DNA from: a virus
Reading direction: 5' to 3' (one strand)
DNA length: 22,498 bases
IMG/VR virus record: IMGVR_UViG_3300000117_000295
Location: 6-22,503 of that record
In this document: piece by piece, positions 1 through 22,498 of the stretch
Layout: every line of letters begins with the position of its first letter
Position numbering within the stretch: position 1 is the first letter of the stretch
Made by a program: the position numbers and the translations under genes
Notes under the pieces: generated by a model
The model's input: the letters and a program-made list of their open reading frames with translations, nothing else
What the model was told of the DNA's origin: nothing
Database searches by the model: none

Positions 1-100
1 CTTATAATTGCAAATGACAATTATGCGCCAGAAATGGCAATGGCTGCCTAGAAATAGGTAAGCATGGGCGGGTACTGCCTTGAAACAGAAGTGCCAACTT
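1..100 (+). ncRNA. ssrA: tmRNA (ssrA), 3' part of the coding piece, partial
   Basis: Bases 10-51 read as a tmRNA tag: resume codon GCA at 10-12, peptide ANDNYAPEMAMAA, stop TAG at 49-51. The ANDN start and small hydrophobic AA end are hallmarks of alphaproteobacterial SsrA tags, which free stalled ribosomes and mark the product for ClpXP/ClpAP. Only about 50 bases separate the tag stop from an intrinsic terminator. A one-piece tmRNA would need pseudoknots, a T-arm and CCA there, and these are absent. Known alphaproteobacterial tmRNA genes are circularly permuted with the tag near the 3' end, which fits. Short local helices are possible (GGCA/TGCC at 37-48; AGGTA/TGCCT around 56-80). The acceptor piece should lie upstream, outside the window. 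The alternative, a CDS tail ending at 51, is less likely given the tag match. Confidence 0.75.
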
Positions 101-123
101 AGCACCCTTCGAGGGTGCTTTTT
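101..123 (+). terminator. Intrinsic terminator after tmRNA
   Basis: A perfect 8-bp stem, AGCACCCT with AGGGTGCT around a TCG loop (101-119), runs straight into a T-run (119-123). This is a standard Rho-independent terminator and marks the 3' end of the tmRNA transcript. Confidence 0.88.
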
Positions 124-126
124 CAT

Positions 127-134
127 TATAAATA
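127..134 (+). promoter_or_regulatory. T4-type late promoter box
   Basis: An exact TATAAATA, the T4 late promoter consensus, lies directly after the tmRNA terminator and 23 bases before the ATG at 158. The short leader it would give contains the ribosome binding site GAGGAG. Confidence 0.65.
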
Positions 135-157
135 CTTCCAACAGAGGAGTTTCAATT

Positions 158-415
158 ATGGGCAAGAAAAGGTCAAGAGCAGGCCAAACATCAAAAGGTG
201 TAACACACCAAAATCCCAAGCGCATGGGTGCTAGAATACAAAAACAGTTGCGCACTGAATACAAAGGCAGCGTTGCCGAAGGTGCAAACAAGATGGCAGC
301 ACACAAAGCATTTAAACGTGTGATGCTTACTATTCCAAATCCAGATGGCAGTAATACACGGGAGCGGTTTATTCGTGTTCCTAGCACAGAAGTTTGGGGT
401 AGCGCAAAAAGATAA
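158..415 (+). CDS. Small basic protein of unknown function
   Basis: 85 aa, rich in Lys and Arg, especially in the first 40 residues (start MGKKRSRAGQTSKG). The ATG at 158 is chosen because GAGGAG sits 7-8 bases upstream; the frame is open further upstream, but that stretch crosses the tmRNA terminator. The basic N-terminus suggests nucleic-acid binding, and the C-terminal half (NPDGSNTRERFIRVPS) looks like a small beta-rich fold. No family is recognised. It is the first gene after the late box at 127 and lies 24 bases ahead of the nuclease gene, so the two are probably co-transcribed. Confidence 0.75.
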   Translation: MGKKRSRAGQTSKGVTHQNPKRMGARIQKQLRTEYKGSVAEGANKMAAHKAFKRVMLTIPNPDGSNTRERFIRVPSTEVWGSAKR

Positions 416-439
416 ATTGCAGTCGGAGGAGAGAACCAC

Positions 440-910
440 ATGCAACAGAATGAATATGACGTAACTGTCGTAAAAATAGTTGATGGCGACACAGTAGATG
501 TAGACATTGATTTGGGCTTTGGAGTAACACTCAAGGACGAACGTGTTCGTATCATGGGCATTGACACACCAGAATCACGCACAAGAGACAAAGTAGAAGA
601 TTTGTTTGGCGAAGCAGCCAAAGCACGTCTCAAAGACCTTATGAAAGATGGCGGAAAACTAATCACCACAGAAGACCGCAAAGGTGAGGACATGAAGGGC
701 AAGTTTGGAAGAATACTTGGAGATTTCCGAGTAGCAGATGGCCGAACTGTGACACAAATCCTCATCGAAGAAGGACATGCTGTGGCATACTTTGGTGGTA
801 GCAAAGAAGAAATCACTGCCAAACATTTAGTAAATCGAGCCAAACTATTGCGTGAAGGTGTTGTTTCACAAGAAGATTACGATCGAGAAGTTGGCAAACA
901 AAACGGTTGA
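440..910 (+). CDS. SNase-like (thermonuclease family) nuclease
   Basis: 156 aa, about the size of the catalytic domain of staphylococcal nuclease. Family motifs are in order: VDGDTV (14-19), RVRIMGIDTPES (35-46) and GKFGRILG (87-94). By family analogy the catalytic trio is R37, E45 and R91, with Asp ligands for Ca2+ at D17 and D42, so the active site looks intact. These enzymes cut DNA and RNA to 3'-phosphate products. There is no signal peptide, so it probably acts in the cytoplasm, for example on host nucleic acid. A strong GGAGGAG site at 425-431 supports the ATG at 440. The stop overlaps the -35 box of the next gene's promoter. Confidence 0.9.
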   Translation: MQQNEYDVTVVKIVDGDTVDVDIDLGFGVTLKDERVRIMGIDTPESRTRDKVEDLFGEAAKARLKDLMKDGGKLITTEDRKGEDMKGKFGRILGDFRVADGRTVTQILIEEGHAVAYFGGSKEEITAKHLVNRAKLLREGVVSQEDYDREVGKQNG

Positions 911-934
911 CAGACTCAGCAAGTGTTGTATACT
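907..934 (+). promoter_or_regulatory. Sigma70-type promoter for the SleB-like gene
   Basis: TTGACA (907-912), 16-base spacer, TATACT (929-934), close to the bacterial sigma70 consensus. The -35 box overlaps the stop codon of the nuclease gene. It gives the hydrolase gene a promoter the unmodified host polymerase could use. Confidence 0.7.
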
Positions 935-969
935 GTAAGCAGTTGTTAACAATTGTGGCAGGAATAAAA

Positions 970-1542
970 ATGCGCTATCTAAAACTAGTTGAATACTGTG
1001 GCCTTGCAGTTGTTGCTATGGCCATTAGCATGGGTGTTGGTTATGCAAATCAGCAAAAAGTAATTAGTGAACTCAGTCAAGAAGATCTCCAATGTATGGC
1101 TGTAAACATCTATCATGAAAGCAAAAACCAAAGCAAACTTGGAATGATTGCAGTTGCAAGAGTTGTTGTGAACCGTGTGCGTGACAGACGTTATCCAGAT
1201 ACTGTGTGTGGTGTAATTTACGAAGGTCCTGTAACAGAAAGTTGGAAAACACGACAAGATCCAAACTTAGTCGATGACGAACGCATCTATTATCCGCGGC
1301 GCGATCGTTGTCAGTTCAGTTGGTATTGTGATGGCAAAAGTGATGACATCATCAGCAAAAAGAACAACATTGCTTGGCGACTGGCCCAAGACGTTGCAAT
1401 TGAAGTGTTGGCGTTTGATAAGTACAATGGCATTGTAGAAGGTGCCACTCATTATCATGCAGACTATGTTGACCCTGCATGGAATAAAACCATCACACTT
1501 GTTACCAAAGTTGATGACCACATCTTTTATCGCTGGGACTGA
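970..1542 (+). CDS. SleB/CwlJ-type cell wall hydrolase
   Basis: 190 aa. Residues 1-22 form a membrane anchor or uncleaved signal (hydrophobic CGLAVVAMAISMGVGYA). The rest matches the Hydrolase_2 (SleB/CwlJ) family: CMAVNIYHES with the presumed catalytic Glu, GMIAVARVVVNRV, and the CQFSWYCDG block. These enzymes cleave glycan strands in peptidoglycan. With an N-terminal export signal it could act in the periplasm as a phage lysin or wall-remodelling enzyme. The ATG at 970 is chosen for the AGGA six bases upstream; an upstream TTG at 907 lies inside the promoter. The stop overlaps the next start (TGATG). Confidence 0.87.
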   Translation: MRYLKLVEYCGLAVVAMAISMGVGYANQQKVISELSQEDLQCMAVNIYHESKNQSKLGMIAVARVVVNRVRDRRYPDTVCGVIYEGPVTESWKTRQDPNLVDDERIYYPRRDRCQFSWYCDGKSDDIISKKNNIAWRLAQDVAIEVLAFDKYNGIVEGATHYHADYVDPAWNKTITLVTKVDDHIFYRWD

Positions 1543-2300
1543 TGTTTAACACAGCAAACATACAACAAGCAAAAAAACAATTCCAAGAACAACGCTATTG
1601 TTATGTGGATGACATACTAGAAGAACGTTACATACGAGAATTGTATCGTAGTGTGCGTACACTTGACTATGGCTATTGGGGTTGTGTAGGACACAGTCAT
1701 CAAAAAATATCACAGGCAAAGATGGCAGGACTAGACCATGATGCTATACGTGACGAATACAAAGAGGAAGCCAGCAAACAGTTTGGGTATTGGCACAGAG
1801 CCAAATGGATACACACACCACAAGACTGTGTGTTTCCCTTGAAGTATCCACTGAGCACAGAGTTTACTCGAGTGGTGTGTGAGGATTACAGTCTGGGCAA
1901 GCCTGATGTAACATTCCATGATGTTGTGAGTGAAATAACAGGATTCACAAACATGGTAACCAAACAGCCCAGTTACAGTTATTATGGCTATGACAACTGG
2001 CTTAACCCACATCATGATCCTGCACGTTGGTGTGCGTATATCTTTTACTTCAACCCTGATTGGAAAGCACATTGGGGTGGACAGTTGTGTATAATGAATA
2101 AAGATGAAACCACAATTCGTGACAGCATTGAGCCTTTTGGCAACAGACTCACAATCATGGATGTCAGTGAGACAGTGGGCAAGCGAGCAAACAAACACTT
2201 TATCTCGCCTGTTAGTTACATTGCTCCATACCCTCGCTACAGCCTAGCGGGCTGGTTTAGTCAAAAAGACACTGACGGTCCTAGTCCAGTACAGCAATAA
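1542..2300 (+). CDS. 2OG-Fe(II) oxygenase
   Basis: 252 aa. The iron facial triad is visible: H157 and D159 in the HHDP motif, the distal H219 in NKHFISPV, and R232 in RYSLAGWF for the 2-oxoglutarate carboxylate. The GGQLCI stretch between them is typical of the double-stranded beta-helix of prolyl-4-hydroxylase-like oxygenases. Such enzymes hydroxylate proteins, nucleic acids or small molecules and are common in marine T4-like phages; the substrate cannot be told from sequence. It starts by TGATG overlap with the hydrolase gene, implying translational coupling. Confidence 0.87.
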   Translation: MFNTANIQQAKKQFQEQRYCYVDDILEERYIRELYRSVRTLDYGYWGCVGHSHQKISQAKMAGLDHDAIRDEYKEEASKQFGYWHRAKWIHTPQDCVFPLKYPLSTEFTRVVCEDYSLGKPDVTFHDVVSEITGFTNMVTKQPSYSYYGYDNWLNPHHDPARWCAYIFYFNPDWKAHWGGQLCIMNKDETTIRDSIEPFGNRLTIMDVSETVGKRANKHFISPVSYIAPYPRYSLAGWFSQKDTDGPSPVQQ

Positions 2301-2303
2301 ATA
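2296..2303 (+). promoter_or_regulatory. Late-type box, leaderless start
   Basis: AATAAATA, one base from the T4 late consensus, overlaps the oxygenase stop and ends 4 bases before the ATG at 2308. There is no ribosome binding site, so transcription would begin at or next to the start codon. Confidence 0.45.
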
Positions 2304-2307
2304 TATT

Positions 2308-3006
2308 ATGCTAATAAGAGAACTTACAGAAGCAAGAGTCACACCAGATGTTGAATTTATGGATCAGGTAGAACGTATACTTGATCTCAGCATTGAGGAG
2401 TATGGAAAATATCTTGACGCCAACAATGATGTAGACGACATCTTTGAACTAGAAGAAATTCTCAATGGCAACAACGACAATGACTTGCCTATAGAATTCA
2501 TTGCCAGTGCCAAGGAAAGACAAGATCCAAATGAATGGATCAGTGCAATGGCAGGCATTGACAAAAAAGGTCCGTTTATGGAAGTGTATCTGTTTTCTAA
2601 AAACTTAGAAGGCCGTTATGGTCCCAAGACATTCAAGCAGATTGTGATGCGCATGTTGGCACATGAAACCATACACTGGAATCAGTATAGAAAAATTGGA
2701 CTTGACAAAGTAGACAAAATCAAAAGCGGACACCAAAAAGGTCAAGAAAAAATGGCCAAGACTGGTGATCCAATGGACTGGATGAGAGACTATCTGGCTG
2801 ATCCACATGAACTTATGGCATATGCCAGTGACCTTGCCAGCGAGATCAAAGATCTAGACAATCCAGAGCAGGTGTTGCGCAATCCAGAAGCACACAAAGC
2901 AGACTTGCCTAGTTATCAACGCTACCGTCAGGTGTTTGAACCAAATTCAAAAGAGATGCGTCAACTGCTCAAATACACAGCAGATTATTATTCTAATAGC
3001 ATATAA
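2308..3006 (+). CDS. HExxH metalloprotease-like phage protein
   Basis: 232 aa. HETIH at 119-123, inside RMLAHETIHWNQYRK, is a zinc-protease HExxH helix. A candidate third ligand is E168 in PHELMAYASDLA, on a helix about 45 residues later, as in gluzincin-type enzymes. The N-terminus (MLIRELTEA) is acidic and helical, and there is no signal peptide, so the protein is likely cytoplasmic or virion-bound. The substrate is unknown; head or tail protein processing is one possibility, but nothing nearby proves it. A late-type box with only a 4-base gap precedes the ATG, and there is no ribosome binding site. Confidence 0.7.
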   Translation: MLIRELTEARVTPDVEFMDQVERILDLSIEEYGKYLDANNDVDDIFELEEILNGNNDNDLPIEFIASAKERQDPNEWISAMAGIDKKGPFMEVYLFSKNLEGRYGPKTFKQIVMRMLAHETIHWNQYRKIGLDKVDKIKSGHQKGQEKMAKTGDPMDWMRDYLADPHELMAYASDLASEIKDLDNPEQVLRNPEAHKADLPSYQRYRQVFEPNSKEMRQLLKYTADYYSNSI

Positions 3007-3075
3007 CTTAAAAAAATACCACTTCACAAGGTATCTTACACCAAATGTGCTGTTTTAATGGCACAGATTCCATGC

Positions 3076-3135
3076 TTTAAATAACACACGGTCCAAAACA
3101 AAAGGACTGTACAGCCGGCTTTCTTACAAAGAAAG
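3076..3135 (+). promoter_or_regulatory. Late-like box and structured leader with RBS hairpin
   Basis: TTTAAATA at 3076-3083 is one base from the late consensus. The leader that follows holds GTCC/GGAC arms around 3091-3106 and a perfect hairpin, CTTTCTT-ACA-AAGAAAG (3119-3135). The 3' arm of that hairpin overlaps the ribosome binding site (AAAGGA, 3132-3137) of the gene at 3146, so folding could limit its translation. Upstream, ATACC/GGTAT (3016-3034) and TGTGC/GCACA arms can also pair. The promoter role is tentative. Confidence 0.4.
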
Positions 3136-3145
3136 GAACTATAAA

Positions 3146-3379
3146 ATGGATATAGTTAAACAAATAAAAGGTTGGGCCGCAGGCCTTACTGATCTTGGTG
3201 TAGCACTTATTGCTTTAGGTGTTGTTGTTGAGGTCCTATTTAATGGGCAGGGCATTCCGTTCTGGCCAAACATTTCAGTGATTGGCAATATACAAGGTAT
3301 CATTGCTGGATTCAGTGAACAGGGTTTGATCGGCCTTGTTGCTATTTGGGTGTTATATCACATTTTCAATAAAAAATAA
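3146..3379 (+). CDS. Small two-TM membrane protein, holin candidate
   Basis: 77 aa with two hydrophobic segments (about 14-32, rich in Val, Leu and Ala, and 56-74), a short polar N-terminus, a loop containing GQGIPFWPNIS, and a basic tail FNKK. Size and topology fit a class II holin, but many small phage membrane proteins look alike and no family is recognised. The ATG is supported by AAAGGA 8 bases upstream, within a hairpin that may restrain translation. It is a single-gene unit closed by a strong terminator at 3411. Confidence 0.7.
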   Translation: MDIVKQIKGWAAGLTDLGVALIALGVVVEVLFNGQGIPFWPNISVIGNIQGIIAGFSEQGLIGLVAIWVLYHIFNKK

Positions 3380-3410
3380 TCTAAAGATAGATAATAATAA
3401 CAATCAACTT

Positions 3411-3448
3411 GTGCAGGGTTTGGTCGCGACCAGCCTTGCACTTTTTTT
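3411..3448 (+). terminator. Intrinsic terminator
   Basis: GTGCA (3411-3415) pairs with TGCAC (3437-3441), with an inner palindrome TGGTCGCGACCA, followed by seven Ts (3442-3448). It closes the unit that includes the small membrane protein gene. Confidence 0.85.
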
Positions 3449-3470
3449 GACAATGTGTTCTCAAAATAGG

Positions 3471-3498
3471 TTGACAACATGTACACTTGTGCTATTGT
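3471..3498 (+). promoter_or_regulatory. Sigma70-type promoter
   Basis: TTGACA (3471-3476), 16-base spacer, TATTGT (3493-3498), directly after the terminator. It would drive the 85-aa gene at 3531 from a leader of about 27 bases that contains GAGGAG. Confidence 0.6.
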
Positions 3499-3530
3499 AG
3501 TTATGTAGGTTGTTTTTGAGGAGAGACCAA

Positions 3531-3788
3531 ATGCGTAGATTAAATGATTTTGTTGAAGAGTACAATGCTTATTACGGTATTTTCAATGGCACGTTGGATT
3601 TGAAAAATGCCAAGGATAGACAAGAAATTGCTGATCAGATTGACTGTCAGTTAAGTCCTGAAAATCTACACTGCGATGGTGAGATTAGTAATACAGAAGC
3701 AATGCGTAAACTCCGCAGATTGAACTTGGTTGCTAAAGAATTGCTTGCACTAGATCCTACAGTAACTTTTTATGAATATAGTGCATAA
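3531..3788 (+). CDS. Hypothetical protein, 85 aa
   Basis: Acidic, mostly helical, with no signal peptide or membrane segment. The ATG at 3531 is chosen because GAGGAG lies 8-9 bases upstream; an in-frame TTG at 3510 would bury that site. It has its own sigma70-type promoter upstream, and another begins just after its stop, so it is probably an early single-gene unit. Small early genes of this kind in T4-like phages often modify host functions, but nothing in this sequence identifies a target. Confidence 0.7.
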   Translation: MRRLNDFVEEYNAYYGIFNGTLDLKNAKDRQEIADQIDCQLSPENLHCDGEISNTEAMRKLRRLNLVAKELLALDPTVTFYEYSA

Positions 3789-3793
3789 AAAGG

Positions 3794-3821
3794 TTGACAA
3801 AACAGATAAGTATCTTATACT
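3794..3821 (+). promoter_or_regulatory. Sigma70-type promoter
   Basis: TTGACA (3794-3799), 16-base spacer, TATACT (3816-3821). The leader of roughly 28 bases contains AGGAGA ahead of the ATG at 3856. Confidence 0.68.
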
Positions 3822-3855
3822 ATACATAGTTAAACAGTTTCAATAGGAGATAGAA

Positions 3856-4389
3856 ATGAAACGTTCAATGATTACTGCTACTGCAATTGGTGTTGCACTT
3901 GTTGCTTTTAATGTTACTAATGCTATTGCAGAACAGTACAATGTCACTGGTGTTGTAAAAAGTGTGAATCCTGTGTTCCAAACAGTGTCACAGCAGATTC
4001 CTACACAGTCTTGTAACACTGTAGATGTTCCAGTTTATGGCAACAGTGGCTCACAAGGTTCTAGTGTTTTTGGGTTGGACTTAGAAGGTGCAATCATTGG
4101 CGGCGTAATTGGTAACAATGTTACTAAAAATGTAGACAACGGCGGTGCTGTTGGTGCATTATTGGGTGGCATGATTGGTTCTGATCGTAAGCGCAACAAT
4201 CAACAGATTGTAGGCTATCGCCAAGAACAGCGTTGTTCAACCAGTTACACCACTCAACAACAGCAAGTGTTCTCACACAATGATATTGTTGTTGATGTTG
4301 AAGGTCTGACAGTGAGTGCAAGGACTGCACGACAGGATGTGCAAGTTGGTTCAAGCATTCCTGTTACAATGACACTACAAGTTCAGTAA
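3856..4389 (+). CDS. Exported glycine-zipper protein, 17-kDa-antigen-like
   Basis: 177 aa. Residues 1-25 are a signal peptide (MKRSMITATAIGVALVAF, cleavage near AIA). The centre (about 78-110) is a glycine-zipper pair: GAIIGGVIGNNV, then GGAVGALLGGMIGSD. This is typical of the Rickettsia 17-kDa surface antigen / glycine-zipper 2TM family of envelope proteins. The mature part has two Cys (53 and 127 by count) that could pair in the periplasm. Such proteins are normally bacterial outer-envelope components, so this is an unusual phage gene, possibly host-derived. It has its own sigma70-type promoter and AGGAGA. The family call is by architecture. Confidence 0.72.
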   Translation: MKRSMITATAIGVALVAFNVTNAIAEQYNVTGVVKSVNPVFQTVSQQIPTQSCNTVDVPVYGNSGSQGSSVFGLDLEGAIIGGVIGNNVTKNVDNGGAVGALLGGMIGSDRKRNNQQIVGYRQEQRCSTSYTTQQQQVFSHNDIVVDVEGLTVSARTARQDVQVGSSIPVTMTLQVQ

Positions 4390-4404
4390 AGCCAACATGC
4401 ATAG

Positions 4405-4412
4405 CATAAATA
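4405..4412 (+). promoter_or_regulatory. Late-type box, leaderless start
   Basis: CATAAATA ends 4 bases before the ATG at 4417, the same geometry as at 2296 and 16384. The stretch ATAAATATRTTATG is shared with the 2296 site. There is no ribosome binding site. Confidence 0.5.
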
Positions 4413-4416
4413 TGTT

Positions 4417-4743
4417 ATGCACGGTAAAGAACTTTTACAAAATCTGAAACAGTTTTTAGCCCAAATCCAAAGTGAGGATAAGGGCTATTCTGCTGATGAA
4501 AATCATTTCAAGCAGATACAAGACCTGCACAGCGATGACTGTGGCTGTGGTTGCGCAGGACTAGAATATAGTAACACTCCAGAAGAAAAGTATGCTGACA
4601 TTGACGCAGTCACTGATCATGCAGGTGGGGGTGTGAATGGGCCAAAACATCCAGCGGATCTCCGCGCGAGTCAAAGTCACAGTTTATACAATACACTAGC
4701 ACAATTGGAGTACGAGCATGGCAAACATAGCAATAACATATAA
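4417..4743 (+). CDS. Hypothetical protein with Cys cluster, 108 aa
   Basis: An N-terminal amphipathic helix (KELLQNLKQFLAQIQ) is followed by the Cys-rich patch DDCGCGC (about 41-47) and a Gly/His-containing tail. The closely spaced Cys residues could bind a metal. No family is recognised. Expression probably starts from the late-type box four bases upstream without a leader. The 3' end overlaps the next gene by 26 bases, suggesting coupled translation. Confidence 0.65.
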   Translation: MHGKELLQNLKQFLAQIQSEDKGYSADENHFKQIQDLHSDDCGCGCAGLEYSNTPEEKYADIDAVTDHAGGGVNGPKHPADLRASQSHSLYNTLAQLEYEHGKHSNNI

Positions 4744-5173
4744 AGGTCTTACAGGACTGCACAACGCACTAACCATTGACAATGGCCAAACTTTTGCTCA
4801 ATTGCGCACTGCTATCATAAGTGACGAAACACTTGCAAGTGCATACTATGGCAGAGTGAGTATCACAAAAGATGGTGTGTTTTATGATAGCACAGCCAAC
4901 GCCAGTGTAACACTGGCAACTGCTGGTGTAATAGCAGGTGATATCGTCAATGTTGCAAGTGCTCGTCCACAAGCAACCAAGCAAGTACAACAAGAAATGG
5001 TTCTAAATATTGCTAAACTAAAACGGGCAGCCGGAGGTGACACAAGCAAGCCTTACTATCGTGCAAGAAGCACTTATGATGTGACAAAATTACCTACTCG
5101 TTATGTTAATGATACAGTCACAGACAACACAGGCGATGGTGGCAACCTCACTGCGGGTCGTCCTTGGTCTTAA
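4718..5173 (+). CDS. Hypothetical protein, likely small beta domain, 151 aa
   Basis: Residues 1-82 alternate short beta-like stretches and turns (ITYKGLTGLHNAL, RVSITKDGVFYD, GVIAGDIVNV), resembling a ubiquitin-like or small beta-grasp domain. A basic helix follows (KLKRAAGG), then a tail with YDVTKLPTRYV and a final GRPWS. This arrangement is reminiscent of conserved small proteins in marine myoviruses, possibly virion-associated, but no named family can be given. GGAG 8 bases upstream supports the ATG inside the preceding gene. The stop is followed at once by a strong promoter. Confidence 0.68.
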   Translation: MANIAITYKGLTGLHNALTIDNGQTFAQLRTAIISDETLASAYYGRVSITKDGVFYDSTANASVTLATAGVIAGDIVNVASARPQATKQVQQEMVLNIAKLKRAAGGDTSKPYYRARSTYDVTKLPTRYVNDTVTDNTGDGGNLTAGRPWS

Positions 5174-5176
5174 ATA

Positions 5177-5205
5177 TTGACGTTGGACTAGTAAGGTAGT
5201 ATAAT
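5177..5205 (+). promoter_or_regulatory. Sigma70 promoter with leaderless geometry
   Basis: TTGACG (5177-5182), exactly 17 bases, then a perfect TATAAT (5200-5205). The ATG at 5212 is 6 bases after the -10 box, the usual transcription start distance, and there is no ribosome binding site. A leaderless mRNA is predicted. Confidence 0.75.
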
Positions 5206-5211
5206 ATACAC

Positions 5212-6990
5212 ATGTTTTTAGGATTACTCACACTACTAGTTGCAATCAGTATCAGCGTTATTGCTGCATATTACAGTATACTTGGACTGACAGCAATTTT
5301 TGCTGCAGCATTTTTGCCTATTGTATTGATGGGCAGTGTGCTAGAAGTAGGCAAGATACTTGCCACAGTGTGGTTACACATACACTGGAAACGTGCGCCA
5401 TTTATAATCAAAGGCTACTTGACAAGTGCAGTGATTGTACTGATGTTTATCACAAGCATGGGCGTGTTTGGTTTCTTATCCAAGTCGCACATTGAACAAA
5501 GCAGTGTGGGTACAGAACAGATTGCACAAGCAGAAGTTATTGATCAAAAGATTGCCAGAGCGCAAGCAAAACAAGCACGTTGGTCAGAAGAAATTGATAG
5601 ACTACAAGCAGGTGAAACAAGTGGCAGAGTTGATGCACTAATTGAACGTGAGCGTGAGCGTATCAAGGATGCAAGAGCAAGTTTAGCACCGCAAATAAAA
5701 GCAGAGAATGATAAGATTCCTGGACTGCGTGAACAAGCAGAACGTGAAGTAGCACAGCAAAACAAACGTTTGAGTGATGCACAAAGTCGTAGTGCAGAGG
5801 CTATTAAAGTTGCACAACAAGAACTTGACAGACTGGATGCAGATGTACTTGCTTACACCAAACAAGGTCAAGCAAGAACAGGAGCATTTGGCGGCACAAC
5901 AGACATGGTTGCCAAAGGAAATGAACTACGCAAGAAACAACAACGTGAACGCAGTAAACTACAAGGTGATATAGACAAAGCAAAGAGTGCAGAAGTCAGT
6001 GTTGCCAGTGCAGTGCAACGTGAAATAACAAAAATAAACAATCGCCTTGCAGAGCAAATAAAAGAAGTAGAAGCTCGTATTGCAGACATACGCAAAACCG
6101 TTGGGCCTACTATTGCAAGTGCAAATGAAAATATTGCAAAGTATACCACACAAGCAGGAAGTTCAAACAAGGACATTGATGCTCGCATTGATGAACTTGA
6201 GAACCAGATTGATGCACTACAGCCAACTATAGATACATTGCGTGAAGATAAGTTTGTATTTGAAAAAAATTATAGACAGTTTGAAGCAGAAGTTGGCCCT
6301 GTAAAATACATAGCAGAACTTATATATGGTGAAGCAGATCGCAGTCAACTAGAAGAAGCAGTGCGTTGGGTAATCATTATCATTGTTGCAGTGTTTGATC
6401 CGCTTGCTATTTGTTTGGTGCTTGCAGGTGTGATGAGTATAAGTTGGTGGCGCCAAGAGCGTGGACTTAATAAACCTAAACAAAAGATAGTAAGAGCTAC
6501 TGATCCAAGAATAGAGGAACTAGAAATGGAACTTAAAAAACACAATGATGTATTGGCTGAGATTGAAAAACTGTTAGACGGCAATCTTGCTAATGTAGAT
6601 CCTGCAAAACATGCAGAACTAGTTGAAGAACGTGATTCATTATTAGAAACAATAGCAACTCTTGAAGCACAAATTGCAACACTCAAAGCAGACAGTGATG
6701 TACTAGTGGATAAAGTTGTTGAAACTGAAGCAGAACGTGATACTTACAAAAAGCAACTGGATGAGATAGCCGCAGGTGCAGAAGCATTGGGTGCTAGAGA
6801 AGAAGAATTACTTAAAAAGATTGCTGAACAAGAAGCAGAGATTGAACGCCGTGATGCAGTGGTTATTAAAATGGCAGAAAAATATCAACTGGTTGAAAAA
6901 GATGAGTTTGCTGAAGGACTTGAGGCACAAGCACAACAACAAGATGATACACTTGCATTTATGCAACCAAAAAAGGACAACGAGTCCTAA
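5212..6990 (+). CDS. Large membrane coiled-coil protein, 592 aa (zero-frame product)
   Basis: Three hydrophobic segments near the N-terminus (about 2-20, 22-45, 68-90), a long charged coiled coil (about 95-375, rich in Gln, Ala, Glu and Lys), a fourth membrane segment (384-413, with AVFDPLAICLVLAGVM), then a second coiled coil (about 425-570). This resembles membrane-anchored coiled-coil scaffolds; no function is recognised. Transcription probably starts at the ATG from the promoter at 5177. The gene ends in a cassette (A AAA AAG plus stem-loop) that predicts a share of ribosomes shift to -1 and make a 691-residue form. No close homologue is known to me. Confidence 0.85.
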   Translation: MFLGLLTLLVAISISVIAAYYSILGLTAIFAAAFLPIVLMGSVLEVGKILATVWLHIHWKRAPFIIKGYLTSAVIVLMFITSMGVFGFLSKSHIEQSSVGTEQIAQAEVIDQKIARAQAKQARWSEEIDRLQAGETSGRVDALIERERERIKDARASLAPQIKAENDKIPGLREQAEREVAQQNKRLSDAQSRSAEAIKVAQQELDRLDADVLAYTKQGQARTGAFGGTTDMVAKGNELRKKQQRERSKLQGDIDKAKSAEVSVASAVQREITKINNRLAEQIKEVEARIADIRKTVGPTIASANENIAKYTTQAGSSNKDIDARIDELENQIDALQPTIDTLREDKFVFEKNYRQFEAEVGPVKYIAELIYGEADRSQLEEAVRWVIIIIVAVFDPLAICLVLAGVMSISWWRQERGLNKPKQKIVRATDPRIEELEMELKKHNDVLAEIEKLLDGNLANVDPAKHAELVEERDSLLETIATLEAQIATLKADSDVLVDKVVETEAERDTYKKQLDEIAAGAEALGAREEELLKKIAEQEAEIERRDAVVIKMAEKYQLVEKDEFAEGLEAQAQQQDDTLAFMQPKKDNES

Positions 6991-7018
6991 CTCCTAATAC
7001 GGCTGTTGTTGAGGACTC
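6969..7018 (+). other. Predicted programmed -1 ribosomal frameshift site
   Basis: The heptamer A AAA AAG (6969-6975) is in the correct phase of the 592-aa gene (CCA AAA AAG) and is the slippery sequence used by E. coli dnaX. After a 6-base spacer, GAGTCC (6982-6987) pairs with GGACTC (7013-7018). The stem extends through TAAC (6988-6991) with GTT-A, skipping one bulged G at 7011, to 10 bp. The zero-frame stop TAA (6988-6990) lies inside this stem. The -1 frame stays open from there to 7286. Confidence 0.75.
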
Positions 7019-7286
7019 TGCAAACATTGTTGCAGCCAATGCACACTTTGGAACTAGTTTTCCTACCCATGCAAACAAAGGTGATGTGTTTACAAGAGTA
7101 GATGTGTTACCACACAAAATATTTAGATATGATGGTGACAAGTGGTTTGAAATAAACAAACTTCAAACCAGTGTGTACTTAGACAACCAAGGTTATGTTG
7201 AGCAACTGAGAAAAGACGTAAGTAGCGGTAAGATTGATAAAGACGATCTCACTGATGATGAAAGAGCAGAACTATTCAATGAGTAA
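6975..7286 (+). CDS. -1 frame extension domain of the 592-aa protein
   Basis: 103 codons in the -1 frame, beginning GQRVLTPNTAVV and ending DDERAELFNE. The frame opens after a stop at 6945-6947 and contains no ATG at all; the first GTG is at 7086 and would cut the coding-like stretch in half. A frameshift at 6969-6975 joins it to residue K588 of the upstream protein, giving about 691 aa. The middle (PHKIFRYDGDKWFEINK) resembles small beta-strand repeats of phage structural proteins, and the end is an acidic helix. If the shift is not real, a protein of about 66 aa from GTG 7086 is the fallback. Confidence 0.7.
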   Translation, partial: GQRVLTPNTAVVEDSANIVAANAHFGTSFPTHANKGDVFTRVDVLPHKIFRYDGDKWFEINKLQTSVYLDNQGYVEQLRKDVSSGKIDKDDLTDDERAELFNE

Positions 7287-7638
7287 TGTTGTATTTGTAA
7301 GTGAGCCAGATGTTTATCTTGCTGAACAAACAAAATTGCTTTTTATTGCGGATCCAACACACAGTGACTTTGTTGTTGAGTTATTGAGTAAAAGCAAGCA
7401 CTCACACACAGTGTATTGGGCAACAGCAGCAAGTGACATGCAATGGATTTTAAATATTGGTGCACAATCGGAATATATAATACTAGACTGTAAACAAAGT
7501 GACTTTTTGACTGGGTTTTTTATTGACAAACCTAATACATTCTACTATAATAACACTATTAATATGAACATGATAAATGTTAATACTATCAATGATGCCG
7601 GCGACTTTGTACTACAATTACTGGCACAAGAGGAATAA
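7279..7638 (+). CDS. Hypothetical protein, 119 aa
   Basis: Alternating hydrophobic strands and helices (MSNVVFVSEPDVYL, TKLLFIAD, EYIILDCK) suggest a small alpha/beta fold, perhaps receiver- or Rossmann-like. No active-site motif is seen and no family recognised. The ATG at 7279 is chosen because it overlaps the end of the preceding -1 frame domain (stop at 7284-7286), as expected for coupled translation; in-frame ATGs from 7234 lie deep in that domain. The stop abuts the bS21 start. Confidence 0.65.
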   Translation: MSNVVFVSEPDVYLAEQTKLLFIADPTHSDFVVELLSKSKHSHTVYWATAASDMQWILNIGAQSEYIILDCKQSDFLTGFFIDKPNTFYYNNTINMNMINVNTINDAGDFVLQLLAQEE

Positions 7639-7866
7639 ATGGCTTATAGAGAACCAAGACCAAAACAGGGTTTGACAGTAGAAGTACGCAACAATGACAT
7701 CAATCGTGCATGGCGTAAGCTCAAGCGTAGATTACAAGACGAAGGCATTATGCAAGAAATTCGCGACCGCAAACATTTTATCAAACCCAGTGAAAAACGT
7801 GCCAGAGCAAAGGCAGCAGGAAGAAAACGTTGGCTTAAGAAGAAACGCGAAATTGAGAATCAATAG
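7639..7866 (+). CDS. rpsU: Ribosomal protein bS21
   Basis: 75 aa, highly basic, with typical bS21 features: an N-terminal strand followed by NNDINRAWRKLKRRL, then a long Arg/Lys helix (KRARAKAAGRKRWLKKK). bS21 sits near the anti-Shine-Dalgarno end of 16S rRNA in the 30S subunit and aids initiation. Phage versions are known, mainly from marine phages, and are thought to exchange into host ribosomes to favour phage mRNA. GAGG just upstream and direct abutment with the preceding gene suggest co-translation. Many phage mRNAs here look leaderless, so a phage bS21 may matter for start selection; that link is inference. Confidence 0.9.
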   Translation: MAYREPRPKQGLTVEVRNNDINRAWRKLKRRLQDEGIMQEIRDRKHFIKPSEKRARAKAAGRKRWLKKKREIENQ

Positions 7867-7868
7867 AA

Positions 7869-7876
7869 GATAAATA
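7869..7876 (+). promoter_or_regulatory. Late-type box upstream of hsp20
   Basis: GATAAATA, one base from the late consensus, just after the bS21 stop. It would start a transcript near 7882 with a leader of about 100 bases before hsp20. Confidence 0.42.
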
Positions 7877-7904
7877 GAATTGAGGGTTGTGCCTTAATAC
7901 ACAC

Positions 7905-7982
7905 GCAGCGGTCAACGGTTAGCCGCCCGGACAGCCTTAGGGGGTCCATAACATATCTTGCTTATTATAAGGAGAAACAGAA
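7905..7982 (+). promoter_or_regulatory. ROSE-like RNA thermometer in the hsp20 leader
   Basis: The last hairpin pairs TCTTGCTT (7956-7963) with AAGGAGA (7969-7975) around the loop ATTAT, leaving one G (7960) bulged. The 3' arm is the ribosome binding site, 7 bases before the ATG. This is the signature of ROSE elements, in which a UUGCU-type strand with a bulged G masks the AGGA of small heat-shock genes in alphaproteobacteria. Two upstream hairpins, GCGGT/GCCGC (7908-7926) and GGAC/GTCC (7929-7947), match the multi-hairpin ROSE layout. Heat would melt the last stem and allow translation. Confidence 0.7.
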
Positions 7983-8411
7983 ATGACAAGATTAACCTCA
8001 CTCGACATCAATAAACTAACACCCTATGCAGTAGGCTTTGACAGAGTCTTTGATAACATGCATCGTTATCTTGAACATCAAGCCACCAGCAGTGGTTACC
8101 CACCTTACAACATTGTGAAAGATGGAAACAACTTCCAAATTGAAATTGCACTAGCAGGTGTAAAAATGGAAGATTTGGACATCGAAGTTGCAGAGGGTGT
8201 GTTAACAATCACACACGAACCACAAAGCGAAGATGAAAAAGTAGGCTTTGTTCATCGTGGTATTGCACAGCGTAAATTTAAACGTAATTTTACACTTGCT
8301 GATGATGTGGTTGTAAATGGTGCACGTTTAGAAAACGGTATGCTTTACATTGCACTTGAGCGTATCATCCCAGAAGAAAAGCAGCCTCGCAAGATTGCAA
8401 TTGAGGGCTAA
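7983..8411 (+). CDS. Hsp20 / IbpA-like small heat-shock protein
   Basis: 142 aa with a standard alpha-crystallin domain (about 40-132): FQIEIALAGVKMEDLDIEV, GVLTI, then ARLENGMLYIALER, and a C-terminal IAI that matches the IxI motif used for oligomer assembly. It is an ATP-independent holdase that binds unfolding proteins. Hsp20 genes are common in marine T4-like phages, where a role in virion protein folding or stress tolerance is assumed. Its own box at 7869 and a ROSE-like leader suggest temperature-controlled translation. The closest neighbours, bS21 and ClpS, also act in protein synthesis and quality control. Confidence 0.92.
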   Translation: MTRLTSLDINKLTPYAVGFDRVFDNMHRYLEHQATSSGYPPYNIVKDGNNFQIEIALAGVKMEDLDIEVAEGVLTITHEPQSEDEKVGFVHRGIAQRKFKRNFTLADDVVVNGARLENGMLYIALERIIPEEKQPRKIAIEG

Positions 8412-8423
8412 ATTTTGATAAGT

Positions 8424-8451
8424 ACAGTGAGAGGGGAGACTCTCTCACTGT
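8424..8451 (+). promoter_or_regulatory. Strong hairpin in the clpS leader
   Basis: ACAGTGAGAG (8424-8433) pairs perfectly with CTCTCACTGT (8442-8451) around an 8-base loop. No T-run follows, so it is not a standard terminator; AGGAG of clpS begins 4 bases later. It could protect or separate the clpS message, serve as an RNase processing site between hsp20 and clpS, or affect ribosome access. Confidence 0.6.
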
Positions 8452-8465
8452 CACAGGAGTGAAAA

Positions 8466-8777
8466 ATGAGTCAACAAGAATTGACAAAAACCCGTGTTAG
8501 AGAACGCAGTATTGAATTGCAACCACCTAGTGATTATAAAGTGATTTATCTCAACGACGACAAAACCACATTTGAGTTTGTGATTGACAGTCTAAAAACC
8601 ACATTTGATTACAGTGAAGATCCAGCAGTGGACAAGGCAATGGAAATCAGTGAAAGTGGAGCAGGTGTGGTCGCAGTAATGCCTTTTGAGATAGCAGAAC
8701 AAAAAGGTGTAGAAGTGCTGATGCGAGCTCGTAACGAAGGTTTTCCACTTGAAGTAAGACTTGAACAATCAGAATAA
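8466..8777 (+). CDS. clpS: ClpS adaptor homologue (N-end rule)
   Basis: 103 aa, the normal ClpS length. A flexible N-terminal arm (1-19) precedes the core PPSDYKVIYLNDDKTTFEFVID and the helix AMEISESGAGVVAVMPFEIAE. ClpS delivers proteins with N-terminal Leu, Phe, Tyr or Trp to ClpAP and blocks SsrA-tagged substrates. N30 and D31 of the substrate pocket are kept, but the usual His (E. coli H66) aligns with S62, and the gatekeeper Met (E. coli M40) with F37. Specificity may therefore differ from the host's. AGGAG lies 6 bases upstream, behind a strong hairpin. No clpA is in the window, so it must act on host ClpA. Confidence 0.9.
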   Translation: MSQQELTKTRVRERSIELQPPSDYKVIYLNDDKTTFEFVIDSLKTTFDYSEDPAVDKAMEISESGAGVVAVMPFEIAEQKGVEVLMRARNEGFPLEVRLEQSE

Positions 8778-8807
8778 ACATTACAATCAACAATCGAAGT
8801 TATATCA

Positions 8808-9890
8808 ATGAACATAGAACAAGATCTAAAGTTAGACTACAGTGGTGTGTTGTTGCGACCAAAGCGTAGCACACTAAGTTCGAGAAAACAAGTGCGTCTA
8901 GAACGCACACACACATTTCGCAACAGCAGACAAACATTTGAACGTATTCCAATCATGGCAGCAAACATGGATGGTGTTGGCACCTTTGATATGGCAGACA
9001 CACTTGGACAACTGGGATTGTTTACCTGTTTGATTAAAACCTATGGTATTAATCAGTTGGTGAGTTTTTTTGTAGACCAACCCAGTAGAGCAGAATACAC
9101 AGCATACAGCATGGGCATCACAGATGATGATGCTGCAAAGTTTCGTGCAGTGTACACTGGTGCACCTACAATTAAGTATGTGTGTGTAGATGTGGCAAAT
9201 GGTTACAGCGAACGCTTTCTTAACACTGTTACTCAACTGCGACAAGAATATCCTGAAGTTACAATCATTGCTGGCAATGTTGTGACAGCAGATCAAACAC
9301 AAGAACTAATACTAAGAGGAGTAGACATTGTTAAAGTTGGTATTGGCCCAGGTAGTGTGTGTACTACTCGTATTAAGACTGGAGTGGGTTATCCGCAACT
9401 ATCAGCAGTTATTGAGTGTGCGGATGCTGCACACGGATTGGATGGACATGTTATTGCTGACGGCGGCTGTGTTAGTAGCGGTGATGTCGCCAAAGCATTT
9501 GCTGGAGGCGCTGACTTTGTTATGCTTGGCGGCATGTTGGCTGGGCATGACGAAGGCGGAGGCGAAGTAATTACCAAACATTACTACACAGATGAACTAG
9601 CAGATCGTATTGGCAATCGTGTGATAGCAGAAAAAAAGTTTGTACAGTTTTATGGCATGAGCAGTGATGCTGCAAATCTCAAGCATTTTGGTGGACTCAA
9701 AGATTATCGTAGCAGTGAAGGCAGAGAAGTGCTAGTGCCATACAGAGGTGCTATTGCTAACACAGTGCAAGACATACTAGGTGGGATACGCAGCAGTTGT
9801 ACATATGTTGGTGCTAATAAATTAAAGCATTTACCCAAGTGTGCTACATTTATTCGCTGTGCAGATACACACAACAGGGTATATGAATAA
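8808..9890 (+). CDS. guaC: GMP reductase
   Basis: 360 aa, close to E. coli GuaC (347 aa), with extended identity by eye. It starts with NIEQDLKLDYSGVLLRPKRST and carries ANMDGVGTF, CVDVANGYSE and IVKVGIGPGSVCTTR, with C185 as the catalytic Cys. The IMPDH-style CBS insert is absent. The signature AYRG-type end (VPYRGAIANT, then DILGGIRSSCTYVGA) also fits GuaC, not GuaB. The enzyme reduces GMP to IMP with NADPH, letting guanine nucleotides be turned into adenine nucleotides. There is only a weak ribosome site; a poor TTGAAC/TACAAT pair (8761-8787, 15-base spacer) is not convincing. The stop overlaps the next ATG (TAATG). Confidence 0.92.
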   Translation: MNIEQDLKLDYSGVLLRPKRSTLSSRKQVRLERTHTFRNSRQTFERIPIMAANMDGVGTFDMADTLGQLGLFTCLIKTYGINQLVSFFVDQPSRAEYTAYSMGITDDDAAKFRAVYTGAPTIKYVCVDVANGYSERFLNTVTQLRQEYPEVTIIAGNVVTADQTQELILRGVDIVKVGIGPGSVCTTRIKTGVGYPQLSAVIECADAAHGLDGHVIADGGCVSSGDVAKAFAGGADFVMLGGMLAGHDEGGGEVITKHYYTDELADRIGNRVIAEKKFVQFYGMSSDAANLKHFGGLKDYRSSEGREVLVPYRGAIANTVQDILGGIRSSCTYVGANKLKHLPKCATFIRCADTHNRVYE

Positions 9891-10576
9891 TGCTTTTTGA
9901 TGTAACTGAACCACATGTATATGATTATGATCCAATAGCCTGCTGTTTACTACTGCACAGTATGAATCATGATCCTGCTAGAATAATGTTTGACAGTGAA
10001 AGAGTAAATCTTTTATGCTCGAAGCACACAGGCCAAATGATAGCATACAGCAAACAAGCACAACAGATACGCGAATTCTATAAAAACAAATACATGATGT
10101 ACAGTTTGAAAGGCGTGCTAAACACAAGTTTTAGACGTGATTTGTTGGCATTGTTGAGTGAAAATAAAAAAAACTATGTCACTGATGATATAAGACAATT
10201 GATGAGCTTGCCAAGAATGTATCATGAAGATAGAATTTTATCCGACATAGAAGAAAAGTGCAACACTGAATCTTTTACAAATTTTAAAGTGCCGCGGCCC
10301 AATGACACACGCTCACAACTGTCAATGATAGGAGTGCATACAAAAAAGAGTCGCCGTATCAGTAGAAGCAAAGACAACAGTGAATATATGTGCTATTGGT
10401 TTGAGGATGAAGCCAATAGACCCAACCTAATAGAAATGGACATGGACAATCCGTTCCGCAATATCTGGCGTGAACTTGTGCAGCACACAATCACAGTTGT
10501 TGGCACACGCACCGAACACAGTAGAGATCAGGTCAACTTTTACAGTTGGCCCACCTTTGAGATTCTCGATAAATAA
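9890..10576 (+). CDS. Hypothetical protein, 228 aa
   Basis: No family recognised. It begins by TAATG overlap with guaC, so it is translationally coupled to it. Mixed alpha/beta composition with several Cys in the first half, a basic stretch around 150-165 (HTKKSRRISRSK), and a C-terminal region rich in Trp and His (NIWRELVQHTITVVGTR). No signal peptide or membrane segment, so it is probably cytoplasmic. The length and even codon use support a real gene. Its stop lies in the late-type box that precedes the next gene. Confidence 0.75.
   Translation: MLFDVTEPHVYDYDPIACCLLLHSMNHDPARIMFDSERVNLLCSKHTGQMIAYSKQAQQIREFYKNKYMMYSLKGVLNTSFRRDLLALLSENKKNYVTDDIRQLMSLPRMYHEDRILSDIEEKCNTESFTNFKVPRPNDTRSQLSMIGVHTKKSRRISRSKDNSEYMCYWFEDEANRPNLIEMDMDNPFRNIWRELVQHTITVVGTRTEHSRDQVNFYSWPTFEILDK
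10568..10575 (+). promoter_or_regulatory. Late-type box, near-leaderless start
   Basis: GATAAATA overlaps the stop of the 228-aa gene and ends 7 bases before the ATG at 10583; no ribosome binding site is present. The same 7-base gap occurs at 21505 on the other strand. Confidence 0.45.
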
Positions 10577-10582
10577 CACACT

Positions 10583-11665
10583 ATGTTATTAAAACAACTT
10601 TTTGAATATGATAATCTCGAACAAGAAAAGCAAAACATCATTGCTAAAATTAGTGGCCTCAGTGCTGAAAATGAACAGGATGCAGCACTACTTGATCGTA
10701 TTTACAAAGTGCTGAACACAGGCACAATTGGCACAAATATTGAAACTGCACTCAAACCACCCAGTGCAGATGAAAATATGAGTGAGGCTGAACTTGCTAA
10801 ACATAGACAAGAAGTTACAAAAATTATTTCTGGCCTTGACAGTGATTATAAGAGCTTAAACACTTTTCTCAAAAAACTAGAATCAGGCGGCGTTGTAAAC
10901 TTGAGCGAACTAAGTAAACCTCTGAGCAGTCTAACTGCTGTGTTCAACAATGATCCTATTGCTGTAAAAGCATTTACTGCACTTGCACGTTATGGTGTGG
11001 GTGTCAAGCAAAAAGGTCCAGGTGAGTTTGCACTTGCTATGCTAAGTGATAAAGTACGTTTGGCCAGTGGCGAAGGTGACTTAGAAGTTGATGGCATTGG
11101 CAAAGTTGAACTTAAAGCAGCATTGAGCAGTGCTGGTGGACGCATTGGATATGGGGGTGGTTCTCAAAAAGCAAAACGTAATGTAATAGACAAGTATGCA
11201 GAGCGCATCCCAACAGTGATGGCAAACATTGGTGGCACTGGCGGTAGTTTAGGCTTCAGTGGTTTTATAAATGGAATAAACTCAGACCTTCCAACATCAG
11301 GACCTGATGCTGCTGAAAACAAACAGTTGCGTAAACAAATTGCAACTGAACTACTGCAAATGGACATGGAAGGTTTTACAGGACCTGTTGCTGATGCTAT
11401 TGCAAACAGTGAAGATCCTAAAGTGATAGAAAAAGCCTACCTCGAGCAAAACTTTGCATGGTACAAAGACAGAGATGACTTTGATGCATTGTTACTGATT
11501 AGTTTTCCAAATTTAAAAGCAGGCATGATAAAAAATGCTGCAGACCTTACAACATTTAGAAACAGCGGACATGCCAATGCTACCAGCATTAGTATTATAC
11601 CCACACAAGCAGGTGCTGGCCGCGAACAATGGGCACAACTCACACTAAACAAAGCCAAAGTTTAA
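10583..11665 (+). CDS. Unknown protein with PD-(D/E)XK nuclease-like motif, 360 aa
   Basis: The N-terminal 120 residues are helical and acidic. The stretch KGPGEFALAMLSDK (144-157) followed by GEGDLEVDGIGKVELKAA (163-180) fits a PD-(D/E)XK core: E148 on the first helix, D166 as the motif Asp, then E176 and K178 as the ELK triad. The Gly-rich GGRIGYGGGSQK that follows is also seen in some phage restriction-like nucleases. The fold call is from motif alone. The gene begins MLLKQLFEYD, like other leaderless genes here (MLIRELTEA), and has a late-type box 7 bases upstream. It is the last gene before the curli block. Confidence 0.7.
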   Translation: MLLKQLFEYDNLEQEKQNIIAKISGLSAENEQDAALLDRIYKVLNTGTIGTNIETALKPPSADENMSEAELAKHRQEVTKIISGLDSDYKSLNTFLKKLESGGVVNLSELSKPLSSLTAVFNNDPIAVKAFTALARYGVGVKQKGPGEFALAMLSDKVRLASGEGDLEVDGIGKVELKAALSSAGGRIGYGGGSQKAKRNVIDKYAERIPTVMANIGGTGGSLGFSGFINGINSDLPTSGPDAAENKQLRKQIATELLQMDMEGFTGPVADAIANSEDPKVIEKAYLEQNFAWYKDRDDFDALLLISFPNLKAGMIKNAADLTTFRNSGHANATSISIIPTQAGAGREQWAQLTLNKAKV

Positions 11666-11668
11666 TAA

Positions 11669-11894
11669 CGCTTAAAATAAGCGGCTTGAACATTATATGC
11701 TGTTTTAATCCCTACACAACCGAGCCTAAATAAAACTGGAAGAGGAGAGACTTCTAGTTAGTTAGGCGTATTCGAGAAATGACTCTACCAGTTAGGGATG
11801 ACCCTTGCTGTGTTTCGTTATTTCTCGAGTAGAGGACTAAAGCCCAGGTGAGAGCGGGCGTATAACTGGAAGCTCTTGGAGAGAGGGCTAAACT
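11669..11894 (+). promoter_or_regulatory. Highly structured RNA leader of the curli block
   Basis: This 229-base gap holds several strong pairings. Hairpin A is CGCTT/AAGCG (11669-11683). Hairpin B is AACTGGAAG (11734-11742) with CTTCTAGTT (11751-11759), loop AGGAGAGA. Stem C is a 12-bp stem (11769-11780 with 11820-11831, core TCGAGAAAT/ATTTCTCGA), extendable by 3 bp, enclosing the mini-hairpin AGGG-ATGA-CCCT. Hairpin D is GCCC/GGGC (11842-11859). AACTGGAAG recurs at 11864-11872, so CTTCTAGTT has two possible partners. TTAGTT (11758-11763) can pair with GACTAA (11835-11840) as an enclosing helix. The csgF ribosome site follows at once. A CCTAAATA box at 11725 is a weak promoter candidate. Confidence 0.55.
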
Positions 11895-12341
11895 ATGAGA
11901 CTATTAATTCTATCGTTAGGGATACTCGCCTTCACACAGGCAAGTGCAAGCGACCTAACACATTCATTTAAAAATCCAGCATTCAGTGGACAAGGCTACA
12001 GTAACCATGTACTTGCCATTGACCAACTACAACAACAACGTAAAAAAGAAAATGAAGATGAGGCAAAGTCACTGGCTCGCGAACTTGAACGTGAGGCAGA
12101 GAATAGTACTTTGGCTAAATTTCTTAAGAACGTTGAAAGTAGAATATACGCTAACATTAGTAAGAGTTTAGTGGATGGTATGTTCGAAGATGATGGCGCA
12201 ACATCAGGCACTGCAGAAATTGAAGGTGCTACCATTACTTGGAACAAAGACGTAACATCAGATACAATCACAGTCATGATTGTAGAAGAAGATGGCACAA
12301 CCACTGAACTTACAGTACCAATGTCAGGCTTTGGATTTTAA
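11895..12341 (+). CDS. csgF: Curli assembly factor CsgF
   Basis: 148 aa (E. coli CsgF is 138). Residues 1-18 are a signal peptide ending in ASAS. The mature N-terminus, DLTHSFKNPAFSGQG, matches the FxNPxFGG segment that plugs into the CsgG pore in E. coli. A charged helical middle (QQQRKKENEDEAKSLARELE) and a beta-rich end (ITWNKDVTSDTITVMIVEEDGTTTELTVP) follow the CsgF plan. CsgF caps the CsgG channel at the cell surface and couples secretion to nucleation. A purine-rich GAGAGAGGG site stands 7 bases upstream, after the structured leader. It is first in a tight run with csgG. Confidence 0.88.
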   Translation: MRLLILSLGILAFTQASASDLTHSFKNPAFSGQGYSNHVLAIDQLQQQRKKENEDEAKSLARELEREAENSTLAKFLKNVESRIYANISKSLVDGMFEDDGATSGTAEIEGATITWNKDVTSDTITVMIVEEDGTTTELTVPMSGFGF

Positions 12342-12344
12342 AAA

Positions 12345-13190
12345 ATGTTTATGCGTATTATACCCATACTCTTAACGCTAGTACTCGCCGGATGTGGAGC
12401 ACACACTACAGGTGTACACAAGCAACCTGAACTAGCCCCTTTGCCAGTGCCTGTTATAGCAGAGCTCCCTGAGTTAGATGGCCAAAAGATTCCAATTGCA
12501 GTATATGGTTTTTTAGACAAAACAGGACAGCGCAAACCCAACGAAAGATTTAGTCAACTAAGTTCAGCAGTCACACAAGGTGCTGAAGTGTATGTTATTG
12601 ACGCACTTAAAAACATAGGCAACGAAACTTGGTTCACAGTATTAGAACGTAACAGTTTACAAAACCTCACAAAAGAAAGACAACTCATCCGTAGCACAGC
12701 AGAAACCTTTGATGATGGCAAATCGCCTCTCAAGGCACTAAAGTATGCTGGCTTGCTTATTGATGGTGGTGTTGTGGGGTATGACAGTAATATCACTAGC
12801 GGAGGCATAGGTGCAAGATACTTTGGTATTGGCGCTAGTACAGAATATAGAACAGATCAAATAACAGTAGCAATGCGTATCATCAGTGTACAAACCGGTG
12901 AAATATTGCTTACAGTGTTGACTCAAAAAAGCATCGCAAGTCACAGTAGTGGCGCAGATGTATTTAGGTTCCTTGATTTAGGTACCAAAGCCCTGGAGGT
13001 TGAGGCAGGGATGGCGGTGAACGAACCTACTAGTTATGCAGTAAAAGCAGCAGTCGAAGCAGCGGTTGCAGAACTGGTAAAACAAGGAGAACAAAAAGGC
13101 TTTTGGAAATTCAAAGGAAAAAACTATGGCAATGTACCCATTGGTTATTATCCTAACGGAAAGCCCAAAACTGCAGGAGAAAACAAATGA
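12345..13190 (+). CDS. csgG: Curli secretion channel lipoprotein CsgG
   Basis: 281 aa (E. coli 277). The lipobox LAGC puts the lipidated Cys at 17, as in CsgG. Family blocks are clear: IPIAVYGFLDKTGQ, AVTQGAEVYVIDAL, WFTVLERNSLQNLTKERQ, GGIGARYFGIGAS and the C-terminal SYAVKAAVEAAVAELVKQG. CsgG forms a nonameric outer-membrane pore that exports curlin subunits. The loop after RKP that forms the constriction (Y51, N55, F56 in mature E. coli CsgG) reads NERFSQL, so the pore eyelet differs. The gene starts 3 bases after csgF and overlaps the curlin gene by ATGA. Only a weak ribosome site is present, suggesting coupling to csgF. Confidence 0.93.
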   Translation: MFMRIIPILLTLVLAGCGAHTTGVHKQPELAPLPVPVIAELPELDGQKIPIAVYGFLDKTGQRKPNERFSQLSSAVTQGAEVYVIDALKNIGNETWFTVLERNSLQNLTKERQLIRSTAETFDDGKSPLKALKYAGLLIDGGVVGYDSNITSGGIGARYFGIGASTEYRTDQITVAMRIISVQTGEILLTVLTQKSIASHSSGADVFRFLDLGTKALEVEAGMAVNEPTSYAVKAAVEAAVAELVKQGEQKGFWKFKGKNYGNVPIGYYPNGKPKTAGENK

Positions 13191-13906
13191 GAAGCGCAGT
13201 AAAATTGTTGGCTATCTCGAGCATTGTACTTTTTTCAAGTATGGCATTTGCAAATGACATTTACATTACGCAAAGTGGCGATACCTTGGATTTAGACATT
13301 GTACAAGATGGTACCGACAACGTAATCGGAAATTCAACCACCGCAGTAAGCCTAACCGGCGATGATATGTCATTTGACATTAATCAGACTGGTAGTTATA
13401 ACACTATAACTGCAGTCATCAAAGGTGATACTTACACAGGTGATTGGGACATTACAGGTGATAGTAACGAAATAGATTTGTTATGTAGTAGCACAACCAC
13501 AGGTAGTTGTGATACAGTAACATTGACTGTTGCTGCAACTGGTGATGACAACGATTTCACAATCAACATTGGTGAAACCAGTGATAGTGATAGTGCAACT
13601 GTAGCCTTTACAGTAACAGGCGACAACAACATTATCGATTCTACACTAAATGGTACAAATGCAAACATTACCGTAGCACTTAATAACAGTGCTAGTCTAT
13701 CAACTAACAGTGCAAACAGTGACGAAGGCGTTGCAGTTACACTTGATGTGAGTGGAAACGGTGATAGTGCAGGACATACTGTTGACCTAGATATCACAGG
13801 TGGCGGCGGTACTGTTGATGTTACACAAAGTGGCATCTACGACAATACTGTTGATCTAACCATTGCTGGTGATGACTTCGATGTTGACATTAGCCAGAGC
13901 GACTAA
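13187..13906 (+). CDS. Curlin-like secreted repeat protein 1 (candidate amyloid)
   Basis: 239 aa. A signal peptide (1-22, ending MAFA) is followed by NDIYITQSGD and IVQDGTDNVI, which fit the curlin pattern of Q-x-G-x-x-N repeats. The rest is a series of 20-25-residue units rich in Thr, Asp, Gly and Asn (TGDDMSFDINQTGSYNTI, TGDDNDFTINIG, TGDNNIID, VTQSGIYDNTVDL), very acidic, almost free of Lys and Arg, with two Cys near 95-105. The repeats are looser than in E. coli CsgA. It overlaps csgG by ATGA, as expected for a substrate of that channel. A long beta-solenoid or amyloid is predicted; polymerisation is unproven. Confidence 0.8.
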   Translation: MRSAVKLLAISSIVLFSSMAFANDIYITQSGDTLDLDIVQDGTDNVIGNSTTAVSLTGDDMSFDINQTGSYNTITAVIKGDTYTGDWDITGDSNEIDLLCSSTTTGSCDTVTLTVAATGDDNDFTINIGETSDSDSATVAFTVTGDNNIIDSTLNGTNANITVALNNSASLSTNSANSDEGVAVTLDVSGNGDSAGHTVDLDITGGGGTVDVTQSGIYDNTVDLTIAGDDFDVDISQSD

Positions 13907-13908
13907 CA

Positions 13909-15042
13909 ATGTATAGAACAGTTTTCGTAACTCTTACATTGTTAGTTCTCTCGGCCACGCAGGGACTCGCCTCCATAGGTGATGTTATTGAACAAAAAGG
14001 CAATAGCATGATTGAGCGCCGTGGAGGCGAAGAACTGTTGGTGGACAAAGGAACAGATGTTGAAAGTTATGATACTGTTAAAACAGCAAAAGGTCGAACT
14101 GCTATTGAGTTTGTTGACGACACGCGAGTAGATGTCACTGAACACAGTAAACTTGTTATAGACGAATTCGTCTATGACCCTAACACAAAGACTGGTGCTC
14201 TAAGTATAAAGGCAGCACTTGGCACAATTCGCTATGCCAGCGGTCAAATAGCAAAGAATTCTAGACAGAACATTAAGATAAGAACTCCCACTGCAACTAT
14301 TGCTGTACGCGGTACAGACTTTAGTATGAGTGTGGATGAGTTTGGTCAAAGTACTGTAATACTGTTACCCAGTTGTACACAAATAGGAAGCAAAGCATTG
14401 TGTACAGTTGGAGAAATCTCTGTGGAGTCGGACATGGGACAAGTAGTTCTCAACCAAGCCTTCCAAGCCACTACTGTTTCAGCTATTGATTCAGCTCCAC
14501 AGAGACCCTTGCTACTAGATCCAGACGAAACATTCATCAACAATCTTATAATTGTGCGCAAACCTGTGTACGATGATGAAGAACTAGAACGGCAGAGAGC
14601 AAAGCAAATAGCCAATATATTAGACATAGACTTTTTAGAGATTGATGTTCTTGAACGAGACTTGCTTTACTTGGATGAAGAAGACACATGGTATACACTA
14701 TTGGATTACGATCCTCTGGCACTGGAGTTTTTATTTGATGCACTAGAAGCAAGTAATAAAAGACTAGCGGCAATTCTAAAAAGTGAGTTTGATGACATTT
14801 TTAATGAAACAATATTTGGATATGATCCGATATTGAACATTGCAATCACAGATGAAAATCCTGACTTTGTTGTAATAAGAGACAGCGGTACAGGAAATTA
14901 TATAAAACTGAGACTGAGCCAGAACTATGCTTATAACCTAACCATAGATCAAGGCGTAGGAAACAGGATAGACGATTTTAAGTTGAGTATAGACAGTGCG
15001 ATACCTGCTAGTAATGACATTAATATTTTTCAGTCTCAATAG
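13909..15042 (+). CDS. Exported FecR-domain protein, 377 aa
   Basis: Signal peptide 1-21 (LTLLVLSATQGLA). Residues about 22-165 form a FecR domain: ASIGDVIEQKGNSMIERRG, DTVKTAKGRTAIEFVDDTRVDV, SIKAALGTIRYASG and RTPTATIAVRGTDF are typical. These domains sit in the periplasm, in sigma-regulator proteins or as surface-associated modules. No transmembrane helix follows, so it is not a FecR-type signal transducer; it looks like a soluble periplasmic or secreted protein. The C-terminal part (210-377) is acidic with leucine-rich helices, then a beta-like end. It lies between the two curlin-like genes, 2 bases after the first, and may chaperone, anchor or gate their assembly; this is inference. Confidence 0.85.
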   Translation: MYRTVFVTLTLLVLSATQGLASIGDVIEQKGNSMIERRGGEELLVDKGTDVESYDTVKTAKGRTAIEFVDDTRVDVTEHSKLVIDEFVYDPNTKTGALSIKAALGTIRYASGQIAKNSRQNIKIRTPTATIAVRGTDFSMSVDEFGQSTVILLPSCTQIGSKALCTVGEISVESDMGQVVLNQAFQATTVSAIDSAPQRPLLLDPDETFINNLIIVRKPVYDDEELERQRAKQIANILDIDFLEIDVLERDLLYLDEEDTWYTLLDYDPLALEFLFDALEASNKRLAAILKSEFDDIFNETIFGYDPILNIAITDENPDFVVIRDSGTGNYIKLRLSQNYAYNLTIDQGVGNRIDDFKLSIDSAIPASNDINIFQSQ

Positions 15043-15778
15043 TTTTGCTAATGACATATTCATTACGCAAAGTGGTGATAACTTTGAGGCGTTGATAAAC
15101 CAAAAAGGTCAAAACCAACAGATCAAAGGTGGCAATACCATAATCAGTATTGACGGTGGCACTACCACAACAAGTGCTCCTATTGATGGTGATGACAACT
15201 ATGTAAAAGTCTTACAAGGCACAAGTAATACAAGCAACAACTTGGTAGAACTTGATGTTGCTGGTGATACAAACTCAGTTATTGTGCTACAAGATAGAAC
15301 TGACATGGGCAATGATGACACTACAGCATATGGCAATCACACCAGCAGTATAAGATTGTTAGGAGACAACAACAATGTCAATACCATACAACGCAACAAT
15401 GGCACAAATGCTCAACAAGGACACAGTGTGGCAATAGACATAATAGGTAGCGGGACAGATATAGATGTAAAACAAATATCAGACTATGGCAAAACTGCAA
15501 ACTTAGACATAGATGCAGATGATGTAACAGTTGACATCTATCAAAACGGACACGGAAATCACACCATCAACTTGGATGTTGATAATAATGGAAGTACATT
15601 TGATTTAGACCAAGGATACAATCCTGGCAGCACTGGGCATGATATGAACATATCTACCAGCGGTGCTTATGCCAGCACTATAACAGTGGATCAACAAAGT
15701 AACACAGCACAAAGTTATTCACTATCACAAGACTGTCAAACCACAGGCGGTTGTTCAGTAGCCGTAACACAATACTGA
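14996..15778 (+). CDS. Curlin-like secreted repeat protein 2 (candidate amyloid)
   Basis: 260 aa from the GTG at 14996, giving the signal peptide MRYLLVMTLIFFSLNSFA; an ATG at 15014 is a shorter option that loses the basic residue. The mature start NDIFITQSGDNFEALINQKG mirrors the first curlin-like protein (NDIYITQSGD). Repeats continue as QxG/N-type units: DGDDNYVKVLQG, AGDTNSVIVLQD, LGDNNNVNTIQRN, VDIYQNGHGNHTI and ITVDQQSN. The end carries two Cys (QDCQTTGGCSVAVTQY). It overlaps the FecR gene by 47 bases in another frame. By analogy with csgA and csgB, one of the pair may nucleate and the other polymerise; which is which cannot be said. Confidence 0.8.
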   Translation: MRYLLVMTLIFFSLNSFANDIFITQSGDNFEALINQKGQNQQIKGGNTIISIDGGTTTTSAPIDGDDNYVKVLQGTSNTSNNLVELDVAGDTNSVIVLQDRTDMGNDDTTAYGNHTSSIRLLGDNNNVNTIQRNNGTNAQQGHSVAIDIIGSGTDIDVKQISDYGKTANLDIDADDVTVDIYQNGHGNHTINLDVDNNGSTFDLDQGYNPGSTGHDMNISTSGAYASTITVDQQSNTAQSYSLSQDCQTTGGCSVAVTQY

Positions 15779-15798
15779 AACAGAGAAGGAGAGAGCTC

Positions 15799-16239
15799 AT
15801 GGAAGGACTTAAACTTTTAATAACAGCAGGTGCAATACTGGCAAGTACCAGTGCATTCGCTGATAACAATAACCAAGCAATGAAACATTGCATGGATGTA
15901 GTAGGGTATGATCGTAATGCTCCTGTTGAAGAAAGAATGAATGATGTAGATTGGGCAGCAGCCGCAAGTTGCTATCATGCTTACAACAGCGCCATCTATA
16001 GACAGCAGATTGCTAATCTACGTGAATTATTAGCAGCAAACCCACGTTATAGATATCCAGGACAAAGCAACAACAGTTGTTGGGGTAAACCGCGAGAAAT
16101 GCCTTTTGAAAGTGCAACAATTAGTGCAACCCAATTTGGATTTACTGCAGGTGTAAGTTACAAGGACACCATGCCAGCAGGATGCTACGAAAACGGACCT
16201 TGGGACAACAGGGAGGGCACTCATGACTATGACGGATAA
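15799..16239 (+). CDS. Exported Cys-containing protein, 146 aa
   Basis: The ATG at 15799 is preceded by AAGGAGAGAG, and the start gives a clean signal peptide (LLITAGAILASTSAFA, cleavage before DNNN). The mature part has four Cys, enough for two disulfides in the periplasm, with a helical first half (ASCYHAYNSAIYRQQIANLRELL) and a Gly/Pro/Trp-rich second half. No family recognised. It follows the second curlin-like gene by 20 bases, so it probably belongs to the curli block as an accessory factor. Position alone suggests this. Confidence 0.72.
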   Translation: MEGLKLLITAGAILASTSAFADNNNQAMKHCMDVVGYDRNAPVEERMNDVDWAAAASCYHAYNSAIYRQQIANLRELLAANPRYRYPGQSNNSCWGKPREMPFESATISATQFGFTAGVSYKDTMPAGCYENGPWDNREGTHDYDG

Positions 16240-16378
16240 TCGTTGGGCAGCACTAATTGTTGCAGTACTGTGTGTAGCACTATTTGCAAACTATACATAT
16301 TACAAATACAGAGTGGATGTGATAAGGGGCAATATATCCTGGGACATACCAACTGCTAATTTGAATCCACTAAAATAA
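16223..16378 (+). CDS. Single-TM small membrane protein, 51 aa
   Basis: It starts MTMTDNRWAALIVAVLCVALF: one membrane segment at about 8-25, followed by a Tyr-rich, basic stretch and a short polar tail ending NPLK. GGGAGGG lies 5 bases upstream of the ATG at 16223, inside the previous gene, which it overlaps by 17 bases. A second ATG at 16229 is possible. No family is recognised. It is the last gene before the cyclase and may be an inner-membrane accessory of the curli block. Confidence 0.68.
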   Translation: MTMTDNRWAALIVAVLCVALFANYTYYKYRVDVIRGNISWDIPTANLNPLK

Positions 16379-16383
16379 ATTGT

Positions 16384-16391
16384 TATAAGTA
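16384..16391 (+). promoter_or_regulatory. Late-type box, leaderless start for the cyclase
   Basis: TATAAGTA, one base from the late consensus, ends 4 bases before the ATG at 16396, with no ribosome binding site. The 4-base gap is the same as at 2296 and 4405. The cyclase may therefore be transcribed separately from the curli genes. Confidence 0.5.
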
Positions 16392-16395
16392 ATAC

Positions 16396-18435
16396 ATGTT
16401 CAAGATTATAACACATTGGACAGTGGCAACAATCACAGCATTGTTGCTACTGTTTGCACATTTTCAAGACAGTACAGTGGTAGAAACACTGAGACTAAAA
16501 CAGTTTGATTTACTACAACAACAAGATGTTCCACAAACCAGTCAAGACATTGGCATTGTTGCCATTGATGAAGCAGCAATTGCTAAATTTGGACAATGGC
16601 CCTGGAAGCGTGATGTACTAGCAGAACTTATCTGGCAGTTGCGCGACCAAGGTGCAGGTGTTATTGTACTTCCAATTATTATGAGTGAACAAGATAGGCT
16701 AGGTGGCGATATGGACCTAGCACAAGCACTCGTTGATAACGCAGTTGTTATTGCACAAATAGGCAGCACAGATGTAGACCGCAACGGTGTGCCACGTGGT
16801 GTTGCAAAGATCAACGATCCACTGCCTTTCTTGTATGAATGGGATGGCATGCTGGGACCTATTCCTCTGTTGGGTGATAATGCACCCGGTGTTGGTGTTG
16901 TAAACACAGTGCCTGAAATAGATGGTGTAGTACGTCGTGTGCCACTGATAATGAAGATTGGTCAAGAAACTTATCCTGCACTGGCAGTTGAAGTTATTCG
17001 CGTTGCCACAGGCGCACCCAGTTACCAAATTAAAAGCAGTGCAGCGGGTGTAGAAAAAGTTCGCATACCAGGTTATCCAATTGTGAACACAGATGCCAAT
17101 GCACGAATATGGTTGCGTTATAACAAACAGTTCGAAACAGTGAGTGCAGCAAGTGATGACTTCGGTGGTTTTGCTGGACGCACAGTTATAGTTGCTCCCA
17201 CAGCAGCAGGCACTACAACAATGGTTGCTACACCTGTGGGTGAGAAGTACAGTTTTATACCAGCAGCAATCACATTGCAAACAATGATTGATGTTGATCA
17301 AATCACACGTCCATGGTGGGGTAGTATTGCAGAACTTACAGCAACAGGCATACTGGGTCTATTTTTAGTTGTGCTTGCACGTTTTACACCTTACTGGTTT
17401 GTAGGCGGTGCAGTGCTTGTGTTTGCAGGTGGTGCTGTGTACGCACCTTACTATGCGTGGACAACAAAACTATTTCTAATTGATGGCACCATGCCACTGA
17501 TAACAACTGTCATAACAGGCTTCCATGCAGTGTTCAACAGATTTGTATTAGAGTTCTTCCAAAAGCAACAGATCAAAAAGCAGTTTGGCACATATGTAAA
17601 TCCAACAGTTGTTGAAAGACTACAAAAAGATCCAAGCCTAATACGACTAGGCGGCGAAGAAAAGGTGCTAAGTTGTGTGATGACTGACATGCGTAACTTT
17701 ACAGGCCTGGGTGAAAGTTATGGCGCAGATGTCGAAGGCTTTACAAAAACAATTAATTCATATATGACTGCAATCACTGAACCTGTGATGCGCAATGAAG
17801 GCACAATGATCAAGTACATAGGTGATGCTAGTATGCACATACATGGTGCTCCACTTGATGACGAAAACCATGCTAGGACTGCAGTGCAGACTGCACTGGA
17901 AATGATTGATGCCTGTGAACAGTTCAATGAACAAAGACGTTTACAAGCAGTGGGAGGAGAAGATCCTGGTCCAGCGCCGCCCCGTGTAGGTTTGGGTGCA
18001 GGCGTTAACACAGGCAAAATACTAGTTGGCAACATAGGCAGTGAAAAGAAACTGGGCTATGACTGCTTGGGCGATCCTGTAAGTGTTGCTGCAAGACTAG
18101 AATCACAGACAAAAAGTTATGGTGTGTTGTTGATTGTGGGTCCTGACACTGTTGCTGCAACAAAAGATGACTTTGATTGGTGGGAACTAGATAACATTGC
18201 TGTCAAGGGCAAAGAAAAACCCTTGCGTATATATGCAGTACACAAACAAACACCCGAACATGTCAAATTCTTAAAGAACTATTATGCGGGTAATTGGGAT
18301 GTTTGTATAAGAGATTATAGGAAGTATCAACATGCTGCCCCCAAAATGGCACAGTACTATGATAAGATGATAGAGCGTTTGACTCAAGGAAAGCCTGCAG
18401 ACTGGGATGGAATATACCGAGCAACTAGTAAGTAA
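16396..18435 (+). CDS. CHASE2 - class III adenylate/guanylate cyclase
   Basis: 679 aa. One TM (about 7-23), a periplasmic CHASE2 domain (about 28-300; IGIVAIDEAAIAKFGQWPW is typical), three TMs (about 313-382), then a class III cyclase domain (425-615). Metal ligands D431 (VMTDMRNFT) and D477 (KYIGDASM) are present, as are K473 and D556, which favour ATP over GTP, and R567. The usual Asn of the GDxVNxAxRLE motif is S563 here. The expected product is cAMP, made in the cytoplasm in response to an outside signal. Some 60 residues after the catalytic domain form a helical tail. The gene starts from a late-type box and converges with the minus-strand run, overlapping it by 11 bases. Confidence 0.9.
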   Translation: MFKIITHWTVATITALLLLFAHFQDSTVVETLRLKQFDLLQQQDVPQTSQDIGIVAIDEAAIAKFGQWPWKRDVLAELIWQLRDQGAGVIVLPIIMSEQDRLGGDMDLAQALVDNAVVIAQIGSTDVDRNGVPRGVAKINDPLPFLYEWDGMLGPIPLLGDNAPGVGVVNTVPEIDGVVRRVPLIMKIGQETYPALAVEVIRVATGAPSYQIKSSAAGVEKVRIPGYPIVNTDANARIWLRYNKQFETVSAASDDFGGFAGRTVIVAPTAAGTTTMVATPVGEKYSFIPAAITLQTMIDVDQITRPWWGSIAELTATGILGLFLVVLARFTPYWFVGGAVLVFAGGAVYAPYYAWTTKLFLIDGTMPLITTVITGFHAVFNRFVLEFFQKQQIKKQFGTYVNPTVVERLQKDPSLIRLGGEEKVLSCVMTDMRNFTGLGESYGADVEGFTKTINSYMTAITEPVMRNEGTMIKYIGDASMHIHGAPLDDENHARTAVQTALEMIDACEQFNEQRRLQAVGGEDPGPAPPRVGLGAGVNTGKILVGNIGSEKKLGYDCLGDPVSVAARLESQTKSYGVLLIVGPDTVAATKDDFDWWELDNIAVKGKEKPLRIYAVHKQTPEHVKFLKNYYAGNWDVCIRDYRKYQHAAPKMAQYYDKMIERLTQGKPADWDGIYRATSK

Positions 18436-18652
18436 GTATATACCACATTTTTTCTTTTTCTGACCTAAACTTTGCGTATATGTCTACATCCATATAAACG
18501 TCAGGCATGTTAATTGAATTTTTGCATACCATTTCAATAGCATTGCCTTGTTCTAGAAGACGCTTATATTTTTGTTCACCAAGTTTTACACGAGCCCACA
18601 TGTGCTTTAAGTGTTCATGTGTTTTCTTTATTGTCATTGTTGCTAGATACAT
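18425..18652 (-). CDS. Hypothetical protein, 75 aa
   Basis: Basic and helical (MTIKKTHEHLKHMWARVKLGEQKYKR broken by a Leu/Glu-rich turn), ending in MDVDIYAKFRSEKEKMWYI. No membrane segment, no family recognised. It begins by TAATG overlap with the 112-aa membrane protein gene and is the last gene of the minus-strand run. Its 3' end overlaps the convergent cyclase gene by 11 bases. Confidence 0.65.
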   Translation of the reverse strand: MYLATMTIKKTHEHLKHMWARVKLGEQKYKRLLEQGNAIEMVCKNSINMPDVYMDVDIYAKFRSEKEKMWYILTY

Positions 18653-18990
18653 TATTTTTTGCCAGTGCTGTTGAAGTTTTGACTCTTTGTTCTATTGTCA
18701 TTGAGTATTTCATCTAAACTTTGTGCTAGTTCTGGATTGGTTTTTGCAATCTCTTCTTTGTATTCCAGCACCATTGCAAGTTTTTGATTGAGGCGAATCA
18801 TATCATTGTCCAACATGCGCACACGATCTACCAGTCCTATAAGCGTACCCATAGCACTGCCCACAACAGGATCAATCTCTTCTGTAACCCACTTCCAAAC
18901 AAAGTAGATAAAGTAACCCATTGCACATGCTGCAATAATTGGAAAGCCATATTGATTGATAGCATCAACTAGTAGATTTGTGTCTTCCAT
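18652..18990 (-). CDS. Small membrane protein, paralogue of the gene at 19301-19579, 112 aa
   Basis: The N-terminus MEDTNLLVDAINQYGFPI leads into a single TM (about 19-38, AACAMGYFIYFVWKWV). A coiled-coil-like segment LVDRVRMLDNDMIRLNQKLAMVL and an acidic/polar tail follow. The neighbour at 19301-19579 has the same plan: GFPI, one TM, then LDNRVQTMNNDLVKIDTLLSYVL. The ATG at 18990 is chosen to match that start; GAGGAG is 13 bases away, which is long, and a TTG at 19011 is the alternative. One TM plus a cytoplasmic coil recalls BhlA-like or spanin/holin accessory proteins, without proof. Confidence 0.7.
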   Translation of the reverse strand: MEDTNLLVDAINQYGFPIIAACAMGYFIYFVWKWVTEEIDPVVGSAMGTLIGLVDRVRMLDNDMIRLNQKLAMVLEYKEEIAKTNPELAQSLDEILNDNRTKSQNFNSTGKK

Positions 18991-19159
18991 GTTGTAACAA
19001 CAACTCCTCAAATTTTCCTACTTTTTGTAACCATCCATTTTTGACTACAAAAACATCGCCTTCTTTATATAACCCTTGATCCATAACTTCAGTTTCGGTA
19101 TCTCCGCAAACCTTAAAGTTTTCTCCTACTTGATCTATTGTGTAATCCACCCACATCAT
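18965..19159 (-). CDS. Hypothetical small beta protein, 64 aa
   Basis: A short beta-rich protein (MMWVDYTIDQVGENFKVCG, then EGDVFVVKNGWLQKVGKFEE), acidic, with one Cys; it looks like a small SH3-like barrel but is not recognised. AGGA is 7 bases upstream of the tandem ATGs (19159 and 19156). It overlaps the next gene by 26 bases and starts 4 bases after the 45-aa gene, all on the minus strand. Confidence 0.65.
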   Translation of the reverse strand: MMWVDYTIDQVGENFKVCGDTETEVMDQGLYKEGDVFVVKNGWLQKVGKFEELLLQHGRHKSTS

Positions 19160-19163
19160 TTGA

Positions 19164-19301
19164 TTATCCTAACTTCTTTTTAATCCATAGTACAGTGGCA
19201 TATACTGTTAATAAAAACAGTGTTGCTACTGCAACGTCTACTATGTGTTCACGCATATGATATATAAAATCTATGCCTGCTCTAACGCCTTCTCCATCCA
19301 T
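19164..19301 (-). CDS. Single-TM small protein, 45 aa
   Basis: It reads MDGEGVRAGIDFIYHMREHI, then a TM (VDVAVATLFLLTVYATVLWI) and a basic end KKKLG. The ATG overlaps the stop of the upstream 92-aa gene by one base (TAATG), so translation is likely coupled. It sits between two genes that also encode small membrane or membrane-adjacent proteins. Tight packing and a clean TM with positive C-terminus support a real gene. No family recognised. Confidence 0.68.
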   Translation of the reverse strand: MDGEGVRAGIDFIYHMREHIVDVAVATLFLLTVYATVLWIKKKLG

Positions 19302-19579
19302 TAGTCTTTCCTTGCATCATCCTTGCCCTCATTGGCAGCAATACGATCTATGTTAGGACGCACATGCAGTACATAACTGAGTAGTGTGTCTATCTTAACT
19401 AAGTCGTTGTTCATTGTTTGCACTCTGTTATCCAGCGCACCAATTATATTTTTGAGAGTGTTAACGCTGTCAGTAACGCCATTGAGAATAAAACGCAGTG
19501 TCACAAACACAAAGACACCGGCGGCAATTGCCCCAGCAATAGGAAACCCTACTTGACCTACAAGTTCTAAAAATTCCAT
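19301..19579 (-). CDS. Small membrane protein, paralogue of the gene at 18652-18990, 92 aa
   Basis: The N-terminus MEFLELVGQVGFPIAGAIAA leads directly into one TM (about 12-32, ending VFVFVTLRFIL), then a helical segment (TLKNIIGALDNRVQTMNNDLVKIDTLLSYVL) and a charged tail. The pattern GFPI-TM-DNR/VDR-NDL matches the 112-aa protein downstream, so one arose from the other. The ATG at 19579 is chosen because GAGGAG is 6 bases upstream; a TTG at 19582 is less likely. An exact late box (19596-19603) lies 16 bases upstream. Holin, antiholin or spanin-like roles are possible. Confidence 0.75.
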   Translation of the reverse strand: MEFLELVGQVGFPIAGAIAAGVFVFVTLRFILNGVTDSVNTLKNIIGALDNRVQTMNNDLVKIDTLLSYVLHVRPNIDRIAANEGKDDARKD

Positions 19580-19595
19580 CAATTCTCCTCAACAC

Positions 19596-19603
19596 TATTT
19601 ATA
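19596..19603 (-). promoter_or_regulatory. T4-type late promoter box inside a palindrome (minus strand)
   Basis: An exact TATAAATA on the minus strand, centred in the inverted repeat ACACTAT-TT-ATAGTGT (19592-19607). It lies 16 bases before the ATG at 19579, with GAGGAG in the leader. Confidence 0.7.
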
Positions 19604-19613
19604 GTGTGAAGAT

Positions 19614-19706
19614 TTAAATTGCGCAAATGATATTACCTAGTGTTATTCCTAACACAATGCCTACCAGTACTGCTCCCATCAAATTGATGCTGTGAACACA
19701 TGTCAT
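19614..19706 (-). CDS. Hydrophobic micropeptide, 30 aa
   Basis: It starts MTCVHSINLMGAVLVG and is almost entirely hydrophobic (IVLGITLGNIICAI), enough for one membrane span. Two signals support it: a purine-rich GAGGGG ribosome site 8 bases upstream, and an exact late box at 19727-19734 giving a leader of about 20 bases. It fills the otherwise empty space ahead of the 92-aa gene and has its own transcription start. Such a tiny membrane peptide could modulate a holin or a host membrane protein; no family is recognised. Confidence 0.62.
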   Translation of the reverse strand: MTCVHSINLMGAVLVGIVLGITLGNIICAI

Positions 19707-19726
19707 TTTTTTGTCCCCTCTTAATG

Positions 19727-19734
19727 TATTTATA
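19727..19734 (-). promoter_or_regulatory. T4-type late promoter box (minus strand)
   Basis: An exact TATAAATA on the minus strand, 20 bases before the 30-aa gene. It abuts the -35 box of the plus-strand promoter at 19735, so the two promoters face away from each other. Confidence 0.65.
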
Positions 19735-19763
19735 TTGACCATGTTGTTAACAGCATATATAAT
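19735..19763 (+). promoter_or_regulatory. Sigma70 promoter with leaderless geometry
   Basis: TTGACC (19735-19740), exactly 17 bases, then a perfect TATAAT (19758-19763). The ATG at 19770 is 6 bases after the -10 box, identical in layout to 5177-5212. No ribosome binding site is present. Confidence 0.72.
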
Positions 19764-19769
19764 AATGTT

Positions 19770-20126
19770 ATGAATATTATTTTAGGCGAAGACCAATATC
19801 AAGCACTAAAGGATCAGTACATCATACTGGAACTGGACACTCTTGTGATCAATGGTGACGAAATACCCAGTTATTGTGTGTTGGATGCCAAAAGCATTCC
19901 ACTGGACGAAATGACACAGTTGGACCACTGGCGCAACAATCACAATAAAATTATACAAAATTATCACAAACGTAACTTTGCGTTTGTTGAACAAATGATA
20001 GAACACTGCCGCAACAAATGGGGTGGTGAACTAGAAAGTTTCTACATCGACTTGTATGCAAGAACACAAAAATACAAGAAACAAAAACTGCCAGACAACT
20101 GGACTGGTTACATCGAAAAGGACTGA
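19770..20126 (+). CDS. Hypothetical protein, 118 aa, leaderless
   Basis: Residues 1-50 look beta-rich (ILGEDQYQAL, YIILELDTLVI), then helical, with two His-rich patches (HWRNNHNKIIQNYHKR) and a basic end KKQKLPDNWTGYIEKD. No TM or signal peptide; no family recognised. Its promoter places the transcription start on the ATG, so it is likely read early as a leaderless message. The next gene starts 2 bases after its stop. Confidence 0.72.
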   Translation: MNIILGEDQYQALKDQYIILELDTLVINGDEIPSYCVLDAKSIPLDEMTQLDHWRNNHNKIIQNYHKRNFAFVEQMIEHCRNKWGGELESFYIDLYARTQKYKKQKLPDNWTGYIEKD

Positions 20127-20128
20127 AC

Positions 20129-20311
20129 ATGTATCAAGGACCTGCAAAAAATTTCAACAGCATCAGCGACTTTATGGATCGTTACTACAATGATGGCAAA
20201 GGAAGGCCTGCAAGTGAATATAGAGGTGAATTACGCAATGTAGCCAGAATTGCATATCGTGTGGCAAAGAAGGCTGTGCAAGCGCAAAATAATACTAAAA
20301 GTATTGACTGA
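20129..20311 (+). CDS. Small basic protein, 60 aa
   Basis: Helical with alternating Arg and Lys (YRGELRNVARIAYRVAKKAV). The sequence AAAAGGA about 7 bases upstream gives a usable ribosome site, and the 2-base gap from the previous gene suggests one transcript. No family recognised. The 3' end overlaps the convergent glycosyltransferase-like gene by 17 bases. Confidence 0.65.
   Translation: MYQGPAKNFNSISDFMDRYYNDGKGRPASEYRGELRNVARIAYRVAKKAVQAQNNTKSID
20291..20305. terminator. Weak two-way hairpin between converging genes
   Basis: AATACT (20291-20296) pairs with AGTATT (20300-20305) around AAA, at the shared 3' ends of the 60-aa and 400-aa genes. On the minus strand ATTATTTT follows, a poor T-tract; on the plus strand there is none. 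Terminator function is tentative. Confidence 0.3.
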
Positions 20312-21497
20312 TATTACACTTTAATTCATGCCAACAATCGGCTGCAAATCTACCATAAAATAATTTGCGATTGTGTTGTAACACTTGTGTCATTTCGGTG
20401 CGCATACGATATAAATCTTCCCAGTCCATTTCAGCAATGTTGTTTACTATTTGGGCAATTGATTGCAGTCTTTGATTGTTGTCTCTTATTTGATCATAAC
20501 TTTCGTCCCACCAACGATCAAAAGTTTTGAAACCATAACTTTTTAGATAACTCAAACAACCACGTGGAGCAACTAGCACAAATGGTTGTTGTAATACTAT
20601 TGGTTTGAAGACTTTTTCGGTGAGGTAATGTTTTTGTTCAGTGAATAATGTTTCTGTTACCACATGTAGAAAACTGGTGTTAAAAGGTGTTTGGTGTGTC
20701 ATTTCAATGTATGCACTTTCATTTGGATGATCATCAAAACTGTGTGGCTTGACATGATTAGATTCAAGTGCTTGATCAGGTGTTTGACCGCTCAGCGGGC
20801 AGTGTTCTAATAAACTATAAGCACCATGCTCTAAATTTATAAGATTTAAAAATTCAAGTCTAAATTTTTTATTTTCGCTGAACAATCGATTGGCACAAAC
20901 AAATTTATATCTTATTGGTCGAGCTTCAAAGTCATCAAATATACCAAGTCCGTATTTGCTATACCACTCAGTGGCAACCATGTACCCATTGGCAAACCAA
21001 TAAATGGGTAAAATGTTTTGTACAGTGATATTCTTGCGTATGAGATCAATGTCGGTGCTTTGTCTTTCGCTGTGTAATAAAAATAATCTATCGCCACGCT
21101 GTGGATTGCAATGAAAACTGCCTAAATGTTCAGTCAAATTACCTTCTGCATCTCTGTAATCAAATGATTTGTCGCACCAAAAAAAACTATCGTGTTTGTA
21201 TTGTATTGGCTCAAAACCGTGATTGAGAAAGATATTCTTGTTTTTTTGAAATTGAAAATCATGCCAATCCACTGTGTTGAAATTGGTATTGCCGTTATGG
21301 TCTTTGTAAAAATTATCAACGCCACTTTTTATTCTGTGCATAGCAGGGTATGTGGCAATACTATCTGTTTCATCAATCATGGGTCTGCCACCAGTGAGAC
21401 TGCCACTGCTGTCAGTGGGATCAAACCACTGTATCAAACTGTTGTCTGGCAGTAACTGATCATAAATTTTATAGGAAAGATATTCATCGATGAACAT
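20295..21497 (-). CDS. Glycosyltransferase-like protein, 400 aa
   Basis: The C-terminal half carries a block typical of GT10 (fucosyltransferase)/exostosin-like phage enzymes: YKFVCANR (197-204), SFLHVVTETLF (275-285), KHYLTEKVFKPI (289-300), QQPFVLVAPRG (304-313), then YLKSYGFKTFDRWW. The N-terminal 190 residues are less conserved and may bind the acceptor. Such enzymes add sugars to glycans or proteins; in a phage the target could be DNA, a virion protein or the host surface. No signal peptide, so cytoplasmic. It starts from a late box 7 bases before the ATG, near-leaderless. The exact family is uncertain. Confidence 0.7.
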   Translation of the reverse strand: MFIDEYLSYKIYDQLLPDNSLIQWFDPTDSSGSLTGGRPMIDETDSIATYPAMHRIKSGVDNFYKDHNGNTNFNTVDWHDFQFQKNKNIFLNHGFEPIQYKHDSFFWCDKSFDYRDAEGNLTEHLGSFHCNPQRGDRLFLLHSERQSTDIDLIRKNITVQNILPIYWFANGYMVATEWYSKYGLGIFDDFEARPIRYKFVCANRLFSENKKFRLEFLNLINLEHGAYSLLEHCPLSGQTPDQALESNHVKPHSFDDHPNESAYIEMTHQTPFNTSFLHVVTETLFTEQKHYLTEKVFKPIVLQQPFVLVAPRGCLSYLKSYGFKTFDRWWDESYDQIRDNNQRLQSIAQIVNNIAEMDWEDLYRMRTEMTQVLQHNRKLFYGRFAADCWHELKCNISQYF

Positions 21498-21504
21498 TAT
21501 CTAC

Positions 21505-21512
21505 TATTTATA
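21505..21512 (-). promoter_or_regulatory. T4-type late promoter box inside a palindrome (minus strand)
   Basis: An exact TATAAATA on the minus strand, inside the inverted repeat CTACTATT-TAT-AATAGTAG (21501-21519). It ends 7 bases before the ATG at 21497; no ribosome site is seen. Confidence 0.68.
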
Positions 21513-21568
21513 ATAGTAGCACATAATGATAAAATTTAACATATGTCACAGCCTAACATTTGATAAAT

Positions 21569-21616
21569 ATGAGTAATATAGTAATAACAACAAAAGAATT
21601 GGATAACAATAAATGA
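21569..21616 (+). CDS. Possible 15-aa leader peptide
   Basis: ATG at 21569 reads MSNIVITTKELDNNK and its TGA overlaps the ATG of the next gene (ATGA at 21613-21616), the usual sign of translational coupling. A late-like GATAAATA box (21562-21569) touches its start, so a promoter would have to lie elsewhere for it to be transcribed. It may be chance, since the region is AT-rich. Confidence 0.3.
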   Translation: MSNIVITTKELDNNK

Positions 21617-22287
21617 GCTTTGATAAATTTGTCTATGGCATTATAGACAATGTGGAGCAATTAACCGAAGCAAGCGAAGTCAAAGTCAAAACAATACTTA
21701 GTGCTGGACCAAGCACTATGATACTCAATAAAGATTGCAAGTTTTTAAACATAGGCACAAATTTTTTAGGCCATGGCTTGCGCAAATTGGGTTATGATTG
21801 TGTTGACTGCGATGATGATCCTGGGCAATTATTGGCCGCAGGCGAAACGTTTGATTATGTAATTGCAGCCGATGAATGGCTTACACTTGCTGAAACAGAG
21901 GATGAGCAACGTGAAAAGTTGGCCATGTTAGCCAAACTGTGTCTTGTGGGTTTCTTCACAACCATCAAAGACTATAAAAACATGACCTACAATCAAAGAA
22001 CATTTTATGAACCTTTTCAACTGAAAATCTCAGATGGAGATGCCATCCTATTAAAGCATCGCCGGTGGAATCCGCATGATAGACAACAGTGGACTGAAGT
22101 TGCACATGTGATTAAAGACAAACAGTTGGTGCATGCAAGTGAGTGCACCAAGCGTACAATGTATTTCAAACAACTTGCTAAATTTAGCAGTGACGTAGGC
22201 AGTAAGAACTTTCAAGTAGAAAAGAAGTTGATGTACAAAAGTCTTTTCAGTAAAAATCAGGACTACATAGTTTACATCTCCTTTTAG
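21613..22287 (+). CDS. Methyltransferase-like protein, 224 aa
   Basis: CKFLNIGTNFLGHGLRKLGY (43-62) followed by an acidic patch DCDDDP looks like motif I and the first strands of a class I SAM-dependent methyltransferase, and FDYVIAADEWLTLA resembles the next acidic motif. The Gly-rich loop is only partly canonical (NIGTNFLG), so activity is uncertain. The C-terminal half is basic with aromatic patches (HRRWNPHDRQQW). A weak GGAT 8 bases upstream may serve as ribosome site. It lies next to a glycosyltransferase-like gene and a radical SAM gene, suggesting a modification cluster. Confidence 0.6.
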   Translation: MSFDKFVYGIIDNVEQLTEASEVKVKTILSAGPSTMILNKDCKFLNIGTNFLGHGLRKLGYDCVDCDDDPGQLLAAGETFDYVIAADEWLTLAETEDEQREKLAMLAKLCLVGFFTTIKDYKNMTYNQRTFYEPFQLKISDGDAILLKHRRWNPHDRQQWTEVAHVIKDKQLVHASECTKRTMYFKQLAKFSSDVGSKNFQVEKKLMYKSLFSKNQDYIVYISF

Positions 22288-22307
22288 AGCAAATCAATGG
22301 ACTGGCT

Positions 22308-22498
22308 TTGGCAAGACCAATCAAACGACTAGACTTTAATATTGCATATGCTTGTAACCTCAGTTGTAAAGGTTGTATAAGTCTCAGTGACATGAACCGT
22401 CGTGGAGTAGAAAGCATAGACAGTATAGAGCAACAGTGTGCTGTTTGGAGCAGCAGAATAAACCCCAAAGTTATTGCACTGTTTGGAGGTGAACCACT
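22308..22498 (+). CDS. Radical SAM protein, 5' part (cut by window end)
   Basis: After a few residues the frame reads RLDFNIAYACNLSCKGC, the CxxxCxxC motif that binds the 4Fe-4S cluster of radical SAM enzymes, and later FGGEP, the GGE motif for SAM binding, at the window's end. The frame has no ATG near its beginning: it opens after a stop at 22251-22253, and TTG 22308 is the likeliest start. An ATG at 22297 is in another frame and hits a stop after 11 codons. A single-base error or a non-ATG start are both possible. It follows the methyltransferase-like gene on the same strand. Confidence 0.78.
   Translation, partial: MARPIKRLDFNIAYACNLSCKGCISLSDMNRRGVESIDSIEQQCAVWSSRINPKVIALFGGEP

Follow-up and report, generated by a model that had tools for sequence, protein, structure and literature searches.

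Does the membrane coiled-coil gene at positions 5,212 to 6,990 give rise to one protein or to two, and, if two, by which mechanism? The gene lies in a stretch of viral DNA of 22,498 nucleotides, here called the window, which covers almost the whole of a 22,503-base virus record (IMG/VR IMGVR_UViG_3300000117_000295). An earlier note on this DNA had proposed that a dnaX-style -1 frameshift joins the gene to a downstream domain without an ATG. Reading the sequence directly, we found A_AAA_AAG in phase at 6969-6975, within a zero frame that ends ...ATG CAA CCA AAA AAG GAC AAC GAG TCC TAA. The 10-bp stem was exactly as described in that note: it starts 6 nt past the heptamer, has one bulged G, and encloses the zero-frame stop; its loop is 16 nt long. 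Likewise, the -1 frame is open for 103 codons (coding 6975-7283, stop 7284-7286) and from 6975 translates as GQRVLTPNTAVVEDSANIVAANAHFGTSFPTHANKGDVFTRVDVLPHKIFRYDGDKWFEINK...; it has no early start codon, the first ATG, GTG or TTG being a GTG at 7086, within the conserved core. The short product is 592 aa, and the predicted long product is 588 + 103 = 691 aa. The features of the junction are the following:

5212-6990, + strand: zero-frame ORF for the 592-aa membrane coiled-coil protein (short product); the zero-frame part is conserved in all homologues
6969-6975, + strand: slippery heptamer A_AAA_AAG, in phase; X_XXY_YYZ in 16/16 clade members
6976-6981, + strand: spacer GACAAC, 6 nt; every member examined has 5 or 6 nt here
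6982-6991, + strand: 5' arm of the putative stimulatory stem, GAGTCCTAAC, containing the stop codon; based on folding and covariation
6988-6990, + strand: zero-frame stop TAA, read directly
7008-7018, + strand: 3' arm of the stem, GTTGAGGACTC, with one bulged G; based on folding and covariation
6975-7286, + strand: -1 frame C-terminal domain (C-domain), 103 aa plus stop; based on the C-domain alignment (n = 55), dN/dS and the lack of a start codon
7279-7638, + strand: next gene, 119 aa; its ATG falls within the last bases of the -1 frame, and this neighbor is conserved in the clade
7639-7866, + strand: ribosomal protein bS21 (PF01165, E 1.1e-15), a conserved neighbor

Based on the sequence, programmed -1 ribosomal frameshifting at this site very probably sets the ratio of the short to the long form. 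Ribosomes at CCA_AAA_AAG would encounter the stem-loop 6 nt downstream; in a fraction of them, both tRNA-Lys would re-pair one base back on AAA_AAA, and decoding would continue with GGA CAA CGA..., while the remaining ribosomes would terminate 4 codons later to give the 592-aa form. The two proteins would share the membrane-anchored coiled-coil part, to which the long form would add the C-domain. At the inner membrane of the host, short and long forms may then come together in mixed oligomers, with only a fraction of the subunits carrying the C-domain. The occurrence and the rate of slippage, like this assembly, are inferences.

Conservation of the slippery heptamer

Using IMG/VR searches, we collected nearly 400 family loci, duplicates included. 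The window falls in a clade of 16 sequences, referred to as clade A (the window, L002-L007, L013, L018, L020, L023, L096, L133, L152, L178, and L180), whose members come from many separate metagenomes and have C-domains 41-89% identical to that of the window. The two ORFs are in a -1 relation in 16/16 members and never in a +1 relation; among all family loci checked, no overlapping +1 relation was found. An in-phase X_XXY_YYZ heptamer is present at the junction in 16/16 members, followed by the zero-frame stop after 0-12 nt, and occurs as AAAAAAG, AAAAAAA, AAAAAAC (L005), AAAAAAT (L020 and L180), and, once, CCCAAAG (L018). Elsewhere in these ORFs, such heptamers occupy 35 of 9349 in-phase positions, or ~2% for a stretch of six codons ahead of a stop, and the occurrence at all 16 junctions is therefore beyond chance. 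The earlier note had suggested aligning homologous genomes; once aligned, these kept the heptamer pattern and the stem, and the ORFs were out of phase throughout the window's clade.

The homopolymer run at the break and the continuous ORFs in the relatives L009 and L010 could also be taken to point to an indel from sequencing or assembly, or to a frameshift mutation of recent origin. However, 16 divergent sequences, drawn from many metagenomes, share the same -1 relation, together with a covarying stem and purifying selection, and the continuous relatives represent distant lineages. We consider the probability of such an artifact or recent mutation to be close to negligible. The note had named homologues with one continuous ORF as evidence against a programmed shift; these do exist (L009, L010, and most distant relatives), but they belong to other lineages and are not near-identical copies differing by ±1 base. 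They are, therefore, evidence that a fused product is functional rather than evidence of an indel in the window.

In the 22 nt 5' of the clade A site, no conserved Shine-Dalgarno (SD)-like stimulator was found. Thus, the heptamer and stem of the "dnaX-style" assignment held up, while the upstream SD-like element of dnaX is not conserved in the clade, and we classify the site as a general programmed -1 frameshift site rather than as a full copy of the dnaX type.

Covariation supports a stem 3' of the heptamer

The arms of the stem begin 5-6 nt past the heptamer in every clade member examined, and the loops span 13-17 nt. The weight of the stem as evidence comes from its covariation and not from the folding energy in the window, where the hairpin alone is moderately unusual (-12.2 kcal/mol, z -2.1). 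In single-sequence folds, z ranges from -0.8 to -5.2 across members, that is, from modest to strong, with modest hairpins in L003, L018, L023, and L002 (z about -0.8 to -1.3). With arms placed by hand in each sequence, which favors pairing, 83/90 positions are paired across nine sequence clusters. When the 3' arms were permuted among clusters, a mean of 64 positions paired, and at least 83 did so in only 16/362,880 permutations, a comparison that corrects only partly for relatedness. Double-sided (compensatory) changes occur at 9/10 positions of the hand-placed stem. RNAalifold on a plain MAFFT alignment recovered six outer pairs, each of which shows double-sided changes; the automatic alignment supports these outer 6 pairs only, as opposed to the 10 pairs in the hand-placed arms.

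The C-domain is under purifying selection

An alignment of 55 C-domains contains invariant G, D, P, W, K, Y, and E residues, and dN/dS between close pairs is 0.08-0.26, as expected under purifying selection. These data indicate that the -1 frame encodes a genuine domain.

A C-domain made alone, by internal initiation or by stop-restart coupling at the zero-frame stop, would fit with the position of this stop near the start of the domain. Moreover, the C-domain is encoded as a separate ORF in L038, L062, L079, L204, and L206, and in the first three of these, it has its own ATG behind a small coiled-coil gene (MAKPQ...). On the other hand, no ATG, GTG or TTG precedes the core in the -1 frame in 14/16 clade A members, and the upstream start codon in the two exceptions lacks an SD and is not kept in sister sequences. 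An independent start with a ribosome site, which would have spoken against a programmed shift, was sought in the clade, and none was found. Separate initiation also leaves the heptamer and the stem at fixed spacing unexplained, and we regard it as very improbable.

The predicted model of the C-domain has four strands plus helices (pLDDT 76). In fold comparisons, this model gave a good match to one uncultured-phage protein and nothing convincing in the PDB. Its matches to phage fiber-type proteins were weak and covered short stretches. Among PHROGs, the C-domain had a weak match to phrog_11591, "virion structural protein" (E 1e-4 to 4e-7), which is too weak to name a function; the domain resembles phage structural proteins only weakly. 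Neither the membrane part nor the C-domain matched a Pfam family above the cut-off.

Ribosomal or transcriptional slippage

The long form could also result from transcriptional slippage, in which RNA polymerase adds or drops an A on the run and the edited mRNAs encode the fused product. In Thermus dnaX, transcriptional slippage occurs at a run of nine A, and in Roseiflexus IS630, it is mediated by a stem-loop 5'-adjacent to the run (PMC5009743). Of these two hallmarks, a run of ~9 and a 5'-adjacent stem-loop, clade A has neither. By contrast, three sister clades described below, B, C, and D, have an A9 run that makes them strong candidates for this mechanism; in B and D, the run is in addition immediately preceded by a hairpin, while clade C has the A9 alone. 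The run in clade A comprises only 6-7 A, and individual members have A_AAA_AAC or C_CCA_AAG in its place; the conserved structure of the clade lies 3' of the run, as expected for ribosomes, and no kept 5' hairpin was seen. Because the A run is short and replaceable and the 3' stem is at the usual spacing, ribosomal slippage is the best explanation for the window, and transcriptional slippage is very improbable there.

In clade B (L103, L112, L264-L268, L270, L271, and L274), the run is A9-G in 10/10 members (e.g., L103:3635-3860), in the context GTA AAA AAA AAG in nine and CTA AAA AAA AAG in L265. Both frames are open for 69-84 codons after the A9 run. Given the -1 protein and the phage's own codon usage, the chance of such zero-frame openness is 0-0.02, and the overlap therefore looks dual-coded. 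The short form in clade B would gain its own C-terminus from this dual-coding overlap of ~70 codons. An AGG 10 nt before the run could be an internal SD. In clade C (L150 and L296-L314), the -1 shift is at A9 (A10 in L311), and part of the clade has a stem 3' of the A run. In clade D (L074, L377, L378, and L393, with L376 also listed), the -1 shift is likewise at A9.

The hairpin directly 5' of the run was found in clade B, in the clade D member L074, and in L062, in which the first ORF breaks at an A9 run preceded by a perfect 5-bp hairpin. It was present at 12/13 of the frameshift runs first tested, the 12 being mostly related, vs 4/93 other runs of A8 or longer in the same loci. In L265, the hairpin carries compensatory changes, and the remaining clade D members can also form one; in L272, which is the closest fused relative of clade B, the A9 is in frame and the hairpin is absent. 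Because the A9 run resembles that of Thermus dnaX and the 5' stem-loop that of Roseiflexus IS630, our analysis suggests that polymerase slippage is at least as likely as ribosomal slippage in clades B and D.

Trees of the transmembrane regions place clades B and C among fused relatives in one half, while the other half contains clades A and D; a grouping of A with D as a single clade was rejected (p-AU 0.001). The sequence context of the slip site also differs among clades A-D. Independent gains offer the simplest interpretation, with the direction of change left unfixed by the tree. We see an even chance that the family gained the -1 fusion of the same optional C-domain at least four times (A-D) and by two routes: ribosomal in clade A, and through A9 runs that may affect RNA polymerase elsewhere, with a 5' hairpin in B and D, clade B being dual-coded over ~70 codons with an alternative C-terminus.

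Fused and domain-less relatives

Both parts are encoded in one frame in 82 loci in one family survey and in 54 in a further one. That >100 distant relatives have this arrangement supports that the fused product is real elsewhere. A fused homologue (L010:3001-5037) is nested inside the frameshifting clade and has apparently lost the shift. In L022, also nested in the window's clade, the C-domain is missing, with the next gene immediately downstream; thus, the short form is evidently able to serve alone in some phages.

Comparing window:5500-6283 with L096:2337-3321, we observed that the coiled-coil region between the transmembrane helices is replaced in these otherwise syntenic relatives, which suggests that the segment is variable and perhaps related to recognition. 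A swapped frameshift cassette was rejected as an explanation for the near-identical junctions of L096 and the window, as the flanks show synteny at 74-85% and the difference lies in the middle coiled coil.

A DNA search of 50,697 phage records gave no match, and no cultured relative in the phage collection was found to share the gene arrangement. A protein search detected similarity to the membrane part only, with Pelagibacter phage Mosig as the best match; the C-domain was looked for in Mosig and not found. No relative was found in genome_contigs, and tRNA and Rfam scans of the window gave no match.

Protein architecture and gene neighborhood

By reading hydrophobic stretches, we located hydrophobic helices in the short product near residues 2-57, 64-92, and 386-410, together with a long helical region and a second helical region. 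The AF2 model of the fused homologue L010 has helices at 2-57, 64-369, and 375-417. Together, these predictions suggest that three transmembrane helices close to the N-terminus are followed by a long coiled coil lying to one side of the membrane, then by a fourth transmembrane helix and a second coiled coil. A fold search with a full-length fused homologue returned generic coiled-coil matches only.

Across much of the family, the neighboring genes encode bS21, Hsp20, ClpS, and often a GMP reductase-like protein, with a ClpX-like protein in some loci. In the window, bS21 is followed by Hsp20-like (7983-8411), ClpS-like (8466-8777), and GMP reductase-like (8808-9890) genes. By association only, these neighbors point to a role for the protein in host-cell takeover rather than in the virion. 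As a mechanism, we would first consider a mixed oligomer with a binding module on a minority of its subunits.

Separately, window:12345-18435 encodes CsgG (PF03783), two curli-like repeat proteins, a FecR-like protein, and a CHASE2-adenylate cyclase; 13187-13906 and 14996-15778 are curlin-like by eye. Pelagimyophages carry curli genes, and CsgA and CsgB were reported missing there (PMC7029224).

Comparison with known recoding systems

The signal in the window is of a type already known from bacterial -1 frameshifts, i.e., dnaX without its SD and IS elements. As in Escherichia coli dnaX (tau/gamma), A_AAA_AAG is followed by a stem-loop a few nt downstream, and two products have a common N-terminal part. 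However, the proteins are unrelated, the shift shortens the dnaX product while it lengthens that of the window, and clade A lacks a conserved counterpart of the dnaX SD-like element; in cso2, a proven site functions without such an upstream stimulator (PMC5009743). A further parallel with dnaX exists at the level of the family, where one lineage seems to rely on the ribosome and others on an A9 run as in Thermus dnaX (PMC5009743). Clades B and D, with their 5' hairpin and A9 run, are similar to the Roseiflexus IS630 and Thermus dnaX slippage sites; the window site, with its short run and 3' stem, is not. IS3-type transposase frameshifts use heptamers of the A_AAA_AAG family, often with a downstream structure (PMC4066793), but the window gene is no transposase and is conserved across many large phages.

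The phage frameshifts discussed in the literature consulted are chiefly those of tail assembly chaperones (PMC10885494). As with lambda gpG/gpGT, this is a phage gene in which a -1 shift close to the end of the first ORF would add a C-terminal domain to a minority of copies. In contrast to gpG/gpGT, it encodes a large membrane coiled-coil protein without a match to a tail-chaperone PHROG, and no tape-measure neighbor was seen in the family neighborhoods; we therefore rejected a tail assembly chaperone of the G/GT type. Searches of the open-access literature gave no earlier account of the gene family or of the recoding that recurs in it, and the pelagimyophage paper does not mention frameshifting (PMC7029224).

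Implications

Most of the well-supported programmed frameshifts of phages are in tail assembly chaperones; the one proposed here would lie in a quite different protein that is widespread in large aquatic phages, and annotators would gain a missed domain of ~100 aa per such genome. The family may be a second case besides dnaX in which two products are reached by slippage of the ribosome or of the polymerase, depending on the lineage. Because fused, split, shifted, and domain-less versions of one gene exist, the purpose of the ratio becomes testable. If true, four gains by two routes would be strong evidence that selection keeps a fixed short-to-long ratio.

Follow-up and report, generated by a model that had tools for sequence, protein, structure and literature searches.

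The question raised by this locus is whether the mRNA leader of a small heat-shock gene of a marine phage acts as an RNA thermometer. The 22,498-nucleotide stretch analyzed here (positions 6 to 22,503 of IMG/VR record IMGVR_UViG_3300000117_000295; hereafter, the window) comes from a virus record that is linear and 22,503 bases long. It contains, on the plus strand, hsp20 (7983..8411, with the ATG at 7983), predicted to encode a small heat-shock protein of 142 residues (Pfam HSP20, PF00011; E 6e-18), in agreement with an earlier note on this DNA that had read the gene as a phage hsp20. The neighboring genes encode ribosomal protein S21 (7639-7866) on one side and ClpS (8466) on the other. A perfect 10-bp inverted repeat without a T run (ACAGTGAGAG/CTCTCACTGT, 8424-8451) is found between hsp20 and clpS, immediately 5' of the clpS ribosome-binding site. 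Elsewhere, the region spanning 13187-18435 encodes a FecR-domain protein and a CHASE2 adenylate/guanylate cyclase, with adjoining secreted repeat proteins that are curlin-like in appearance, cargo that is unusual for a phage record.

Examination of the leader by RNAfold (7905-7985) revealed three hairpins, of which the last bears G7960 as a bulge. Two hairpins on the plus strand, assigned on the basis of RNAfold, of RNAalifold and pair counts in 69 phage leaders and of covariance-model alignment of the window, make up the element considered here. The first, H2 (7929-7947), includes a bulged G7934 and a CC/GG closing pair under its loop. In the second, H3 (7956-7975), the anti-Shine-Dalgarno (SD) sequence CUUGCUU (7957-7963) is paired across a 5-nt loop (7964-7968) with the AAGGAG SD sequence of hsp20 (7969-7974, plus strand), leaving G7960 unpaired. 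As such, UUGCU at 7958-7962 faces AGGAG, corresponding to a U(U/C)GCU motif in imperfect pairing with the SD. That CTTGCTT masks AAGGAG in the last hairpin had been proposed in the earlier note, and both motifs, like the start codon, were indeed found where it had placed them. A search for CTTGCTT-N(2-12)-AAGGAG gave a single match in the window and no match in 100 shuffled sequences. The fold energy of the leader was, however, no better than that of shuffled sequences (z 0.05 for 7905-7985; 0.13 for a longer leader), such that the claim had to rest on comparison of relatives.

Accordingly, hsp20 loci were collected from IMG/VR (sets of 70 and 80) and from phage isolates, yielding 100 distinct 60-nt leaders; 'Pseudomonas phage Y7' (L087), an unverified record that resembles bacterial DNA, was excluded. 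The motif lies directly 5' of hsp20 in 81 of the 100. The remaining 19 are mostly of one type, represented by locus L005, together with five bearing the variant UCUAGCUU, one truncated contig and one Bacteroidales locus; in L098, the element is found further upstream of hsp20. In the L005-type clade, the absence directly before hsp20 is only apparent, the element being found 5' of a preceding small ORF, where it would control a two-gene unit. This arrangement, with an ORF of some 65-70 codons preceding hsp20, is seen in L005, L010, L015, L033 and L061 (about 1225-1495). The five kinds of leader that lack UUGCU and carry UCUAGCUU retain the unpaired G. In L106, L112, L129-L131 and L133-L135, where UCUAGCUU replaces UCUUGCUU as the anti-SD sequence, it is the U-G pair beside the unpaired G that is changed.

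When 69 non-redundant phage leaders were aligned and folded together with RNAalifold, the hairpins at 7929-7947 and 7956-7975 were recovered, each with an unpaired G. Paired cells made up 92.6% of the alignment, as compared to 78.4% upon shuffling and 46-58% when the structure was slid, while cells with double changes numbered 147 versus 43 in the shuffled alignments. Covariation reached 0.425 versus 0.170 upon shuffling, a value equaled in none of 500 shuffles. One H2 pair is found as G-C (22), U-A (22), A-U (15) and C-G (2), while at the inner H2 pair, C-G is replaced by G-C and U-A. Within H3, covariation is seen at the outer pairs, whereas most of the core pairs hardly vary, since SD and anti-SD are both constrained; the signal therefore comes for the most part from H2 and from the outer pairs of H3. 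T7958, G7960, C7961 and T7962 are invariant in all 69 leaders, bearing out the earlier note's emphasis on the single bulged G of the last hairpin. Omission of the window's own clade left 94.9% of cells paired, again with 0 of 500 shuffles scoring as high.

Covariance models built from these leaders were next considered. Model R3, comprising 45 leaders and omitting the window's entire hsp20 clade, found the window leader at 33.7 bits (E 8.6e-6), the next best match in the window having an E value of 0.1, and also found 17 other members of that clade (E 1e-8 to 1e-16). The lack of covariance support in related phage leaders, which the earlier note had named as grounds for rejecting its proposal, was thus not what the 69 leaders and these hold-out matches revealed. 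A second model, R1, trained on phage leaders only, was applied to 14 genomes outside the training set, namely those of 13 cyanophages of many genera and the jumbo Pseudomonas phage 30-2. In each of the 14, a single match was obtained, at the start of hsp20 (E 1e-5 to 1e-11). Within the training genomes, matches elsewhere than the hsp20 leader had E values of 0.02 or worse. A weak second match of the ROSE models in the window (3074-3148; 15.9-18.8 bits, E about 0.1) ends exactly at the ATG of a 77-codon ORF; here, CUUUCUU could mask AAAGGA, without a bulged G.

No match was obtained with R1 in the three bacterial genomes tested first. Across 289 alphaproteobacterial genomes, R1 gave 19 matches at E 1e-3 or better, and the genes behind them encode Hsp20 (13), RpoH-type sigma factors (5) and DnaK (1), as named by reading of translations, with nine of the hsp20 loci backed by a phage Hsp20 profile. 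Thus, a model trained on phage leaders alone returned bacterial heat-shock genes in 19 of 19 cases. Rfam ROSE_3 gave matches in two further alphaproteobacterial genomes, both before ClpB by the same reading, and reached its threshold in none of these genomes. The alphaproteobacterial ROSE-like leaders include those at rpoH in L190, L192, L194, L205 and L207, at dnaK in L209 and at clpB in L182 and L183. The proposal that the virus mimics host control fits with these findings, as this element is also found on hsp20, rpoH and dnaK of marine-type alphaproteobacteria. Moreover, in a tree of 91 Hsp20 proteins, host and phage sequences were intermixed, with at least 5 label changes, as resolved by a quick method using few columns. 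Several of the bacterial copies lie on contigs of 0.8-1.3 Mb and are hence chromosomal. Together, the intermixing and the chromosomal copies suggest repeated exchange of leader plus gene.

ROSE-like elements, through which bacteria switch on such genes upon warming, are defined by a U(U/C)GCU sequence imperfectly paired with the SD, a bulged G and two to four hairpins, mostly at small heat-shock genes (PMC3669281; PMC11182007). In the window leader, the anti-SD motif, the single bulged G, two covariation-supported hairpins (H2 and H3) and a small heat-shock gene are all found, supporting its predicted assignment to this structural class as a phage ROSE-like leader. At the same time, no match of the window to Rfam ROSE (RF00435), ROSE_2 (RF01832) or ROSE_3 (RF02523) was obtained, either at the gathering threshold or at E values up to 10, such that the search with ROSE and ROSE_2 put forward in the earlier note came back empty; ROSE_2 likewise had no match in the complete virus record. 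Relatives scored 23-35 bits against ROSE_3 (threshold 43), the best reaching 35.3 bits (at the right position, with E 3e-6 when that leader was searched by itself), and 22-30 bits against RF00435 (best 29.5; threshold 45). Because the anatomy is present and the Rfam thresholds are missed, the leader is referred to as a ROSE-like element rather than as a member of an Rfam family.

The closest likeness is to ROSE_3: in both, the first of two hairpins has GAUGCC...GGGUC, the second has U(U/C)GCU, with its bulged G, facing AGGAG, and the start codon of a small heat-shock gene follows directly. The phage leader differs in that the window has no ROSE_3 match and its relatives stay below threshold, and in that the phage leaders often lie behind a T4-like late promoter. 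The two-hairpin plan is also common to the short ROSE-like element of Pseudomonas ibpA (PMC3669281). With ROSE (RF00435) and ROSE_2 (RF01832) of rhizobia and enterobacteria, the anti-SD motif, bulged G and gene class are shared, although the phage element is shorter, with two hairpins, and scores below threshold everywhere tested. Up to 2023, only lambda cIII and SPbeta blyA (fourU) were counted as phage RNA thermometers, with a sigma-70 thermometer case in Caudoviricetes having been added in 2024 (PMC10586365; PMC11182007). As proposed for the hsp20 leader, cIII and blyA involve a phage gene whose translation is controlled by mRNA structure (PMC10586365; PMC11182007), yet they represent other structural classes, other genes and single phages, as opposed to a core gene across many genera. 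In the open-access literature, no phage ROSE element was found, and the leader is not mentioned in the two papers on phage small heat-shock proteins that were searched.

Upstream of the element, 46 of 83 phage leaders have a T4-like late promoter word, NATAAATA, at 40-130 nt 5' of the start codon, mostly directly before H2, as compared to 2.2% of random 90-nt stretches from the same loci. As such, late transcripts would usually start at H2. In the window, the candidate promoter GATAAATA (7869..7876, plus strand), which resembles the T4-like consensus TATAAATA, lies instead 5' of an additional 4-bp hairpin, H0 (7888..7903, plus strand), with the conserved loop CCUUAAUA. H0 is the first half, and H1 (7908..7926, plus strand; conserved loop CA-N-GGUUA) the second half, of a separate tandem-hairpin element outside the ROSE core, identified by covariation in 23 relatives (89.3% paired; covariation 0.638 versus 0.252) and captured in model R2. 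Accordingly, where two further hairpins had been thought to precede the last, that at 7929-7947 was retained as part of the ROSE-like element, while that at 7908-7926 instead pairs up with 7888-7903. R2 also finds the tandem element away from hsp20 in other phages: in L040, it follows tRNA genes, about 0.9 kb from the ROSE element, and in phage Melnitz-3, it lies between the tmRNA gene and the late-transcription coactivator gene. The locations noted are 7888-7926 of the window, about 2310-2355 of L040 and 46553-46614 of MZ577098.1. This element (loops C(U/G)UAAUA and CA-N-GGUUA), which had no match in Rfam, occurs both with and without hsp20; pairing between the two loops (UAAU/GUUA) is conceivable.

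Taken together, these findings argue that the leader at 7929-7982 is a two-hairpin ROSE-like RNA thermometer, a reading to which we assign a probability of roughly 0.8. It is supported by sequence, conserved structure, covariation, the invariant bulged G and strict association with hsp20 in the phages and with hsp20, rpoH and dnaK in the bacteria, while temperature dependence, late transcription and benefit to the phage are what we infer. In the proposed mechanism, H2 would fold stably in the hsp20 mRNA and H3 would pair the SD with CUUGCUU through a weak helix broken by the invariant unpaired G7960, so that few ribosomes would gain access at low temperature. H3 would open upon warming, or under other conditions in which this helix is loosened, allowing Hsp20 to be made. 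Hsp20 would then add chaperone during infection, probably late, because many relatives have a T4-type late promoter directly before H2. Folding over temperature with an energy model predicted that the SD of the window opens with warming. The joint probability of an open SD at 20°C, however, did not differ between hsp20 leaders (median 0.018) and other genes of these loci (0.025; p 0.96), nor did the fold rise in SD opening from 20 to 42°C (8.1 versus 5.8; p 0.60), such that the energy model speaks neither for a thermometer nor for its exclusion. Non-canonical pairs, credited for sensing by ROSE elements (PMC11182007), are absent from the energy model used here.

The same leader could also be a putative site at which Hsp20 represses its own translation, this being its main role or one added atop a thermometer, with unfolded protein drawing Hsp20 off the mRNA during infection and aggregation, rather than temperature, being sensed. 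While we consider such autogenous control rather doubtful, there is precedent in Escherichia coli, where IbpA represses its own mRNA through a ROSE-containing 5' UTR and Arg93 is essential (PMC10474464). At the position of R97 of the window's Hsp20, an alignment of 84 proteins (one of Pseudomonas type, the others from phages) has Arg in 79 and Lys in the remaining 5. We take R97 to be the equivalent of IbpA Arg93 by way of the GIAxRxF motif. This motif is, however, common to class A small heat-shock proteins and hence not specific to autogenous control. Conservation of H2, a hairpin that does not touch the SD, speaks for feedback; the presence of the element before bacterial rpoH and dnaK, where feedback by Hsp20 is not an obvious logic, speaks against. 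By analogy, then, protein feedback may, tentatively, be a serious complement to, or a live rival of, the thermometer.

It is quite improbable that H3 is no more than a hairpin masking the SD and keeping hsp20 translation constitutively low, its ROSE likeness having been inherited with a captured host gene and serving no regulation in the phage. The computed SD accessibility, similar to that of other genes, would agree with this, as would the mixing of host and phage hsp20 (at least 5 changes), by which the gene may move along with its leader. Neither an unpaired G that is invariant in 69 of 69 leaders nor H2 pairing kept through many double changes is, however, required for merely setting a level, and in the L005-type clade, the element precedes the first gene even though hsp20 is the second of the pair. 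As to Rfam, the best match of the window leader was to the L2-Alphaproteobacteria ribosomal-protein leader, which could be tied to the upstream S21 context; with 17.8 bits against a threshold of 37.8 and several broken pairs in the second helix, this candidate was rejected. As all 14 untrained phages carry the element on hsp20 and not on a ribosomal gene, an L2-type leader is refuted in practice.

Returning to the thermometer, hsp20 belongs to the core genes of T4-like cyanophages (PMC3037559), and all of the cultured T4-like phages from the ocean that were examined have the element 5' of this gene. Judged from sequence, nearly all marine T4-like phages examined carry a ROSE-like leader on hsp20, in many cases with a T4-type late promoter immediately upstream. 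We lean slightly towards the broader view that ROSE-type thermometers are a standard part of this core gene, repeatedly moved between host and phage as a leader-plus-gene cassette and set behind a late promoter, such that late chaperone supply would follow temperature or protein-folding stress. Among T4-like ocean phages, one thermometer class would then recur on a core gene, as opposed to the few phage cases counted before, suggesting a reason why phages carry hsp20 at all, making it possible to test directly and at little cost whether temperature or folding stress is sensed by ocean phages, and bearing on how infection responds to warming. The covariance model, moreover, finds ROSE-like leaders missed by Rfam, including those of alphaproteobacterial rpoH and dnaK. 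Finally, a manA RNA (RF01745) was observed a few hundred bases 5' of hsp20 in L012, L014, L016, L021 and L022 (about 950-1300), as well as near hsp20 in P-SSM5 (L172, 1-106).

Follow-up and report, generated by a model that had tools for sequence, protein, structure and literature searches.

A Phage-Borne Curli-Type Locus With a FecR-Domain Protein and a CHASE2 Cyclase, and Its Relatives in Caulobacterales

Gene Content of the Locus

The stretch of DNA analyzed here, hereafter the window, comprises 22,498 of the 22,503 bases of an IMG/VR virus record. Between positions 11895 and 18435, it carries genes lying head to tail, all on the plus strand, in the order csgF, csgG, curlin-like gene 1, a FecR-domain gene, curlin-like gene 2, a gene for a small secreted protein and, last, the gene of a CHASE2 cyclase. 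Within the window no virion hallmark gene was found, and csgE, csgC and csgD are missing, as a sequence-only reading of the same DNA had remarked; the gene set listed in that reading is likewise borne out, the open frames and Pfam families matching its description.

CsgF, a secreted pore accessory (11895..12341, +), is recognized by Pfam (CsgF, E 3.3e-15) and by phrog_35372 (E 2e-48). It is followed by CsgG, the outer-membrane secretion pore lipoprotein (12345..13190, +; Pfam CsgG E 2.9e-52), which matches the E. coli CsgG structures over residues 4-259 (E 6e-51) and contains a lipobox-like LAGC. Searched for with an HMM, CsgE was found neither in the 203-kb contig of the window's nearest relative nor in five Caulobacterales genomes, namely those described below with FecR and cyclase genes and two ordinary csg-bearing ones. 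As these Caulobacterales lack it too, CsgE is not a defining component of alphaproteobacterial curli. CsgE is the usual periplasmic gate, and its absence counts against the amyloid secretion proposed below, although the bacterial relatives tested are likewise without it.

The curlin-like fibre subunit 1 (13187..13906, +) falls on its own below the Pfam cut-off (Curlin_rpt E 0.14). Among its homologues, 39 of 47 match Curlin_rpt (best 4e-7), and the Q-x-G-x-x-N positions are invariant in the family. AlphaFold2 confidently predicts a beta-solenoid (pLDDT 86, pTM 0.81), for which Foldseek returned no match under E 0.001 and VIA-align returned generic beta-solenoids. The curlin-like fibre subunit 2 (14996..15778, +), which has a GTG start and overlaps the FecR gene, is also below the cut-off alone (Curlin_rpt E 0.05); a curlin-like open reading frame stands at this position in nearly all long loci, mostly ending in (V)TQN/Y. 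Of the components of curli, or type VIII, secretion, the locus holds a CsgG lipoprotein pore, CsgF and Sec-exported curlin-repeat subunits, the repeats being recognized at the level of the subunit 1 family.

The FecR-domain protein (13909..15042, +; Pfam FecR E 3.8e-10) is secreted and has a C-terminal beta-domain with a terminal curlin-like strand. In its structural model, a helix at residues 2-19 opens the protein and strands start at residue 24, directly after this signal helix. The model has the FecR periplasmic fold, superposing on the C-terminal signalling domain of PupR (Z 15.3, 136 residues, 2.9 A), and it also resembles the cell-surface anchoring domain 5ix9 (Z 7.9). No cytoplasmic N-terminal anti-sigma domain precedes a membrane helix, Pfam finds no second domain, and no sigma-factor partner is seen in the window. 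In NCBIfam, the protein is closest to surface adhesins and lipoproteins (Lsa33, LipL45). The terminal strand motif is present in 59 of 61 phage homologues and in none of 83 FecR proteins encoded in bacterial loci devoid of csg genes, with Q375 invariant and N369, I371 and Q348 conserved above 90%. The Pfam curlin model does not match this tail in 47 homologues, and comparing the FecR profile with curlin alignments gave nothing convincing; since the Pfam model misses the tail, "curlin-like" refers here solely to a residue pattern and a spacing of ~22 residues.

These features bear on a published suggestion (PMC9599517) that an open CsgG pore, lacking CsgE, is used during infection to take up nutrients, cofactors or siderophores, FecR being the regulator that senses iron. 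The Pfam FecR match and the absence of csgE speak for it. However, the protein lacks the cytoplasmic anti-sigma part and a visible sigma-factor partner, its closest families are surface proteins, and CsgF and the curlins would be superfluous, so that we regard uptake as very improbable. A role as an iron-citrate regulator was also considered and rejected. Without an anti-sigma part, and with phage copies ending in a curlin-like strand, the FecR protein is probably a partner of the envelope or of the fibre and not an iron regulator.

Downstream of the second curlin-like gene lies a variable slot, occupied here by a 147-aa secreted protein of unknown family (15796..16239, +). With phmmer, homologues of it were found in about nine further phage loci, and it has no significant match in Pfam, PHROG or NCBIfam; identification as CsgE was rejected, the Pfam search giving no CsgE match. 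In related phages, other exported or outer-membrane-like proteins are encoded at this position ahead of the cyclase. A 51-aa single-helix membrane open reading frame (16223..16378, +), read from the sequence only, has no homologue in any other locus searched and may not be a real gene.

The last gene (16396..18435, +) encodes a CHASE2 membrane sensor joined to a class III nucleotide cyclase domain (Pfam CHASE2 E 8e-40, Guanylate_cyc E 8e-19). D431, K473, D477, D560 and R567 are conserved in 52 of 52 scorable cyclase homologues, and the protein thus combines the sensor with a catalytic domain bearing the two metal-binding Asp expected of a CHASE2 class III cyclase. The transition-state Asn is replaced by Ser563 in the window and by Ser in 31 other rows of the alignment, Asn being found in 20 rows, and Ser at this site goes in step with Asp at the specificity site (D/S versus S/N type). 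With Ser for Asn and Asp at the specificity site, the activity and product of the window's cyclase are uncertain.

Occurrence in Phages

A single-sequence CsgG scan of viral contigs gave six pattern matches and no relative, and an alignment-based search was used instead. The module is kept across 80 viral loci, with csgF in 78/78, FecR in 69/69 and the cyclase in 40/40, each denominator counting only loci with enough sequence to show the gene. The sequence-only reading had proposed a search of phage and metagenome contigs for conserved order, and this order proved to be the standard one wherever a sampled viral locus was long enough. Its description of a phage-borne curli-type locus with two curlin-like substrates, FecR and a cyclase is thus supported, while its impression that the full set is unusual is not: the whole set has been published for Pelagibacter myo- and podophages, in which Wittmers et al. 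(2022) described curlins, FecR and cyclase alongside csg genes, and such cassettes are found in phages throughout the ocean, their expression in metatranscriptomes being reported (PMC9599517). The cassette type is therefore already known in ocean phages and the window is a further example; what is added here is its bacterial source, a probable timing late in infection and a probable part for the "FecR" protein, previously not worked out.

The pelagiphage HTVC008M (KC465899) has a module of identical order, csgF-csgG-curlin-FecR-curlin-cyclase, with 53% identity to the window in CsgG and 55% in FecR. Unlike HTVC008M, the window has the 147-aa gene before the cyclase, a cyclase of the D/S and not the S/N type, and a long folded leader; its nearest relative, the 203-kb contig, further differs from HTVC008M in belonging to a phage whose T4-type terminase is most similar to those of PA5oct-like jumbo phages. 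The OM43-infecting phage Melnitz (MZ577097) shares the order and cyclase type of the window, with curlin-1 ~60% identical, and is devoid of the 147-aa gene.

Bacterial Relatives and Descent

In three Caulobacterales chromosomes (L086, L087 and L211), csgF, csgG, one or more curlin genes, FecR and the CHASE2 cyclase follow one another in the same order and on the same strand as in the window. These operons differ from the window by their chromosomal context and by having no curlin gene between FecR and cyclase, and the FecR of L211 is without the curlin-like end. They contradict the literature, where bacterial curli operons were stated to lack FecR and cyclase. Near the 23 other alphaproteobacterial curli loci examined, neither gene was found. 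In a CsgG tree, the phage copies form one clade and the Caulobacterales FecR-cyclase copies another. Homologues in a bacterial chromosome had been named beforehand as a finding that would speak against a phage locus; such relatives do exist, but the phage copies form a clade of their own, and the two observations together indicate a phage-borne locus of bacterial descent.

The pairing of FecR and cyclase extends beyond curli: of 54 bacterial FecR loci that carry no csg genes, 12 have a cyclase at most 500 bp from FecR. CHASE2 cyclases have been reported to cluster with a FecR-domain outer-membrane protein (PMC9239204), and a biofilm operon contains a FecR protein adjoining a CHASE2 kinase (PMC5192318). 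Both clusters place, like the window, an exported FecR-domain protein beside a CHASE2 sensor enzyme, and no curli genes were reported in them, unlike the window. The E. coli csgBAC/csgDEFG system has in common with the window CsgG and CsgF homologues and curlin-type subunits. It differs in that csgE, csgC and csgD are present, the operon is split, and FecR and cyclase are not part of it.

Proposed Function and Alternative Readings

A T4-late-promoter-like CCTAAATA (11725..11732, +), a consensus match, lies 170 nt 5' of csgF. Of 75 viral loci, 54 have the motif [AC]TAAATA no more than 220 nt upstream of csgF, versus 9% of random windows, and the other 21 lack it there; it was found upstream of csgG in 0 of 77 and of FecR in 0 of 73 viral loci. 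csgF is thus usually preceded by a putative T4-late-promoter-like TAAATA.

We consider it fairly probable that the locus as a whole is a late-expressed amyloid secretion cassette, with the cyclase reporting the state of the envelope and the FecR protein acting as a fibre or envelope partner. It would represent a curli operon subtype with FecR and CHASE2 cyclase, acquired horizontally from bacteria, retained in large phages of marine type and transcribed at a late stage of infection. CsgG and CsgF would form the outer-membrane pore exporting both curlin-like proteins, which may assemble into a beta-solenoid amyloid on the infected cell, while the FecR-domain protein would reach the periplasm or cell surface as an anchor, nucleator or plug rather than an anti-sigma factor. 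The CHASE2 cyclase would sense the state of envelope assembly and produce a cyclic nucleotide inside the cell, and the gain for the phage might lie in cell aggregation, in a surface masked from other phages or in controlling the envelope state before lysis. The conservation of two curlin subunits and CsgF together with the pore favours, as judged from gene content, fibre secretion over a bare pore. The lack of clumping in Melnitz-infected cultures counts against amyloid (PMC9004378).

This last observation, along with synteny and an AlphaFold model, was used by the authors of Melnitz to propose that the CsgG/CsgF pore has taken on a new role, as a pinholin or secretin-like pore of the outer membrane that helps to time lysis, the rest being accessory (PMC9004378). 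The absence of csg genes from the hosts of HTVC008M and Melnitz and the late-promoter-like motif 5' of csgF, which fits lysis timing, agree with their proposal. The target of a holin-type pore, however, is the inner membrane, and CsgG is by homology an outer-membrane lipoprotein. In addition, Melnitz was described as having csgF and csgG only, with csgA and csgB scored as missing (PMC9004378), yet its genome contains two curlin-like genes, FecR and the cyclase downstream of csgG. Moreover, the module is present in every long locus and the curlin-1 repeat residues are kept, neither of which a bare pore would need. We hence judge lysis timing rather unlikely. Another reading, which shares the structural evidence for amyloid secretion, is that a curlin-like coat shields the infected cell late in infection from adsorption of competing phages. 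Masking by curli has been discussed (PMC9599517), and the variable slot of related phages adds more exported or outer-membrane-like proteins, but late expression would make such protection brief, and superinfection shielding as the function appears to us decidedly unlikely.

Within amyloid secretion, a more specific and speculative possibility, to which we give limited credence, is a self-monitoring circuit in which the curlin-like end of FecR would join the fibre or pore and the CHASE2 cyclase would read it and form a cyclic nucleotide late in infection. If the same circuit operates in some Caulobacterales as a chromosomal curli subtype, FecR and CHASE2 would together be a general sensor of envelope assembly and not a device of iron regulation. 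With the whole FecR-cyclase operon found in bacteria, an exported FecR protein and a late-promoter-like motif, formerly vague proposals become testable on HTVC008M, Melnitz and Caulobacterales bearing the parent-type operon.

A Folded Leader Upstream of csgF

In the window, an unannotated folded 5' leader RNA, not assigned to a family (11733..11894, +), sits between the promoter-like motif and csgF. An Rfam search gave no match in it, and among the other IMG/VR phages searched it is present only in the near relative L004. A folded leader as a general feature of csgF was rejected, the mean folding z being -1.27 versus -0.86 for random windows. The folding z is -4.8 for 11666-11900 and -3.1 for L004, values below -3 being also reached by 5 of 100 random windows of these phages. 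The leader is 75.5% identical to its L004 counterpart, and the alignment of these two sequences contains four pairs with two-sided compensatory change.

Gene content and conservation of the phage cassette

In this record, classified as a virus in IMG/VR (22,503 bases), csgF (window 11895-12341) and csgG (12345-13190) are followed by a first curlin-like gene (13187-13906), a FecR-domain gene (13909-15042), a second curlin-like gene (14996-15778), a gene for a 147-aa secreted protein (15796-16239), an ORF for a 51-aa membrane protein (16223-16378) and the gene of a CHASE2 cyclase (16396-18435). All are consecutive on the + strand, with overlapping ends for several, and open frames and family matches confirm these gene calls of the sequence-only reading. 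The same operon, with the same gene order, is present in the Pelagibacter phage HTVC008M (KC465899) and in four isolates of Melnitz (MZ577097), which infects OM43; G+C content is ~40% in the window versus 33-34% in HTVC008M loci.

The full set had seemed unusual from the sequence alone, but it is of an already known kind. csgF/csgG were reported by Zaragoza-Solas et al. (PMC7029224). A lysis-related pore was put forward by Buchholz et al. (PMC9004378), who wrote that csgA/csgB are missing, despite curlin-repeat genes being annotated in their own Melnitz record. In Pelagibacter myo- and podophages, all of these genes, curlins, FecR and adenylate cyclase included, were described by Wittmers et al. 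(PMC9599517), who also reported their expression in metatranscriptomes. Indeed, among the best 80 of 556 viral loci found, counting those reaching far enough, csgF lies 5' of csgG in 78/78, FecR is present in 69/69 and the cyclase in 40/40, making the full set the rule.

The nearest relative, the 202.9-kb viral contig L004, is collinear with most of the window's first 12 kb, and its CsgG is 85% identical. PA5oct-like jumbo phages have the closest counterparts of its T4-type terminase (54% identity), so the cassette is also found in a lineage that differs from that of HTVC008M. Flavobacteriaceae, Pirellulales and Pelagibacter MAGs also include contigs with phage-like curli cassettes (L084, L085 and L088), which are probably phage contigs placed in these bins.

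Because each curlin-like protein of the window, searched alone, falls below the Pfam cut-off, these calls needed to be checked. The curlin-like identity of the first protein was borne out: 39 of its 47 homologues match the Pfam curlin repeat, the Q, G and N of the repeat do not vary within the family, and AlphaFold2 predicts a confident beta-solenoid (pLDDT 86) matching solenoid proteins in VIA-align.

Bacterial relatives and probable origin

Among bacterial loci collected through a FecR protein search, csgF, csgG, curlin(s), FecR and CHASE2 cyclase follow each other on one strand in the Caulobacteraceae MAG contigs L086 and L087 (2.3- and 2.6-Mb genomes) and in a further Caulobacterales genome, L211 (on a 705-kb contig); ordinary metabolic genes flank the L087 locus. 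These operons contradict PMC9599517, which states that bacterial T8SS (curli) operons do not contain FecR and cyclase. Neither gene was found nearby in the 23/23 other alphaproteobacterial curli loci fetched. In the CsgG tree, phages form one clade (100/99) and L086, L087 and L211 a separate one (100/97 to 100/99). The simplest conclusion is that a bacterial curli operon gained FecR and cyclase and was then taken up whole by phages; with a midpoint root and long branches, the tree allows no firm statement on direction.

The residue equivalent to E. coli F56, the pore-constriction Phe, is Leu in all 63 scorable phage CsgG proteins, including that of the window; Phe is kept in the three FecR-cyclase Caulobacterales proteins, most other scored Caulobacterales having Leu. 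The lack of CsgE is common to the phage cassette and its bacterial relatives and is compatible with fibre export.

FecR-domain protein and cyclase

The window FecR protein has a signal-peptide-like helix followed by the FecR domain, and lacks the cytoplasmic anti-sigma domain. Its model matches PupR (Z 15.3), and its N-terminal end also matches 5ix9, a cell-surface anchoring domain catalogued as an antifreeze protein (Z 7.9; 74 residues, 24% identity). The last 75 residues are modelled with high confidence as a beta-domain of their own, whose final strand reads N-x-I-x-I-x-Q or a close variant in 59/61 unique phage proteins, versus 0/83 FecR proteins of bacterial loci lacking csg genes and 1.7% of shuffles; the L086 and L087 proteins do not match this motif. 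Gln 348 and Gln 375, the two best conserved Gln, are spaced by ~22 residues in most members, which are devoid of the short insertions of the window protein, and the curlin repeat has a period of 22-23 residues. As the Pfam curlin model does not detect the tail, its resemblance to a curlin repeat is suggestive only.

The association of FecR with CHASE2 is not confined to curli loci. Of 54 bacterial FecR loci that have no csg genes, 12 carry a class III cyclase at most 500 bp from FecR. FecR/CHASE2 cyclase neighbourhoods have been described in Campylobacterota (PMC9239204); in a biofilm operon of Burkholderia, FecR is reported beside a CHASE2 kinase (PMC5192318). Most simply, the exported FecR-domain protein would be the partner that CHASE2 senses.

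All 52 scorable cyclases (window and 51 homologues) retain the metal-binding Asp residues, the specificity Lys and the transition-state Arg. Positions 556 and 563 change together, being Asp+Ser in 32 sequences (the window, Melnitz and others), a type of uncertain catalytic activity, or Ser/Thr+Asn in 20 (HTVC008M and bacterial relatives). These types are not fully congruent with the CsgG tree (e.g. L016 versus L039 and L063), suggesting that phages have exchanged the cyclase domain.

Proposed timing of expression and function

A T4 late promoter-like motif, [AC]TAAATA (window 11725-11732), lies within 220 nt 5' of csgF in 54/75 viral loci versus 9% of random windows, counts for which no probability is quoted as the loci are related. 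It also occurs at 22/45 cyclase genes, and 5' of none of the csgG or FecR genes of the viral loci. In the window, the motif is followed by a folded leader (folding z -4.8, versus -3.1 in L004), with four two-sided compensatory pairs in the alignment of these two sequences; an Rfam search of the leader returned no family. This unannotated RNA (11733-11894) has purine-rich hairpin loops GAGGAGAG, AGGUGAGAG and GGAGAGAG.

Gene content, conservation and relatives are established from the sequences, and amyloid formation, timing and signalling are inferred. Most likely, the cassette serves in late infection to export amyloid of the curlin type; the FecR protein would act as a partner in the envelope and the cyclase as a putative reporter. 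Host aggregation, receptor masking or lysis control are compatible benefits for the phage.

Variable and neighbouring genes

The slot between the second curlin-like gene and the cyclase varies among loci (L004:12130-14154, L032:12801-14300, L071:8786-10762), its occupants including outer-membrane-barrel-like proteins of 500-676 aa with a terminal Phe, a 160-aa MIDP- family and the 147-aa family ending in WDNRD; those tested gave 0 Pfam matches. Just 5' of the cassette, consecutive phage genes encode an Hsp20 chaperone, a ClpS protease adaptor and a GMP-reductase/IMPDH-like enzyme (7983-9890). The 3' part of a tmRNA lies at window 1-125, below the Rfam gathering score (beta_tmRNA, E 2e-7), its tag reading ANDNYAPEMAMAA and then a stop at about 11-50; a tmRNA is also present in Melnitz, about 4.7 kb 5' of its curli genes.
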